Made by a program: the position numbers and the translations under genes | Source of the DNA: Sneathiella limimaris | GTDB lineage: Bacteria; Pseudomonadota; Alphaproteobacteria; Sneathiellales; Sneathiellaceae | Direction of reading: 5' to 3' | Assembly: GCF_012932565.1 (NCBI RefSeq) | Contig: NZ_JABBYJ010000003.1 | Location: 186,001 to 250,000 of the forward strand | Length of the DNA: 64,000 bases | The notes under the pieces: model-generated | Told to the model about the DNA's origin: nothing | Database searches by the model: none | The model's input: only the letters and a program-made list of their open reading frames with translations | In this document: positions 1 to 64,000 of the stretch, in pieces | Layout of the letters: each line of letters starts with the position of its first letter | How positions within the stretch are numbered: position 1 is the stretch's first letter

Positions 1-256
1 CATGGGGTAGTTTTCCCTTTTTCCGAACAGGGACAAATCCTACACTGAGCTGATGAGCAATCGCTCCACCCAATACAAACCCACGGGCCTCAATACCAGC
101 TACTTTATCAATCCTAACACCCGCATATGGCCAAACCAGTTGATCAATCGCAGTCCTCAATCCGCCTGCGTCCTGCCAAAGCGTCGTAATGTCTCGAAAC
201 AATATTCCTGGCTTAGGGTAATCCGGAATTGTTCTGATGTATTTTGTAATATCCAC
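1..256 (-). CDS. apt: adenine phosphoribosyltransferase, 3' end cut off by the window edge
   Basis: The protein converts adenine and PRPP to AMP in purine salvage. The reverse strand reads from a GTG at 256 through about 85 codons and runs off the window at position 1, so only the N-terminal part is visible. The translated piece has the family hallmarks [17 protein letters not shown] near residue 10 and [16 protein letters not shown] near residue 55. An AGGA Shine-Dalgarno lies about 7 nt before the GTG. The gene lies 22 nt downstream of mtnP on the same strand. The pairing makes sense because MTA phosphorylase releases adenine, which this enzyme recycles. The identity is clear. The GTG start is inferred from the SD and the usual family N-terminus. 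Confidence 0.88.
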
Positions 257-278
257 GCGACTTTCCTACTTTCAATCG

Positions 279-1148
279 TCAAAGAACCCGACCAGCAACG
301 GCATCTAGCTTAGAGATTACATCAGCACTCCTCGCCTCTGGCGCAGTAATCAGAGCATTGTCCAAGGCATGATCACACCCTTGCGGACAACTATCTTCCC
401 GCTTACCAAGTTTTGGGGCAACTGCCTTAACTAGATTTCGAGCTTTTTCACTATTTCCGATTAGCACCTCAATGACCGTTGCCACGTCGACATGAGCATG
501 ATCAGGATGCCAACAGTCATAATCGGTAACCATTGCAACAGTAGCATAGCAAATCTCAGCTTCGCGGGCTAATTTGGCTTCGGGCATATTTGTCATCCCA
601 ATAACCTGACAGCCCCATTGCCTGTAAAGCTCAGACTCAGCCCTGGAGGAGAATTGTGGTCCTTCCATCGCGAGGTAAGTCCCGCCACGCACCACGGGAA
701 TATCTTCATTTATGGCGGCCTGTTCTAACATATCCCCAAGACGACTGCAGACCGGTTCAGCCATACTGACATGAGCGACAAGACCATTTCCAAAGAAGCT
801 TTTTTCACGGGCGAACGTCCGATCGATAAATTGATCAACAATCACAAACGTGCCTGGTGCCAGTTGGTCTTCGAAAGATCCACAGGCACTTACTGACAAT
901 ATATCTGTAACGCCAACCCTCTTAAGTGCATCAATATTTGCCTTATAATTGATACCTGAAGGGGATAGCCTGTGGCCACGCCCATGACGCGGAAGAAAGG
1001 CCATCTCAACGCCCTGAAGCGCTCCGCGTAATATTTCATCAGATGGCTCGCCAAAAGGCGATTCTATGGCTTCCCACCGCTTATTCTCAAGACCATCCAG
1101 GTCATAAACGCCGCTTCCGCCAATGACACCAATAATTGGTTTATTCAT
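279..1148 (-). CDS. mtnP: S-methyl-5'-thioadenosine phosphorylase
   Basis: A cytosolic enzyme of methionine salvage that splits methylthioadenosine with phosphate into adenine and 5-methylthioribose-1-phosphate. The 289-residue length is normal for the family. The N-terminal phosphate-binding motif IGVIGGSGVYDL, the FLPRHGRGHRLSP segment, the SACGSFEDQLAPGTFVIVDQFIDRT stretch and the MEGPQFSSRAES / GMTNMPEAKLAREAEICYA segments are all characteristic of MTAP in the nucleoside phosphorylase fold. It starts at an ATG and sits directly upstream of apt, which takes up the adenine product. It is probably transcribed separately from the pet operon, since a strong terminator lies between them. Confidence 0.95.
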   Translation of the reverse strand: MNKPIIGVIGGSGVYDLDGLENKRWEAIESPFGEPSDEILRGALQGVEMAFLPRHGRGHRLSPSGINYKANIDALKRVGVTDILSVSACGSFEDQLAPGTFVIVDQFIDRTFAREKSFFGNGLVAHVSMAEPVCSRLGDMLEQAAINEDIPVVRGGTYLAMEGPQFSSRAESELYRQWGCQVIGMTNMPEAKLAREAEICYATVAMVTDYDCWHPDHAHVDVATVIEVLIGNSEKARNLVKAVAPKLGKREDSCPQGCDHALDNALITAPEARSADVISKLDAVAGRVL

Positions 1149-1229
1149 GGAAATTCTTTCTCATAACACTGAGTTTAGCATAGCAATTACAGGTGAGTGG
1201 GTCAGCACCAAAATCCAGAATAGATATTA

Positions 1230-1260
1230 AAAAAGGGCGCCTTTCAAAGGCGCCCTTTTT
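1230..1260 (-). terminator. intrinsic terminator of the petABC operon
   Basis: A 9-bp GC-rich stem (1235-1243 with 1247-1255) with a 3-nt loop is flanked by an A-tract on one side and a T-tract on the other. On the minus strand it lies about 20 nt after the cytochrome c1 stop and ends in a U-run, as expected for an intrinsic terminator. The symmetry means it could also work on the plus strand. Confidence 0.9.
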
Positions 1261-1280
1261 CAAATTCGTACTACTTAAGA

Positions 1281-2048
1281 TCAGTGAACGTCTGCCCAGA
1301 TCTTACGTTTAGCAGCAAAGAAAATACCAGTCATGATGAGCAGGAACAGGATAACCCGAAGACCCATATGTTTCCGATCTTCCAGTTTTGGCTCCGCTGC
1401 CCAGGCAAGAAATACTGTAAGATCCTTCGCCATTTGGTCAACAGTTGCCGGTGTTCCGTCAGCATATTCAACCGCATCTTCTGACAGAGGTGCAGGCATC
1501 GCGATCTGATGACCTGCGAAATATGCATTGTAGTTCATACCAGGATTCAATTCGAAATTTGCTGGTGGATCCACGTAACCGACCATCAAGGAATAAAGAT
1601 AATTCTCGAACCCTGGACGGGCTTTGACAATCAGAGAGAGGTCAGGAGGATAAGCACCACCATTTGACGCCCGTGCTGCCTTTTCATTTGGAAAAGGATC
1701 TGGGAATTTGTCAAAAGGCTTCCCTGGGCGTTCGTACATATCACCGTCGTCGTTTGGTCCGTCAACGAATGTGTACTCTGCAGATAAGGCTTTAACTTCA
1801 TCCTCAGTGAAGCCAAGGTCAGTCAAAGTCCGGAAGGCCACGAGGTTCAAACCGTGACAACCCGCACAGACTTCTCTGTAGACCTGCAACCCGCGCTGAG
1901 CAGCAGCACGATCATAGGTTCCAAAGAGCCCTGTGTGCTGCCAATCAACAGACTTCAGATCAACACTGGCACCGGCAGCATTTGCACCGGACAGTGTTAC
2001 CACTGACAGAAGAGCAGCAGTAGCTAGTGACTTTACAAACTTAAGCAT
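1281..2048 (-). CDS. petC: cytochrome c1 of the bc1 complex
   Basis: The membrane-anchored c-type haem subunit of ubiquinol:cytochrome c reductase; it accepts electrons from the Rieske protein and passes them to soluble or membrane cytochrome c. The haem site CAGCH is near residue 62 and a candidate axial Met lies in the AMPAPL segment. A cleavable signal peptide ends near ANAAGA, and a C-terminal membrane helix precedes the final [10 protein letters not shown] chose the ATG at 2048 (255 residues) because it gives a clean signal peptide and follows a GAGG SD. The reading frame stays open further upstream but inside cytochrome b. The start overlaps the petB stop by 8 nt, which suggests translational coupling. 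Confidence 0.95.
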
Positions 2049-3279
2049 TGCTTGCCTCCTCAGAACCAGATTTCTTATCCAATACCGCTTCCGAGATACT
2101 GGAAGGTAACGGTTTATGTTTCTCAAGCAATCCAACTACCGGCAACAGGATCAGGATATGGACAAAGTAATAGACTGTCGCAATCCGGCCAATGAGGATG
2201 TATGGCTCTTCTGCCGGTTTACCACCGACATAAGTCAGAACAATACAATCAATGACAAAGATCCAGAAAAGCTGCTTGTAGATCGGACGATACTTTGCTG
2301 ACCGCACCCGGCTCTTATCCAGCCATGGCAGCGCGAACAGAACAGCAATCGCACCGAACATAAGAAGCACACCGCCCAGTTTGTCTGGAACCGCCCGCAA
2401 GATCGCATAGAACGGTAGGAAGTACCATTCAGGAACGATATGAGCAGGCGTAACCAATGGGTTCGCCGGGATGTAGTTGTCCGGATGTCCCAAGTAGTTT
2501 GGTGCGTAGAACAGGAAGGCTGAGAAGAAAATCAGAAAGACACCCAGGCCAAACAGGTCCTTAATTGTGTAATAAGGATGGAATGGAATGCTGTCTTGCT
2601 TGTCCTTGATCTCAATCCCTGTTGGGTTGTTAGAGCCGTTTGTATGCAAAGACCAAACGTGCAGGATCACGACACCAGCGATCACGAATGGCAGCAAATA
2701 GTGAAGGCTGAAGAAACGGTTCAATGTCGGATTATCAACGGAGAAACCACCCCAGAGCCAAGTCACGATCGTATCGCCAACTAATGGAATTGCACCGAAC
2801 AGGTTCGTAATAACTGTGGCACCCCAGAAGCTCATCTGTCCCCATGGCAGCACATAACCCATAAAGGCTGTCGCCATCATCAAAAGGAAGATGACCAATC
2901 CCAACCACCACAGCAGCTCTCGTGGAGCCTTGTAGGAGCCGTAGTAGAGGCCACGGAAGATGTGCAGATACACAACAATAAAGAACATGGAAGCGCCGTT
3001 AGCATGCATGTAGCGCAGCAACCAGCCGTAGTTCACATCACGCATGATGTGCTCAACACTGTTAAAAGCAAAATCCACATGTGGGGTATAGTGCATGGAC
3101 AGCACGATACCGGTTACGATCTGAACAACCAGCATAAACCCAGCCAGTGAACCGAAAGTCCACCAGTAGCTAAGGTTTTTTGGAGTTGGATAGTCATAAA
3201 GAGCATGGTGCACCATGCCAATAATTGGCAGACGATGCTCTACCCATTTTACGACTGGATTTTTAGGTTCGAATGACAT
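2041..3279 (-). CDS. petB: cytochrome b of the bc1 complex
   Basis: The central integral-membrane subunit of the bc1 complex, carrying two b haems and the Qo and Qi quinone sites. The 412-residue protein has the eight-helix pattern. The haem-ligand His residues lie in [24 protein letters not shown] and ILHVWSLH. The Qo-site motif [14 protein letters not shown] is intact. It is unfused, unlike cytochrome b/c1 fusions in some relatives. It sits between petA (13 nt gap) and petC (8 nt overlap) in a three-gene operon. The alternative plus-strand ORFs in this interval are shadows. Confidence 0.97.
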
Positions 3280-3292
3280 TCTTGCTCCCCCC

Positions 3293-3820
3293 TTAGCCGA
3301 TTTTCACTGTGTTATCATCAAGGAAGGCGTATGGCGGAATCGCCAGGTTGGCTGGAGCCGGACCCTTCCGGATACGACCAGAAGTATCATAGTGAGATCC
3401 GTGGCAAGGGCAGAACCAGCCATCAAAGTCACCGGATTCTTTCAAGGGTACACATCCGAGATGGGTACAAATACCGATCATGATCAGCCACTCAGGTTTC
3501 TCAGCCCGGTCTTCGTCAGCTTGCGGATCAGGCAGGCTATTGACGTCGACACTATTCGCCTCTTCAATTTCCTTAGCGGTCCTGTGACGAATAAATACAG
3601 GCTTACCCTGCCACACAGCAGTTATTTCAGACCCTTCATCTATGACACTAAGATCCACTTCTGTAGAGGACAAAGCCAACACATCAGCAGACGGGTTCAT
3701 CTGGTCAACAAACGGCCAGATTGCCATAGCGGTGCCTACTGCACCGACGCCGCCAGCGGCGACATATAGAAAATCGCGGCGCTTTACGCCGTCTTCTTCT
3801 ACAGGGGTGGTATCAGTCAT
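3293..3820 (-). CDS. petA: Rieske iron-sulfur protein, ubiquinol-cytochrome c reductase
   Basis: The 2Fe-2S subunit of the bc1 complex, which moves electrons from ubiquinol to cytochrome c1. The cluster-binding boxes CTHLGC and CPCHGSHYD are both present. The N-terminus carries a [17 protein letters not shown] segment, a twin-arginine export signal that also serves as the membrane anchor. Length (175 residues) is typical. I use the ATG at 3820 rather than the in-frame TTG one codon upstream; a GGGGAAG SD precedes it. It is the first gene of petABC, so the promoter should lie in 3821-3966, shared with the divergent trmL. Confidence 0.96.
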
Positions 3821-3966
3821 CAAACTTCCCCAGCTTTTAAAAAAATAATCTCTAGCGACCGCTTTTTGTCACCATATTCACACAATGTCTAGTCCCAAGG
3901 TGCGAAATATGTCAAAAGACGGCAGATTTGCTCTATAAATGTCACACAAAAATAGACGAAAAACTG

Positions 3967-4443
3967 ATGGAAATAGCTCTTTTTCAGCCCGATATAGCCC
4001 CTAATGTTGGAACTCTTATTCGCTTGGGTGCTTGCATGAATTCTCCGGTTCACATCATTGAACCCTGCGGCTTCCCTTTTGGGGCAAAAGACCTGCGCAG
4101 ATCTGCGATGGATTATGCAAACCTGGCAACAGTCACACGGCACTCATCATGGGATAAATTTCGGGAAAACACCCAAAATCAGCGCATTTTGCTGCTCACA
4201 ACCAAAACAAGCGAGCCATATGTTGACTTTAGCTTCAAAGCGACAGATATCCTGCTCCTAGGCCGCGAAAGTGCTGGTGTTCCTGCGGAAGTTCATGAGA
4301 CTGTAGATGCTAGATTGACAATCCCGATGCAAGAAGGTGCCAGGTCCATCAACGTCGCGTTATCCGCTTCGATGGTTCTAGGAGAAGCTTTAAGGCAAAC
4401 CAATGCGTTCCCTAAATTTAAACAAGGACTGACTGATGACTGA
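3967..4443 (+). CDS. trmL: tRNA (cytidine(34)-2'-O)-methyltransferase
   Basis: A small SPOUT-class methyltransferase that 2'-O-methylates the wobble nucleotide of certain leucine tRNAs. From the ATG at 3967 the protein has 158 residues, the normal size for TrmL, and begins [20 protein letters not shown], the family N-terminus. The SPOUT knot signatures [11 protein letters not shown] and [17 protein letters not shown] are near the C-terminus. The frame is open 13 codons further upstream, but that extension does not match the family. The last 8 nt overlap hemF, so the two are likely co-transcribed and coupled. Confidence 0.92.
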
Positions 4444-5284
4444 GCAAGTAGAAAAACAAAAATCTATTGCTTCACAATGGTTTAAGGAACTACGGGACGA
4501 CATCCGAAACAAATTCGAACAACTAGAAAATGAGCTGGACGGGACGCATAGCGATTTGCCACCAGGTCGATTTGAAGTCACAAAATGGGACCGACCTGGA
4601 GGGGGCGGAGGCGAAATGTCCGTAATGAAGGGCCGTGTCTTTGAGAAAGTTGGCGTAAATATCTCGATTGTCCATGGTGAATTCTCACCAGAATTCCGGG
4701 CCAACATTCCTGGAACAGAGGAATCCGGGACTTTCTGGGCCAGCGGAATCTCACTTGTTGCACATATGCGATCACCGCTTGTACCTGCCGTTCATATGAA
4801 CACGCGACATATTGTCACGGGGCGGTCTTGGTTCGGGGGCGGAGCCGATTTGACCCCTATGATTCCAAATGAATCGGATACAGCAAAATTTCACGCAGCA
4901 CTGAAAGAAGCCTGCGACCGCCACAACCCAAATTACTATCCAGAATATAAAAAATGGTGCGATGACTATTTCTATCTACCCCACCGAGAAGAACCGAGAG
5001 GGGTAGGCGGTATTTTCTATGATAAGCTGGAAACGAACTGGGATGCTGATTTTGCTTTCGCGCAGGACGTTGGCAAAGCTTTTGCCGACATATATCCCCA
5101 GATTGTCCGAGAACATATGAATGAAAGCTGGACGGAAGAACAACGGGAACATCAACTGATTAAGAGAGGACGATATGTGGAGTTTAATCTCCTATACGAC
5201 AGAGGAACAACATTTGGTCTAAAAACTGGTGGCAATACAGAAGCCATCCTTATGTCCCTCCCCCCTGAGGTCAAATGGCCCTAA
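4436..5284 (+). CDS. hemF: oxygen-dependent coproporphyrinogen III oxidase
   Basis: Oxidatively decarboxylates coproporphyrinogen III to protoporphyrinogen IX in haem synthesis, using O2. The 282-residue protein carries the conserved [47 protein letters not shown] and GGIFYDKL segments, and the C-terminal [19 protein letters not shown] motif. It overlaps trmL by 8 nt. An aerobic haem step next to the bc1 operon fits a respiring bacterium. The stop is followed by a long non-coding stretch. Confidence 0.96.
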
Positions 5285-5429
5285 AACGCACTCCTCGCTT
5301 TCCGACTTTAACATCTGTGACACTGCTCACACTTCTGCCTCTTGGAATTTGTGAAAGCGCAACCCAAATGTGGATCAACGCAAGCGCGTTATCAGTTTCA
5401 GATGACCTGAGTTTAACATACCCCTCTCC

Positions 5430-5459
5430 GTGTTAAGCTCCCCTAAAATATCTTAACAC
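5430..5459. repeat. perfect 8-bp inverted repeat, possible operator or RNA stem
   Basis: GTGTTAAG at 5430-5437 is mirrored by CTTAACAC at 5452-5459, with a 14-nt spacer. A third, imperfect copy (AGTTTAACAT) lies just upstream at 5410-5419. It may be a protein-binding site or part of a structured transcript. Confidence 0.5.
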
Positions 5460-5545
5460 CCTGTAAATTCAGGTTTTTTCTGAACTACGGATTGCCAAGC
5501 GACCTCCCAAAAGCAGCACAGGCAATCCGCCATAGAAAAGGTCCC

Positions 5546-5567
5546 GGCCCCCACCGGGGCCTTTTTT
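5546..5567 (+). terminator. intrinsic terminator
   Basis: The 6-bp all-GC stem GGCCCC/GGGGCC with a 4-nt CACC loop is followed by six T on the plus strand. It lies 260 nt after the hemF stop, so it ends either a long hemF 3' UTR or an independent small transcript. Confidence 0.8.
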
Positions 5568-5677
5568 CTTGCCGCTTTTTAGTCCAGTAAATTAAGTGAT
5601 TATGCTCACAGCCAAAACCGGATAGTTTCCCTACCTTAGGCTTCGAAATAAACGATGAAAGCCAAACGAGGTTTGTC

Positions 5678-5800
5678 ATGATTAGATTTAGATACAGTTT
5701 ACTTAACTTTGCCGTTTCCGTTATTGAGACGATGAATGACAAACGTGTCAAATCTCTGATGATGCCACCCTGCCAAGGCTGTAATTGTTCTGGAAGTTAG
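5678..5800 (+). CDS. 40-residue small protein with a Cys-rich tail (putative)
   Basis: An ATG preceded by a GAGG SD six bases upstream opens 40 codons ending in TAG at 5800. The N-terminal half is hydrophobic to amphipathic (RYSLLNFAVSVIETM) and the last ten residues contain three Cys in a CQGCNC arrangement before SGS. A strong terminator follows 29 nt after the stop, so the ORF would be a compact monocistronic unit. No family was recognised. A chance ORF cannot be excluded. The SD, the terminator and the Cys pattern are the reasons for listing it. Confidence 0.42.
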   Translation: MIRFRYSLLNFAVSVIETMNDKRVKSLMMPPCQGCNCSGS

Positions 5801-5828
5801 TTCGGAAGTCTCCCCGTAATTATTTCCA

Positions 5829-5864
5829 AAAAAAGCCCCTCTGCATGAACAGAGGGGCTTTTTT
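5829..5864. terminator. bidirectional intrinsic terminator
   Basis: A perfect stem with core GCCCCTCTG/CAGAGGGGC and a 6-nt loop CATGAA is flanked by seven A on the left and six T on the right. It separates the small ORF on the plus strand from upp on the minus strand and can serve both convergent units. Confidence 0.93.
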
Positions 5865-5884
5865 GATTCCGAATGTGAAGTGGA

Positions 5885-6535
5885 TCAAAGTGTCCCGTAA
5901 AGTCGGTCACCCGCGTCACCAAGACCCGGAACAATATATGCCTTGTCATTCAGCTTCTCGTCCAATCCAGCGACATAGACTTTCACGTTAGGATGTGCAT
6001 CTAACATCACCTGCACCCCTTCTGGAGCGGCCACCAGCGCCATAAAACTGATATCTTTTTCTTTCACACCATGATCTAAAAGGATATCAACACCGGCTGC
6101 AGCTGTGTAACCGGTTGCAAGCATTGGATCCACTGCGATGTATAGTCGATCTGCAGCCGTGGGAAGTTTCTTGAGATATTCAACAGGGCGTTTAGTTTCA
6201 GGATCTCGATACATCCCGATGTGACCAACCCTTGCCGCGGGCATCAACTCCAGCAATCCATCTGCCATTCCGAGACCAGCTCTCAGAATCGGAACGATTG
6301 CCGCCTTCTTACCAGCCAAAACCGGAGCTTCCATAGGGCATATAGGCGTCACGATATCTTCCGTAGTCATCTTCAGGTTTCGTGTAATCTCATAACCCAT
6401 CAATAACGCAATCTCTTTCAACAACTGCCTAAATGTTTTCGTTGATGTCTTTTTCATCCGCATATGACTGAGTTTATGAACAATCAAGGGATGATCGAGA
6501 ATGTGAAGATTTGGGAATCTGGGATCTATAGCCAT
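5885..6535 (-). CDS. upp: uracil phosphoribosyltransferase
   Basis: Converts uracil and PRPP to UMP in pyrimidine salvage. The PRPP loop [18 protein letters not shown] and the uracil-site region near the C-terminus ([13 protein letters not shown]) are intact, and [18 protein letters not shown] is a family signature. I chose the second of two adjacent ATGs (6535, 216 residues) because an AGGTG SD sits 7 nt upstream and the length fits. The frame is open for 14 codons above this. It works with the nucleoside operon further on, which releases free bases. Confidence 0.94.
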
Positions 6536-6680
6536 CATGAACACCTGTCGTTTGAATTTCGCCCAGAATATATCCACTGGTTCCGGCGCGGCAAGACGTC
6601 ATTGCCCTGTAATCAGAAAAAACTGGCTTCACGGTCGAAACTTGCCTTAAGCTCAAAATAAAAATGAGAAGGCAAAGGCG

Positions 6681-7784
6681 ATGAAACGACTAGAGCTTAC
6701 CGGTACCAGTTTCGACAGAGGGATCACCCATGGCCACGAGATGAAAGAAAACATCCGTGCGAATATACAAACCTACAAAAACAGATTCCTAATCGGAGGT
6801 GCGACTGAAGACCAAATCATGGAGCAAGCCGAAACTTGGACACAACGGTTTAGAGACCATGACGAAGGCTATTTCGAGGAAATGAGAGGAATAGCCGAAG
6901 GCTCTGGGATTTCTCTGTCAGAAATAGGATTGTTAAACGCCCGATATGAAATTGCTTACTCGCTATACACTTCTGAAGCTGCAGCAGCCAATGACATCCC
7001 TTCTACTGAACCTGAAGGCTGTACATCATTTGGAATTCAACCCGAATATATGGCGAATGGTCACACAGTCATCGGCCAAAACTGGGATTGGCTCGAAGGC
7101 CTGAGGGGAAATGTCTGCTTGCTTCGTGTTCGAAGTGATGATCATCCCAACTATATGGTACTCACACAAGCTGGAATCGTATCAGGGATGTTTGGTTTAA
7201 ATGAACATGGTGTTGGGCTCTGCGTAAATGGTCTTTCGGCGATTGGAGATGGCAAAGAACTCCACCATCGCCCCTTTCATATTCGTGTCCAGGATATTAT
7301 GAGGAGTTCCAACCTGAACGATGCCCTTAAAGTTATTTTCTCTACCGATAGAGTCTGTTCAACAAACTGGGTGATTGGCCAAAAAGGGGGTGAGGTCCTG
7401 GATATCGAATCCTCAGCGAAGGTCGCGCACACCCTCTATCCCGAAAACGGTCTCATCACACATGGCAACCATTTCATTAATAGATCAGGCATTGAAACTG
7501 AATTTGAGAGAATAGCGCCCTGCAGTCTGTATCGCACCCCTCGCCTCGATCGATTGATCCGCCAAAACAGTCAAAAATGGGATATCGACCATCTCAAAAG
7601 CTGCCTTAAGGATAAATTTGGTCATCCAAAGGCAATCTGCCGCCATCCCAATCCGGCTGATCCAGAGGCCATGCGCACCATTACTGTGACAGCTGCGATC
7701 TTGGATCTTGATGCACTTACTATCGATATTTCAGACGGCCCGCCCGATCAAAACGAATTTGTCACTTATGGCTTAATGGACTAA
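6681..7784 (+). CDS. C45-type autoproteolytic acyltransferase/hydrolase (penicillin acyltransferase-like)
   Basis: An Ntn-hydrolase-fold protein related to isopenicillin N acyltransferase. Family members cut themselves before a Cys, which then becomes the N-terminal nucleophile acting on amide bonds. In this 367-residue protein the likely nucleophile is Cys114 in EGCTSF, followed by VIGQNWDW, and the downstream SGMFGLNEHGVGLCVNGLS and THGNHF segments match the family core. The N-terminal RGITHGHEMKENI region is also typical. An AAGG SD lies before the ATG. There is no signal peptide. It stands alone between upp and a convergent unknown gene. The natural substrate cannot be read from sequence. 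Confidence 0.8.
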   Translation: MKRLELTGTSFDRGITHGHEMKENIRANIQTYKNRFLIGGATEDQIMEQAETWTQRFRDHDEGYFEEMRGIAEGSGISLSEIGLLNARYEIAYSLYTSEAAAANDIPSTEPEGCTSFGIQPEYMANGHTVIGQNWDWLEGLRGNVCLLRVRSDDHPNYMVLTQAGIVSGMFGLNEHGVGLCVNGLSAIGDGKELHHRPFHIRVQDIMRSSNLNDALKVIFSTDRVCSTNWVIGQKGGEVLDIESSAKVAHTLYPENGLITHGNHFINRSGIETEFERIAPCSLYRTPRLDRLIRQNSQKWDIDHLKSCLKDKFGHPKAICRHPNPADPEAMRTITVTAAILDLDALTIDISDGPPDQNEFVTYGLMD

Positions 7785-7787
7785 GGC

Positions 7788-8351
7788 CTAGGGATCTGTT
7801 GCATTTAATCGCTGCCCCAGAATAAGCCCAAGGCCGTCAGCCAAACTTTCGATGTTATCTTGGAGCAGCTTTAAAATGCAGCTCCTGTTACAGTCAGCAG
7901 GAGCAATTAATTGCTGCGGAACCGGCAACTCAAAAAGTGCCAATCGATCTCCTGTTTCAACATCCAGCATTCGCCCTTGAATTTCGACGCGAATACGGGC
8001 GCCTTTTTCCTCAAGGATCGTGTTTGCTGTGATTTGAATTAGGGCAACAAAATCAGCTACTCTACCTAATTTACCTTTCTCACGCGCTGCTTTTAACTCA
8101 GCTAGCAATTCGGGATCAGTTAAACCTGAGCCTCTCACGGCCTGTTCAGCTGTATAGCCTGCCTGCTCCAGTTGCGTTGAAATTCTTTTAGCCACGGTTG
8201 TGAACAGAATTTCTGAAATACCGCTCCCTTGACTGTTAGGTTCAGACAAAATCAAAACAGTTTTAGGATTTGCAGCGACAAAGGAGGGAGCCGAAAACGT
8301 CCCAGCTGACACTATCAGTGCAAGCAAGAACAATACATTCAAGACACGCAA
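7788..8351 (-). CDS. secreted protein of unknown function
   Basis: A predicted exported protein of 187 residues. The N-terminal stretch (VLNVLFLLALIVSAGTFSAPSFVAA) is a good Sec signal peptide. The mature part begins with a beta-like TVLILSEP segment and contains a single CNRSC pair near the C-terminus that may form a disulfide. I picked a TTG start at 8351, because a GAGG SD sits 9 nt before it and the upstream 58-codon ORF ends 13 nt away. The open frame itself extends 50 codons further, through that ORF. The protein is not assigned to a family here. It converges on the C45 hydrolase. Confidence 0.55.
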   Translation of the reverse strand: MRVLNVLFLLALIVSAGTFSAPSFVAANPKTVLILSEPNSQGSGISEILFTTVAKRISTQLEQAGYTAEQAVRGSGLTDPELLAELKAAREKGKLGRVADFVALIQITANTILEEKGARIRVEIQGRMLDVETGDRLALFELPVPQQLIAPADCNRSCILKLLQDNIESLADGLGLILGQRLNATDP

Positions 8352-8364
8352 AACAAATCGCCTC

Positions 8365-8541
8365 TTAAAGCTTAGCCGATCTACCTGCGATCTGTTTCGC
8401 AAGTTCCCCTTCTTTCCATTCACAATACTTTTCCAAACCCATTTTTCTGAGTTTCTTAGTGTTGGCGAATCCCTTGCGACCATCCAAATGTTGCTGCACA
8501 AGGTCCTTTAAATCAATAACGACTGTTTCAGAATCTGACAT
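8365..8541 (-). CDS. 58-residue hydrophilic small protein (putative)
   Basis: An ATG at 8541 opens 58 codons to a TAA at 8365, in a different frame from the longer ORF that also covers this DNA. The product starts MSDSETVVIDLKDLVQQH, is rich in Lys and Glu, and has no membrane segment. Its stop is 13 nt before the TTG start of the secreted protein, and the GAGG SD of that gene abuts its last codons, so the two would form a small operon. This arrangement supports both starts. No family was recognised. Confidence 0.5.
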   Translation of the reverse strand: MSDSETVVIDLKDLVQQHLDGRKGFANTKKLRKMGLEKYCEWKEGELAKQIAGRSAKL

Positions 8542-8703
8542 TACGCTTCTTGTATCCTACTATTTTAGAGGCAGGGGCTACTTCGCAAAGAAAATGCAGA
8601 AACACCGCTACCTTAAGGTGAAAAAACTATATCAAAGCGATTTTGCCTTTTATACTCAAAATGAAGACTCGACAAAGTCTGACCAATTAGTCAAATTTTA
8701 AGT

Positions 8704-8725
8704 TTGGCTCTTCCGCAGGAGCCAA
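8704..8725 (+). promoter_or_regulatory. hairpin in the leader of the nucleoside operon
   Basis: A perfect 7-bp stem TTGGCTC/GAGCCAA with an 8-nt loop lies 42 nt before the start of the substrate-binding protein gene. It is not followed by a T-run, so it is not an obvious terminator. It may be an operator or an mRNA-stabilising stem. Confidence 0.4.
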
Positions 8726-8767
8726 CCATAGAGGAACCAATCATATTTGGACAGGGAGAGGTCTAGA

Positions 8768-9754
8768 ATGTTCAAAAAGCTCAAACTCACAGCAATTGCA
8801 GCAGCTGTATTTGCAGTGACCGGCGTCGCACAAGCAGATGACTTTAAGCCAGCTATCGTCTTTGACATGGGTGGTAAATTCGACAAGTCATTTAACGAAG
8901 CTGGTTACAATGGGGCAGAAGCCTTCAAAAAAGAAACCGGCATTGAGTATATGGAGTTTGAGGTTACCCAGGTTTCCCAACGTGAGCAGGCAACTAAACG
9001 CATGGCTCGCAAAGGTGCCGACATTGTAGTCGCGATGGGTTTCGCCCAGGCTTCTGCAGTTGAAAAAGCCGCAAAAGCTAACCCAGACACAAAATTCACT
9101 ATCATCGACATGGTTGTCGATTTACCAAATGTGCAATCAGTTATCTTTAAAGAACATGAAGGCTCTTTCTTGGTTGGCATGGCCGCAGCGATGGCCAGTA
9201 AAACAGGAAAAGTCGGGTTTGTAGGCGGCATGGATATTCCTCTTATTCGGAAATTCGCACTCGGTTACAAAGAAGGCGTGATGTATGCCAATTCTGATGC
9301 AGAAGTGTTTGAAAACATGACAGGTACAACACCTGCCGCTTGGAATGATCCAACAAAAGGCGGTGAGCTGGCAAAAAGCCAGTTTGACCGTGGAGCTGAT
9401 GTGGTTTACGCAGCAGCTGGTGGAACAGGCATCGGTGTTTATCAGGCGGCTAAAGATAGTGGCAAACTGGCGATTGGCGTTGACAGCAACCAAAACTACC
9501 TGCAGCCAGGCACTATGCTGACTTCAATGCTGAAGCGCGTTGACGTTGCTGTACAAGACGCTTTCATGTCAGCCAAGAACGGTACATGGAAGCCTGGCAT
9601 CAAAATTCTGGGTCTTGCAGAAGGCGGCGTTGGTTACTCTGTCGACGAGTTTAACAAAGATCTTCTGACAGCTGACATGATTGCCAAATTAGAGGCTGCC
9701 AAAGCCGACATTATTTCCGGCAAGATCAAAGTCACCGATTACATGGCTCAGTAA
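8768..9754 (+). CDS. BMP-family nucleoside-binding protein of an ABC transporter
   Basis: The periplasmic substrate-binding component of a nucleoside ABC importer (BmpA/Med family). The 328-residue protein has a signal peptide ending ADD after an AIAAAVFAVTGVAQA core. It then shows the family motif FDMGGKFDKSFNEAGYNGAEAF, AMGFAQASAVEKAA, and the C-terminal SMLKRVDVAVQDAF segment. I use the ATG at 8768, preceded by a GAGAGG SD, rather than the upstream in-frame codon. It is the first gene of the nucleoside uptake and catabolism operon and is followed after 19 nt by the ATPase gene. Nucleosides as substrates are inferred from the family and from the neighbouring pnp, deo and add genes. Confidence 0.93.
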   Translation: MFKKLKLTAIAAAVFAVTGVAQADDFKPAIVFDMGGKFDKSFNEAGYNGAEAFKKETGIEYMEFEVTQVSQREQATKRMARKGADIVVAMGFAQASAVEKAAKANPDTKFTIIDMVVDLPNVQSVIFKEHEGSFLVGMAAAMASKTGKVGFVGGMDIPLIRKFALGYKEGVMYANSDAEVFENMTGTTPAAWNDPTKGGELAKSQFDRGADVVYAAAGGTGIGVYQAAKDSGKLAIGVDSNQNYLQPGTMLTSMLKRVDVAVQDAFMSAKNGTWKPGIKILGLAEGGVGYSVDEFNKDLLTADMIAKLEAAKADIISGKIKVTDYMAQ

Positions 9755-9773
9755 CAGAAAACCAGACTATAAA

Positions 9774-11339
9774 ATGACAAAAACGAACCCGGCGCTTGAA
9801 TTGCGCCGTGTGAATAAATGGTTCGGCACGGTCCATGCGAATAAGGACATTTCCTTATCCGTGGACCGTGGAACCATTCATGGAATTATCGGCGAAAATG
9901 GCGCTGGCAAGTCTACGCTTATGAGCATCGTCTATGGCTTCTACGAAGCCGATGAAGGCGAAATTTATGTGAATGGCGAGCAATGCGAAATAGACAATCC
10001 CCAAGCCTCCATCCAAGCTGGAATCGGAATGGTTCATCAGCATTTCATGCTGGTCGATACATTTACCGTTCTGGAGAATATTATCCTGGGTGTGGAAGGC
10101 GGCAACCGTCTGGCAGATGGCATGCAGAAGGCCAGAGCTGAACTCGAACGCCTTGAAAAAGAATATACATTGGAAGTTGACGTAGATGCCCTGGTCGGTG
10201 ACCTGCCGGTTGGCCTCCGTCAACGTGTCGAAATCCTGAAAGCCTTGTACCGAGGTGCTGAGATCCTGATTTTGGATGAGCCTACCGGGGTATTGACACC
10301 ACAGGAAGCAGATCACCTCTTTCGAATTTTGAACACCCTTCGCGATCAGGGCAAAACTGTTATCCTGATCACTCATAAACTTCGCGAAATCATGGCAATT
10401 ACTGACAATGTTTCGGTCATGAGACGGGGTGAGATGGTGGCTCACGTGGCAACCAAAGACACCGATAGAGAAAAGCTTGCTGAATTGATGGTTGGCCGGA
10501 CTGTTCTCCTTCGTGTCGAAAAAGAAGAAGCAAAACCGGGCATGGAACTCATGAAGGTTTCAAACCTGAACTATGCCGATGAGGACGGGGTGGCGCGCCT
10601 AAAAAATATCAATTTATCCCTCAAAGCGGGGGAGATCCTCGGCATTGCAGGTGTTTCGGGGAACGGTCAATCTGAACTCCTGGAAGTTTTGGGCGGAATT
10701 AAATCACCCACTTCAGGCAGCGTGATCTTCAAAGGGGACGAACTTGTTGGCAACGCGAAATTCAATGCCCGTGACCTTCGAAAAATTGGCTTAGGCCATG
10801 TCCCTGAGGACCGCCACAAGGCGGGATTAGTTTTATCATTCAGCGCGAATGAAAACACTGCCCTCGGCTATCATGATCTGCCGATGTTTAACAAAGGAAC
10901 AACGCTTGATACTGCACAAATGGTATCAACTTGCGAAGAATATATTGAAAAATTCGACGTTCGCCCACCGGACCCAACCCTTAAAGCATCCGGGTTTTCA
11001 GGTGGCAACCAACAAAAGCTGGTTCTTGCTCGTGAAATGGAGCAGGATCCTGACGTTTTATTGGTTGGGCAACCGACCCGCGGCGTCGACATCGGAGCAA
11101 TTGAGTTCATTCATAAACAACTAATCCACATGCGAGATCAGGGAAAAGCGATCCTCGTCGTGTCTGTTGAAATTGATGAGGTGATGTCGCTCTCCGATAG
11201 GATTGCCGTGATGTTTGACGGAGCAATCGTTGGTGAACTTGATGCCAAGGACGCAACTGAGCAAAAACTAGGATTGATGATGGCTGGCATTGCCGAAGAC
11301 AATGATACAAGCCCCAGTGTAAGTGAGGCAAACGTCTAA
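9774..11339 (+). CDS. nucleoside ABC transporter ATP-binding protein, two ABC domains
   Basis: The energising subunit of the BMP-type importer. The 521-residue protein contains two ATPase domains. The first has Walker [10 protein letters not shown], a signature region [13 protein letters not shown] and Walker [14 protein letters not shown]. The second (from about residue 260) has a relaxed Walker A (GVSGNGQSE), a [13 protein letters not shown] signature and [12 protein letters not shown]. This double layout is usual for sugar and BMP-type nucleoside transporters. Its stop codon overlaps the next ATG by 1 nt, which implies coupled translation with the permeases. Confidence 0.93.
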
Positions 11340-12460
11340 TGGCAGGGTCAAAAGCGGGTTTTGGAGCACCAGCCAAAGTTCCAGGGTGGGTCAATCTTGG
11401 CCTCATCCCTCTTGTCAATTTGGTTGCTGCCTTTGTTATCTCAGGCATCGTTATCCTGATTGTTGGCGATGATCCGATCATGGCTTTAGAAGTCTTGATT
11501 TATGGAGCTTTTGGTTATCCAGAGGCTGTTGGATATACCCTATATTACACAACCAATTTCATTTTTACCGGGCTTGCAGTGGCGATCGCATTTCATTGCG
11601 GCCTGTTTAATATCGGCGCTGAAGGGCAAGCTTTCATTGGCGGCCTTGGCCTCGGGTTAGCTGCGTTGTACCTTGATTTTCTGCCTTTTTGGGCTGTTAT
11701 CCCCCTCGCCATTTTAGGGGCAGCAATATTTGGCGCAGGCTGGGCTTATGTGCCTGCCTATTTGCAGGCCAAGCGCGGTAGCCATATTGTGATCACCACG
11801 ATCATGTTCAATTTCATCGCTTTTTCAGTGATGAATTACTTATTGGTTGAAGTGCTCATCAATCCGAAAGCTGGCGGCTCTCCTGAGACCCGGGAGTTTG
11901 CAGAGCATGCTTGGCTGGTTCAAGCACCTGAATTTACTGGAATGGCGGATAGTCCCTTAAATTTCAGCTTTATTCTCGCCCTGCTCCTTAGCGTCGCTTT
12001 TTATTATTTCGTATGGAAAACCCGCTGGGGATATGAAATCAGGGTTGTCGGTCAAAATGAACATGCGGCCAATTATGCGGGTATCTCTCCCTCCAAGAAT
12101 ATCATCCTGGCCATGGTTATCTCAGGAGGCCTTGCTGGCTTTGTCGCCGTAAATGAACTATTGGGCGTGCATCACAAGGTCTTGATGGATTTTACAGGCG
12201 GATATGGTTTTGTCGGTATCGCTGTTGCACTGATGGGGCGGAACCATCCTGTTGGCATATTCATGGCCGCACTGCTGTTTGGTGCAATTTATCAAGGCGG
12301 AACAGAACTTTCATTTGAAATGAGCAACATCAACAAGGAAATGGTGATTGTAATCCAAGGCCTGATTATTCTCTTCTCTGGCGCCCTTGAAAATATGTTC
12401 CGGCCAAGAATTGAAGGCTTCTTCAAGCGAAAGTCCGCAACTAACAGGGTGGAGGCTTAA
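11339..12460 (+). CDS. nucleoside ABC transporter permease 1
   Basis: An inner-membrane permease of the branched-chain-amino-acid/ribose permease fold, 373 residues with about ten hydrophobic segments. The motif FHCGLFNIGAEGQAFIGG near residue 85 and GYEIRVVGQNEHAANYAGI near residue 235 are typical of YufP-type BMP transporter permeases. It overlaps the ATPase gene by 1 nt and is separated by 3 nt from the second permease, so the two should form a heterodimeric channel. Confidence 0.9.
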   Translation: MAGSKAGFGAPAKVPGWVNLGLIPLVNLVAAFVISGIVILIVGDDPIMALEVLIYGAFGYPEAVGYTLYYTTNFIFTGLAVAIAFHCGLFNIGAEGQAFIGGLGLGLAALYLDFLPFWAVIPLAILGAAIFGAGWAYVPAYLQAKRGSHIVITTIMFNFIAFSVMNYLLVEVLINPKAGGSPETREFAEHAWLVQAPEFTGMADSPLNFSFILALLLSVAFYYFVWKTRWGYEIRVVGQNEHAANYAGISPSKNIILAMVISGGLAGFVAVNELLGVHHKVLMDFTGGYGFVGIAVALMGRNHPVGIFMAALLFGAIYQGGTELSFEMSNINKEMVIVIQGLIILFSGALENMFRPRIEGFFKRKSATNRVEA

Positions 12461-12463
12461 CTC

Positions 12464-13435
12464 ATGGAAATGTTTGAAGTCCTGATCCTTTTATTTGACG
12501 CAACGTTGCGAGTTGCAACACCGCTGGTTCTTGCTGCTATGGCTGGCATGTTTTCCGAACGTTCAGGCATTGTTGATATCGGCCTTGAAGGAAAAATGTT
12601 AGGTGCAGCTTTTGCTGCAGCTGCTGTGGCCACAACAACAGGCTCTGCTTGGCTAGGACTTGGGGCTGGTATCTTAGCTTCACTGACCCTGTCTTCACTG
12701 CATGCTTATGCCTGCGTGACACATAACGGAAATCAGGTGGTATCCGGTATGGCAATCAACATTGTTGTTGCTGGCCTAACCCCTACGCTTGGCTTTGCCT
12801 GGTTTAAACTCGGCGGTCGAACACCCGCATTGAACGGTGATGAGCGTTTCACCTCAATCACCCTTCCCTTTGCGGACGCACTAGCTGATGTGCCGATTAT
12901 TGGGCATATTTATTCGGAGCTAATTTCTGGGCATAATATCATTGTTTATATGGCTGCAATTTCGGTTCCTATTGTTGCTTATGTTCTCTATCGGACGCGC
13001 TTTGGATTACGTGTTCGTGCTGTGGGAGAAAACCCCTCTGCGGTTGATACTGCAGGTATTTCAGTCGAGTTGATGCGATACAAAGCCTTGGCCGTAACTG
13101 GTTTCCTATGCGGCATCGCTGGGTCATACTTATCAACAGCACATGGCGCCGGTTTTATTCGCGACATGACGGCCGGTAAGGGGTATCTGGCCCTTGCTGC
13201 GCTGATTTTCGGAAAATGGAAACCCGTTCCGACCTTGCTCGCCTGCCTGCTTTTTGCCTTTACGGATGCATTACAAGCACGATTGCAAGGAGTTGAAATA
13301 CCAGTAATCGGCGTTATTCCGGTACAATTTATTCAGGCCCTGCCCTATATCCTTACCGTATTGCTGCTCGCAGGTTTCGTAGGCAAGGCCCATCCACCTA
13401 AAGCAATCGGACAACCCTATATCAAGGAAAAATAA
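12464..13435 (+). CDS. nucleoside ABC transporter permease 2
   Basis: The second permease of the importer, 323 residues, highly hydrophobic. It has the family motifs FSERSGIVDIGLEGKMLGAAFAA near residue 30 and FGLRVRAVGENPSAVDTAGI near residue 180, matching YufQ-type subunits. Its stop overlaps the purine nucleoside phosphorylase start by 1 nt, tying import directly to the first catabolic enzyme. Confidence 0.9.
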   Translation: MEMFEVLILLFDATLRVATPLVLAAMAGMFSERSGIVDIGLEGKMLGAAFAAAAVATTTGSAWLGLGAGILASLTLSSLHAYACVTHNGNQVVSGMAINIVVAGLTPTLGFAWFKLGGRTPALNGDERFTSITLPFADALADVPIIGHIYSELISGHNIIVYMAAISVPIVAYVLYRTRFGLRVRAVGENPSAVDTAGISVELMRYKALAVTGFLCGIAGSYLSTAHGAGFIRDMTAGKGYLALAALIFGKWKPVPTLLACLLFAFTDALQARLQGVEIPVIGVIPVQFIQALPYILTVLLLAGFVGKAHPPKAIGQPYIKEK

Positions 13436-14301
13436 TGCCGCTAGATCCCCATATTGGCGCAGAATTTTTAAAGACTAAAGCTCCCGGTTTCTCCCCCAAA
13501 GTTGGGATTATTCTGGGTTCAGGGCTAGGTGGTCTTGCAGATCAAATCGATGAAGTGGCATCGGTTGAGTTCTCGGAAATTCCAGAATTTCCACAGTCCT
13601 CAGTTGAAGGTCATCAAGGACGATTGATCCTTGGTCGCCTCGGCGGGATGCCTATTATCTGTATGCAAGGCCGCATCCACCTTTACGAAGGCGTAGATCC
13701 TCAGGATTTGGCGGTCCCCATTCGCGTAATGAAACTGATTGGGGTCGAATTTCTGCTCGTCACAAATGCTGCTGGCAGTTTCCATGAGGAAGTTGGTCCG
13801 GGCAGCCTGATGCTAATTTCAGACCACATAAATTTTACATCCCGCAATCCCTTGATTGGTGAGAATGACGACCGGTTCGGACCCCGCTTCTTTTCGATGG
13901 AAGATGCTTATGATCCAACGTTGCGTGAACATCTCAAAGCGGTCGCAAAAGAACTGGATATCAAACTCACAGAAGGCGTTTACCTTCACTATCCAGGCCC
14001 TAATTTTGAAACTCCTGCTGAAATCAGAGCTTTCAAGACACTTGGTGCGGACGCGGTTGGAATGTCCACAACGCCAGAAGTTCTTGTCGCGCGACATTGT
14101 GGGATGCGGGTTGCCGGTATTTCCAACATTACAAACCTTGTTGCAGGAATGAGCAAAACTACTCTCAGTCATGAACAAACCCTGGAATGTGCAAAACTGG
14201 CGGCATCCGATTTGGAAAAGCTCGTAACGATTTTTCTGGAAACCCTGAAACGTGAACTCTTGAAGGCACATCTGAAAGAGGATTCCAATGGCAACAATTA
14301 G
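13435..14301 (+). CDS. punA: purine nucleoside phosphorylase, trimeric class
   Basis: Cleaves purine (deoxy)ribonucleosides with phosphate to the free base and (deoxy)ribose-1-phosphate. The 288-residue protein has the phosphate loop IILGSGLGGLAD, the VEGHQGRLILG and GRIHLYEG segments, VTNAAGSFHEEVGPGSLMLISDHINF, and the base-binding region GADAVGMSTTPEVLVARHCGM. The SNITNLVAGM segment is also typical of the trimeric class. It overlaps deoC by 14 nt. The bases produced can be used by upp- and apt-type enzymes, and the sugar phosphates enter DeoB. Confidence 0.93.
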   Translation: MPLDPHIGAEFLKTKAPGFSPKVGIILGSGLGGLADQIDEVASVEFSEIPEFPQSSVEGHQGRLILGRLGGMPIICMQGRIHLYEGVDPQDLAVPIRVMKLIGVEFLLVTNAAGSFHEEVGPGSLMLISDHINFTSRNPLIGENDDRFGPRFFSMEDAYDPTLREHLKAVAKELDIKLTEGVYLHYPGPNFETPAEIRAFKTLGADAVGMSTTPEVLVARHCGMRVAGISNITNLVAGMSKTTLSHEQTLECAKLAASDLEKLVTIFLETLKRELLKAHLKEDSNGNN

Positions 14302-15274
14302 TAAATTAAATCCAAGCGAACACTCACACGACCGTAACCCAGGATTGCCATTTTCACTAGATGCGATTGAAGACATCCATGTGAATTTAAGTGCTGTCGA
14401 ACGCCGGGCGAATACACTACCTGGACGGCGAACAGTTAAAAAAGAATATCAGGCGGCTTGGCTTCTTAAAGCCATTTCCTGCATTGATCTGACGACATTG
14501 AGTGGTGATGATACACTTGGTCGTGTCCGCCGCTTATGTGCGAAGGCGCGCCAGCCTGTGCGGCCCGACCTGATCGATGCCCTTGGAATGCAGGATAAAC
14601 ACCTGACAACAGGTGCTGTATGTGTTTACCACACGATGGTGGAAACTGCTGTTGAAGCCTTACAAGGGACAAATATTCCTGTCGCTGCTGTCTCGACCGG
14701 ATTTCCTGCAGGACTTAGCCCCTTTGATCTTCGGGTTCAGGAAATAGAAGCGTCTGTTGCCGCTGGTGCTAAAGAAATAGACATTGTCATTACCCGTGGC
14801 CATGTCCTCACCGGTAATTGGCAGGCTCTTTATGACGAAATCAAAATATTTCGGGAAGCCTGCGGAGAGGCCCACCTAAAAGCAATCCTTGGAACAGGCG
14901 AACTAGTTACCCTCCGAAATGTTGCCAAGGCCAGCATGATTGCCATGATGGCAGGTGCCGATTTCATTAAAACCTCCACCGGCAAGGAAAGCGTAAACGC
15001 AACACTCCCCGTCAGCCTTGTTATGATACGGGCAATCCGAGCTTATGAAGAAATGACCGGGATCAAAATAGGATACAAGCCTGCTGGCGGAATTAGCACA
15101 GCCAAGGATGTACTGAACTATCAAATCCTGATGAAAGAAGAGTTGGGCAATGATTGGCTTCAGCCTGACCTTTTCCGCATTGGGGCATCCAGCCTGCTCG
15201 CTGATATTGAACGCCAACTCGAACACTATGTAACGGGCCGCTATTCAGCAGACTTCCGTCACCCAATGGGTTGA
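14288..15274 (+). CDS. deoC: deoxyribose-phosphate aldolase
   Basis: A class I aldolase splitting 2-deoxyribose-5-phosphate to glyceraldehyde-3-phosphate and acetaldehyde. The Schiff-base Lys lies in ADFIKTSTGKESVNATLPV and a second conserved Lys in KIGYKPAGGISTAKDVL. The N-terminal half contains IDLTTLSGDDT and AVSTGFPAGLSPFDLRVQEI. At 328 residues it belongs to the longer DeoC type with an extended N-terminus. It overlaps the PNP gene by 14 nt and is followed by an aldehyde dehydrogenase able to consume its acetaldehyde. Confidence 0.95.
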   Translation: MATISKLNPSEHSHDRNPGLPFSLDAIEDIHVNLSAVERRANTLPGRRTVKKEYQAAWLLKAISCIDLTTLSGDDTLGRVRRLCAKARQPVRPDLIDALGMQDKHLTTGAVCVYHTMVETAVEALQGTNIPVAAVSTGFPAGLSPFDLRVQEIEASVAAGAKEIDIVITRGHVLTGNWQALYDEIKIFREACGEAHLKAILGTGELVTLRNVAKASMIAMMAGADFIKTSTGKESVNATLPVSLVMIRAIRAYEEMTGIKIGYKPAGGISTAKDVLNYQILMKEELGNDWLQPDLFRIGASSLLADIERQLEHYVTGRYSADFRHPMG

Positions 15275-15284
15275 GGACTTGGAC

Positions 15285-17660
15285 ATGAACGTTGATCGAA
15301 TTTTTGAAACTATGGAATATGGCCCTGCTCCCGAAAACGATAAGGAAGCACTGAACTGGCTAAAAGCTAAAGACGCCAGATTTAGTCACTTTGTCGATGG
15401 TAAATGGGTAAAGCCTGCAAATGGCAAGTGGTTTACAACTGCTAATCCGGCTACTGGCAAAAAACTGGCCGAAATTGCGGCTGGGAGTGAAGAGGATGTG
15501 AACAAAGCCGTCAAGGCGGCGCGTAAAGCCCAGAAAAACTGGGCGGGGCTCTCAGGTCATCAGCGAGCCCGCCACCTTTATAGTTTGGCACGGGCCATTC
15601 AACGAAATGCCCGCCTTCTTGCTGTACTTGAGACATTGGATAACGGAAAGTCAGTTAGGGAAACCCGTGACATAGACATTCCCCTTGTCGCAAGACATTT
15701 CTACCATCACGCAGGATGGGCGCAACTTCAGGAAACCGAATTTGCTGGCATGGAACCGCTTGGTGTGATCGGGCAGATAATTCCTTGGAACTTTCCTCTC
15801 TTGATGCTGGCGTGGAAAATCGCACCTGCTATTGCTGCCGGGAATACAGTCGTCCTCAAACCAGCCGAATATACGTCTCTCACGGCTCTTTGCTTTGCCG
15901 AAATCTGCAAGGATGCTGGATTACCTGCAGGAGTAATCAACATCGTGACCGGCGATGGTCAAACTGGGGAACTATTCGTCAAACATCCAGATGTAAATAA
16001 AATTGCATTTACAGGCTCCACCGCTGTTGGCCGGAAAATTCGCGAAGCCACAGCAGGGAGTGAAAAATCCCTCACCTTAGAGCTTGGCGGAAAGTCTCCT
16101 TTTATTGTCTTTGAAGATGCAGATCTGGATAGTGCCGTCGAAGGTGTGGTTGATGCCATCTGGTTCAATCAGGGGCAGGTATGCTGTGCAGGCTCTCGGC
16201 TTCTGGTTCAAGAAGGCATTCATGATCGCTTTATAGAGAAACTCAAAGCGCGAATGGAAAAACTGCGACTTGGCGATCCGCTGGACAAATGCATTGATAT
16301 GGGCGCAATTGTCTCTCCAGTCCAATTGGCCCGGATTGAAGAGCTGGTTACTCAAGGGCAATCAGAGGGTGCCGTCCTCTGGCAACCCAGTTGGGCAGCG
16401 CCAAAAGAAGGGTCTTTCTACCCCCCTAGCCTCTTCACTGACGTGGAGCCGGCATGTGTAATTGCCCAGGAGGAAATCTTTGGTCCTGTTGTTGTCGCCA
16501 TGACCTTCAGAACACCTGACGAGGCGATCAAGATTGCCAATAATACACGATATGGCCTGGCCGCTTCGATTTGGAGCGAAAGTATCAATCTTGCATTGGA
16601 TGTAGCGCCAAAACTGGATTGCGGTGTTGTGTGGATCAACAGCACCAATCAATTTGATGCTGCTTGTGGTTTTGGTGGTAACAGGGAATCTGGTTACGGT
16701 CGTGAAGGTGGCCGTGAAGGCATGCTGGAGGTTCTGAAACCCGCATTCCTGTCCGGCCTACCCAAACAGAAGGCAATCAAAGCATCAGCTAGCCAAAGTT
16801 CAGCTGGCTCAATACAAATAGACCGAACGCCAAAACTCTATATCGGTGGCAAGCAAGCTCGTCCGGACAGCGGTTACAGTCTGTCTGTATCCAACGCAAA
16901 AGGAGAGAAGATTGCTGAAGTTGGCCATGGCAATCGAAAAGATGTTCGCAACGCTGTAGAAGCTGCGCGAAAAAATACGGGTTGGACTTCAAACTCAGCC
17001 CATGGACGGGCGCAAGTTCTCTATTATCTGGCGGAGAACCTCGATATTCGGCGTGAAGAATTCTCATCGCGTTTAGTCAACCTAACGGGTGTTACCAAAA
17101 AACAAGCCGAAGCTGAGGTCGATGCTGCCATTAGCCGTCTCTTCACCTATGGCGCCTGGGCCGACAAATTTGAAGGACAAATCCACACACCGCCCATGCG
17201 AGGCGTTACCCTCGCCATGAAGGAGGCGTTGGGAACCATTGGCATTGTCTGCCCTGACGAAAACCCTTTACTGTCCATGATCTCTCTGGCAGCGCCTGCT
17301 CTGGCAATGGGGAACCGAATTGTTCTCATTGCTTCTGAAGCCTACCCACTGATTGCAACCGATTTATACCAGGTTCTGGAAACCTCAGATGTTCCTGGCG
17401 GTAGTTTTAATATTATCACCGGCTACCGGGATGAATTGGCCAAGACACTGGCAGATCATGATGATGTCAAAGCCGTTTGGTATTTTGGCCCTAAAGAAGG
17501 TTGTCAGATGGTTGAAGCAGCTTCCATTGGCAACATGAAGCGGACTTGGGTCAGCAATGGCAAAGCCCGAGATTGGTTTAATCGGGAGCAAGGTGAAGGC
17601 CGCGAATTCCTGCATCATGCGACGCAGATCAAAAATATCTGGATCCCTTACGGAGAATAA
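15285..17660 (+). CDS. ALDH16-like aldehyde dehydrogenase with a second, incomplete ALDH domain
   Basis: An NAD(P)-dependent aldehyde dehydrogenase of about 791 residues. The first domain (to about residue 495) is complete, with [25 protein letters not shown], the general base in LELGGKSP and the catalytic Cys near residue 300 in [10 protein letters not shown] second domain (from about residue 520) repeats the ALDH N-terminal half ([16 protein letters not shown]) but lacks a catalytic Cys region and ends early. This layout matches the ALDH16 family. Placed between deoC and deoA, it most likely oxidises the acetaldehyde released by DeoC. I use the ATG at 15285 with a GAGG SD; the upstream TTG is less likely. 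Confidence 0.88.
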
Positions 17661-17665
17661 GCTCC

Positions 17666-19003
17666 ATGTCTGAAGATTTTTTCCCTCAGGAAATCATCCG
17701 GAAAAAGCGGGATGGGCAGCCCTTAACCGAAGCTGAAATTCAGTTTATGGTCCGTGGGATTACAGATAACAGCATCAGTGAGGGCCAAATTGCGGCTTTT
17801 GCAATGGCAGTGTTTTTCCGCGATATGCCCATGCAGGAACGGATCTGGCTAACGAAGGCCATGGTTATGTCTGGCGATGTAATGGACTGGACAAAGGCTG
17901 ACCTCGGGCGCCCGGTTGTGGATAAGCACTCCACCGGTGGCGTGGGGGACAAAGTCAGCCTGATGCTCGCCCCTATCGTAGCGGCTTGCGGCGGCGCTGT
18001 TCCTATGATTTCAGGACGAGGGCTTGGTCATACAGGGGGCACACTAGATAAACTGGACAGTGTGCCCGGATATAATACAGCCCCAGATCAAACCTTGCTT
18101 ACCAAAGTTGTGAAAACTGTTGGCTGTGCGATCATTGGTCAAACATCAGATCTCGCGCCCGCAGATCGTCGCTTTTATGCGACGCGCGATGTGACTGCCA
18201 CTGTCGAAAGTATTGCGCTGATCACTGCATCCATTCTGTCCAAAAAACTGGCGGCTGGCCTTGATGCCCTAGTCATGGATGTCAAATATGGCTCCGGTGC
18301 ATTCAAAACAGAGTATGAAGACGCTGAAGAACTGGCAAAGAGTATTGTCTCCGTTGCAAATGGCGCAGGAATGCCAACCACGGCCCTACTGACAGACATG
18401 AACCAGGTTCTGGGAACGACGGCAGGCAACGCAATTGAGGTGCGTGAAACAATTGATTTTCTGATGGGTAATCATCAGGATCCACGATTGCTGGAGGTCG
18501 TAACAGCCCTGTGCTCCGAAATGCTTATCATTACAGGGATTGCCGATGAGACTACAGCTCCTCTTGCTGTGCATGGTGCATTGAAAAGTGGCAGTGCCGC
18601 AGAAAGATTTGCACAAATGATCGCGGCTCTTGGTGGCCCAAAAGATTTGATGACTAACCCGGACAAACATCTCCCTCTTGCCCCAATCAAAAAGGATGTC
18701 ATAGCCCCCAAACGAGGCTTCATCAGCGCAATGGATACACGCGCCATGGGCGTTGCTGTAATGGACCTTGGCGGTGGCCGACACAAGGCCACTGACGCCA
18801 TTGATTACAGCGTTGGACTTACCAATATCAAAGGCATTGGCGACAAAACAGGGCCGCGAGCACCGGTCGCAACCATCATTGCAAGAAGCCAAGATGCTGC
18901 AGACAGAGCGGAGAAAAGAATATTATCTGCCATAACTCTCTCCGATGAAGCCCCTGCAAAGCGTCCTGTGGTCAAACGCAAACTAACGCTGGAGGATCTA
19001 TGA
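17666..19003 (+). CDS. deoA: thymidine phosphorylase
   Basis: Phosphorolyses thymidine (and deoxyuridine) to the base and deoxyribose-1-phosphate. The 445-residue protein has the anion-binding motif [13 protein letters not shown], the signature [22 protein letters not shown], and the [21 protein letters not shown] segment. It starts 5 nt after the ALDH stop and overlaps deoB by 4 nt (ATGA). It works with PNP to feed deoxyribose-1-phosphate into DeoB. Confidence 0.96.
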
Positions 19004-20205
19004 GTCGCGCGATTTTGATCGTTTTGGACAGCTTTGGTCTAGGAGCAGCAAGGGATGCCAAGACCTTTGGTGACGAGGGTGCTGATACTTTTGGCCATAT
19101 CATTGAAGCCGCCGACAATGGAAAAGCTGACAATGAGGAACGTCAAGGCCCTCTAAATCTTCCAAATCTGGAGCGGCTTGGTTTATTTGCTGCACATCAG
19201 ATGAAAAAGAACGGAAAGGCTTTGGAAAATAATGTCCAAGGTCTTTATGGATATGCTCAAGAAAAAAGTAAGGGAAAAGACACCCCATCCGGACATTGGG
19301 AAATGGCTGGTTTTCCGGTGATGTTTGATTGGGGCTATTTTCCCAAAACCGTTCCTTGTTTCCCTACAGAATTAACCGATGCCTTAATACAGAAATGCAA
19401 CCTGCCTGGTATCCTTGGAAATTGTCACGCCTCTGGCACTGAAATCATAGAGCGCCTAGGTGATGAGCATGTGAAAACCGGCAAACCGATTTTCTATACT
19501 TCCGCTGACAGTGTTCTTCAAATTGCAGCACACGAGGAAAGTTTTGGCCTGCAGCGCCTTTATGATCTTTGTAACGAAGCCCGAAAACTTGTTGATGATC
19601 TTGAAATCGGCAGGGTCATCGCCAGACCCTTTACAGGTACATCAGGGCACTATGAACGGACCGCGAACCGCAAAGATCTGGCTGTTCCTCCTGCAGAGCC
19701 CACCCTTCTGGACCGCTTAACAGAAACTGGGCATGAAGTCATATCTGTTGGAAAAATTGGCGATATATTTGCCCATCGGGGAACCGGTGAGATTGTAAAG
19801 GCCTCGGGTAACATGGCGCTTGTTGATGCGACGCTTGAGGCGATGGACCGAGCGAAAGATGGAGCCTTGATTTTCACAAATCTTGTGGACTTTGATCAGT
19901 CCTTTGGCCACCGACGCAATGTTGCCGGTTATGCGCAAGCGCTTGAGGAATTTGATGCCCGCCTGCCTAAAATTGAAAACCGTATGCAGCCAGATGACCT
20001 TTTAATCCTATCTGCTGATCATGGATGCGATCCAACATGGCCGGGCTCAGATCACACTCGTGAAGTCGTTCCTGTCATAGCCTACTCGAAATCAATGCCT
20101 GCTCGAAACCTTGGCGAAAGAGATACTTTTGCAGATATCGGGCAATCCATAGCCATGCATTTGGGTTTATCACCCCTTAAACATGGCACGAGTTTTCTGG
20201 AATAA
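19000..20205 (+). CDS. deoB: phosphopentomutase
   Basis: A metal-dependent alkaline-phosphatase-fold mutase that converts (deoxy)ribose-1-phosphate to the 5-phosphate. The 401-residue protein begins [16 protein letters not shown] with the first metal-site Asp, has the active-site segment [13 protein letters not shown], and near the C-terminus [23 protein letters not shown] with the remaining metal ligands. It overlaps deoA by 4 nt and lies 5 nt before add. Confidence 0.96.
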
Positions 20206-20210
20206 CCACT

Positions 20211-21176
20211 ATGGTCAAAAAAGCTGAACTTCATTTACATCTTGAAGGATCTGCCACTCCAGCATTGGTCCGGGAACTGGCCAATCGGAACGGAGCGGAA
20301 CTAGACCCCTCCACCTTCGCGTCAGACGGTGAGTATAAATGGAAGGATTTTTGGGATTTTCTGAACTGCTACGATAAGGCGGCAGCGGCCATTCGGTCAG
20401 CCGAGGACTATCGCCTCGTAACTTATGATTATTTAAAGCGGTGTGCGACTGAAGACGTAATATATGTCGAGACATTCTCTTCACCAGATCATGCCGCAAC
20501 CGCTGGCATGAGTTATCAGCATCACCTAGACGGAATTATTGCCGGTATTGATGAAGCAAGACGTGATTTCGGTATCGAGTGCCGAATAATTGTCACTTGT
20601 GTTCGTCATCTTGGTCCTGAAAAAGCTCTCTCTGTTGCTGAACAAGTGCTTCAGAACCCGCACCCATACGTCGTTGGATTTGGAATGGGCGGTGATGAAG
20701 CAAAGTATCACCCTGCAGACTTTAAGCCCGCTTTTGATCTGATCGATCAGGCGGGTATCGCCACCACCAATCATGCAGGAGAATTTGGGGGACCGGAAAG
20801 CATCCGCGCAACTTTGGATCACTTGCCTGTCAAGCGGATTGGTCACGGTGTTCGCTCAATCGAGGACCCGGATTTGGTTAAAGAGCTAGCAGAGCGCCAG
20901 ATCCCGCTTGAGGTTTGCCCTGGGAGCAATATATCAACCGGTCTTTATGTTGATTACCAATCACATCCCGTCAATCAATTGAAGGAAGCTGGATGTCTGA
21001 TCACCCTCAGTTCAGACGATCCACCTTTTTTTGCTACCTCTGTTGGGCGTGAATATGATCGAACCGCAGCAGCTTTTAATTGGACAGAGGAAGACCTCAA
21101 ACAAATCACCAGAAATGCAATCCAAAGTGCCTTTTGTGACGAGGAGTTGAAAGAAAAACTCCTCACTCAGATATAA
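20211..21176 (+). CDS. add: adenosine deaminase
   Basis: A zinc-dependent amidohydrolase-fold enzyme converting (deoxy)adenosine to (deoxy)inosine, which PNP then splits. Visible active-site elements are the HLHLEGS metal motif near residue 8, TNHAGE near residue 185, KRIGHGVRS near residue 210 and SSDDPPFF near residue 268. Its 321 residues are slightly shorter than many family members. It is the last gene of the nucleoside operon and faces a convergent chaperone gene 12 nt away, with no clear terminator between them. A related adenine deaminase activity cannot be excluded from sequence alone. Confidence 0.88.
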   Translation: MVKKAELHLHLEGSATPALVRELANRNGAELDPSTFASDGEYKWKDFWDFLNCYDKAAAAIRSAEDYRLVTYDYLKRCATEDVIYVETFSSPDHAATAGMSYQHHLDGIIAGIDEARRDFGIECRIIVTCVRHLGPEKALSVAEQVLQNPHPYVVGFGMGGDEAKYHPADFKPAFDLIDQAGIATTNHAGEFGGPESIRATLDHLPVKRIGHGVRSIEDPDLVKELAERQIPLEVCPGSNISTGLYVDYQSHPVNQLKEAGCLITLSSDDPPFFATSVGREYDRTAAAFNWTEEDLKQITRNAIQSAFCDEELKEKLLTQI

Positions 21177-21188
21177 GCGGCCAATGAT

Positions 21189-21764
21189 TTAGTTTTGTTT
21201 CACAGGCTCGGTCGAGATTTCAATTTTCGCCGCGTTGAACTCAGTCAGCACACTGTCTGTGATATCAATGCTGTCTTTGAAAAAGATCACATTAGCTTTG
21301 TCAAAGCCGATGTTCATCCCTTTTTTTGAAGCGACATCAACCGCAATTTTCACAATCAAAGATTTCAACTGCCCCCGAACGTTCTGAAGGGTCTCGTTAA
21401 GTTTACCGTTAGTCACCTGCATTTCACGTTGCAACTGACGCTGCTCCTGCTGAAGGGCGGCTGCTTTTTGCTGAAACACTTCAGGCGCCAAAATTGCCTG
21501 CTGACGCTTTAACTCCTCTGCTTTCTCTTTGAGAGAATTATTGCGTTGTTCAATTTGATCCCGAACTGACTGGATTTGCTGCTTCATTTTGTCTTCTGCC
21601 TCTTTCCAGGCATTGGAAGACACGAGGACTTTATTTACATCAACGACTGCTGCTTTTGCGACAGGGATTTGTTCTTGGGCGCTAGCTGGCGTTGTTCCAT
21701 AAGAAGCCATAGCAAGCCCAAGGGATAACATCAAACCCATGGCTATTTTTTTAAAGTCAGTCAC
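21189..21764 (-). CDS. OmpH/Skp-family periplasmic chaperone
   Basis: A small periplasmic protein expected to hold unfolded outer-membrane proteins. The 191-residue product has a signal peptide ending ASAQEQ, an AAVVDVNKVLVSS beta segment, a long Gln/Lys/Glu-rich coiled coil (about residues 55-125), and a C-terminal beta-like end, which is the Skp architecture. Skp is usually found next to bamA and lpxD. Here it stands alone, so it may be an extra copy. Whether it serves the nearby secretion locus is unknown. Confidence 0.8.
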   Translation of the reverse strand: MTDFKKIAMGLMLSLGLAMASYGTTPASAQEQIPVAKAAVVDVNKVLVSSNAWKEAEDKMKQQIQSVRDQIEQRNNSLKEKAEELKRQQAILAPEVFQQKAAALQQEQRQLQREMQVTNGKLNETLQNVRGQLKSLIVKIAVDVASKKGMNIGFDKANVIFFKDSIDITDSVLTEFNAAKIEISTEPVKQN

Positions 21765-21874
21765 AAAAAACTCCAGTCTCTATTTCTTGGGATGTAATCA
21801 TTATTTTCGGGAACGACAATATCAAATGCCCCGCATACTTAGCAATAGCTACCCAAAGCTAGCCTGAATTTATC

Positions 21875-22432
21875 TTATTTTCCCCAGACTTTGAGGAAGT
21901 CAGAAACTTCAAGCTCTGGTACAGGAGGCACAGCAGACGCTGTTCCAAGATACAAAAACCCCACTATTTGATCATCGCCGGAAGCACCCAGCCTCTCCCG
22001 CACATACGGGTCGAAACAAGGATCTCCTGTTCGCCAAATACCCGCTAGACCCATTGCGTGAGCCGCCAAAAGAATATTTTGTGCAGCAGAACCTGCAGAT
22101 AATACCTGCTCTATCACGGGAACTTTCGGATGCTCGCTCACTTTAGCCACGACTGCGATGATCATTGGAGCCCGATGAGGTCGGCTTTTTGCTTTTTCAA
22201 GAGCAGCTTCCGAGGTTTCCGGATCCTTTCTCGCCAGAGCATCAGAAAAAATCTGACCTAAATCATCAAGCCCTTTACCTTCAAACACAATAAATTGCCA
22301 CGGTCTTAAGGCCGCATGATCTGGCGCACGGACCGCAGCCCTTAATAATATCTCAAGCTGCTGCTGATCAGGACCAGGCTCAGAAAGACGTGGAGTTGAT
22401 TTCCGACTAAGCAGCGCTTCAAGAGCTTCCAT
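21875..22432 (-). CDS. nitroreductase-family flavoprotein (YdjA-like)
   Basis: A predicted FMN-dependent NAD(P)H oxidoreductase of the small YdjA-like subgroup, 185 residues from the ATG at 22432. FMN-contact motifs are SRKSTPRLSEPGP at the N-terminus, APDHAALRPWQFIVFEG, and AQNILLAAHAMGLAGIWRTG. The frame is open 28 codons upstream, but the family start and a GGGA SD favour 22432. It is divergent from the universal stress protein gene. The substrate is not known. Confidence 0.85.
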   Translation of the reverse strand: MEALEALLSRKSTPRLSEPGPDQQQLEILLRAAVRAPDHAALRPWQFIVFEGKGLDDLGQIFSDALARKDPETSEAALEKAKSRPHRAPMIIAVVAKVSEHPKVPVIEQVLSAGSAAQNILLAAHAMGLAGIWRTGDPCFDPYVRERLGASGDDQIVGFLYLGTASAVPPVPELEVSDFLKVWGK

Positions 22433-22594
22433 AATATTTCCCTTCTGGATAGATCCAGCCTTGAACAATCCGATTTTCATTTTATCGTGTGAATTGCATA
22501 AAAAATAATAACCCAATTGCTTGAGATCAATTCAAAACGGGAATTGACCTATTACAGTGGTCACATTGGATCGGAAAATAAGAGGAGTGGAACA

Positions 22595-23419
22595 ATGACA
22601 ATCAAATCTATCCTACTACATTTGACAAATACGGACGCTTTGGAAAAATCAGTGTCTGTGGCCTTAGGTCTCGCGACTGAAAATGGGGCTTCAATCAAGG
22701 CAGTCTATTCTGTTCTTCCAGCAACCCCTCCCACCTCGTTTATGGGCTATATCCCACCTGAATTGATCGAGCAAACCCGAGCGGTCGAAACAAAGGCAGC
22801 GGAAGAGGCTGTTGCAAAGGTCAAGGATGCAGCTGCGAAAGTTGACGTGCCTCTTGAGACTGTTATCGAAGAGGGGTATGCCCTCGATATTATCAACAAG
22901 CATGCTCTGGCTGTAGATCTTGTTGTGATCGGTCAGGTCGATTCAGATGATGAAAAGGCATCTCAGTACCAGTATCTTGCTGATGAGCTTGTGGTCACCT
23001 GTCCGCAACCTGTTCTCACCGTGCCTTATGCTGGCAATTTTTCAACCTTTGGCAAGCACGTGTTAGTCGGATGGAATAATACGCGGGAAGCTGCAAAGGC
23101 TGTGCATTATGCCCTTCCGTTTTTACAGAAAGCAGAAAAGGTTACCCTGCTAAGCGTTAATCCGGACAGGGATGAGACAAATGAAAACGCTTCTATCATT
23201 GCTCATCTAAAACGCCATGGTGTTGATGCGACAATGAAGGTGGGGCACTGGAAAGACATTGGTGTTGGGAACGCCTTGCTCGACACACTTGTTGATCTAA
23301 ATGCCGATATGCTTGTAATGGGAGCTTATGGTCACAGCCGTATCCGGGAAATGATCCTGGGTGGCGCGACACAAGAAATTCTTAACCATATGACAGCACC
23401 AATCATGTTTGCTCATTAA
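22595..23419 (+). CDS. universal stress protein with two Usp domains
   Basis: A cytosolic stress-related protein with two tandem Usp domains in 274 residues. The second domain ends with the nucleotide-binding signature GAYGHSRIREMILGGATQEIL. The first domain is more diverged at the equivalent place, as is common in tandem Usp proteins. The ATG at 22595 follows an AGGAG SD. The open frame upstream runs into the shared regulatory region with the nitroreductase and is not used. Confidence 0.88.
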   Translation: MTIKSILLHLTNTDALEKSVSVALGLATENGASIKAVYSVLPATPPTSFMGYIPPELIEQTRAVETKAAEEAVAKVKDAAAKVDVPLETVIEEGYALDIINKHALAVDLVVIGQVDSDDEKASQYQYLADELVVTCPQPVLTVPYAGNFSTFGKHVLVGWNNTREAAKAVHYALPFLQKAEKVTLLSVNPDRDETNENASIIAHLKRHGVDATMKVGHWKDIGVGNALLDTLVDLNADMLVMGAYGHSRIREMILGGATQEILNHMTAPIMFAH

Positions 23420-23462
23420 GTTGAGCTGACGAACAGAATATTGGGATTAAGGTCCCAATTGC

Positions 23463-23521
23463 AAAAGAGGGTATCCGCCAAACTCCACTCCATCCATCAC
23501 CTTGGCAGGATATCCTCTTTT
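23463..23521. repeat. 14-bp inverted repeat overlapping the rluE 3' end
   Basis: The arm at 23463-23476 pairs with 23508-23521 (AAAAGAGGGTATCC against GGATATCCTCTTTT, one G-T pair), with a 31-nt spacer. The right arm is inside the last codons of rluE. Together with a 7-bp stem at about 23439-23459 it may limit read-through between the convergent Usp and rluE genes. Confidence 0.5.
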
Positions 23522-24063
23522 CGCACCTCTAGATAAGCCCCTTCTGCAAGATTTGACAACTCCAATAATCCTATTTTTTTTCGGATCAACCTTAGAGTTG
23601 GATGCCCAACGGCTGCTGTCATCCGACGGACCTGCCGATTTTTTCCTTCCCTCAAGGTCAATTCAATCCATGTTGTCGGCACAGTTTTTCTAAATCTAAC
23701 AGGAGGATCTCTCTCCGGAACTTCAGGTTGCGGGTCCAGTATACTGGCATCGCAGGATTTCGTTCGATACCCTTTTATATCAACACCAGACCGAAGAATC
23801 TGCAGTGTGCCCTCGGATGGCTCACCTTCCACCTGAACCCAATAAGTCCGTGGATGCCTAAATTTTGGATCCAACAAGCGCTTTATAAACTTTCCATCAT
23901 TACTGAGCAGAAGTAGTCCCTCGCTATCCCTATCCAAGCGACCAACTGGATAGACTTCGGGCGGTAAATTAAAGCCTTTTAATCCCGGATGTCCCCCTTC
24001 ACTGGTGAACTGACTCAACACACCATAGGGCTTATTAAAGGCAATATACTGATGATGCTTCAC
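23497..24063 (-). CDS. rluE: 23S rRNA pseudouridine synthase, RluE/RsuA family
   Basis: Isomerises a uridine of 23S rRNA to pseudouridine. The 188-residue protein is the short form without an S4 domain, as in RluE. It shows YIAFNKPYGVLSQFT at the N-terminus, the catalytic Asp in VGRLDRDSEGLLLL, and the C-terminal EGKNRQVRRMTAAVGHPTLRL motif. It converges on the Usp gene. Confidence 0.92.
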   Translation of the reverse strand: MKHHQYIAFNKPYGVLSQFTSEGGHPGLKGFNLPPEVYPVGRLDRDSEGLLLLSNDGKFIKRLLDPKFRHPRTYWVQVEGEPSEGTLQILRSGVDIKGYRTKSCDASILDPQPEVPERDPPVRFRKTVPTTWIELTLREGKNRQVRRMTAAVGHPTLRLIRKKIGLLELSNLAEGAYLEVRKEDILPR

Positions 24064-24201
24064 AACCTTGTTTCAACCTCACGGTTTATATGGCCTATTG
24101 GTCACAACCGATAACTTTTTAAAGACTCAGCGTTAAAAAGAAACGATTTTGTTACTATTCATCCAGTAGCTTCGGATATAGCTGAAAAGACAGCGCTTAA
24201 T

Positions 24202-24241
24202 GGGAGGATACAATAATGACAGGCTCGTCTTACTGAGACGA
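24202..24241 (+). promoter_or_regulatory. possible leader peptide and hairpin upstream of the LuxR-type regulator
   Basis: A GGGAGG SD at 24202-24207 is followed 9 nt later by a six-codon ORF (MTGSSY, 24216-24236). The last codons of this mini-ORF form one arm of a 6-bp hairpin (TCGTCT/AGACGA, 24225-24241). The regulator itself starts at 24314 with no evident SD. This could be a leader that controls regulator expression, but it is short enough to arise by chance. Confidence 0.3.
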
Positions 24242-24313
24242 CTTGCCGTTTCGATCACCCCTCCATCAGAATGAGCAAAACTGTTATAGAGGATTTTGGA
24301 GCTTTAACGCCAG

Positions 24314-25333
24314 ATGAACGATGCACCGACCTGTAAAATTCTTTTCATTGGAAGAAAAGAAGGTGATGCGCAGCAGTTGAGCTGGCTAATTTCAAATGTG
24401 ACAAAGCCAGTACTTGAGTTGATGCATATCCCGGAGGCAGATGCAGTTCTAAACCAACGCAGTATTGCCGGTGCTGATGTCCTGCTCCTGGACGCCGACA
24501 GCACAGGGGACGCTGATTTCGAAACGTTGAAAGCGCTTCGCTCTGTTTTTCCTGAAGTCCCCGTTGTCCTTTTGACAGACGATGAAGAGAACATTGGTAA
24601 ATTTGCAATCCGAAACGGTGCCCAAGATTACTTGATCCGTAATCAACTAACGGCAAACGGTCTTGCCCGAAATTTGGTTAGTGCAATTGAACGGCAAAAA
24701 GGTCAAGGGCGCACCCCCGATACCACTCCCCTTCTTGAATCTGCGACTGCAGTATTGAACAGATTACCACTTGGGGTCATTCTAGTAACAGCGGCCTCCA
24801 GAGTACTTTTCATGAACGGTAAAGCGAAAGCCTTTCTTGACCGTCAGGATGGTCTATTGCTGGATAACAATCGCGTCTGCCGCGCCAGCAACAGTAAAGA
24901 AAATAAACAACTCACTGAACTTCTTGGTAATGCTTTGTCGGCTGTTGGTGAAAACGCTGAAGGTGAATTTGCCATGTCAGTTTCAAGAGAAGAGAGTGAT
25001 ACCGCCCTCACAGTCATGGTCGCCCCAATCGGTACAGGCGTTGCCGGAAAAGGAGCTGTTCTCTTTATCTCCGATCCTAGTGAGGCGGTAGAGCTCTCAA
25101 TTGATACCATCTGCAGGCTATATGCTCTGACACCCGCGGAAGGTCGGCTTGCGCTTGGCCTCACGAATGGAAATAAGCTTGATGATCTTGCTGAAGAATG
25201 GGGTGTCAGCATGCACACCGTTCGATCTCAACTTCGGCAAATATTCCGGAAAACGGACACAAGCCGCCAGAGTGAGTTAGTAAAGCTTATCCTCACAGGC
25301 CCCGCAGCACTTCAGGCAGGACCTGTCATCTAG
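24314..25333 (+). CDS. LuxR-type regulator with atypical receiver and PAS-like domains
   Basis: A predicted DNA-binding regulator of 339 residues. Residues 8-125 resemble a receiver domain: a phospho-acceptor Asp is present in VLLLDADS and a Thr in VVLLTDDE. The usual N-terminal acidic pair is replaced (LFIGRKEG) and the conserved Lys is Arg (DYLIRNQL), so normal phosphorylation is doubtful. A PAS-like segment follows (about 140-255), then a LuxR helix-turn-helix (LTPAEGRLALGLTNGNKLDDLAEEWGVS...). The gene converges on the first degenerate HD-GYP receptor, 22 nt apart, and is the best candidate for a regulator of the adhesin-type locus. Confidence 0.7.
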   Translation: MNDAPTCKILFIGRKEGDAQQLSWLISNVTKPVLELMHIPEADAVLNQRSIAGADVLLLDADSTGDADFETLKALRSVFPEVPVVLLTDDEENIGKFAIRNGAQDYLIRNQLTANGLARNLVSAIERQKGQGRTPDTTPLLESATAVLNRLPLGVILVTAASRVLFMNGKAKAFLDRQDGLLLDNNRVCRASNSKENKQLTELLGNALSAVGENAEGEFAMSVSREESDTALTVMVAPIGTGVAGKGAVLFISDPSEAVELSIDTICRLYALTPAEGRLALGLTNGNKLDDLAEEWGVSMHTVRSQLRQIFRKTDTSRQSELVKLILTGPAALQAGPVI

Positions 25334-25355
25334 TTTAAATCGCACTCAATCAGGA

Positions 25356-27464
25356 TTAATTTGCTTCCGGTGGGTTGGAATAATGTGCCCAGCGGTCACG
25401 CCCCCCACGATTATCAAGATAATTGATTAATGCACTAATGGGCCGCCGATCATAGCGCTTATCGGCATCTTCCATCAGAATTCCTACCGCCTTGCTAAAA
25501 TCAAATGCATCACGATATGCACGGGGGCTAACCATTCCGACAAACGCGTTTGCAACCATAATAATTCGAGCAGCCTCATTAATTGCCGTTTCTTTCAAGC
25601 CGCGCGGTTTACCTGTACCGTCCCAATGCTCCTGCAACTGACGAAGTGTCTCTGCGACAGGAAGGTTAAATTTCACCTCTTCCAAGAGATCGGCGCTCGC
25701 AAAAAGACTATCGCGGACAATTTCCATTTCTTCTGTAGTCAGATTTCCGGCCTTGGTCAGAATTTCTGTAGGCACAAGAATTTTACCCAGATTCATGAGA
25801 TTTCCTGCGATATCCACGGTTCGAATGACACGTTCCGTGCTTCCCAGTTCTTCGGCTATAGCAACACCAACCTCTGCCACGCGTGAGGACTGATTAGCCG
25901 AATAGGGATCTCGACGGTCCAAAAAGGCTACTAATGTCGTTACCAGGTTCCGAAGAACAGCTTCTCGTTGCTCTCTTTCCGTGACAACGTCAGTAATATC
26001 CTGAAAAACAGCAAGAAAACTATTAACCTGATCCTTATTCGCTCCGAGCGGAATAATGTCAGATTTCCAGATATGATCCTCCTCGCCTTGGGGGACCTCT
26101 ATGAGTTCACTGGTATTCTGGTTATTTTCTCCGGCCTGGTGCAATAGCTTCTGTATCTGTTCCGCCACAACTGGAGGATAGACAGTCGTTATTCGCCGTC
26201 CGACAACAGCGTCCTTAGGCATCTCAACAGCGTCTGCAGCAACCTTATTTGCAAAAGTAAACCGGTTTTTATCACTAAAAACAGCGATACCTGTGGGCTG
26301 GCTATCTGTAACCACATTCAAAAAATTAGACTGTTCCTGAAGACTATCGGCTGTCTTCTTGTATTTTTCCGCAAGCTCAGCCGCCCTTATTGAGGTTCCA
26401 TGTCTCCAGACCGCCACAACCGTTCCAGTCACACCAAGAATTAGCAACAGAAAAACGCCGAGCATCGTATTCAGACGGTCCTGAGATTCTGAAAGTGCCT
26501 CAAATGTCGTGATACTTCTGACTAAGAACCAAGGCGCCCCTGTTACAGCTCGGCCGGTCACCAGAACTTCATCAGCAAGATAATTTTGCTTTCGTCCAAA
26601 CGCGCCGGGGTTCTCAATGACAAAGGAAGCCGCGCGGCTCTCATCGGTCGTCAACCTACGTTTAAGTGGACCGGTTCCATCAGCAAGAGGAGAAATATAC
26701 TCTGTTAAATTTCCATTCTTGCGGACCAAGTAGGTTTCACTCGTTTGATGAGTTTCTCCCGGTTGATAAAGTCTCGGGAACAAAGATTTTGCTACAGTTC
26801 GAACACCAACAATGAACCCAATGATATTTTCTGCGTCACCATCTTGCTGAATTGCGTAAACCGGATGAACAAAGCCCATAATTGGCTCACCATCGAGCCC
26901 TTCATATAAGTCGATAACAGCAGAAACACCACTATCAGCCTGTGCCATTGCGGCCCGTATTTCTGGTGTCATAGGCGGCATATTTCCGCTGGAAACAAGA
27001 AGCTTCCCTGTCGCATCCATCAGGGCAATTCCCGCCCTGCCTGGCCTTGCAACATTCGCCCTAATTTCAGGTTCTGGGGCTTCCCAGAAACCGCTAATGA
27101 CGGCATGGTTATTTAGCAAGTTCGTAAGATAACCAGCCTCGGGCACTTCCTCAATTCGGGTTCCGTTGTCCTCTGTATCAATGACCAGCTGTGTTAGGTA
27201 AACTTGCAAACTCTCGTTCTCGGCTAGCGAAATAATAGCCTCCTTTTGCTTTGCCAGCCATTCCTCAACGCTCGCTAACCGGCTATCGGCGACTATTCCC
27301 AAACGGATTTCCCAGTTCTGAAGATCCCGTTCCCTCTGCTGATTTACAAAGGTAATCGTTCCCCAAATACCTCCAATCACGACAACCAAAAGCAGAAAAA
27401 TCGCGAAACCAATGACTTTATGGGTTCGTTTTGTCGTGCTGATTTCTTCTTTGATATCCGACAT
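25356..27464 (-). CDS. membrane receptor: periplasmic Cache-like sensor, PAS, degenerate HD-GYP (copy 1)
   Basis: A 702-residue inner-membrane signalling protein. Helix 1 spans about residues 17-38, a large periplasmic region of Cache type follows, helix 2 spans about 328-353, then a PAS domain (about 375-490) and an HD-GYP-type domain (about 497-690). In the last domain the HD metal pair is replaced (GNLMNLGKI near 558 instead of HDIGK), the next conserved His is Asp (IVRDSLFAS), and GYP is GKP in DGTGKP. It should therefore not be a working c-di-GMP phosphodiesterase but may still bind a ligand. It is divergent from the active LapG-like protease gene (200 nt apart) and paralogous to the receptor at 34822-36894. 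Confidence 0.8.
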   Translation of the reverse strand: MSDIKEEISTTKRTHKVIGFAIFLLLVVVIGGIWGTITFVNQQRERDLQNWEIRLGIVADSRLASVEEWLAKQKEAIISLAENESLQVYLTQLVIDTEDNGTRIEEVPEAGYLTNLLNNHAVISGFWEAPEPEIRANVARPGRAGIALMDATGKLLVSSGNMPPMTPEIRAAMAQADSGVSAVIDLYEGLDGEPIMGFVHPVYAIQQDGDAENIIGFIVGVRTVAKSLFPRLYQPGETHQTSETYLVRKNGNLTEYISPLADGTGPLKRRLTTDESRAASFVIENPGAFGRKQNYLADEVLVTGRAVTGAPWFLVRSITTFEALSESQDRLNTMLGVFLLLILGVTGTVVAVWRHGTSIRAAELAEKYKKTADSLQEQSNFLNVVTDSQPTGIAVFSDKNRFTFANKVAADAVEMPKDAVVGRRITTVYPPVVAEQIQKLLHQAGENNQNTSELIEVPQGEEDHIWKSDIIPLGANKDQVNSFLAVFQDITDVVTEREQREAVLRNLVTTLVAFLDRRDPYSANQSSRVAEVGVAIAEELGSTERVIRTVDIAGNLMNLGKILVPTEILTKAGNLTTEEMEIVRDSLFASADLLEEVKFNLPVAETLRQLQEHWDGTGKPRGLKETAINEAARIIMVANAFVGMVSPRAYRDAFDFSKAVGILMEDADKRYDRRPISALINYLDNRGGRDRWAHYSNPPEAN

Positions 27465-27516
27465 ATCTGCTTCCTGTCTCGTTGACGCCCGTCGTCAAAA
27501 ATTTATTTATTGTAAC

Positions 27517-27533
27517 GAGTTAGCTTTTAACTC
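27517..27533. promoter_or_regulatory. palindromic site in the divergent receptor/protease promoter region
   Basis: GAGTTA at 27517-27522 is mirrored by TAACTC at 27528-27533, and outer ATTGT/ACAAT arms extend the symmetry. It sits between the divergent receptor and LapG-like genes in an AT-rich stretch and is a candidate operator for both. No factor can be named. Confidence 0.4.
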
Positions 27534-27664
27534 ACAATAATTTCATAATTTTTTGAATAGAGAGTTAATGGTTATTTACCTTTTTAAGTGACCATTGCTA
27601 AAAGATACCTGGTTTTAGTTCGGCTTTTGATGAGAATAGCATTTGACCCTAACTTGTAACTGCT

Positions 27665-28291
27665 ATGAAAACATTACTTAGAACATCTCTTGTTTTGGGG
27701 TGCCTCATTTCCTCGCCGACTGCCGCTTTTTCCGAAAGCCCAGATATTTTCGGCTTCAAAGCCTATACACACACAGACCTAAAACCCTTCCCTAAGTGGC
27801 GCAAAGTACTCAATACTTATAAAAACGAACCTGGCCCATGTGGAAATGGGCAATTAAATGCCTGCGCTTATGACAAATGGAAAGAGCTGATCGACCAACT
27901 GAAAGATGAGCCAAAAAAGTATCAACTTACCAAAGTAAATTCATATCTCAATCTATACCGATATGTTCTTGACCCCATTAACTGGGGAATCAAAGACTAT
28001 TGGGAAATCCCCAAAGAGTTCTTCGCCAAGTTTGGTGACTGTGAAGATTATGCGATTGTAAAATACTTTACGCTTCGGGCTCTGGGGTGGGATGCAGATG
28101 ACATGAAGATTGTAGTTCTTCAGGACATGAATTTGCGCATCGCTCACGCCATCTTAACTGTCAAGTTCGAAGAAAAGAAAATGGTTTTGGACAACCAAAT
28201 CGGGCTTGTGATCGATGCCAAAAGAATTCGGCATTATCGGCCAATCTACGCCCTGAATGAAAACGGCTGGTGGCGATATAAGCCTTCTTAA
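27665..28291 (+). CDS. LapG-like periplasmic transglutaminase-fold cysteine protease (active triad)
   Basis: A predicted periplasmic protease of the bacterial transglutaminase-like cysteine proteinase family (LapG). LapG cuts the N-terminal retention region of large surface adhesins and releases them. The 208-residue protein has a signal peptide (about residues 1-24). The catalytic triad is Cys126 in GDCEDYA, His161 in RIAHAIL and Asp176 in VLDNQ. Asp125 and Glu127, next to the Cys, correspond to calcium ligands in characterised LapG. The C-terminal PIYALNENGWW is typical. The gene lies beside a TolC-like gene and a degenerate HD-GYP receptor rather than a LapD gene. The family assignment is firm; adhesin cleavage is inferred. 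Confidence 0.88.
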   Translation: MKTLLRTSLVLGCLISSPTAAFSESPDIFGFKAYTHTDLKPFPKWRKVLNTYKNEPGPCGNGQLNACAYDKWKELIDQLKDEPKKYQLTKVNSYLNLYRYVLDPINWGIKDYWEIPKEFFAKFGDCEDYAIVKYFTLRALGWDADDMKIVVLQDMNLRIAHAILTVKFEEKKMVLDNQIGLVIDAKRIRHYRPIYALNENGWWRYKPS

Positions 28292-28302
28292 TAGTTCCAA
28301 AC

Positions 28303-28331
28303 AAAAAACCCGCCGAATGGCGGGTTTTTTT
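28303..28331. terminator. bidirectional terminator between the LapG-like and TolC-like genes
   Basis: A perfect stem CCCGCC/GGCGGG with a GAAT loop is flanked by six A and at least six T. It lies 11 nt after the LapG-like stop and 19 nt after the end of the convergent TolC-like gene, and can stop both transcripts. Confidence 0.93.
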
Positions 28332-28350
28332 AACTCATTGAACTGAGCGA

Positions 28351-29691
28351 TTAGTCGTTGCTTGGAAGAGCTTCCTCTGGCAACACTACTCCAAGTGTGC
28401 TGTTCAAGCGTCCCATTGTCGCAAGCAAACGGTACTTAGAGAACAAGACTGCATATTCAACAGTAGCTAAAGCTGTCCGTGAGTTAAAAAGCTCATTATC
28501 AGCATCCAGCATGTCCAGAAGATCCCGCTGACCAATCTGAAACTCTTGACGATATGTTGAAGCGACTTGTCCATTTGCTACAACCTGATCACCGAGAGCG
28601 GCTGCACGCGCTTTAGAACGGGCTAGAATACTCCAACTCTGACGAATTTCTTCTTCAACCAACCGTTCAAAACGAGCCTGACGCTGTTTACTTTCCGCAC
28701 TTCTTTCGACAGCTTCCTGCTGGCGACCGATATCAATGCCACCTCTGTAAAGGTTATATCTAAGACGCAGCATGGCGGTAAAATCATCATTGTGGCCCTT
28801 AACGCCATCAATGTCGTGATCAGCGCTTGCATCAAGCTCAAGCGCAACAGTTGGGTAGAAGTTTGCTTCCGCAGCACGAATTTCCGCATCAGCTGTCTTC
28901 ACGTCTGCTTTTGCAAAGCGAATGTCTGGATTGCTCTCCAAGCCAATCGATACGATATCTTCCAGGTTTTCAGGAAGAACGCCGTCATTAAATTCAGGCT
29001 GCGTCATATCGTTTGGAGATTCACCAACCAACCGACGATACGCGATTTCTGAATTATCCAGCTGACGAAGTGTTTCTGCAAGGGTGGCTTCAGCTGCGGC
29101 AACACGCGCATCAGTTTGTTGCACATCACCAACGCCACTTTGCCCCGCATCGACCCGATCAGTAATTTCAGCAAGAGTCCGTTTGTGGATTTCCAGATTC
29201 TCTTGAGCGAGACTGACAATCTCCCGATTTCTTAACACATCGAGATATGCTTGAACGGCATCCAAACCAATTGCTTCAGCCCGCTCACGAACCCTATAAG
29301 CTGCACCGTCAACTCGGCTCGACTGACGATCAACTTCTGAAGAGCGTGCGCCGCCATCGAAAAGAGTTTGGGAAACAGATAGGCTGCTTTCGGTCCGGGT
29401 CAGCCACTGGTCATCAATTGTAACCGTATCTGTCCACTCTTTACCCCCACCTAACGCCAAATCAACGGAAGGATAATAAAGGCCGTGAGCTTGTTCCAGT
29501 TCCTGATCAATTGCCCGGCGGTTCGCTGCTGCTTCACCTATTTCAGGGTAACTGTTGACTGTAATTTGGACTGCATCCTTCAAAGATGCAGCAAGTACTG
29601 GAGAAACAACACTGGTACTGGCGAGAATGGCTGCCATCACACTTGTTGTTAAAACTTTTCGAGCACTCATAGAGCTCAAAATGGAATTCAT
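28351..29691 (-). CDS. TolC-family outer membrane channel of a type I secretion system
   Basis: The outer-membrane/periplasmic tunnel that completes a tripartite type I exporter. The 446-residue protein has a signal peptide ending near VLAASLKDAV, then two repeated outer membrane efflux halves rich in Ala, Gln and Glu with the GLYYPSVDLALG and ANFYPTVALELDASADHD strand motifs. A LLDMLDADNELFNSR helix segment lies near the C-terminus. A GGGAGAGGGG SD precedes the ATG. It is transcribed away from the ABC exporter gene across a 730-nt regulatory gap and is the presumed partner of the exporter and HlyD-like adaptor (LapE role). Confidence 0.88.
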   Translation of the reverse strand: MNSILSSMSARKVLTTSVMAAILASTSVVSPVLAASLKDAVQITVNSYPEIGEAAANRRAIDQELEQAHGLYYPSVDLALGGGKEWTDTVTIDDQWLTRTESSLSVSQTLFDGGARSSEVDRQSSRVDGAAYRVRERAEAIGLDAVQAYLDVLRNREIVSLAQENLEIHKRTLAEITDRVDAGQSGVGDVQQTDARVAAAEATLAETLRQLDNSEIAYRRLVGESPNDMTQPEFNDGVLPENLEDIVSIGLESNPDIRFAKADVKTADAEIRAAEANFYPTVALELDASADHDIDGVKGHNDDFTAMLRLRYNLYRGGIDIGRQQEAVERSAESKQRQARFERLVEEEIRQSWSILARSKARAAALGDQVVANGQVASTYRQEFQIGQRDLLDMLDADNELFNSRTALATVEYAVLFSKYRLLATMGRLNSTLGVVLPEEALPSND

Positions 29692-30449
29692 GCCCCTCTC
29701 CCAATCAAATTGGACTTTCCAAGACTGTACCCTGCTACAAACAAGTCTTTTATCAAAAACACAAGCATGTCACCTGACTCCCTTTAAAAAAGCGTAAAGA
29801 AAGCTTCGCGCACGGTATATTTATTGTCGGGATAGTATCGTATGTAATCAAATATAGGCAACAGTGACCTTACCCCCTTAAGATTAAATCTCGTGACAAG
29901 CGATTTTGTGTTTTTTTTGCAACGATTTAATCAAACCAATTATTCCAAAAAGCGTAGCAACTAGCTGAGATTCAAGTAATAAAGCTCATCACCTGTTTTA
30001 AAATCTATTGGATTCGGCCAAATCGGTTGAGTATTTACGGTAGTAGACGAGTAACCAAATATAATGTGATCATAAATATCTGATTTTCTTAGCTTGTCAG
30101 GTTCTTTGGGTCGTAAATTTGATCGTAGGCGTCACATTGATCCCAGAGAAGGCCCTCAAACATATTAACCATAATTTGGAATTCCCGCTTGCTCACATCT
30201 AATATTTTGTCAGAATTCATTTTGTTAACATGTTTTTCACTAAAATCGCTTTCTATATAGCTGTCGAATGCAACCATGAGTGTATATCATTCAAACGGAA
30301 GCGACGTGAATTGTAGAGGGGGAATTCCTGAACTCTTGGGTCTACATTGGCCTTTTGAAATCAGGATCTAATAAACGGACAGAATATTCAATTGGGTAGT
30401 ATTCTTCTAGAGACCTCAATTGAACTTATGTCGGGATATGGAACATAGA
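29692..30449. other. AT-rich divergent regulatory interval of the secretion locus
   Basis: About 750 bases between the start codons of the TolC-like gene and the ABC exporter. Base composition is visibly richer in A and T than the neighbours. Apart from a doubtful 62-codon minus-strand ORF (listed separately), no gene is evident. Promoters for both divergent units must lie here. A dense T-run (near 29911) and several short palindromes are visible, but none can be assigned. Confidence 0.5.
30089..30277 (-). CDS. 62-residue hypothetical protein (doubtful)
   Basis: An open frame of 62 codons with an acidic, soluble product that contains FQIMVNMFEGLLWDQ, a possible amphipathic helix. It is the only ORF of note in the AT-rich divergent interval, and no gene overlaps it on the other strand, so it is not a shadow. 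There is no convincing SD before either possible ATG. It was not recognised and may be a chance ORF or a remnant. Confidence 0.27.
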   Translation of the reverse strand: MVAFDSYIESDFSEKHVNKMNSDKILDVSKREFQIMVNMFEGLLWDQCDAYDQIYDPKNLTS

Positions 30450-32771
30450 ATGACAGATAAGCGCACGATGGCGGGAGGGGTTTCTGACGAACCGAGCGCT
30501 ATCGATCTATCAACAACGGAAAGATTGCGATCAATCTCAGAAGGTCCGAAGCCTTCTCTGGACAAAGAGAATACTGATAAGGCTCAAGCATCTTCCGCGG
30601 ATAATGACGAGGATGATTGGGATATCCGCTTATCTGATATCAAACGAACTGATAGCGATCCTTTGCTCGGATGTCTTGTTGCACTCACCAAACTCTTTGA
30701 AGATCCTCGCACAGAAGATGCACTTGTTTACGGGCTGCCGCTTGAAGATAACCGCCTAACGCCAAATCTGTTCGTCCGAGCCGCGGAACGCGTTCGGATA
30801 AGCGCCCGGATTACAAACAGAAAACTGGAAAAAATACCCTCAGTTGTTTTGCCTAGCGTCCTGTTGCTTAAAGATCGCAAAGCTTGCGTCCTTCTTAAAA
30901 AAACAGATACCGAAGCGGAAGTAATTTTCCCGGAAACAGGGGAAGGGCATCAGTCAATCCCTTTGAAAGATTTGGAAAATTTGTATGCCGGTTATGCCAT
31001 TTTTGTCCGGCCAAACTTCCAGTTCCGCATTGAGAGGGATGAAAAGCTTTATCAGCGCAAAGGGTCCTGGTTCTGGGGAACCATGTGGCAGTTTTGGCCA
31101 ACCTACTCTCAAGTCATCCTGGCAGCGTTCTTGATCAACAGTTTTGCCATCGCAAGTCCCCTTTTCATCATGAATGTTTACGATCGGGTAGTGCCTAACA
31201 AAGCACTTGAGACACTCTCTGTCTTGGCATTCGGTGTAATCACCGTAATCTGCTTCGATCTACTGTTAAAAACGCTAAGGGCTTATTTTGTCGACAATGC
31301 GGGTAAGCGGGCAGATGTGCTTTTATCCAGTCGTATCTTTGAACAAGTCCTCAACATTCAGGTCAAGGCGAGGCCGCAATCCGCTGGTGCATTTGCAAAC
31401 CACTTGCGAGAATTTGAAACCCTGAGGGATTTCTTCACCTCTGCAACAGTTACCGCCTTGGTCGACCTACCGTTTCTTGGGGTATTTCTTTTCATAATCT
31501 ACCTGATCGGGGGCCCAATAGCCATCGTTCCGGCAATAGCCGTTCCTGTTGTCATTCTAATCGGCTTGCTACTGCAATGGCCAATGCGTCGTTCTGTTGC
31601 CAAAAATACAGAAGAAAGTTCTCAAAAACACGGTGTCATCATTGAAACCATTTCGGCCCTGGACACGGTGAAAAGTCTTGGTGTCGAAGGGCATATGCAA
31701 AAAGAGTGGGAACGGTTCGTTGGCCAGACAGCTAAAACCAGCGTTGTTTCCCGCTTTTTTGCGACACTTGGTATTAATCTGTCCGCTGCGGCTATGCAGT
31801 TAGTCACCGTATTCGTGGTCGTTTACGGTGTTTATCTGATGTCACAACCAGATAGCACGATTACAATTGGTGCCCTTATCGCCTCCACGATTTTGACAGG
31901 TCGGACAATGGCACCACTTGGTCAAATTGCGGCATTGCTGACCAGACTGAACCAAGCGATGGTTGCCCTTAAAGGCCTCAACCAAATCATGGCTTTACCT
32001 GTTGAAAGAGCGGCCGAAAAACGACAACTCAGCCGCCCGAACATCCATGGTGAAATCGAATTTAAAGACGTGACCTTCAAGTACCCTGGAACAGAACTTC
32101 CAGCACTATCCAACGTCTCTTTCAAAATCCGACCTGGTGAAAAAGTTGCGATCATTGGCCCCGTTGGATCTGGAAAAACAACTATTTCCCGCCTGCTGAT
32201 CAACCTTTATGAACCTGACGAGGGGGCAGTTCTAATCGACGGGACAGATATACGGCAAATCGATCCGTCTGACATCCGACGTTCGGTGGGAAGCGTTATG
32301 CAGGATGTAACTCTATTCCAGGGAACTGTTCGCCAGAATATTACCATGGGTCATCCTCAGGCTGACGATGAAATGATTTTGAAAGCCGCCAAAATGGCTG
32401 GAGTGCATGATTTTATTTCTCGGCACCCGCACGGCTATGATCTGAAGGTCGGGGAAAAAGGCGCAACCTTGTCTGGGGGCCAAAGACAGTCAATGGGTAT
32501 TGCCCGTGCGTTGTTACCCAATCCTCCAATTCTCATGTTTGATGAACCTACGAGTTCCATGGACCTAAACTCCGAACGCCAGTTCATCTCCAGGCTCAAG
32601 AAATTTGCGGAAAATAAAACTCTGGTTCTTGTAACACACAGAACCTCCCTCTTCTCAGTCGTTGATCGAATTATCGTTCTTGGACATGGCAAGGTTGTCG
32701 CTGATGGGCCAAGAGATGAAATCCTAAAAGTAGGGCAACGCTCAAACAAGAAGTCTGGCAAAGCATCATGA
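30450..32771 (+). CDS. LapB-type ABC exporter of a type I secretion system
   Basis: The inner-membrane ATPase/permease that drives type I export of a large protein. After a hydrophilic N-terminus comes a C39-like domain without a catalytic Cys (about residues 55-180), as in exporters of RTX-type adhesins. Six-helix transmembrane domains follow (about 195-475). The ATPase domain has Walker A GPVGSGKTT, signature TLSGGQRQSMG, Walker B ILMFDEPTSSMD and an H-loop His in LVTHRTS. Start codon choice is uncertain: TTG 30420, ATG 30438 and ATG 30450 are in frame, and 30450 is used here. It is the first gene of a four-gene operon with the adaptor, a LapG-like pseudoenzyme and a receptor. Confidence 0.87.
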   Translation: MTDKRTMAGGVSDEPSAIDLSTTERLRSISEGPKPSLDKENTDKAQASSADNDEDDWDIRLSDIKRTDSDPLLGCLVALTKLFEDPRTEDALVYGLPLEDNRLTPNLFVRAAERVRISARITNRKLEKIPSVVLPSVLLLKDRKACVLLKKTDTEAEVIFPETGEGHQSIPLKDLENLYAGYAIFVRPNFQFRIERDEKLYQRKGSWFWGTMWQFWPTYSQVILAAFLINSFAIASPLFIMNVYDRVVPNKALETLSVLAFGVITVICFDLLLKTLRAYFVDNAGKRADVLLSSRIFEQVLNIQVKARPQSAGAFANHLREFETLRDFFTSATVTALVDLPFLGVFLFIIYLIGGPIAIVPAIAVPVVILIGLLLQWPMRRSVAKNTEESSQKHGVIIETISALDTVKSLGVEGHMQKEWERFVGQTAKTSVVSRFFATLGINLSAAAMQLVTVFVVVYGVYLMSQPDSTITIGALIASTILTGRTMAPLGQIAALLTRLNQAMVALKGLNQIMALPVERAAEKRQLSRPNIHGEIEFKDVTFKYPGTELPALSNVSFKIRPGEKVAIIGPVGSGKTTISRLLINLYEPDEGAVLIDGTDIRQIDPSDIRRSVGSVMQDVTLFQGTVRQNITMGHPQADDEMILKAAKMAGVHDFISRHPHGYDLKVGEKGATLSGGQRQSMGIARALLPNPPILMFDEPTSSMDLNSERQFISRLKKFAENKTLVLVTHRTSLFSVVDRIIVLGHGKVVADGPRDEILKVGQRSNKKSGKAS

Positions 32772-32807
32772 GTGCAATTGTGACTGTGACAGGAAGAGAT
32801 CAAAAGA

Positions 32808-34136
32808 ATGGCTAATCAAACTGAATGGAATGATACCGATTTTGCCTCGGATGTGGTCGCTGCAAAAATGCAAGGCCCGAACCCAAAGTCCATGCTGCTA
32901 TTGTTTGGTGTAATTGCCTTCTTCGTGGCAGCTTATATTTGGGCGGACAATGCCATTCTTGATGAAGTCACACGTGGCGACGGAAAGGTTATCCCCTCAT
33001 CTCAGGTTCAAATTATCCAAAATCTCGAAGGGGGTATCCTGAAGGAGTTGCTCGTTCGGGAGGGAGAAATTGTCGAAAAGGGACAAATTCTGCTCAGAAT
33101 TGATGATACAGGCTTCGCCGCGCGATTTGGTGAAATTGAGGCGAAATACCTTAACCTAATGGGTAAGATCGCCCGCCTAAAAGCTGAGGCCGAAGGCAAG
33201 GGTATCGAATTTCCGCCCGAATTGTTAGCGGAAGGCCAGCAAATCTCGATCCGTGAACAAAATCTTTTCAATGCGCGCCAAGCGGAATTACAATCTCAGA
33301 TTACTATTCTTCGCCAGCAGGCCCAGCAGCGCAAACAGGAAATCACCGAGATCGAGGGTCGCTTGACCCAGCTTAGATCCAGTATCGCGCTCGTTAATGA
33401 AGAGCTATCGATTACAGAGCCTCTTGCAGCCAAAGGAATTGTTCCCAAAGTCCAGCTTCTGAAGCTTAAACGGGAAGCAAACGAGCTCAAAGGACAGATT
33501 TCAGCCTCCAACCTCGCGTTACCCAGAGCGAGAGGTGCTTTGCAGGAAGCCAATCAACGCATCGAAGAAAAAATCCTGAATTTTAGAAGTCTGGCTTCTC
33601 AAGAGTTAAGTATCGCCAGAGCTGAGTTTGAGTCTGTCCGTCAAACTATCCTGGCAGCACGTGATCGGGTTACCAGGACGGATGTTCGTTCACCGTTAAA
33701 AGGGGAAGTCAAGGAACTGAAGATTCAAACAATCGGTGGCGTTGTTAAACCCGGTCAGGATATTGTGGAAATTGTTCCGATTGAAGATAACTTGTTGGTT
33801 GAAGCAAAAATTCGCCCATCCGATATCGCCTTCCTTCGCCCCGGACAAAAGGCGACAGTTAAGATTACGGCTTATGATTTTTCTATCTACGGCGGTCTTC
33901 CGGCAACCGTTGAACGGATCAGTGCAGATACGACTGTAGATGAACAAACGGGTCAGACATTCTATAAAATTATCGTGCGCACTCAGGAAGCCTCATTGAA
34001 GAGAGGGGATGAGATTTTCCCCATTAAACCAGGCATGATTGCAACAGTCGACACTTTGACTGGTCATAAGTCTGTCTTGGATTACATCCTGAAACCGATC
34101 CTTAAAACCAAGAATAATGCGCTTAGGGAGAGATGA
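32808..34136 (+). CDS. HlyD-family membrane fusion protein of the type I secretion system
   Basis: The periplasmic adaptor linking the ABC exporter to the TolC-like channel. The 442-residue protein has one N-terminal membrane helix (about residues 28-47), a biotinyl-lipoyl half motif around GDGKVIPSSQVQIIQNLEGG, a long coiled-coil hairpin (about 105-270, rich in Gln, Glu and Leu), and a C-terminal beta-barrel with RTDVRSPLKGEVKELKI and KPGMIATVD. An AGGAAGAG SD precedes the ATG. Its stop overlaps the next gene by 4 nt (ATGA), so translation of the LapG-like pseudoenzyme is coupled to it. Confidence 0.9.
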   Translation: MANQTEWNDTDFASDVVAAKMQGPNPKSMLLLFGVIAFFVAAYIWADNAILDEVTRGDGKVIPSSQVQIIQNLEGGILKELLVREGEIVEKGQILLRIDDTGFAARFGEIEAKYLNLMGKIARLKAEAEGKGIEFPPELLAEGQQISIREQNLFNARQAELQSQITILRQQAQQRKQEITEIEGRLTQLRSSIALVNEELSITEPLAAKGIVPKVQLLKLKREANELKGQISASNLALPRARGALQEANQRIEEKILNFRSLASQELSIARAEFESVRQTILAARDRVTRTDVRSPLKGEVKELKIQTIGGVVKPGQDIVEIVPIEDNLLVEAKIRPSDIAFLRPGQKATVKITAYDFSIYGGLPATVERISADTTVDEQTGQTFYKIIVRTQEASLKRGDEIFPIKPGMIATVDTLTGHKSVLDYILKPILKTKNNALRER

Positions 34137-34825
34137 TGAAGGTTATCAGACTCCTCTTACTGAGCAGCATCATTTGCTCTTTTGCCTTTTCAGGTAGCAA
34201 CAGCAATGCCCAAGACGCTGATGGCTTGTTTGGTACATTAGAAATTGCGTCTAGCGATCTTCAAGCCCTGCCTCAGTGGCGCAGAGCTTTAGCAAGCTTT
34301 TCCGACCTGAAGAAAGCGGCGAAAGCGTGTGACGAAGATATTTTGAAATGCAACTCCCAGCAGATGACACTTTGGCGGACAAAAATTCAGGAACTGGAGC
34401 ACAGTCCTAAAAGCATTATCATGCGGCAAATCAATCAGTTTGTGAATAAATGGCAGCATAACAGTGATTGGGCAACTTATCGCCATCAAGACTACTGGGC
34501 TTCTCCCCTTGAGTTTCTAACTGTTGGAGGGGATTCAGAAGATTTCGCGATCATGAAATATGTGAGCCTGAAAGAATTGGGATTTTCTTCTGAGCAAATG
34601 CGGATCGTTGTAACCCGTGATGTCCTGCGCGGTGTAACGCATACTATTCTGAGTGTTCAATTGAACAACAAATCATATGTTCTCGACTCTCAAACCGACA
34701 CTGTTTTTCAGGAAAAATTTATCAAGTACTACGTACCTCTCTATTCCTTGAATGAGACAACCCGTTGGGCCCATATCCCAAGTCAATATATCGCAGCCAG
34801 TAACGCAGCGAGGATCGATCAATGA
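34133..34825 (+). CDS. LapG-like periplasmic protein with catalytic Cys replaced by Ser
   Basis: A 230-residue exported paralogue of the LapG-like protease at 27665-28291. It has a signal peptide (about 1-27) and keeps the family frame: LQALPQWRRALASF, YWASPLEFL, SLKELGFSSEQMRIVVTRD and PLYSLNETTRWAHIP. His170 (VTHTIL) and Asp185 (VLDSQ) of the triad are present. The nucleophile position is Ser135 in GGDSEDFA (codon TCA at 34535-34537), although the flanking Asp134 and Glu136 calcium-ligand positions are kept. It is probably a non-catalytic homologue, perhaps a decoy, chaperone or receptor ligand. It overlaps both neighbours by 4 nt, HlyD upstream and the HD-GYP-type receptor downstream. Confidence 0.87.
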   Translation: MMKVIRLLLLSSIICSFAFSGSNSNAQDADGLFGTLEIASSDLQALPQWRRALASFSDLKKAAKACDEDILKCNSQQMTLWRTKIQELEHSPKSIIMRQINQFVNKWQHNSDWATYRHQDYWASPLEFLTVGGDSEDFAIMKYVSLKELGFSSEQMRIVVTRDVLRGVTHTILSVQLNNKSYVLDSQTDTVFQEKFIKYYVPLYSLNETTRWAHIPSQYIAASNAARIDQ

Positions 34826-36894
34826 CAGAAGCTACCGCGCATTTCGAACTGGAACGGTTTCTTGAAGAAAAAGCCCCGCAGGAAAAATCAAACAGTGGGG
34901 TGAACAAGCCCATTTCAATTGCATTGGGATCTATCCTTTTACTGTTAATTGCCTGTGCCTGGATTTCTTATGTCATCATTCAAGATAAGAAAACTGAGAT
35001 CTTGAACAGTTTGGAAACTCGCCAGCAAATCGCTCTCAATGGTAAGGCTGACGTCTTCAGAACATGGATTGAACAATCTGCGCAGCAGGCCAATACACTG
35101 GTTGGGAACCCACTCATCAAGCTATTTGCTTCGGAAATTCATGCACTGAAGGGGCAGGAACTTTCCCCAGCTCTGTCGGCTCAACTCCCTTTCATGCAAA
35201 ACGCGATTAACCAGTTTGTGCGGGAAAACAATCTAATTGCGGCCTATATGATCGGATCTGATGGACGTGCTTACCTTGCTTCTAGTAACTCCCCTAGTCT
35301 TAGCAGGGAGCAAAGAGAGCTTGCGCAAAAACAATATTCGGCTTCTGAATATTCCACATCTCCTCTTCATTTAATCGACGGAGAGGTAGCCATCGATTTT
35401 GTTATTCCAGTCTTAGCAGCTCAACCACTGACTGAAAACACGAACGAGCCGATCGGCGCTTTTCTCATGACACTCTCAGCCGCAAATCCGCTGGCAGGAA
35501 TTCTATCCAGAACTCCAGTGTCCATGTCAGGGGAAAGAACGCTTATCTTTCAAAAGGGTGAGGCCGGATATAACGAAGTCACACCAAACCGTCCGCCTTT
35601 TCTAAAAACTGAAGAGACCTTTTCTTTAAATGAGGACCTCACCTCATTTACCGAGCGTGAACTCGACAGAATGCAGGGGTATAGTTACACGGTCAGCCGG
35701 ACGATTGAAAACACACATATATTGCTTTTACAGGCAGTCCCATCTGATGTCGCTCTCCAACCTTTAAAAACATACAGCTATGTTGTCCTTGGCTTAGCGG
35801 TGAGCGTATTTGTGGTCGTCTGCAGTATCGGCAGTGGGATCTGGTTCAGCTTGAGAACCCAAAATGCCAAAAACCTCGCCGATCAATATAAAGATCTGGC
35901 CCAGCGGATAAATGCGCAAAGACGCCTTCTTGGGAATATCAACAGCACTGTACAAGATCTGATCAGTCTCAAGGGCCCTGATGGAACGTATGTATATGCG
36001 AACCCTGCTCTCGCCAGATTTGTCGACTTTCCAGAGACCAGTATACCTGGAAAAACAGATCGTGACCTTTTTGGTGATAAGATTGCCCGGAAATTCTCAG
36101 AGATGGACAATCAAGTGGCTGAGACCGGAGAAACAGTCAATGAGATCCTGGAGCTGGAGCTTCAGAAAAAATCGAAGATTGTCCGCGTTGAAAAATCTCA
36201 ATTGGTGGATGATGACGGCACATTCCTTGGTATCGTCACCGTGAGTGGCGACATTACTGACTTCATCACATTCCAAAGACTCAAAGATGAGTTGGGTCAA
36301 AAAACCATTTCTATTCTTGTTCGCATGCTTGAGGCGAATGACCCGCATCTTGCTGGGCATTCAAACCACATGAGCGTTTTGACAAGCAATGTAGCAGATA
36401 TCCTCTCGCTCACTCGCGAACAGAAAGAAAACCTTCATGCAGGTGCTAACCTCTCGCAGATTGGGAAAATTTCTATCCCGGCCGAAATTCGAACAAAAGA
36501 AGGCAGGCTATCAGAATCTGAAAAGCAGATTATGCAGGGCCACGTAACGAAAGCAGAGGCTCTGCTGCGAGAGATGGAAATTGATGAAGCTGTCATAACG
36601 GCAATATGCCAGATGTACGAACGCCAAGACGGATCTGGATATCCCCTCAATTTGGAAGGGCAACAAATCGATTTGCTTGCTCGAATCCTTGGTATGGCAG
36701 ACATCTTGGTCGCCCGTGTGTCGCCCAGAAGCTACAGAAGCGCCATCAGCGTAGAAGAGGCGATGGAAGTCTTTCGAACAAATCCTGACAAGTATGATGA
36801 AAAAATTGTCGAGGCCTTTGATCAATTTCTCGGGACAAAAGCCGGAGAAGCTTTTGAAGAGTCTTTGAAACAGGCTGCCGCAGATATGCAATAA
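34822..36894 (+). CDS. membrane receptor: periplasmic sensor, PAS, degenerate HD-GYP (copy 2)
   Basis: A 690-residue inner-membrane signalling protein of the same design as the one at 25356-27464. Helix 1 is about residues 30-52, a periplasmic Cache-like region follows, helix 2 is about 316-338, then PAS (about 370-484) and an HD-GYP-type domain (about 493-680). The HD pair is lost (GANLSQIGKI), while one later His (MQGHVTKAEAL) and the GYP signature (DGSGYP) are kept. The HHE motif is changed to MYERQ. Catalysis is unlikely; c-di-GMP or another ligand might still bind. It is the last gene of the exporter operon, overlapping the Cys-less LapG-like gene by 4 nt, the position where LapD would be expected to function. 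Confidence 0.8.
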   Translation: MTEATAHFELERFLEEKAPQEKSNSGVNKPISIALGSILLLLIACAWISYVIIQDKKTEILNSLETRQQIALNGKADVFRTWIEQSAQQANTLVGNPLIKLFASEIHALKGQELSPALSAQLPFMQNAINQFVRENNLIAAYMIGSDGRAYLASSNSPSLSREQRELAQKQYSASEYSTSPLHLIDGEVAIDFVIPVLAAQPLTENTNEPIGAFLMTLSAANPLAGILSRTPVSMSGERTLIFQKGEAGYNEVTPNRPPFLKTEETFSLNEDLTSFTERELDRMQGYSYTVSRTIENTHILLLQAVPSDVALQPLKTYSYVVLGLAVSVFVVVCSIGSGIWFSLRTQNAKNLADQYKDLAQRINAQRRLLGNINSTVQDLISLKGPDGTYVYANPALARFVDFPETSIPGKTDRDLFGDKIARKFSEMDNQVAETGETVNEILELELQKKSKIVRVEKSQLVDDDGTFLGIVTVSGDITDFITFQRLKDELGQKTISILVRMLEANDPHLAGHSNHMSVLTSNVADILSLTREQKENLHAGANLSQIGKISIPAEIRTKEGRLSESEKQIMQGHVTKAEALLREMEIDEAVITAICQMYERQDGSGYPLNLEGQQIDLLARILGMADILVARVSPRSYRSAISVEEAMEVFRTNPDKYDEKIVEAFDQFLGTKAGEAFEESLKQAAADMQ

Positions 36895-36921
36895 AAAAGC
36901 TCCCGATCAACAATCGGGAGC
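36893..36921 (-). terminator. intrinsic terminator of the acidic-protein gene
   Basis: A 9-bp stem GCTCCCGAT/ATCGGGAGC with a 5-nt loop is preceded on the plus strand by six A. Read on the minus strand, this gives a hairpin followed by six U, 27 nt after the stop of the acidic 115-residue protein. It has no T-run in the plus direction, so it serves the minus-strand gene. Confidence 0.88.
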
Positions 36922-36947
36922 CAAAATCTATTCATTAATATTGATCT

Positions 36948-37295
36948 CTAGGATTCATCCGAGACAATTCTGTCTTCTATAGGATCTACAAGATTGCTAC
37001 CGATCTCATCAAGTCCAGTGGTGGTTATTGCATCGCTCGGGATAACCAGAGTATTCCCATTATCGGAATCCTCAATATAACTCATCGCATCCACACCATC
37101 TTCGGCAGCAATATTTAAGGCATCGAATAAAGCATCCAGGTCAACAAGCTCCTCCTGATCCTCGATCAAGAGACCAGATACGGCGGCTGAAGTATTTGCC
37201 GGATTGTTTACGCTGTGATCAGAATTATCTGCTTCCTGCAGAACCTCTTCCACATTGGCATCATCAACGGATTCATATTTTTCCGAATTTGCCAT
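36948..37295 (-). CDS. very acidic 115-residue protein of unknown function
   Basis: The product contains about 30 Asp/Glu and only two Lys/Arg, has no Cys and no signal peptide or membrane helix, and ends DRIVSDES. A middle stretch (LLIEDQEELVDLDALFDALNI) is amphipathic, followed by YIEDSDNGNTLVIPSDAITTTG. Such composition is common in proteins exported by type I systems, though no RTX repeats are visible. It is convergent with the exporter operon and has its own terminator and a promoter region with two palindromes, so it looks like a regulated monocistronic gene. It could be a small cargo, an exporter accessory or a remnant. The ATG at 37295 follows a GTG that could also serve. Confidence 0.65.
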   Translation of the reverse strand: MANSEKYESVDDANVEEVLQEADNSDHSVNNPANTSAAVSGLLIEDQEELVDLDALFDALNIAAEDGVDAMSYIEDSDNGNTLVIPSDAITTTGLDEIGSNLVDPIEDRIVSDES

Positions 37296-37358
37296 CACCT
37301 TTACACCTTTCCCTCGAGCATCTTACCTAGATGTCAAAGGACTTCTCATTAGAGTTCA

Positions 37359-37411
37359 CTATGTTGTTTAACATAGCTTTCACATTTGAACGTTTCATCC
37401 CTCATATGAGG
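37359..37411. promoter_or_regulatory. two palindromes upstream of the acidic-protein gene
   Basis: CTATGTT/AACATAG with a 4-nt spacer lies at 37359-37376, and a perfect 12-bp palindrome CCTCATATGAGG lies at 37400-37411. Both sit 64-116 nt before the start of the minus-strand acidic-protein gene, in an AT-rich stretch, and are candidate operators. Confidence 0.4.
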
Positions 37412-37509
37412 TATTGAATACAGTTTTCTATGATTTTTAGTAAAATTTTACCCAAAAATTAGGAACTCGCTTACCAGGTTTGGCTGAAATAGCGCCTTGG
37501 ATAAAAAAA

Positions 37510-38310
37510 TCAGTTCGCAGAAGCTGACGTCACGAATCGAATAAATTGCTGACTGGAGACCGCAAGCCCCAGAGAGTTACCGTTTTTAAAGGGGACTGTT
37601 GCTGAGTGGATAGCCACAATACCCACCTGTTCCTCTTGATATTGCAGTATGGGAGAACCTGAGTCGCCTTGCGTCGCATCACAATTGTGAACGAAAACAG
37701 GATCAGAATTTTGAGAAGGTTTTTGTTTAGATGTAATCTGACAATTCTTATGGACTGTCAGAACGTGCGCATAGTCGCGACTATAGCCTGCTTGATAAAC
37801 AACTGCCGGCCGCTTGGATTTCAGCTTTGATGTAACTGAATTTTCGTTCCAGATTGGCACTGGGCGAAACTGGGGGTCAAGATCCTGATCCAAAGTCAAA
37901 ATCGCCCAATCTTCAGATCTTGGAAAGTCAGTAAACGCTTTCGTGGGTGGAGATCCATATCGAGTTACGTAAGAAACACCTTTAGCATGCGCCGCATAAT
38001 TTCCCTTCTCATATCCTACGACGAAATGAAAAAATCGGGCCAAAGACCAGCGTCTAGTCCGGGTGTTCCAAAAACAATGAGCAGCCGTCAGAACTTGATT
38101 GGAGCTAATTAATATCGCAGTACAAAAACCGCCATCCTTATTCAAACGCCCAATCGAACTCCAAGGGTACTCTTGGATATTAACTCGCCCTCGATCATCT
38201 GCTCCCTTGATCCCTCGCGGAAAAACTTGTCGCTCCGCAGTAGAGTTTCCAACAAGAAAAAAACAAACACACAAGAGAGTGAAAAAGATCTTGAGAGCAG
38301 TCTGTTTCAT
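37510..38310 (-). CDS. secreted trypsin-like serine protease
   Basis: A chymotrypsin-fold (S1) endopeptidase of 266 residues with a signal peptide (about 1-25). Catalytic His is in LTAAHC, Asp in RSEDWAILTL, and Ser in ATQGDSGSPIL, so the triad is complete. Four Cys can form two disulfides, consistent with a periplasmic or extracellular location. It lies beside the adhesin-type secretion locus, 3 nt after a small lipoprotein gene on the same strand, so the two are probably co-transcribed. Its substrate is unknown. Confidence 0.88.
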   Translation of the reverse strand: MKQTALKIFFTLLCVCFFLVGNSTAERQVFPRGIKGADDRGRVNIQEYPWSSIGRLNKDGGFCTAILISSNQVLTAAHCFWNTRTRRWSLARFFHFVVGYEKGNYAAHAKGVSYVTRYGSPPTKAFTDFPRSEDWAILTLDQDLDPQFRPVPIWNENSVTSKLKSKRPAVVYQAGYSRDYAHVLTVHKNCQITSKQKPSQNSDPVFVHNCDATQGDSGSPILQYQEEQVGIVAIHSATVPFKNGNSLGLAVSSQQFIRFVTSASAN

Positions 38311-38313
38311 TTC

Positions 38314-38589
38314 CTAACGACAAGCCATTCGAAGTGCCATATCCCGCACAACGGAAAAGCAAATATCGCCCTCTTGGGCAGAATATCTCCACAAGGTCAT
38401 GGCGCCCGTTTCAGAAGTCTCATCAGCTGGCCCAAGTGCTGTTGCAATTTTTTCAGCACTTTTCAGTCCTTGAACCTTCTCAAGAATTTCTTTTTGGGAA
38501 GGATCGAAACAACCTCCCAGGACAAGCGACGATGCAACAGCCATTAAACCGGCTTCTTTCGCTCCTAATTTTATCTTCTGCAGTTTCAT
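38314..38589 (-). CDS. small lipoprotein of unknown function
   Basis: A 91-residue predicted lipoprotein. A hydrophobic segment ends in the lipobox LVLGGC near residue 28, followed by FDPSQKEILEKVQGLKSAEKI. The C-terminus has WRYSAQEGDICFSV and a final MACR. The ATG at 38589 gives a normal lipoprotein signal; the frame is open 14 codons further but that adds no recognisable signal. Its stop is 3 nt from the start of the trypsin-like protease gene. It may bind or control that protease, but this rests only on position. Confidence 0.65.
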   Translation of the reverse strand: MKLQKIKLGAKEAGLMAVASSLVLGGCFDPSQKEILEKVQGLKSAEKIATALGPADETSETGAMTLWRYSAQEGDICFSVVRDMALRMACR

Positions 38590-38685
38590 TTGGTCTCTTT
38601 GCCTTCGTGAACTGAACTGGACGGGAAGCATTTTAATCCAATATGATTGAGAGGAGATTAACCCATAGAGAGAAATCCAGCGCCT

Positions 38686-39249
38686 ATGACCTCATATCAA
38701 GAAATTCTCGATTTTTGGTTTCTTCCTGAAAATCATCCCGATCATGGAAGGGAACGAGCGGAGTGGTTTCAAAAAAACGAAGAATTTGATCGCCAAATAA
38801 AGGATCAGTTTCAGGATGTATATGAGAAAGCCAAACAGGGTTATCTTCTAAGTTGGACTGATCACAAAGCCGGAACACTCGCTCTCATCATTCTATTCGA
38901 TCAGTTCACGCGAAATATGTTTAGAGGAGACAAACAGGCATTCGAAAGTGATGGCAAGGCTCGAGAGCTTGCCCGCCATATGATTTCAAGCGGTTTTTAT
39001 GAAAAGCTCTCCAAGACAGAACAGTGTTTCGCGGCACTTCCCTTTGAGCATAGTGAGGACATTGAAGACCAGATTTATTCGGTCTCCTTGTTCGAAGCAA
39101 TAGGAGATCCCGTCAAACTTGATTATGCAATTCGGCACAAAGATATTATTGAAAAGTTTGGGCGCTTTCCTCACAGGAATGAAGCACTTGGGCGGAAAAA
39201 TACGCCTGAAGAAGAAGAATACTTGGCTCAGCCTGGAGCCGGGTTCTAA
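38686..39249 (+). CDS. DUF924-family protein
   Basis: A 187-residue cytosolic protein of the DUF924 family, recognisable by EILDFWFLPENHPDHGRERAEWFQKNEEFD at the N-terminus, LALIILFDQFTRNMFRGD near residue 70 and FGRFPHRNEALGRKNTPEEEEYL at the C-terminus. The fold is helical (TPR-like). No reaction has been firmly assigned to the family. It is convergent with the unknown gene at 39259-39969. Confidence 0.9.
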   Translation: MTSYQEILDFWFLPENHPDHGRERAEWFQKNEEFDRQIKDQFQDVYEKAKQGYLLSWTDHKAGTLALIILFDQFTRNMFRGDKQAFESDGKARELARHMISSGFYEKLSKTEQCFAALPFEHSEDIEDQIYSVSLFEAIGDPVKLDYAIRHKDIIEKFGRFPHRNEALGRKNTPEEEEYLAQPGAGF

Positions 39250-39258
39250 AAAATCAGG

Positions 39259-39969
39259 CTAATTTTCCTTATCCGACAAACTAAACACATCCACGACATC
39301 CATATGATAGTACAGGCATTGCTCCCTTAAGAACAGCAAGTGATCTGTGTAATTGGATGCAGATTGAAACAAACATAAAATATCAGCATCGGACATCAGT
39401 TGGATTGAACGAACCATCGTCGCCACCCGACGCTTAATTGCTCTTGCTGATTGGTCTTTATTCTCCGAAAGAAGCCCAACAAATCCATCAGCCATGGAAA
39501 AAAGAATTTCAGCCGGATATAAAATTACGGCGCTTCTGGTAAATTTATTTGCATGGCGTCGAACAAACCTGTCCTCAAAATCAAGCCGTCGCTCCAAATA
39601 CCGCTTCAGGGTACTGCGCCGCTCCAATTTCAAGGACAACGGCATGAGCGCGACTAGGGCAACAAAGTTTGGTGCGTAAGCAATGAGTTGATCCGCATTG
39701 AATAGCCGGGCCATAAAATTAAGATCAGACATCCAGGAGCGATAGGTTTGATAACTATATCCCCTAATACTGTCTTCAACCGTCTCTATGACCCCAAGAC
39801 GAAGCGCAGTTTCTTTTTCAAACCTGTGGGCACGAAACTCCCGCGCAGGTACATTCTCCATTATTTGAATATTGCTCCATAGGGTTTTCAAGCTGAGGCC
39901 CTCTGGCCAGTCGGAAAGCTCTCTGGGCTCAAATAATTGAGCAAAAGCGCTATCAATAGGACATGACAT
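39259..39969 (-). CDS. hypothetical protein, 236 residues
   Basis: Not recognised. The product is soluble, basic in the middle (RRSTLKRYLERRLDFEDRF and RAIKRRVATMVRSI) and otherwise predicted mostly helical, with no signal peptide or membrane helix. It starts at an ATG preceded by no strong SD. It lies downstream of the MlaF-like ATPase gene on the same strand with a 75-nt gap, so they may share a transcript. No function is proposed. Confidence 0.6.
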   Translation of the reverse strand: MSCPIDSAFAQLFEPRELSDWPEGLSLKTLWSNIQIMENVPAREFRAHRFEKETALRLGVIETVEDSIRGYSYQTYRSWMSDLNFMARLFNADQLIAYAPNFVALVALMPLSLKLERRSTLKRYLERRLDFEDRFVRRHANKFTRSAVILYPAEILFSMADGFVGLLSENKDQSARAIKRRVATMVRSIQLMSDADILCLFQSASNYTDHLLFLREQCLYYHMDVVDVFSLSDKEN

Positions 39970-40044
39970 TCAAATGCTTTCATTTCATTGGAAATGCACA
40001 TTCGACGACATATTTTGCAGTCTTGTGAATTTGTCCCGGAGACC

Positions 40045-40830
40045 TCAGACGGTCATGGACGCAACCGGCATGGAAATTGGCCCATCTTTCTTCTTATGCC
40101 AAAACTGATACAGGTAAGGATTTTCTGATGTTTCAGCCTCATCAACAGTACCTGTCCAGACGCATTTGCCTTCATGAAGCATTGCAATATGATCAGAAAT
40201 CCGCCGTGCGGTCATCAGATTACTGGTAATGACAATGGCAGTACTCCCTAGGTCTCTGACATTTCGCACAATAAGATCATTGATCACATTACTCATGATT
40301 GGATCAAGACCGGCCGTTGGTTCGTCCAGAAATAAAATGGGTGGCTCCCCCGCCAATGCTCTTGCTATGCCCACCCTTTTTTGCATGCCTCCTGAAAGTT
40401 CAGAAGGGAAAAGGTCCACTACATCCGCCTGAAGTCCGACGGCCTTCAGTTTTTGAGCCGCAAGATCTCTGACAGATTTTCGTGTCTGACCAGGTTCTTG
40501 TAAAAGTCTAAACCCAATATTCTCCCATACCGGCAACCCGTCAAACAGACCTGATTTTTGAAACAAAATGCCAAACTGCTTCAAATAATTGTCGTATTCC
40601 TCACCGCGGAGTTTTGTCACATCTTTTCCATCCAGCGAGATCGTTCCACTGTTGGCACGAAGTAGACCAAGAATACATTTCAGAGCAAGACTTTTGCCTG
40701 ACCCTGAAGGGCCAATTAATGTGAGAATTTCACCAGGTAAAACCTGAAAATTTAATCCATCCAGAGCGTTCACACCGTCAAAGGTTTTGACGAGATCTTG
40801 AATGCTAATTTTTGGAATTGCAGTGGACAC
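40045..40830 (-). CDS. MlaF-like ABC ATPase, lacking the H-loop His
   Basis: An ATPase of the MlaF/Mkl family, which normally powers phospholipid transport by Mla-type complexes. In its 261 residues, Walker A is GPSGSGKS, the signature is ELSGGMQKRVGIARAL and Walker B is ILFLDEPTAGLDPI. At the H-loop, where the family has ITHDM followed by S-A-R, this protein reads VITSNLMTARRISD, so the switch His is Ser. It starts at a GTG with a weak SD. No mlaE permease or mlaD gene is nearby, which is unusual. ATP turnover may be impaired. Confidence 0.8.
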   Translation of the reverse strand: MSTAIPKISIQDLVKTFDGVNALDGLNFQVLPGEILTLIGPSGSGKSLALKCILGLLRANSGTISLDGKDVTKLRGEEYDNYLKQFGILFQKSGLFDGLPVWENIGFRLLQEPGQTRKSVRDLAAQKLKAVGLQADVVDLFPSELSGGMQKRVGIARALAGEPPILFLDEPTAGLDPIMSNVINDLIVRNVRDLGSTAIVITSNLMTARRISDHIAMLHEGKCVWTGTVDEAETSENPYLYQFWHKKKDGPISMPVASMTV

Positions 40831-40898
40831 TTAGCTTGAACCCCATGTTTTTTGTTGTCATAAACCTACAGGATCAAACAAAGATATGAAACTGGAAT

Positions 40899-41915
40899 AT
40901 GACCGCAGGAAGCTATAATCGAGACATATATCACGGCGGTGACATTGTCCGCGCCTGCGCCGAATATGGAGGAAAAGAAGAGGATTGGTTGGATCTTAGC
41001 ACCGGTATCAATCCAATACCCTATCCTCTTCCTGCAGTTTCATCGACAAGTTGGAACAGACTTCCCTCCTCGCAACTGGAAAACAATCTTCTGAAAGTAG
41101 CGAAAGCCTATTATCAAGTTCCAGGGCATATGGACATTTTGGCGGCACCAGGCACACAGATCCTGATTCAGCTATTACCAGAAATTTTAAAACAACGACA
41201 TGTGAGTGTCTTAAGCCCGACATATGCAGAGCATGAAACATGCTGGCAACGGGTGGGGGCACATGTGCACCGAACAACCAGACTTGATGATATCCCTGAA
41301 AACACAAAGGCTTTAATCGTTGTCTCCCCCAATAATCCAACAGGGGAAATTCAAAATACTGAAGCACTCATACACTGGGCTAAAGAGTTAAAAGCCAGAG
41401 ATGGCATTCTCATCCTCGATGAAGCTTTTGTCGATCCAATCGGAAATTCTTTTCTACACCAGGATTGTGAGGGACTCCCTGTGATCGTTTTGAAATCCTT
41501 TGGAAAGTTTTTTGGGCTTGCTGGCCTTCGCCTTGGCTTTGCGATCGGACCAGAGACCATTATCCAGAAACTGAAGGAACTTATCGGTCCGTGGGCTTTA
41601 AATGGACCTGCCATGGAAATCGGGGCGCAAGCTCTAAACGATCGAGAATGGATTTCAAAAACACGTCAGCGACTCGCCAATAACGAGAAGCGCCTTCGTG
41701 ATCTTCTTCAGCAAAACAAGTTCAGAATTGAAGGAGAGGCCCGGCTCTTTACGTATGCACGACATGAAAAAGCGAGAAGCCTATTTCAACACCTGTGCAT
41801 ACAAAAGATTTTGGTCCGGCCCTTTGATCACTCGCCCACTCATTTGCGGTTTGGCCATCCAGGTCGAGAGGAGGACTGGCAACGTTTGAGCGAAGCCCTT
41901 CATTCCTTCATTTAG
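40899..41915 (+). CDS. cobC: threonine-phosphate decarboxylase (cobalamin nucleotide-loop arm)
   Basis: A PLP enzyme of the aminotransferase class I fold, making (R)-1-amino-2-propanol O-2-phosphate, the linker of the cobalamin nucleotide loop. The N-terminal HGGDIVRACAEYGGKEEDWLDLSTGINP is a CobC signature. SPNNPTGEI, LDEAFVDP and the PLP Lys in LKSFGKFFGLAGLRLGF follow. The 338 residues are normal. It is separated from the main cob cluster by a VOC-family gene and the riboswitch, and its stop overlaps the convergent VOC gene by 4 nt. Confidence 0.9.
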   Translation: MTAGSYNRDIYHGGDIVRACAEYGGKEEDWLDLSTGINPIPYPLPAVSSTSWNRLPSSQLENNLLKVAKAYYQVPGHMDILAAPGTQILIQLLPEILKQRHVSVLSPTYAEHETCWQRVGAHVHRTTRLDDIPENTKALIVVSPNNPTGEIQNTEALIHWAKELKARDGILILDEAFVDPIGNSFLHQDCEGLPVIVLKSFGKFFGLAGLRLGFAIGPETIIQKLKELIGPWALNGPAMEIGAQALNDREWISKTRQRLANNEKRLRDLLQQNKFRIEGEARLFTYARHEKARSLFQHLCIQKILVRPFDHSPTHLRFGHPGREEDWQRLSEALHSFI

Positions 41916-42328
41916 CCGCGATCAAAAAGACTTGCCATATCCTTGAATGTTTTGAACTCCATCGCGTTACCGGAAGGGTCCTGCAAGAAGAAAATGCCTT
42001 GTTCCCCTGCCTGACCTTCAAAGCGGATTCTTGGTTCAATCAAAAACGGAACATCCGACGCCGCAACCTTGTCCCTTAATTCTTCCCAATCTGACCAATC
42101 CAGAACAGCCCCAAAATGACGGACAGGGACATTATCTCCATCCACCTCATTCGTCCGAGCTCCATCACATTGTTCGGGCTTCACATGAGCAGAGATCTGG
42201 TGGCCGAAAAAGTTGAAATCTATCCACTTTTCAGCTTCTCGCCCGACAATGCAACCCAGCAGATCTACATAAAATCGCCGCGTATCTTCAATATTCAAGA
42301 CAGGAAATGCGAGATGAAATGGGGGCAT
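41912..42328 (-). CDS. VOC-family (glyoxalase-like) protein
   Basis: A 138-residue metal-dependent dioxygenase/glyoxalase-fold protein. It has the two beta-alpha-beta-beta-beta halves: FHLAFPVLNIEDTRRFYVDLLGC at the N-terminus and FFLQDPSGNAMEFKTF at the C-terminus, with His and Glu positions suitable for metal binding. An AGGTAAG SD precedes the ATG. Substrate unknown. It is convergent with cobC and shows no link to cobalamin beyond position. Confidence 0.8.
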   Translation of the reverse strand: MPPFHLAFPVLNIEDTRRFYVDLLGCIVGREAEKWIDFNFFGHQISAHVKPEQCDGARTNEVDGDNVPVRHFGAVLDWSDWEELRDKVAASDVPFLIEPRIRFEGQAGEQGIFFLQDPSGNAMEFKTFKDMASLFDRG

Positions 42329-42400
42329 AAGACTTACCTTTTACAATGACCAAAGATGGGCACAACTTAATCCTAGCAATCGGCCATGTCACTTAAAGAA

Positions 42401-42429
42401 TTGACAGCAGCCCTGAAGCGGCATAGCGT
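42401..42429 (+). promoter_or_regulatory. sigma-70-type promoter of the cobalamin operon
   Basis: A perfect -35 TTGACA at 42401-42406 is followed after 17 nt by a weak -10, TAGCGT, at 42424-42429. Transcription would begin near 42436, exactly at the 5' end of the cobalamin riboswitch, which supports the call. Confidence 0.6.
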
Positions 42430-42436
42430 CCATCCC

Positions 42437-42602
42437 GATGGTTCCAGAGCCTAGGCTTGGGATTAAAAGGGAACACGGTGCGATATGACATCTAATCCGT
42501 GACTGTCCCCGCAACTGTAAGCGATTAGCCTTGATCATATCCCACTGTTTTATACGGGAAGGGCGGTTGAGGTGTCATTCGTAAGTCAGGAGACCTGCCA
42601 TC
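42437..42602 (+). promoter_or_regulatory. cobalamin riboswitch
   Basis: An adenosylcobalamin-sensing RNA. GATGG at the 5' end pairs with CCATC at the 3' end to close P1. The conserved core elements AGGGAACACGGTGCG, GACTGTCCCCGCAACTGTAAGCG, CCCACTG and GGGAAGG occur in the right order. The B12-box-like AGTCAGGAGACCTGCC is near 42584-42599. It lies 29 nt before the leader ORF that precedes cobW. No U-run hairpin follows, so control of translation of the leader ORF and cobW is more likely than transcription termination. Confidence 0.95.
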
Positions 42603-42630
42603 CATAATTTATGTCCCATGACGGAGGATC

Positions 42631-42759
42631 ATGATGTTAGCTGATACATCTCGGCAGCTTCTGCTGCACGCAAATCTCGAAATTCTGATGCAGACTAATC
42701 TGTCTGCCCTTTTCCATGTGTCATTTGACCAATTGGCAGGCTATTCCCATGCAAACTAA
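42631..42759 (+). CDS. 42-residue leader ORF between riboswitch and cobW
   Basis: An ATGATG start follows a strong GGAGG SD (42623-42627). The 42-codon frame ends in a TAA at 42757-42759, overlapping the first codons of cobW by 11 nt. CobW has no good SD of its own, so its translation is probably coupled to this ORF. The product (MMLADTSRQLLLHANLEIL...) is mostly helical and His-containing and ends LAGYSHAN. Its position makes it the first cistron controlled by the riboswitch. No family was recognised; it may be a translated leader or a real small protein. Confidence 0.6.
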   Translation: MMLADTSRQLLLHANLEILMQTNLSALFHVSFDQLAGYSHAN

Positions 42760-43786
42760 AAGCGAAAAAATCCCCGCAACCGTCATCACTGGATTCTTGG
42801 GAGCAGGTAAAACCAGCCTTATTCGAAACTTGATTGAGAATGCCAATGGAAAAAGGCTAGCGCTCATCATCAATGAATTTGGAGATCTAGGCGTTGATGG
42901 TGAAGTCCTTAAAGGATGCGGGAACGAAAACTGCGATGAGGATGACATTCTGGAGCTTGCAAACGGTTGTATCTGCTGCACAGTTGCTGATGACTTTCTT
43001 CCGACTATTCAGGCCTTACTGGATCGGGAAAACCGCCCGGATCACATTATCGTTGAAACATCTGGCCTCGCTCTCCCCAAACCTTTGGTGCGTGCCTTTG
43101 GCTGGCCAGAAGTCAGGACCCAGGTCACGGTGGACGGCGTTGTTACGGTGATTGACGGACCTGCCTATCGCGATGGTTTGTTTGCCGCCAACCCTGACGC
43201 TGTTCAGGCTCAACGCGAAGCAGACGAAAATCTGGATCATGACAGCCCACTAGAGGAGCTTTTTGAAGATCAGCTCAATTGCGCGGATATGATATTGCTC
43301 AACAAGTCGGATATGCTCTCCGAAGAGGCAATTGAGCAAGCCTCCAGTGAAATTAGGGCTCAGGTTCGCCCTTCTGTGAAAATTGTCAAAACGAGCCATG
43401 GCAATTTGGAAGCAAGCGTCCTTTTGGGAATTGGCGCAGCCGCTGAAGATGATCTGGACGTTCGGAAATCTCATCATGATAGCGCTGATGATCATGAGCA
43501 TGATGATTTCGACAGCTTTGTAGTTGATCTACCCAATCCAAACTCACCAGACGAATTATTGGCCCGCTTAAGCAATGCAATTGAAACTCATGGAATTCTC
43601 CGTGCGAAAGGCTTCATCGCAGTCGCCGGCAAGGACATGCGCCTCGTTGTTCAGGCGGTTGGCAATCGCATCCAGCATTACTACGACCGTGAGTGGCGGG
43701 AGGGCGAAAAGCAAGTTAGTCGACTGGTCATTATTGGTGAACATGGACTTGATGAAGCCGCAATCACTGCGCTGTTGAAAGGCTAG
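42749..43786 (+). CDS. cobW: CobW-type GTPase metallochaperone
   Basis: A G3E-family GTPase believed to deliver metal to the cobaltochelatase. The 345-residue protein has the P-loop TGFLGAGKTS, the metal motif GCICCTV, ETSGLALP, and the NKSD guanine-specificity motif. A His/Asp-rich stretch (HHDSADDHEHDDFD) near residue 235 may hold metal ions. The C-terminal CobW_C domain ends LVIIGEHGLDEAAI. The ATG at 42749 is used; an upstream in-frame ATG exists at 42716. It sits directly before cobN. Confidence 0.93.
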   Translation: MQTKSEKIPATVITGFLGAGKTSLIRNLIENANGKRLALIINEFGDLGVDGEVLKGCGNENCDEDDILELANGCICCTVADDFLPTIQALLDRENRPDHIIVETSGLALPKPLVRAFGWPEVRTQVTVDGVVTVIDGPAYRDGLFAANPDAVQAQREADENLDHDSPLEELFEDQLNCADMILLNKSDMLSEEAIEQASSEIRAQVRPSVKIVKTSHGNLEASVLLGIGAAAEDDLDVRKSHHDSADDHEHDDFDSFVVDLPNPNSPDELLARLSNAIETHGILRAKGFIAVAGKDMRLVVQAVGNRIQHYYDREWREGEKQVSRLVIIGEHGLDEAAITALLKG

Positions 43787-43788
43787 TT

Positions 43789-46700
43789 ATGCATCTACTG
43801 GCGGCGACACCTGGTGGGATATCAGACGGTTCTGAAGCGGTCGACCTTGGCCAAAAGCCGGGTGATATCCTGTTTCTATCGGCGGCTGACAGTGAACTCA
43901 CAAGTTTATCGCTGGCCTATGAGGAAATGGAGTCCCCAACGGCGTCCCTTCGCCTTGCCAATCAGATGCAGCTTTCTCACAATCTCAGCGTTGATATCTA
44001 TGTGGAAGATATTGTCAGCAACGCCAAACTGGTCATCATCCGCCTGCTAGGCGGCGTTAGTTACTGGCCTTACGGGGTTGAGCAAATCACCAATTGCTGC
44101 CGTAAGCACAACATTCCTCTTGCCTTTCTTCCGGGTGATGATCAACCGGATGAAGAGCTAACCGGTCTCAACACTCTCCCGCGGGAAGCCTCACATCGCC
44201 TTTGGCAATATTTGGTTCAGGGAGGTGCTCTCAACTATCAATCCTTCCTGAGCTATGCGCAGTACTTGCTCGATCAAAATACCGACTGGCAGGAACCGAG
44301 ACCTCTTCTGAACGCTGGCGTGTATTGGCCAAAATCACCATCAGCCAGCCTCAGCAATATACAAAAACATTGGGTCGAAGGCGCGCCAGTTGTCGGGCTA
44401 GTGTTCTATCGAGCCCTGTTTCAGGCGAATAATTTAGGGCCAGTGGATGATCTGATTGAAGCCTTGCAGGAAAAGCAGCTTAATCCCCTACCCCTCTATG
44501 TCTCCAGCCTGAAAGACAAAATATCAGCTGAAATTGTTAAAACTCATTTCGCGGATCATCCCCCGTCAGTCATTCTCAACTGCACTGGTTTCGCGGTCAG
44601 CAATCCTGGAGGGGTCAAAAAGGAAAGCCCCTTCGATTCCGCAAATTGCCCGGTATTTCAGGTCATCTTTTCTGGCGGCAATGAAGAAGGTTGGCGAGAT
44701 GGCTTAAACGGGTTATCCGCCCGCGACATTGCAATGAATGTTGCCTTGCCGGAGGTTGATGGCCGGATTTTGTCCCGTGCAGTATCCTTTAAGGCCGATG
44801 CAGGTTTTGACCCCATAACCCAGACCAACAGGGTCGCGTATAAATCTGTTCCTGATCGAATTGAGTTTATGGCTGAGTTGGCTGCAAGTTGGGCTCGCCT
44901 GAAACGGACAGATCCATCAGAACGAAAAGTGGCGCTGATCCTCGCCAACTATCCCAACAAAAACGGACGCCTTGGAAATGGGGTTGGCTTGGATACACCT
45001 GCTGGCACAATCGCCGTTCTAGAGGCACTCCAAAGCAATGGTTATGAGACAGGAAATATTCCCGAAAACGGTAACGAACTAGTCGAGGATTTGCTCAGCG
45101 GTCCCACGAATGATCGCGGGAAAGACAAGGTTCAGATCAGCGAGATTAAACTGAGCCTCGAACAATATCTTACTCATTTCAGATCCCTTCCGGCCAATGT
45201 TCAACAGCAGATAACCGACCAATGGGGAGCGCCTGAAAAAGATCCCTTCTTCTTAAACGGAGATTTTCATCTTTCATTGAAGCAATTTGGAAATGTATTG
45301 GTGGGTATTCAGCCCGCGCGCGGCTACAATATTGATCCTGTTAAAACATACCACGACCCAGATCTGGTTCCACCGCACGGTTATCTGGCCTTCTATATTT
45401 GGCTTCGGAAAACTAAAGATGTACATGCCATCGTTCATATGGGTAAGCATGGCAATATGGAGTGGTTACCGGGCAAGGCGCTAGCCCTCTCCAACAGCTG
45501 TTTTCCAGAGGCTGTATTTGGGGCTATCCCTCATCTTTATCCTTTCATTGTGAATGATCCTGGGGAAGGAACGCAGGCCAAGCGCAGAGCTGCTGCTGTC
45601 ATCATCGACCATCTGACACCCCCTATGACCCGCGCTGAGAGTTATGGCCCGCTTGCTGATTTGGAACGACTGGTGGATGAATATTATGAAGCGGCTGGGG
45701 TCGATCCTCGCCGCCTACAACTCCTTCGTCAGCAAATCCTGGAACTTACTCAACTCAGTGGGATTGATCAGGACTGCGGGATCGATCCCATCGACCCCGA
45801 AGATGAACAACTCTCCAAACTGGACAATTATCTGTGTGAGTTGAAAGAGCTGCAAATTCGCGATGGCCTTCATATATTTGGCATCTCACCTCGTGGTCAA
45901 TCTCTCACCGATCTACTTGTTGCCCTGGTCCGCATTCCACGCCTTGACGGCATCGGAGAAAATCAGTCGTTGATCCGCGCACTTGCGAGTGACTTGGAAC
46001 TCGGCGAAGAGTTTGATCCTCTTGATTGTGAGATGGGTTCCCTGTGGCAAGGGCCAAAACCGAAGCCTCTGAAAACTGAAGGCACATGGCGGAGCAATGG
46101 CGACACTGTTGAGCGTCTTGAGATCCTCGCCAGCCAGCTGGTTGATGGAAAAGCCAGTCCAGCCCCAGGATGGGACGCGACACAAAAAGTTCTAAATTAT
46201 ATCACGGAGACCCTTCGGCCCATGCTGATCTCCTGCGGAGATCAGGAGCTGCAAGGTCTCATCTCTGGCCTTAACGGTGAGTTTGTTGCCCCTGGTCCAT
46301 CTGGCGCACCAACGCGTGGGCGCAATGACGTTCTGCCTACGGGACGAAATTTCTACTCTGTTGACAGTCGATCTGTCCCAACGCCAACGGCCTGGTTACT
46401 CGGTTGGAAGTCTGCTGAAAGACTGATCCAGCATTATCGACAGGAAAACGGAAGCTGGCCCAAAACGATGATTTTGAGTGCGTGGGGGACTTCCAACATG
46501 CGGACTGGCGGTGATGATATTGCTCAAGCCCTTGCGCTTATGGGAGTTCGGCCACGGTGGGATAAAGCCTCAAATAGAGTTGTAGGGTTTGAAATCCTGC
46601 CATCCTCCCTTCTGGACCGACCCCGGGTAGATGTCACTCTTCGGATCTCTGGCTTCTTCCGCGATGCCTTCCCCCAACAAATGGCTCTCTTTGATAGTGC

Positions 46701-47532
46701 CGTACGGGCTGTCGCGGAACTTGATGAAGATGAAAAAACCAATCCTCTTGCGGCCAGGGTTCAAAAAGACCGCGATCAGTTAATTGAGGAAGGACTTTCA
46801 GCAGAAGAAGCCACCATAAAAGCCGGCTTTAGATTGTTTGGATCTAAACCGGGTGCCTACGGAGCTGGTTTACAAGCGCTTATTGATGAAAAAGGCTGGG
46901 AGACTGAGGCCGATCTGGCTCGGGCTTATGTCGCTTGGGGCGGCTACGCTTATGGGGCGAAATCTGACGGTGTTGCTGCACATGGCATATTTGAAACGCG
47001 CCTCAAATCCATGGATGCTGTCATTCACAATCAAGACAACCGGGAACATGATATTCTGGATAGTGATGACTATTACCAGTTTGAAGGGGGTGCGACCGCT
47101 GCAGTGCGCCACCTAAAAGGTGAACAGCCTCACGTGTATCACAATGATCACTCCCGACCCGAAAGTCCAAAAATCAGAACGTTGGAGGATGAAATCGGTC
47201 GGATCGTCCGCGCCCGGGCAGCAAACCCGAAATGGATCGAAAGTGTGATGAAGCACGGCTACAAAGGCGCTTTTGAAATGAGTGCAACTGTCGATTATCT
47301 ATTTGCTTTCGCAGCCACCGCCAAAGCGGTTAAAGATCATCATTTCGATATGCTTTACGATGCCTACATCATGGATGAATCTGTTCGGAATTTCCTGGAG
47401 GAAAATAATCCTGATGCGCTCAAAGAAATGCTCGATAGATTTGAAGAAGCTTTAAACAGAGGTATGTGGCAACCACGCCGAAACAGCCTAAAGACAGATC
47501 TGATGGAACTCAGAGGGGAGATTGTGGCATGA
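43789..47532 (+). CDS. cobN: CobN-type cobaltochelatase large subunit
   Basis: The large subunit of the ATP-dependent cobalt chelatase, related to the magnesium chelatase H subunit. At 1247 residues it is of full length. Recognisable segments are [22 protein letters not shown] near residue 390, [24 protein letters not shown] near residue 545, and near 845-950 [18 protein letters not shown] and [28 protein letters not shown]. The small AAA+ subunits CobS and CobT are not in the window. Its stop overlaps cobO by 4 nt. Confidence 0.95.
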   Translation: [1247 protein letters not shown]

Positions 47533-48164
47533 CAGATAAGAAACTCAGCCCGGAAGAACTGGCCAGAGCCAACGAAAAAGCCCGCAAGAAAAAGGCTGCC
47601 CGGGACAAAATGCTGGCCACTAAAACCATAGAAAAGGGTCTGCTAATCGTCCACACAGGTAAAGGCAAAGGCAAATCTACCGCGGCCTTTGGTCTTGCAG
47701 CCCGCGCTATCGGCAACGACATGAAAGTTGGTATCGTTCAGTATGTGAAAGGCAAATGGGAAACGGGAGAGAGAAAAGTTTTGGAAGCGTTCCCTGACCA
47801 GGTTGAAATCCATACCATGGGAGAAGGCTTTACATGGGAAACCCAGGATCGGGAAAGGGATATTCGTGCAGCTGAAAAAGCATGGGCCAAATCAAAAGAG
47901 ATGATTGAAGCCTGCCGCGGTGAAGATCCGGCTTTTGATATGATCGTCCTCGACGAACTTAATATTGTTCTGCGCTATGACAGCCTGGATCTGCAGGAGG
48001 TCGTTGAATTTCTGAAAAACAAACCTGAAAACCTTCATGTGGTTGTCACGGGTCGAAATGCAAAAGAAGAGCTGATTGAAATAGCGGATCTGGTAACCGA
48101 AATGACCCAGATCAAACACCCCTTCCGCTCCGGTGTTAAAGCTCAGGTTGGGATTGAATTCTAA
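47529..48164 (+). CDS. cobO: cob(I)yrinic acid a,c-diamide adenosyltransferase
   Basis: Transfers the 5'-deoxyadenosyl group of ATP to cob(I)alamin-type corrinoids (CobA/CobO/BtuR family). The P-loop GKGKGKSTAAFGLAARA, IVQYVKGKWETGER, MGEGFTWETQD and IVLDELNIVLRYD motifs are present in 211 residues. The ATG at 47529 overlaps the cobN stop by 4 nt; the upstream open frame lies within cobN. It ends with a TAATG junction to cobQ. Confidence 0.94.
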   Translation: MTDKKLSPEELARANEKARKKKAARDKMLATKTIEKGLLIVHTGKGKGKSTAAFGLAARAIGNDMKVGIVQYVKGKWETGERKVLEAFPDQVEIHTMGEGFTWETQDRERDIRAAEKAWAKSKEMIEACRGEDPAFDMIVLDELNIVLRYDSLDLQEVVEFLKNKPENLHVVVTGRNAKEELIEIADLVTEMTQIKHPFRSGVKAQVGIEF

Positions 48165-49621
48165 TGAGCGCAGCCCTGATGATCCAAGGCACTGGTTCTG
48201 ATGTCGGCAAGTCATTGCTTGTCGCTGGCATCGCCCGTGCCTTGTCCAATCAGGGTCTGAAGGTCATGCCGTTCAAGCCACAAAACATGTCAAATAATGC
48301 GGCTGTGACTTCTGAAGGGGGAGAGATCGGGCGCGCACAGGCCCTTCAAGCAAGAGCCGCTCGTACGCCTTTGCTGAATGACATGAACCCGGTTCTCCTG
48401 AAACCTCAAAGCGAGACAGGGGCTCAAATCATCGTTCAAGGGAAAGTCTGGGGACAGGCTGCTGCCCGACAATACCAAGATATCAAACAAGAACTTCTGC
48501 CATACGCATTAGATAGCTTTAACCGGTTAAAAATTAATTCAGATATCGTGTTGGTAGAAGGCGCAGGAAGTCCGGCCGAAATTAACCTTCGTAAAAACGA
48601 CATTGCCAATATGGGCTTTGCAGAAGCTGCTGATATTCCAGTGGTGCTTGCGGGCGATATTGACAGGGGCGGTGTCATCGCCCAGTTGGTGGGCACACAT
48701 GCACTGCTTTCCCCGTCAGAGACGTCGCGAACGAAGGCCTTTATCATCAACAAGTTTCGGGGCGATACTTCTCTCTTTTCCGATGGTCTTAAGATCATCA
48801 CGGAAAAAACAGGTTGGAATAGCCTGGGTATCGTACCTTATTTCAAGGATGCGCATAAACTGCCGCCAGAAGATGCCCTTTCAGTCTATAATCCGCAGGA
48901 GCAAGTAGGCACAGTCAATATCGCGGTCGTCGTGCTTTCTCGCATATCCAATCATGATGACTTTGATCCACTGGCAACCGATCCTGATGTAAATCTGATT
49001 ATGGTCAGACCTGGCACTCCCATCCCCCCCAATATGGACCTCATCATTCTGCCAGGATCAAAATCAACCATCGATGACATGAAATTCCTGACCGCGCAAG
49101 GATGGGATATCGACATTAAGGCTCACCTCAGGCAGGGCGGGTCAGTCCTTGGGATCTGCGGGGGGTATCAAATGTTGGGAAACATGATCCGGGATCCGAT
49201 GGGAATTGAAAGCAGCCAACCAGAGATTGAAGGACTTGGATTGCTCGATTTTGAAACCGAAATGCATCCCGCCAAGACTTTGTTGGAAGAAACAGGCATC
49301 CATCTGGAAAGTGAAACAAAGGTATCTGGCTATCATATGCATCTTGGAAAATGCGTCGGCCCTGCCCTCTCCCGACCATTCCTGAACCTGAGCTCTGGTG
49401 ATGATGGGTGTGTGTCCGAAAACGGTCAGGTCATGGGAACATACCTGCATGGGCTTTTCCAACAAGATCAGTTCCGGCAAAAATTCTTGAACCAGCTCCG
49501 CCCGGGTCAAAGACGACTTCGTCAGTTTGAGCATGAAGTGGAAGAAAGCCTGAATGGACTTGCCGCTCATCTGAAGCAACATCTGGACATGAACCAGTTG
49601 ATGGAGATTGCCGGATGCTAG
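48164..49621 (+). CDS. cobQ: cobyric acid synthase
   Basis: A glutamine-dependent amidotransferase adding amides at positions b, d, e and g of adenosylcobyrinic a,c-diamide. The 485-residue protein has an N-terminal dethiobiotin-synthetase-like ATPase (MIQGTGSDVGKS, FKPQNMSNN, VEGAGSPAEINL) and a C-terminal GATase with the nucleophile Cys in GICGGYQMLG and the His in GTYLHGLF. Its start overlaps the cobO stop by 1 nt, and its end overlaps the convergent cobD by 4 nt. Confidence 0.96.
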   Translation: MSAALMIQGTGSDVGKSLLVAGIARALSNQGLKVMPFKPQNMSNNAAVTSEGGEIGRAQALQARAARTPLLNDMNPVLLKPQSETGAQIIVQGKVWGQAAARQYQDIKQELLPYALDSFNRLKINSDIVLVEGAGSPAEINLRKNDIANMGFAEAADIPVVLAGDIDRGGVIAQLVGTHALLSPSETSRTKAFIINKFRGDTSLFSDGLKIITEKTGWNSLGIVPYFKDAHKLPPEDALSVYNPQEQVGTVNIAVVVLSRISNHDDFDPLATDPDVNLIMVRPGTPIPPNMDLIILPGSKSTIDDMKFLTAQGWDIDIKAHLRQGGSVLGICGGYQMLGNMIRDPMGIESSQPEIEGLGLLDFETEMHPAKTLLEETGIHLESETKVSGYHMHLGKCVGPALSRPFLNLSSGDDGCVSENGQVMGTYLHGLFQQDQFRQKFLNQLRPGQRRLRQFEHEVEESLNGLAAHLKQHLDMNQLMEIAGC

Positions 49622-50616
49622 CGCACAGACAGAACAGCAATAATAACCAGCAGGACAAACAGATAGGCAGTGGTCACCTGATAGAGTGTCAAAGCACGCC
49701 GAATATCCAAAGGCGTAACATCTTTTCGCCCAGCGCTATTCATCCAGTGATCCTCAGTCAGCCTGCCCCCATACTGACGGGGACCTGCCAAGGAAATACC
49801 AAGGGCACCGGCCATAGCCGCTTCCTGCCATCCTGCATTGACACTCTTGTGCAGCCTGGCATCTTTGAACAAAACCTGAAAAGCGGCTCGAAAATCTGCA
49901 TTTCTCAGGAAAAGACTGCTTCCCGCTATCAGCAAACCCGTCAGTCTTGCAGGGATATAGTTCATCACATCATCAAGTCGGGCCGCAAATTTACCAAAAT
50001 ATTCAAAGCGATCGTTGCGATGACCAATCATGCTGTCCAACGTATTAACGGCTTTATAAACGAGCAATCCAGGCAATCCCGCAATCAAAAACCAGAAAAG
50101 CGGCGATACCGTTCCATCAAGAAAATTTTCGGCAAGACTTTCAATACTTGCCCGGGCAACCCCCGCTTCGTCCAGGCTATCTGGATCCCGTCCAACGATG
50201 TGGCTAACGGCTTTACGCCCCTCTTGCAAAGATGTACTCAAGCCGGCCTCCACATTGGCGACGGCTTGATACAAGCCCTTGCAGGCAATCAGACTACTTC
50301 CCAAAATTGCAAGCAGGATTCCGCCGAACGGCACTTGATCCAAAAGGGCAGAAATCACAATTCCCACCGACGCGACCAGGATGACAACCAAAATGCTGGT
50401 CAGAAGTCCTGCCCCAAATTGAATGCGATGATCTTTCGATCGGTTCAGACGAGCTTCCAGCCAACCGATCAGATTTCCAATGGGAATTACCGGGTGGGGA
50501 ATACGTTTGTAAAGCCAAGCAGGATCGCCAATCAACAGATCAAACCCCAGCAGCAAAAAGCCAAGAGCAAGCGGCGTTGGGATACCATCGGTCAATTGAG
50601 TAACGAGATCTATCAT
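49618..50616 (-). CDS. cobD: adenosylcobinamide-phosphate synthase (CbiB type)
   Basis: An integral membrane enzyme attaching the aminopropanol arm to adenosylcobyric acid. The 332-residue protein is hydrophobic, starts with LGFLLLGFDLLIGDPAWLYKRIPHPVIPIGNLI and has EAGVARASIESLAENFLDGTVSPLFW and YKAVNTLDSMIGHRNDRFEYFGKFAARLDDV, all CbiB hallmarks. I use the ATG at 50616; an in-frame TTG at 50637 is the alternative. It is the only minus-strand gene between cobQ and cbiX. The long plus-strand ORF over the same DNA is a shadow. Confidence 0.95.
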   Translation of the reverse strand: MIDLVTQLTDGIPTPLALGFLLLGFDLLIGDPAWLYKRIPHPVIPIGNLIGWLEARLNRSKDHRIQFGAGLLTSILVVILVASVGIVISALLDQVPFGGILLAILGSSLIACKGLYQAVANVEAGLSTSLQEGRKAVSHIVGRDPDSLDEAGVARASIESLAENFLDGTVSPLFWFLIAGLPGLLVYKAVNTLDSMIGHRNDRFEYFGKFAARLDDVMNYIPARLTGLLIAGSSLFLRNADFRAAFQVLFKDARLHKSVNAGWQEAAMAGALGISLAGPRQYGGRLTEDHWMNSAGRKDVTPLDIRRALTLYQVTTAYLFVLLVIIAVLSVR

Positions 50617-50727
50617 TTCGCCAAAATGATATGGCAACCATATCCGGTCAACCGGATTCTAAACTCAGGCATCGAATTAAGGTGCCAAAATACTGTGCTG
50701 AACGTCAGCCGATAAATGGAGCTAGAT

Positions 50728-51777
50728 ATGAAAGAAAAAATCGGAGTGATGGTTTGTGGGCATGGCAGCCGGGACGAAGGCGCCGTTCGTGAATTCGGCT
50801 CGGTGGCCAAGGGAATTGCAGAACGCCTGCCACAATATGAAGTGGATTCTGGTTTCCTCGAGTTTGCGACACCCATTATCCGCGATGGATTGGATAATCT
50901 TGTGGAAAGTGGTCATAATCATATCCTTGCGATCCCGGGAATGCTTTTTGCGGCGGGACATGCAAAGAATGACATCCCTTCAGTTCTCAATGCCTATGCT
51001 GCTAAAAAAGAAGGGCTGAAAATCTCTTATGGGCGGGAACTCGGCATTGATCTTAAGATGATCCGCGCTGCTGGTGATCGCATCATGCAAGCCATTAACG
51101 AAGCCGAAGAAGAAGTCCCCCTGCATGAGACTATGCTGGTCGTTGTTGGCCGCGGAGCCTCTGATCCCGATGCTAACTCCAACGTATCCAAAGTCATGCG
51201 AATGCTTTGGGAAGGCCTTGGCTTTGGCTGGGGTGAAACCGTTTATTCTGGTGTTACCTTCCCGCTTGTTGAGCCGGGCCTGGAACACGCCGCGCGGCTT
51301 GGTTACAAACGAATTGTTGTTTTTCCGTATTTCCTTTTCACAGGCATTCTCGTGAACCGGATTTACGATTACACTGATAAGGTGGCTGCCCAGCATCCTG
51401 ATATTGAATTCATTAAGGCGCCTTACCTGAACGACCATCCTCTTGTGCTTGATTGCTTTGCAGACCGCGTTCTGGAAATCTTGGACGGAACCAATAATAT
51501 GAACTGCGGCCTTTGCAAATACCGCGAACAGGCACTCGGATTTGAGGACGAAGTTGGCATGATCCAGGAAAGCCACCACCATCACGTGGAAGGAATTGGA
51601 ACAGGGACCCATTCCCATGACCACGATCATTCTCACCATCACAGTCACGACCATTCCCACAGTCATAGCCATGATCATGGACACAGCCATGGACATGATC
51701 ACGGGCATGATCACCACCATCACCCCTATCCACACGCAGATCATCCGCTTGGACCTGTGACCATGAAGAAGAAGTAA
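50728..51777 (+). CDS. cbiX: sirohydrochlorin cobaltochelatase CbiX with a His-rich C-terminal tail
   Basis: A class II chelatase that inserts cobalt into sirohydrochlorin in the early-cobalt route. In 349 residues there are two CbiX half domains (VMVCGHGSRDEGAVREFGSVAKG and VVVGRGASDPDANSNVSKVMRML), then an NCGLCKYREQALGFEDEVG segment with a CxxC pair, possibly for an iron-sulfur cluster. A tail from about residue 285 holds 28 His in about 60 residues, likely for metal storage or delivery. I use the ATG at 50728, because GGAG (an SD) lies 6 nt upstream within the longer frame. It heads the ring-contraction gene block. Confidence 0.92.
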   Translation: MKEKIGVMVCGHGSRDEGAVREFGSVAKGIAERLPQYEVDSGFLEFATPIIRDGLDNLVESGHNHILAIPGMLFAAGHAKNDIPSVLNAYAAKKEGLKISYGRELGIDLKMIRAAGDRIMQAINEAEEEVPLHETMLVVVGRGASDPDANSNVSKVMRMLWEGLGFGWGETVYSGVTFPLVEPGLEHAARLGYKRIVVFPYFLFTGILVNRIYDYTDKVAAQHPDIEFIKAPYLNDHPLVLDCFADRVLEILDGTNNMNCGLCKYREQALGFEDEVGMIQESHHHHVEGIGTGTHSHDHDHSHHHSHDHSHSHSHDHGHSHGHDHGHDHHHHPYPHADHPLGPVTMKKK

Positions 51778-51785
51778 TCCAGCGA

Positions 51786-52418
51786 ATGTATGATTACCTG
51801 AAAGATCCAGCAGCCATCTATGAAAAATCCTTCGCGACAGTTCGCGAGGAAACCGACCTGCGTGGCCTGCCAAATGACCTGGCTGAGATGATCATTAGGG
51901 TCATTCACGCCTGCGGCATGCCAGAGATCAAACCCGAGCTTCGCTTTACAAACACAGTTGCAACTGCAGCTGGAGAGGCTATTCGGGCAGGTAAGCCTAT
52001 CCTCTGTGATTGTGAAATGCTCAGAAACGGAATTATTCAACGGTTTTTGCATTCGCCAGAACAGACGGTCTGTACGTTAAACGATCCTAGCGTGCCGGAG
52101 ATCGCGAATACGCTTGGCACGACCCGATCTGCCGCGGCAATTGAACTTTGGAAAGATCAGATGGAGGGCGCTGTTGCTGTATTTGGCAATGCTCCAACGG
52201 CCCTCTTCCACTTGTTGGAAATGCTGCAAAAAGGGGCCCCCAAACCAGCAGCAATCCTTGGCTTTCCTGTAGGCTTCGTCGGCGCAGCTGAATCAAAAGA
52301 AGCTTTGGCATCTGCTGATTTGGATATCCCATATATCACATTACTCGGCCGAAAAGGGGGAAGCGCCATGGCTGCAGCGGCAACCAATGCGGCTGCCCTA
52401 TCGGGGAGTAAAATATGA
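51786..52418 (+). CDS. cobH: precorrin-8X (cobalt-precorrin-8) methylmutase
   Basis: Moves the methyl group from C11 to C12, forming (hydrogeno)byrinic acid. The 210-residue protein has the conserved catalytic-His region MIIRVIHACGMPEI, ILCDCEMLRNGI, FGNAPTALFHLLEM and the C-terminal TLLGRKGGSAMAAAATNA. It overlaps cobL by 4 nt. Equivalent to CbiC. Confidence 0.95.
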   Translation: MYDYLKDPAAIYEKSFATVREETDLRGLPNDLAEMIIRVIHACGMPEIKPELRFTNTVATAAGEAIRAGKPILCDCEMLRNGIIQRFLHSPEQTVCTLNDPSVPEIANTLGTTRSAAAIELWKDQMEGAVAVFGNAPTALFHLLEMLQKGAPKPAAILGFPVGFVGAAESKEALASADLDIPYITLLGRKGGSAMAAAATNAAALSGSKI

Positions 52419-53623
52419 CAGCCTGGTTGCACATTATAGGCGTCGGCGATGATGGACTTGATAGTCTTCCAACCCACCTACTTGAGCTAATCAATAGCGC
52501 TGAGCTTGTAATTGGTGGTGATCGTCATCTTGCCATGCTCCCACGCAGTTTTGATCGTCCAGTGATGAGTTGGCCAAGTCCGCTTATCAAACTGGTTGAG
52601 GAAGTCCTCAATCGCAAAGGCAAGCAGGTTGTGGTCTTGGCGACGGGGGATCCCATGCATTATGGGATCGGTGTTACCTTTGGCAAACATCTGGATAAAT
52701 CAGAATTCACGGTCCACACCGCGCCGTCGGCTTTTTCATTGGCCGCTGCCCGCCTCGGCTGGGATTTATCGAAAACGGTCAATATGACATTGCATGGCCG
52801 CCCGTTAGAACTGCTATTGCCGCATCTGTTTGACGGCGCCCAAATTCTCGCTCTGTCGGACGACGGGACAACGCCTGCCAAGGTCGCTAAGCTCCTCACA
52901 TCGCGTGGTTTTGGGGACAGCCAGATGAACGTCCTTGAACATATGGGCGGACCTCAGGAAGCGTGCTTGCAAGGCATAGCAAGTTTGTGGGATCAGAAAC
53001 CCACAAAAGATCTCAATACCATCGCAATTACCTTAAAAGCAGGAGCTGAGGCTTTACCTCTCTCGATAGCCCCGGGATTACCCGACGATGCGTTCATGCA
53101 GGACGGCCAACTTACCAAGCGGGAAATCCGAGCTGCGACCTTGTCGGCACTGACACCTTATCCAGGGGGGCTTCTTTGGGATGTTGGTGCGGGTTCGGGC
53201 TCTGTTGGGATTGAATGGATGCGATTGCATCCGCAAAACCGAGCCATAGCGATCGAGCATCGTCAAGATCGCCTCAATATGATCGAAGTAAACAAGACTA
53301 ATTTAGGTGTCCCAGGTCTCAAAATCATGGCAGGTAAAGCGCCTGAGGTTTTGGCCGGTTTGGAGGCACCCGACCGCATCTTCATAGGCGGCGGTTTAAC
53401 CACTTCCAATCTTTTTTCGGATTGTTGGGATGCATTAAAGCCGGGTGGTATTTTAGTTGCCAATACGGTCACCGTTGAAGGAGAACAGCTTGCTTTTGAG
53501 CTTTCTGACACGTATGGAGGCGAGCTCACTCGGCTCAATTTTTCAAGGGCCATGAAAATTGGTGGCTTCACGAGCTGGAAGCCTTTCCGGCAGGTTACAC
53601 AGTTAAGGTTACAAAAAATATGA
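52415..53623 (+). CDS. cobL: precorrin-6Y methyltransferase/decarboxylase, CbiE-CbiT fusion
   Basis: A bifunctional enzyme methylating C5 and C15 and decarboxylating the C12 acetate. The N-terminal half (1-200) is a CbiE tetrapyrrole methylase (IIGVGDDGLDSL, VVVLATGDPMHYGIG). The C-terminal half (about 210-402) is a CbiT Rossmann methyltransferase (LTPYPGGLLWDVGAGSGSVGIEW, RIFIGGGL). Its 402 residues are the normal fused length. It overlaps both neighbours by 4 nt. Confidence 0.95.
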   Translation: MTAWLHIIGVGDDGLDSLPTHLLELINSAELVIGGDRHLAMLPRSFDRPVMSWPSPLIKLVEEVLNRKGKQVVVLATGDPMHYGIGVTFGKHLDKSEFTVHTAPSAFSLAAARLGWDLSKTVNMTLHGRPLELLLPHLFDGAQILALSDDGTTPAKVAKLLTSRGFGDSQMNVLEHMGGPQEACLQGIASLWDQKPTKDLNTIAITLKAGAEALPLSIAPGLPDDAFMQDGQLTKREIRAATLSALTPYPGGLLWDVGAGSGSVGIEWMRLHPQNRAIAIEHRQDRLNMIEVNKTNLGVPGLKIMAGKAPEVLAGLEAPDRIFIGGGLTTSNLFSDCWDALKPGGILVANTVTVEGEQLAFELSDTYGGELTRLNFSRAMKIGGFTSWKPFRQVTQLRLQKI

Positions 53624-54324
53624 CAGGCAAGCTTTACGGACTGGGGATCGGCCCCGGAGATCCAGACCTGATTACAGTAAAGGCGCTGAAAGCCCTGCAA
53701 AATTGTCCCGTACTTGCCTATCCGGCGTTAGAAGGTGGCGACAGTCTTGCCAGGTCAATTATTGAGCCGCATCTGAACAGTCCCAAGACTGAGGTGACTA
53801 TCAACATTCCGATGACTGTTGCAAGAGAGCCAGCCCAAGCTGCTTATGACATCGCGGCGGAAGAGCTGTCGACCTATCTGGACGCAGGACAGGATGTAGC
53901 CGTTCTTTGTGAGGGAGATCCCTTTTTCTACGGCTCTTTCATGTATCTCTTTGGTCGATTGACTGAAAAATATGAAATTGAAGTCATTCCCGGTGTTTCC
54001 TCATTGACAGCCTGCGCTGGCGCTTTGCAGATGCCGTTATCCGCTCGAAACGATATTCTGACGGTACTGCCTGCCCCGCTCGACCCGGCCACGTTAAAAG
54101 ACCGGATTGAGGAAGCCCAAAGCATTGCCATCATGAAAATTGGACGCCATTTCGAAAAAGTCCGGGACTTGATCGAAGAAATGGGCTTGTTGGATAAGGC
54201 CAGCTATATCGAACGGGCCAGCATGGCAAACCAACGGATAATGCCGCTGCAGGACGTTCCGAAAGATGCCGCACCCTATTTCTCCATGATCCTCATTCAC
54301 AAACGGGGGCAAGCATGGATTTGA
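53620..54324 (+). CDS. cobI: precorrin-2 (cobalt-factor II) C20-methyltransferase
   Basis: An SAM-dependent tetrapyrrole methylase adding a methyl at C20. The 234-residue protein begins LYGLGIGPGDPDLITVKALKAL and has the AVLCEGDPFFYGSFMYL and EVIPGVSSLTACAGAL motifs. It corresponds to CobI/CbiL. It overlaps cobL by 4 nt and the CbiG-CobJ fusion gene by 10 nt. Confidence 0.95.
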   Translation: MTGKLYGLGIGPGDPDLITVKALKALQNCPVLAYPALEGGDSLARSIIEPHLNSPKTEVTINIPMTVAREPAQAAYDIAAEELSTYLDAGQDVAVLCEGDPFFYGSFMYLFGRLTEKYEIEVIPGVSSLTACAGALQMPLSARNDILTVLPAPLDPATLKDRIEEAQSIAIMKIGRHFEKVRDLIEEMGLLDKASYIERASMANQRIMPLQDVPKDAAPYFSMILIHKRGQAWI

Positions 54325-56144
54325 CACCACCAACCGCTATCATTCTTCTCACGGAAGGGGGATGGGAAACTGCCCGCAAGTTGCAGGCACTTTATCCCGA
54401 GGCCCTGATCCATGGGCTTGCCGGTCGTGTCTCAGGAGCCGACATTACCTTTCAGCAGACGGCTCAGCACTTGCAGGAACTCTTTAAATCACAAACCCCA
54501 ATCATTGGAATTTGTGCATCTGCTATTCTGGTTCGCTGCCTTGCACCCGCTTTAAAAGATAAGCTTGTGGAACCACCTGTCGTCAGTGTCTCAGAAATAG
54601 GGTCTATTGCTGTACCCCTGTTGGGGGGGCATCACGGGGCCAACGATATGGCGCGGGACATTGCCGAACATCTGAACGGCACGGCAGCGGTAACCACAGC
54701 CAGCGATCTTCACTACAACATTGCACTTGATAGCCCACCGCCCGGGCTTCACCTTGCGAACCCAGAGCATATGAAGACCTTTACCGGCAATCTTTTGGCA
54801 GGACAAAAGGTTAAGCTTCTTGGTGAAAGTGATTGGCTTTCCAATTCGGACCTCCCTTTTGCGGAGGAAGGACAGCTAACAATTGAAGTCACCACACGGG
54901 ACATTAAAGGCTCACCTGATAAACTTGTTTATCACCCCAAGCTCCTCGCGATCGGTGTTGGATGTGAACGTCATGCAGATCCATCAGAATTGATCACGCA
55001 TGTTCGGGAGAATCTGAAAGAAAATAAACTCTCCCCCCTCTCTGTCGGCACGATCGCATCCATTGACTTGAAGTCCGATGAGCATGCAGTTCATAGCCTC
55101 GCAGATTATTTTGGACTGCAGCCACGCTTTTTTAATGCTGAACGGCTGGAGCAGGAAACTGACAGGCTCGTCAACCCGTCTGACGTGGTTTTTCAAGAAG
55201 TTGGCTGTCACGGCGTTTCCGAAGGGGCTGCTTTGGCTGCCGTTGGCAAAACCGGGATGCTAATCCTGCCAAAGGTCAAATCAGCAAGAACAACCATGGC
55301 AGTTGCGATTGCAGAACTTCCGCTTGAGCCAGAACGTATTGGTGTCCCGCAAGGCAAACTATCCATCATCGGCATTGGTCCCGGACAGGAACCCTGGCGC
55401 ACACCGGAAGCCAGTCAGCTTATTCGCGAAGCAACTGATCTGGTCGCCTATGGCCTGTATATCGACCTGCTGGAAGAGGCTGCGCTTGGCAAAGTTCGCC
55501 ATGATTTCAATCTTGGCGAAGAAGAGGATCGGGTTCGCTACGCCCTCGATCTTGCTGCACAGGGAAAAAATGTTGCGCTGATCTCTTCAGGCGATATTGG
55601 CATATATGCAATGGCAACCCTTGTTTATGAGCTGATCGAAATCGAAAAACGAGGAGAATGGGATCGGCTTGAACTTCAGGTCACGCCGGGCATTTCCGCT
55701 CTGCAGGCTGCGGCGGCTAGAGCGGGTGCACCGCTTGGGCATGATTTCTGTACTATCTCTCTTTCCGATCTCCTCACCCCGTGGGAAGCCATTGAAAAAC
55801 GATTGAAAGCTGCCGCAGAGGGTGATTTTGTCGTCGCGTTTTATAATCCGGTCTCTAAGAAACGCCGAACCCAATTACATGCTGCAAAATCTATTCTCCT
55901 CGAGAAACGCCCAGAAACAACACCTGTTATCGTTGCCCGAAATCTTGGGCGAAGCGATGAAACGGTGAAGATCACCACCTTGCAGGAGCTCGATCCAGAA
56001 ACTGTCGATATGCTGACGCTGGTCATGGTTGGCTCAAGCGAGAGCAAAGTGACAAGTACAAATTCAGGATTGAAAAACTGGGCTTTCACTCCTCGCGGTT
56101 ATGCCGGGAAAATGCAAGTCACAAAAAAGGAAACAGAGCTATGA
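54315..56144 (+). CDS. cobJ: fused CbiG and precorrin-3B C17-methyltransferase (CbiG-CobJ)
   Basis: A 609-residue fusion. The first part (about 1-340) is CbiG, which opens the delta-lactone of cobalt-precorrin-5A in the early-cobalt route: [21 protein letters not shown] in the N domain and [18 protein letters not shown] in the C domain. The second part (about 345-600) is the C17 methyltransferase CobJ/CbiH ([76 protein letters not shown]). A fusion of ring-contraction enzymes that act close together is known in other bacteria. It overlaps cobM by 4 nt. Confidence 0.94.
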
Positions 56145-56905
56145 CCGTTCATTTTATTGGGGCAGGCCCAGGAGCCGCCGACTTGATCACCCTGCGGGGT
56201 CGCGACCTGATTGCTGCCTCTCCTGTATGCCTTTATGCAGGATCCCTGGTGCCTGAGGAAATCCTCTCCCACGCACCTGCGGATGCACGGATCATTGATA
56301 CGGCACCCCTCACTCTTGATGAAATTATGGCCGAGTTTAAAGACGCCGATGCCAAGGGATTGGACGTGGCACGTGTTCACTCTGGAGATCCCAGCATTTA
56401 TGGGGCCATTGGGGAGCAGATGCGCCGCCTTGAAGAGCTGAATATCGATTACACGATCACCCCTGGTGTACCTGCCTTTGCAGCCGCAGCAGCTACATTG
56501 AAAACTGAATTGACCTTACCTGATATTAGTCAGAGCATTATTCTCACCCGCACCTCCATGAAGGCAACCGAGATGCCTAATCAGGAGGATCTGGATACGC
56601 TTGGCAAATCAGGGGCAACCCTCGCCATTCATTTAAGTGTGCGCAATCTTCGTAAAGTCACCAGCGAATTGATACCTCACTATGGGGCGGATTGCCCGGT
56701 TGCAGTTGTCTACCGTGCCAGTTGGCCCGATGAGAAGATCATCCGCGGAACACTGGAAGATATTCAGGAGAAAGTCCGCGCTGAAAAAATTACCCGAACA
56801 GCACTCATCATTGTGGGTCGGGTGTTAGAAGCGAAAGACTATAGGGACAGCGCTTTGTATCATGCAGATCACGTGCATGTTCTCAGACCGAAGCGAAAAG
56901 CCTGA
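56141..56905 (+). CDS. cobM: precorrin-4 C11-methyltransferase
   Basis: Methylates C11 of (cobalt-)precorrin-4. The 254-residue tetrapyrrole methylase begins [22 protein letters not shown] and has [31 protein letters not shown] and [15 protein letters not shown], the CobM/CbiF pattern. It is the last gene of the cbiX-cobH-cobL-cobI-cbiG/cobJ-cobM block, and its 3' end overlaps the convergent cobK by 23 nt. Confidence 0.96.
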
Positions 56906-57638
56906 CTTCAGACAGGATCTCTTGAACAGTTGTAAACTGGGGCTTCGTCTCCAGAGTTTTTCGGCCGATCATAATAACCGGAAGCCCTAAGGTTCGGGCA
57001 GCTTCAAGCTTTGCATAAGTTGCTGCCCCCCCGCTATTTTTAGAAACGATCACTTCAACCGCATGATCCTCTAATAACCGGGTCTCATCGGAAAGCTTGA
57101 AGGGCCCCTTTTGCTGAAGCCAGATAATTTCAGATTTGAAATTTTCAAAGCCCGTTTCCATCACTGATCGAACGACCAAAACCTTATCGACCAAGTTTTC
57201 GAAAACGTTTAACTCCTGTCGACCAACGGACAGAAAAATCCGGCTAAAGGCTTCACAAGCTTTAGCAGCTGCCCTCATATCCGGAACTTCAATCCAGTGA
57301 TCGCCCTCAACTTTTTGCCAACTCGGTCTTTCCAACCGGAGATATTTAACCTCAAGCGACTTACAAATCCTTACAACTTTCTCAGACATATCCGTTGCAA
57401 AGGGATGGGTTGCATCGATTACGAGCCTGACATTGCGATCTTTTAAAAAGGTTTCCAGCCCTCCATATGCTTGAAAACCCTCTGGCAGTAACTCCCCGCT
57501 CAAGCCAGTAACCGTGTCTGTCCGGCCAGCAAGACTGGTGACGAGGTGAAATGCTGGATCATCTGCAAGTAGCTGATTGAGCTCAGCCGCCTCTCCAGTC
57601 CCCCCGAGCAGCAGAATTGTTTTCTCCTCACATGTCAT
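56883..57638 (-). CDS. cobK: precorrin-6A (cobalt-precorrin-6A) reductase
   Basis: An NADPH-dependent reductase of the corrin macrocycle (CobK/CbiJ). The 251-residue protein starts [17 protein letters not shown] with a Rossmann loop, and has [35 protein letters not shown] and [30 protein letters not shown] use the ATG at 57638, which overlaps the cbiD stop by 11 nt; the frame extends 10 codons further into cbiD. It is transcribed with cbiD. Confidence 0.94.
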
Positions 57639-58716
57639 ATTTGCCCACCAGTTGCCCAGCGCGATCAAATATCAACACTTCGATGATCACATTATCAGCC
57701 ACAATCTTTTGCGCCTCATGCGCCGCAAGCTTTGCCAGATGATCCGCGATTGGAATTTGAGCCTGCTCGCATAACTGGAGGACCTGCATCGCTGTGTTCG
57801 CTGTTCGGCACTGTTCCTTTAGCATCTCTGTAGCGCCAAGCTCTGCCAATTGATCGGCAAGCCAATTGAAATCGACCTGGCTTCGGCCGGAATGCAAATC
57901 CATATGCCCACGGGCTAGTTTAGCGATTTTGGCAAATCCCCCTGCCAAAGTCAGTCTTTTAACAGGATTTTTCTTTAAGTACTTTAAAACCCCTCCGGCA
58001 AAATCCCCCATATCAAGAAGCGCATAATCTGGAAGGTTATAAATCTCATTTGCGGCTTTTTCGGACGTCGAACCGGTGGATGCGATCACATGCTCCTGCC
58101 CGGCAGCTCGCGCGACATCAATGCCCCGATGCAAGGATGCAATCCATGCAGCACAAGAATAAGGCGTTACGATCCCGGTTGTACCCAGTATGGATAAACC
58201 CCCAAAAATACCGAGCCTGCCATTCATGGTATATTTGGCCAGCTCTTCCCCATTTTCGATCCCTATCGTCACTTCGATATCCGCAGGCAAATTTTTCGCC
58301 GCGCACAGCTCTTCAATGACCTCCCGCATCATCTGCCTCGGAACGGGATTAATCGCCGGTTCCCCAACCGGGACGGGAAGCCCCTCACGGGTCACAGTTC
58401 CAACACCCTCTCCAGCCTGAAAAACAATCCCACTTCCTGGGGTTCCAAAACGAACGCAGGAAATAACTCTCGCCAGATGGGTGACATCGGGATCGTCTCC
58501 TGCATCCTTGATGATACTGGCCTCGCAGAAATCCTCATTCTTTTCTTCGCTGGACAAAGCGAATGCGGGGGTTTGCCCCTTCGGCAAAGTGATCGTAACA
58601 GGATCCAAAAAGCCATCCCCCAGCAGGGCTGACAGGGCTGCTTTTGTCGCCGCAGTCGCACAAGCGCCTGTTGTCCACCCTGTTCGTAATTTTTTATCTG
58701 ACTCTGTCCCGTTCAT
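57628..58716 (-). CDS. cbiD: cobalt-precorrin-5B C1-methyltransferase
   Basis: Methylates C1 in the early-cobalt route, replacing CobF of the late-cobalt route. The 362-residue protein has the CbiD signature LRTGWTTGACATAATKAAL at the N-terminus, TLPKGQTPAF, GEGVGTVTREGLPVPVGEPAINPVPRQMM and GGLSILGTTGIVTPYS. It is first in a two-gene minus-strand unit with cobK and divergent from cobA. Confidence 0.96.
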   Translation of the reverse strand: MNGTESDKKLRTGWTTGACATAATKAALSALLGDGFLDPVTITLPKGQTPAFALSSEEKNEDFCEASIIKDAGDDPDVTHLARVISCVRFGTPGSGIVFQAGEGVGTVTREGLPVPVGEPAINPVPRQMMREVIEELCAAKNLPADIEVTIGIENGEELAKYTMNGRLGIFGGLSILGTTGIVTPYSCAAWIASLHRGIDVARAAGQEHVIASTGSTSEKAANEIYNLPDYALLDMGDFAGGVLKYLKKNPVKRLTLAGGFAKIAKLARGHMDLHSGRSQVDFNWLADQLAELGATEMLKEQCRTANTAMQVLQLCEQAQIPIADHLAKLAAHEAQKIVADNVIIEVLIFDRAGQLVGKYDM

Positions 58717-58785
58717 CCGCTATTTATAGGCATAACATAGACTTGTTGGCTAGCGGGATGACTGAATGCCCGATAAAAGGAAATT

Positions 58786-59580
58786 ATGGACCATATCCTA
58801 AAGAAAATTCCTGCATTTGACCCTGGCACGGTTTGGCTGCTAGGCGCAGGTCCGGGTGATCCTGGCCTCCTGACCCTCTACGCGGTGGAAGGCCTGAGAC
58901 AAGCTGACGTTCTGGTCTACGATGCACTGGTAAGCGATGCGATCCTCAGCCTTACAAACCCGGACTGTGAGTTAATTTACGCGGGCAAGCGAGGTGGCAA
59001 GCCATCCGCCAAGCAGCAGGACATTAGTGATCGCCTTGTGCAGCTAGCTCAGGAAGGAAAACGAGTGCTCCGCCTGAAAGGTGGTGATCCCTATATTTTT
59101 GGCCGCGGGGGTGAAGAAGCCTTGACCTTGAATGCCAATAATATCCCGTTCCGGGTTATCCCAGGCATTTCCTCTGGCGTTGGTGGGCTTGCCTATGCAG
59201 GCATTCCCCTAACCCATCGGACGACCAATTCCGCTGCCACCTTTGTCACTGGACATGATGCCAATGGTGCTGTCCCAAGTGTGAATTGGGAACATATCGC
59301 AAAAGGCTCCCCCGTCATTGTGATTTATATGGGGGTCAAGCATATTGCAGAGATCACGTCCAAGCTGATGAACTATGGCAGAAGCCCGGATGAGCCTGTG
59401 GCGATAATTGCCAACGCAACTCTGCCAGATCAACAAATGGTCACGACCACCCTTGCAACTGCCGTTACCGACCTTGCGAATAGCGGCCTGGAGCCCCCAG
59501 CGCTGATCGTCGTTGGCCATGTTGTAGACCTGCATAACCAACTGGGATGGTACCTCAAAACAGCAAACAGTCCTGAATGA
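58786..59580 (+). CDS. cobA: uroporphyrinogen-III C-methyltransferase
   Basis: Doubly methylates uroporphyrinogen III to precorrin-2, the entry step to cobalamin and sirohaem. The 264-residue SUMT has VWLLGAGPGDPGLLTLYAVEGL, VYDALVSDAIL, RLKGGDPYIFGRGGEEA and VIPGISSGVGGLAYAGIPLTHR. No sirohaem synthase oxidase/chelatase domain is fused to it, so a separate precorrin-2 dehydrogenase would be needed to supply sirohydrochlorin to CbiX. It overlaps cobB by 4 nt. Confidence 0.95.
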   Translation: MDHILKKIPAFDPGTVWLLGAGPGDPGLLTLYAVEGLRQADVLVYDALVSDAILSLTNPDCELIYAGKRGGKPSAKQQDISDRLVQLAQEGKRVLRLKGGDPYIFGRGGEEALTLNANNIPFRVIPGISSGVGGLAYAGIPLTHRTTNSAATFVTGHDANGAVPSVNWEHIAKGSPVIVIYMGVKHIAEITSKLMNYGRSPDEPVAIIANATLPDQQMVTTTLATAVTDLANSGLEPPALIVVGHVVDLHNQLGWYLKTANSPE

Positions 59581-60920
59581 CAATCCAAACTGACACGCCT
59601 TCTTTGATGATTGCAGCTCCCGCCTCGGGCTCGGGCAAGACAACTGTGACCTTGGCTCTGTTAAGAGCTTTTCGAAACAAAGGCGTTCAGGTTACCTCAT
59701 TCAAGACAGGACCAGATTACATCGATCCAGTTTTTCACCATCATGCCAGTGGTCATCCCTGCCAGAACCTTGACCCATGGGGCATGCAGAATACCACCCT
59801 TGATTACACACTCCATGATATTGGAAAACATGCTGAACTGGTGATTGGTGAGGGGGTCATGGGCCTCTTCGATGGTGCCCGGGATGGGACCGGCTCCACG
59901 GCTGACCTTGCCGCCCAATACCAGATCCCTATTATCTTAGTCATGACAGCCAAAGGACAGGCTGCAAGCGCAGGTGCTGTTTTGCATGGCTTTAACCAGT
60001 TTCGAAAAAATACAAAAATTGCAGGCGTAATCTTTAATCAGGTGAGCAGCCCCGCCCATGGTGAGTTTCTAAAAAAAGCGGCTGAGGATCTTGATATTCC
60101 CTGCCTTGGACTGATCCCGAAGAAAGACCACCTCGCCTTGCCCAGCCGTCATTTAGGTCTGGTTCAGGCTGGTGAAATGCCAGAGTTAGAGAGCTTTCTG
60201 GAAGAGGCTGCGGAACTGATAACCACCTCAGTGGATCTGGACAGTTTGCAATCTTTTGCGTCAATTCCCAAAATTTCGTCAAACGAGGATGCGATTGGCC
60301 CGCTTTTTCAGGCATCTCATATCGCCATTGCAAAAGACGCAGCCTTTACATTTATCTATCCTCACCTTCTCAAAAGATCAGGGAAAGCGGGACAACACAT
60401 TACTTATTTTTCACCTCTTGCAGACGAAGCACCTGATCCACGGACGGATTTCATTTACTTGCCGGGCGGCTACCCGGAACTCCATCTGGAGGCGCTTGCA
60501 AAAGCACACCACTTCAGGGAAGCTCTTCAAACAGCAAAGAAGAAATCCATTCCCATCTTTGGAGAATGCGGGGGATATATGGTCATGGGACAGGAAATCA
60601 TTGGAAAAGATGGCCTCGCCTATCCTATGACAGGTTTGCTTTCCCATCGGACAAGCTTTGAAACCCCCAAAATCCACTTGGGCTACCGGAAGCTGAGACT
60701 TCTGAAGGACAGTCCATTTGGATCAGTGGGGCAGAAACTTAGGGCCCATGAATTTCACTACGCCAGCGAGCTGATAGACGAACTGAAAACCACACCTCTT
60801 TTCAGTGTGACTGATGCGAACGGTGTTTCGAAAGGCTCTGTCGGGGAGTGTGATGGATCTGCTTTTGGTTCATTCCTGCATTTGATTGATCAGGAGGCAT
60901 TGAATGAACAAGAAGCCTGA
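59577..60920 (+). CDS. cobB: cobyrinic acid a,c-diamide synthase
   Basis: A glutamine-dependent amidotransferase (CobB/CbiA) adding amides at positions a and c. The 447-residue protein has an ATPase domain (MIAAPASGSGKTTVTLALLRAF, FKTGPDYIDPVFHHHASG, GVMGLFDG) and a GATase domain with the nucleophile in GECGGYMVMG and the conserved LPGGYPELH. It overlaps cobA by 4 nt and the next gene by 17 nt. Whether its substrate is the cobalt form (CbiA) or hydrogenobyrinate (CobB) cannot be settled from motifs; the gene context favours the cobalt form. Confidence 0.93.
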   Translation: MTIQTDTPSLMIAAPASGSGKTTVTLALLRAFRNKGVQVTSFKTGPDYIDPVFHHHASGHPCQNLDPWGMQNTTLDYTLHDIGKHAELVIGEGVMGLFDGARDGTGSTADLAAQYQIPIILVMTAKGQAASAGAVLHGFNQFRKNTKIAGVIFNQVSSPAHGEFLKKAAEDLDIPCLGLIPKKDHLALPSRHLGLVQAGEMPELESFLEEAAELITTSVDLDSLQSFASIPKISSNEDAIGPLFQASHIAIAKDAAFTFIYPHLLKRSGKAGQHITYFSPLADEAPDPRTDFIYLPGGYPELHLEALAKAHHFREALQTAKKKSIPIFGECGGYMVMGQEIIGKDGLAYPMTGLLSHRTSFETPKIHLGYRKLRLLKDSPFGSVGQKLRAHEFHYASELIDELKTTPLFSVTDANGVSKGSVGECDGSAFGSFLHLIDQEALNEQEA

Positions 60921-61422
60921 TCTTACCTTAATTCTAGGTGGCGCACGATCCGGTAAAAGTCGATTTGCCGAGCAGCTGGCTCGCGATACCAACCTTGATC
61001 GGGTGTATTTGGCGACCAGTCAGGTGTTTGATAGTGAAATGGAAGTTCGTGTCAAAAAACATAAAACCGATCGCGGCGATGACTGGCTAACCATTGAGGA
61101 ACCCTTAGCCCTTATTGAAACTCTGCAAAAGGCATGCGCTCCAAATAGAGTAATACTGGTCGACTGTCTGACCTTATGGATTACCAACCTGATGATGGCA
61201 GAAGCGGACATTGAAGCAGCCTTTGAAGACCTAGTCGTTGCATTGCCAAATTTAGATGGAACCATCCTTTTCGTGTCAAACGAAGTTGGACAAGGGATAG
61301 TCCCTGATAACGCGATGGCAAGGGCTTTCAGGGATCATGCCGGATTTTTGCATCAACGCCTTGCTGCCTCGTGTGATCACGTTTATTTCGTAACCGCTGG
61401 CCTCCCACAAAAGCTGAAATAA
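60904..61422 (+). CDS. cobU: bifunctional adenosylcobinamide kinase/guanylyltransferase
   Basis: Phosphorylates adenosylcobinamide and then transfers GMP, activating it for nucleotide-loop attachment. The 172-residue protein has the P-loop LILGGARSGKSRFAEQLA, VYLATSQVFDSEMEVRVKKHKTDRGDDW, VDCLTLWITNLM and VSNEVGQGIVPDN, with the conserved His in the RVKKHK segment. Also called CobP. It overlaps cobB by 17 nt and precedes cobS by 2 nt. Confidence 0.94.
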   Translation: MNKKPDLTLILGGARSGKSRFAEQLARDTNLDRVYLATSQVFDSEMEVRVKKHKTDRGDDWLTIEEPLALIETLQKACAPNRVILVDCLTLWITNLMMAEADIEAAFEDLVVALPNLDGTILFVSNEVGQGIVPDNAMARAFRDHAGFLHQRLAASCDHVYFVTAGLPQKLK

Positions 61423-61424
61423 CA

Positions 61425-62210
61425 ATGAGCAACCCAGACACCGATCAAAAATACAAAGGTTACTGGCATCAGGATTTTCTGGTAGCGCTTGTCTTTTTGA
61501 CTAGATTCCCCCTCCGGCTCAAGATGGAATTTTCCATGGCGGCCGTCGGCTCTGCAAGTCGATGTTTTCCCCTGATAGGGGTAATCGTAGGCGGATTATC
61601 TGGCGCAGTATTTTTAGGCTTGGCAGAGACAGGGTTAAGCCCTCTTGTCCTCTCCTTTCTGGCCATCGCCGTGCAGGTTCTCGTCACTGGCGCTTTGCAT
61701 GAAGACGCCATTGGAGATGTCGCCGATGGCTTTGGCGGCGGACATGACAAGGTTCGAAAGCTTGAAATCATGCGCGATAGCCGCGTCGGCACCTATGCCG
61801 TTGTGGCCCTGATCCTGACGATTGGACTGAAAGTCAGCGCTCTCGCTTCGTTGGAGGTCCCCAGCACAGCGTTTCTGGCACTAGTTGCCTCGGGTGCTGC
61901 CAGTCGCGCATTTATTAGCCTGGCCATGTATCTGATGCCGCCTGCCCGGCAGGATGGTCTTGGCGCTAGTGCTGGCAAACCTCCTCTTACCGCAGCACTC
62001 ATGGCGCTTGCTCTGGGACTACTAGTCCCAATAATTTTGTTTGAACCATTTTTTGGATCTGCTGCTTTGCTAGCCGGTATGGGCGCTGCCTTGGTCACAG
62101 GCTTCATTGCAATTCGTCAAATTGGCGGGCAAACGGGGGATGTCCTTGGCACCATCCAGCAGGTCAGTGAAATTGCTTTTCTGCTGACCTTATCTGCGAT
62201 GATAGCCTGA
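61425..62210 (+). CDS. cobS: adenosylcobinamide-GDP ribazoletransferase
   Basis: An integral membrane enzyme joining adenosylcobinamide-GDP with alpha-ribazole to give adenosylcobalamin (CobS of enterobacteria, CobV of the late-cobalt naming). The 261-residue protein has about six hydrophobic segments and the signatures VFLTRFPLRL, CFPLIGVIVGG, GALHEDAIGDVADGFGGG and KLEIMRDSRVGTYAVVAL. It should not be confused with the CobS subunit of the cobaltochelatase. It ends the cluster; hrpB is convergent 5 nt away. Confidence 0.94.
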   Translation: MSNPDTDQKYKGYWHQDFLVALVFLTRFPLRLKMEFSMAAVGSASRCFPLIGVIVGGLSGAVFLGLAETGLSPLVLSFLAIAVQVLVTGALHEDAIGDVADGFGGGHDKVRKLEIMRDSRVGTYAVVALILTIGLKVSALASLEVPSTAFLALVASGAASRAFISLAMYLMPPARQDGLGASAGKPPLTAALMALALGLLVPIILFEPFFGSAALLAGMGAALVTGFIAIRQIGGQTGDVLGTIQQVSEIAFLLTLSAMIA

Positions 62211-62215
62211 TCACT

Positions 62216-64000
62216 TCAGGATTTTCTGGGTTTAGCCCTGGCGGTTGGCTCTGCCTGCATCGGATCATCCGGCCAATAATGTTTTGGATATTGGCCCTTC
62301 AGGTCCTTTTTTACTGCTTCATAACTGTTGCTCCAAAACCCGGCCAGATCTGTTGTAATTTGCGCGGGTCTTCCAGCGGGGCTCAATAAATGAACTGTAA
62401 TCGGCACCTTTCCTCCTGCCAAACGGGGCAGGTCAGCTTGTCCAAATAGTTCCTGCAGACGAACGGCGAGCACTGGACTTGCCGGGTCGCTATAATCCAG
62501 TCGGATATTTGACCCTGTTGGCACGCGCAGGCGGGCAGGCGCTTCTTTTTCCAACAGTTGCTGCAAATCCCAGCTTAAGAGCGACGTCAACATTTGTAAA
62601 AGATCCAGTTTTTGCAAATCAGCCAGACTACTGCAACCCGCCAGATATGGCTTTAACCATTGGGCCAGATTACTCTTCAGCCAATCCTTGCTCAAATGCT
62701 CAAGTTCGTCAGCGCCTTCTGGCAAACTATCTCCAAAATGTTCAAGCAAAAACCTGGCGCGACCCAAAAGGCCTTCGACGTCTTTTGTCCAGGGAAGTGG
62801 CCGTAAATCCTTAGCGGCAATTACCTCCAGCAACACATCAGCAACAGCCTCTGGATCGGGGGATTTCACTCTCTTTCGATCAAGCACCAGCGCACCGATA
62901 CAGGTTTCCTCATCAGCAATAACCCTGTCCCTCTCTTCCTCCCATCGGATATTAATCCGATCCGTCAGATGATCTGCGAACTGTTCAGTTAATTGCTGAT
63001 AGGTAATAGATACAGCCAATCTAATCTCCGCATCCCGCCCTTTTCCTTCAAGCTCAGCAACCACCAAATAGGGCTCACCAATCAAGCGATCCCCGGGTTT
63101 TAAAGCGGCACCGCGGCCACCGGACAACCTGTAGGCTTTTGGATTTGATTTACGTTGTTCACCAATCCGGTCAGGATAGGCACGAGCCACTATAGGACCC
63201 AACGGCATATCCGAAGCATATGTTCCCTTGCATTTAAATCGCCGGCGTAAGTCTTTTGCGTTCCGAAGGACTGCCCCCATTGCAGGAGCCGATCCGCCCG
63301 ATTTAAAAGCCCGATGCAGAAGTTCTATTCTACTTTTCAAATCTGAATTAGGTGCGTCCCGATCCTTAGAAATGATATCCCTTTCGGATAACAGCGCAGA
63401 AAGGTCACAGGCCAACGCTCTTTCCGTATCCGTCTCAGCTTGCAAGATCATGACGGCAAGTCTTGGATGAAGTGGTAACTTCACCATCTGCTCCCCAAGC
63501 GCCGTAATCTGCCCCTTTCGATCAAGAGCGCCGAGTGAAATCAGCAAATCCTTCGCTTGTGCCAGCAGGCCTTCTGGCGGGGCTGTCATCCAGGTTAGCT
63601 CACTTGCATCCTCCACTCCCCATTTAGCAAGTTCAAGCGCTAGCGAACATAAATCCACAGTAGCAATCTCAGGCTCCCCATGAGGGATGAGCCCTTTATC
63701 TTCTGCCGCCGCCCACATGCGATAGCAAACGCCAGGGCCCATTCGGCCGGCACGGCCGCGGCGTTGGTCTGCTGATGCCCTGGAAATCCGTTTCAGTTCC
63801 AGTCGGCTCATGCCGCTATTTGGATCAAATCGGGGCTTACGGCTAAGCCCCGTATCCACGACTATGCGAACCCCATCAATAGTCAAACTGGTTTCCGCGA
63901 TATCGGTTGAAAGGATGATCTTTCGCTTGCCATCAGGTCGGGGGCGCAAGGCTTGATCTTGCTCTTTCTGGGGTAAATTGCCATAGAGTGAATGAACCGA
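62216..64000 (-). CDS. hrpB: ATP-dependent helicase HrpB, 5' end cut off by the window edge
   Basis: A DExH-box RNA helicase-like protein. About 594 C-terminal residues are visible, and the frame continues past position 64000, where the N-terminal ATPase core must lie. Visible are motif V region KIILSTDIAETSLTIDGVRIVVDTG, motif VI QRRGRAGRMGPGVCYRMW, the helicase-associated domain, and the HrpB_C domain toward the C-terminus (VPTGSNIRLDYSDP, FGQADLPRLAGGKVPITVHLLSPAGRPAQIT). The apparent start at 63949 is an internal TTG, because the frame and the motif SVHSLYGNLPQKEQDQAL continue upstream. Unrelated to cobalamin. Confidence 0.93.
   Translation of the reverse strand, partial: SVHSLYGNLPQKEQDQALRPRPDGKRKIILSTDIAETSLTIDGVRIVVDTGLSRKPRFDPNSGMSRLELKRISRASADQRRGRAGRMGPGVCYRMWAAAEDKGLIPHGEPEIATVDLCSLALELAKWGVEDASELTWMTAPPEGLLAQAKDLLISLGALDRKGQITALGEQMVKLPLHPRLAVMILQAETDTERALACDLSALLSERDIISKDRDAPNSDLKSRIELLHRAFKSGGSAPAMGAVLRNAKDLRRRFKCKGTYASDMPLGPIVARAYPDRIGEQRKSNPKAYRLSGGRGAALKPGDRLIGEPYLVVAELEGKGRDAEIRLAVSITYQQLTEQFADHLTDRINIRWEEERDRVIADEETCIGALVLDRKRVKSPDPEAVADVLLEVIAAKDLRPLPWTKDVEGLLGRARFLLEHFGDSLPEGADELEHLSKDWLKSNLAQWLKPYLAGCSSLADLQKLDLLQMLTSLLSWDLQQLLEKEAPARLRVPTGSNIRLDYSDPASPVLAVRLQELFGQADLPRLAGGKVPITVHLLSPAGRPAQITTDLAGFWSNSYEAVKKDLKGQYPKHYWPDDPMQAEPTARAKPRKS

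Follow-up and report, generated by a model that had tools for sequence, protein, structure and literature searches.

The 64,000-nucleotide stretch of the Sneathiella limimaris genome analysed here (the window; contig NZ_JABBYJ010000003.1, positions 186,001–250,000) carries two LapG-type genes, one encoding the catalytic Cys and one in which Ser takes its place. Judged by sequence comparison, the Ser-bearing protein (pseudo-LapG) is a pseudoprotease under purifying selection, with a dN/dS in the measurable pairs like that of its live paralogue, and it very probably has a selected, non-proteolytic function exercised together with the receptor DvhD2. LapG-type adhesin release is a main example of inside-out control by c-di-GMP; in the accessible text of published accounts, such release works by cutting. 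If a dead member of the family has indeed been long conserved beside a live one, binding alone would carry regulatory information. We found no earlier description of such a protein in the literature, in a search whose coverage excludes most subscription journals and bioRxiv preprints.

The pseudo-LapG gene and its surroundings

Type B denotes proteins that lie nearer the Ser gene and whose own gene precedes one for a DvhD2-like receptor, and type A those like the Cys LapG at 27665. The features of the locus, in window coordinates, are:

25356–27464, minus strand: DvhD1, second DvhD-like receptor, transcribed divergently from the Cys LapG, with MN for HD (Pfam, PDB match, site survey)
27665–28291, plus strand: LapG paralogue (type A) with Cys in GDCEDY (Pfam, alignment)
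28351–29691, minus strand: TolC-like outer membrane factor (Pfam)
30420–32771, plus strand: T1SS ABC transporter whose N-terminus has a weak C39-like match that falls short of the Pfam cut-off; the start codon is uncertain (Pfam)
32808–34136, plus strand: HlyD-type membrane fusion protein, with a 4-base overlap with the pseudo-LapG start (Pfam)
34133–34825, plus strand: pseudo-LapG (type B, DvhG-like), with Ser135 replacing the catalytic Cys (ORF, Pfam, alignment, AlphaFold2 model)
34535–34537, plus strand: TCA codon of Ser135, the nucleophile position of pseudo-LapG (sequence, alignment)
34822–36894, plus strand: DvhD2, with dCache, PAS and degenerate HD-GYP, SQ for HD; its ATG overlaps the pseudo-LapG stop (Pfam HD_5 and PAS; PDB matches 9rc0, 9rbz, 9rc2; site survey)

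The genes run in the order DvhD1 (−), LapG-Cys (+), TolC (−), ABC (+), HlyD (+), LapG-Ser (+) and DvhD2 (+), the last four making up the T1SS operon, and the T1SS association of DvhDG-like genes is represented by the ABC, HlyD and TolC genes that adjoin in the window. A sequence-only reading of the window had placed pseudo-LapG in an operon with overlaps on either side, and this is borne out by four shared bases at each joint, the HlyD gene ending at 34136 and the receptor gene starting at 34822. A gene for a trypsin-like serine protease (37510–38310, opposite strand; recognised by eye in translation) lies directly downstream of the operon.

Translation of the ORF gives 230 amino acids with no internal stop, in agreement with the earlier description of an otherwise intact protein. 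Pseudo-LapG belongs to the LapG/BTLCP family and has its transglutaminase-like fold: it matches Pfam Peptidase_C93 (LapG/BTLCP) with an E value of 2e-15 and, by sequence, the LapG structures 4fgo (1.1e-19) and 4u65 (4e-13), and its AlphaFold2 model (pLDDT 90, pTM 0.83) returned LapG chains as all of the top six Foldseek matches in the PDB. Export is predicted by eye from the N-terminus. Alignment with 22 Sneathiella orthologues and Cys paralogues puts Ser135 in the column of the catalytic Cys and finds Asp134, Glu136, His170 and Asp185 all in the window protein, exactly the set of residues (with codon TCA) that had been read from the DNA alone. The Cys-His-Asp triad is incomplete, with Ser135 at the Cys site and His170 and Asp185 in place, and both of the calcium ligands that flank this site, Asp134 and Glu136, are kept.

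According to the available text of the source papers, LapG C135A (PMC3032545) and DvhG C317A and D316A/E318A (PMC13090378) are inactive, and HvyA C192S, C192A and H226Q are non-functional (PMC4241560). Because the Cys mutants of LapG, DvhG and HvyA all fail to function in these reports, pseudo-LapG is probably non-catalytic. HvyA of Caulobacter is, like pseudo-LapG, an alphaproteobacterial periplasmic BTLCP, but it requires its Cys, and its C192S and H226Q substitutions (Cys to Ser, His to Gln) are changes that occur naturally in the clade described below. The complete Ser-His-Asp set and calcium ligands in the window's subclade leave a small chance of activity there.

A whole-genome search found two PF06035 genes, pseudo-LapG and the Cys paralogue at 27665, which are 31% identical. 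An active Cys protease is absent from the operon itself, where the LapG gene has Ser; the residues are kept by the paralogue, which from its sequence is apparently a working enzyme. The type A LapG and DvhD1 resemble pseudo-LapG and DvhD2 as paralogues in the same locus, but differ in that Cys is present in 21 of 21 Sneathiella copies and in that the type A gene is transcribed away from its own receptor.

Conservation, selection and descent

We compared 24 Sneathiella genomes, the window's own included. The Ser-type gene is found in 23 of them, without an internal stop in any (four are cut by contig ends), and is missing only from G016, which is 56% complete. Cys-bearing orthologues, the finding that would have reduced the Ser to an accident of one strain, were looked for in the genus and none was seen; Ser at the site in 23/23 rules out a sequencing error or strain-level lesion. 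The window protein and 13 others combine Ser with both calcium ligands, and have His and Asp where readable. In the other nine both Asp134 and Glu136 are lost (GGSRD, GRSRD, GGSKD, GSSVD); one of these nine has Gln for His170. One truncated row is unreadable at His and Asp. The calcium site had been proposed as part of what is selected, a view that does not survive, because 9/23 orthologues have lost both ligands and dN/dS in the measurable pairs is still low.

Five of the 16 pseudo-LapG pairs have dS < 2; they all belong to the subclade whose active site is most altered, and their dN/dS (NG86) is 0.06–0.10. For the Cys paralogue four of 15 pairs can be measured and give 0.06–0.11; the other pairs (11/16 Ser-type and 11/15 type A) have dS ≥ 2 or undefined and are uninformative. 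The low values in measurable pairs make decay of pseudo-LapG unlikely. The 67 live rows compared (40 type B and 27 type A) all have Tyr109, Cys135 and Ala171, and nearly all have Tyr121 and Tyr138. In 21 Sneathiella pseudo-LapG rows Cys is absent throughout, Tyr138 has become Phe in 20, and Tyr109, Tyr121 and Ala171 are changed in 18, 14 and 12, respectively, while Ser75 to Leu80, Arg82, Lys84, Ile85, Glu87 and Leu88 are invariant in these proteins and variable in live relatives. By this comparison, the set of residues under constraint has changed in pseudo-LapG. The cleft has nevertheless not been abandoned to decay, since among 28 rows of the non-Cys clade His170 is present in 27 and Asp185 in all. 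Several lines of evidence, namely Ser in 23/23 orthologues, the wider non-Cys clade, purifying selection in the measurable pairs and the inactive published Cys mutants, thus give good support to the earlier proposal of a selected non-catalytic role.

The Cys-type gene is found in 21/24 Sneathiella genomes and both types together in 20/24, on one contig in 18 of these and on separate contigs in G005 and G006; in the genomes without type A (G007, G009 and G023) the contigs stop just upstream. The HlyD gene is split into two ORFs in G008 (L041:5489-6831) and G023 (L057:2298-3650), as is DvhD1 in G008 (L041:12205-14362), each being either a real break or an assembly error. Outside Sneathiella, a Cys type A accompanies a dead type B in G024, G405 and G410. 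A rule that dead type B always occurs with live type A has exceptions and remains a tendency: the type A frame of G408, a MAG, keeps Cys and has one in-frame stop, so that its state is unsure; G202 has a Cys type B (L219) instead of type A; G406 and G409 gave a single match each; and G407 has a different fragment, which bears Cys but does not belong to type A.

Relatives were drawn from the best 80 of 98 loci from one search and from 385 and 384 genomes of the class sampled in two more. Type B proteins outside the dead clade (Desulfuromonadales, Desulfovibrio, Geminicoccaceae and other MAGs) keep Cys, as read, except L161. Many Cys type B loci have HlyD and ABC genes upstream; Geminicoccaceae-like loci have neither upstream, and their flanks show the receptor alone or neither. 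Outside Sneathiella, type B proteins without Cys have Ser (L089–L091 and L101), Thr (L095), Ala (L105), Pro (L058, same family) or Asp (L161). Wherever the contig extends far enough, loci of the non-Cys clade have HlyD before pseudo-LapG and DvhD2 after it.

To place these proteins we used a tree of 96 protein rows, a subset of our own choosing with the active-site columns removed; partial rows L037, L040 and L045 (L037 being included as L097), distant rows L061, L064, L067, L068, L069 and L070, some type A and B copies, and L218 were kept out. One clade unites 28 of 29 non-Cys rows (Ser, Thr, Ala and Pro), with SH-aLRT 93 in the quick tree and 99/93 in the careful tree, in which the bootstrap was not fully settled. 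Loss of the Cys therefore probably predates the genus; on these sequences, it came before the sampled Sneathiella species split. A single loss does not hold as a firm rule, as the clade's mixture of Ser, Thr, Ala and Pro would fit one loss followed by drift or several losses. The Asp row of G202 falls outside the clade, which implies at least two Cys changes. This alphaproteobacterium has three LapG-like genes (L219, L220 and L346) with Cys, Asp and a very divergent Ser copy, and the 16 kb surrounding the Asp gene showed no HlyD gene. L068 is by score nearer the window's Ser type than the Cys type, yet has Cys.

As a base rate, we took 60 further PF06035 loci, chosen non-randomly from the two class-wide samples, in which L311 had already been read as L173; Cys is kept in 58 of them, 54 scored by script and 4 by eye from its output. 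The two exceptions, L345 (Arg, short) and L346 (Ser, very divergent), are both among the weakest matches. Elsewhere outside the clade Cys is replaced in L064 (Arg), L218 (Glu, short ORF) and L161 (Asp); the scattered copies L064, L218, L345 and L346 indicate that Cys loss occurs outside the clade too.

Receptors and candidate adhesins

Pfam and PDB matches place DvhD2 with receptors of the DvhD kind and not with those of the LapD kind, which have GGDEF and EAL domains. By sequence it matches the solved D. vulgaris DvhD in both the PAS/HD-GYP part (9rc0, 2.8e-49) and the dCache domain (9rc2, 9e-17), and so has the dCache, PAS and non-catalytic HD-GYP makeup of a DvhDG receptor. DvhD1 matches 9rc0 in its PAS/HD-GYP part (8.4e-41) and shows no match to the 9rc2 dCache structure in its periplasmic part; the two receptors are 21% identical. 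Pfam scans of both found neither GGDEF nor EAL domains. The DvhD structure matches and the lack of these domains mark the operon as DvhDG rather than LapDG in kind, as the former is described in the available text of PMC13090378. Pseudo-LapG and DvhD2 share with DvhG and DvhD of Desulfovibrio vulgaris the BTLCP fold, the T1SS genes and a dCache/PAS/HD-GYP receptor with SQ for HD. DvhG, however, is a calcium-dependent Cys protease, whereas the window protein has Ser at the nucleophile, and the window locus holds a second LapG-receptor pair. The same text gives a contact of DvhG with the adhesin retention domain and, as a model, one between DvhG and the DvhD dCache domain (PMC13090378). With LapG/LapD of Pseudomonas fluorescens and Legionella the likeness is one of family and fold (4fgo, 4u65), together with an adhesin site of the DP + PAAG kind in the window's genome, but the window locus is without a GGDEF/EAL receptor and pseudo-LapG without the catalytic Cys.

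With residue numbers fitted from the paper to the printed DvhD chain, five of the eight DvhD c-di-GMP contacts (L577, K582, Y621, R650 and Y652) recur in the window's DvhD2, which differs at Y523, M646 and E668. In the dead-clade receptors readable here L577, Y621, R650 and Y652 are always kept, and K582 is mostly Met or Gln. In Sneathiella DvhD1, Y621 is replaced by Gln, His or Lys in 18/18 rows and K582 is missing in 14 of 17 readable rows. If these residues act as they do in DvhD, the dead pair would receive more of the c-di-GMP input than the Cys pair.

Elsewhere in the window's genome, a 1851-aa RTX ORF (L253) with a retention-like start and the LapG-type site NFDPDAVAPAAGG is, by motif and resemblance, a candidate for the adhesin of a DvhDG system, which would combine a retention module with a cleavage motif. 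The LapA-type retention domain NF033682 had no match in this genome. A flagellin-like ORF (L253:92-1249; by eye) adjoins the RTX gene, and a second candidate adhesin is a 1421-aa ORF with FDPSKINPEAG, a non-canonical LapG-like site (L257:4592-8878; G000 C2 near 350 kb). The N-terminus of the RTX ORF is matched in 18/24 Sneathiella genomes, and in nine genomes of one subclade (L267–L275) P[QE]AG or PASG replaces PAAG. Seven of the nine Sneathiella genomes with lost calcium ligands have an adhesin match, with P[QE]AG in 7/7; G020 (PASG) and G022 (PQAG) have an altered site despite intact ligands. Beyond Sneathiella, G024 and G408 pair lost ligands with intact AAG adhesins, so that a general rule linking calcium-site loss to an altered adhesin site fails. 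G410 has one AAAG and one TAVG site, G407 combines intact ligands with AAG, and the adhesin search gave no match in G405, G406, G409 and G202.

Possible roles of pseudo-LapG

Preservation across the genus despite the lost cutting residue suggests that pseudo-LapG acts by binding and not by cutting. Our best overall explanation, to which we give a probability of about 0.6, is a protein that binds the adhesin without cutting it and, controlled by a receptor, shields the cleavage site. Pseudo-LapG would still bind the partners that its ancestor had: the dCache domain of DvhD2 in the periplasm and, on the adhesin, the retention module and the cleavage segment. Most likely it would occupy the retention module or the cleavage site, leaving the adhesin shielded from the Cys LapG, and DvhD2, in which five c-di-GMP contacts are kept, would set its availability. 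The retained His and Asp weakly favour adhesin binding over pure receptor binding. The protection of the adhesin from the Cys LapG is the tentative step, and we think it somewhat more likely to be wrong than right. As published, a receptor that has bound c-di-GMP holds its LapG in check. At high c-di-GMP DvhD2 would then keep the shield away from the adhesin, although this is the very condition that calls for adhesion; for shielding to work, the c-di-GMP sign would have to differ from that logic, or the receptor-bound form would have to be the active one. It also counts against shielding that the failed covariation removes a would-be tie of the pseudoprotease to the cleavage site, and that G171 and G348 carry Cys type A plus Cys type B, so that two pairs need not make one die. 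With similar reserve we suggest that one adhesin-release switch may have been split into two c-di-GMP-gated receptor-LapG pairs, one cutting and one binding, with release set by competition of live and dead proteins at the same cleavage site. The natural variants (Ser, Thr, Ala and Pro, with and without the calcium site) offer a means of separating receptor binding, adhesin binding and cleavage.

The main rival, which we consider unlikely, turns the effect around: pseudo-LapG would be a decoy that occupies DvhD2, and perhaps DvhD1, leaving the Cys LapG free to cut and favouring release. Its gene overlaps the receptor gene, cleft chemistry is unnecessary for receptor binding, and all 41 proteins compared, dead and live, have P202, Y204 and N207. 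With positions counted by hand on the alignment, these residues correspond to the part of P. fluorescens LapG in which, in the available text of PMC4359373, V205 and Y206 cross-link to LapD. The strong divergence of the two receptors nevertheless suggests separate pairing, and near-complete retention of His170 and Asp185 is unexpected if the receptor-facing surface alone matters. The same two residues would not be needed by a pure scaffold, and we regard as distinctly improbable a structural subunit or co-receptor, whether built permanently into DvhD2 on the periplasmic side or linking that receptor to the T1SS, serving assembly or signalling, even though clade loci, where the contig reaches, always have the gene with HlyD on one side and DvhD2 on the other and a new invariant patch (positions 75–88) has appeared.

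There is little to recommend a changed chemistry with Ser as the nucleophile of a serine hydrolase: the window protein and its 13 similar orthologues do pair Ser with both calcium ligands, and with His and Asp where readable, but clade relatives have Thr, Ala or Pro at the site, others are without calcium ligands, in one His is replaced by Gln, and HvyA C192S is non-functional in the available text of PMC4241560. A neutral relic or decaying gene is hardly credible. In seven more distant pairs pseudo-LapG is the less conserved protein (57–68% identity, versus 73–80% for the Cys paralogue), but in close pairs both genes are equally conserved, and the gene persists in 23/24 genomes with no internal stop and with a dN/dS of about 0.1 even in the subclade whose site has changed most.
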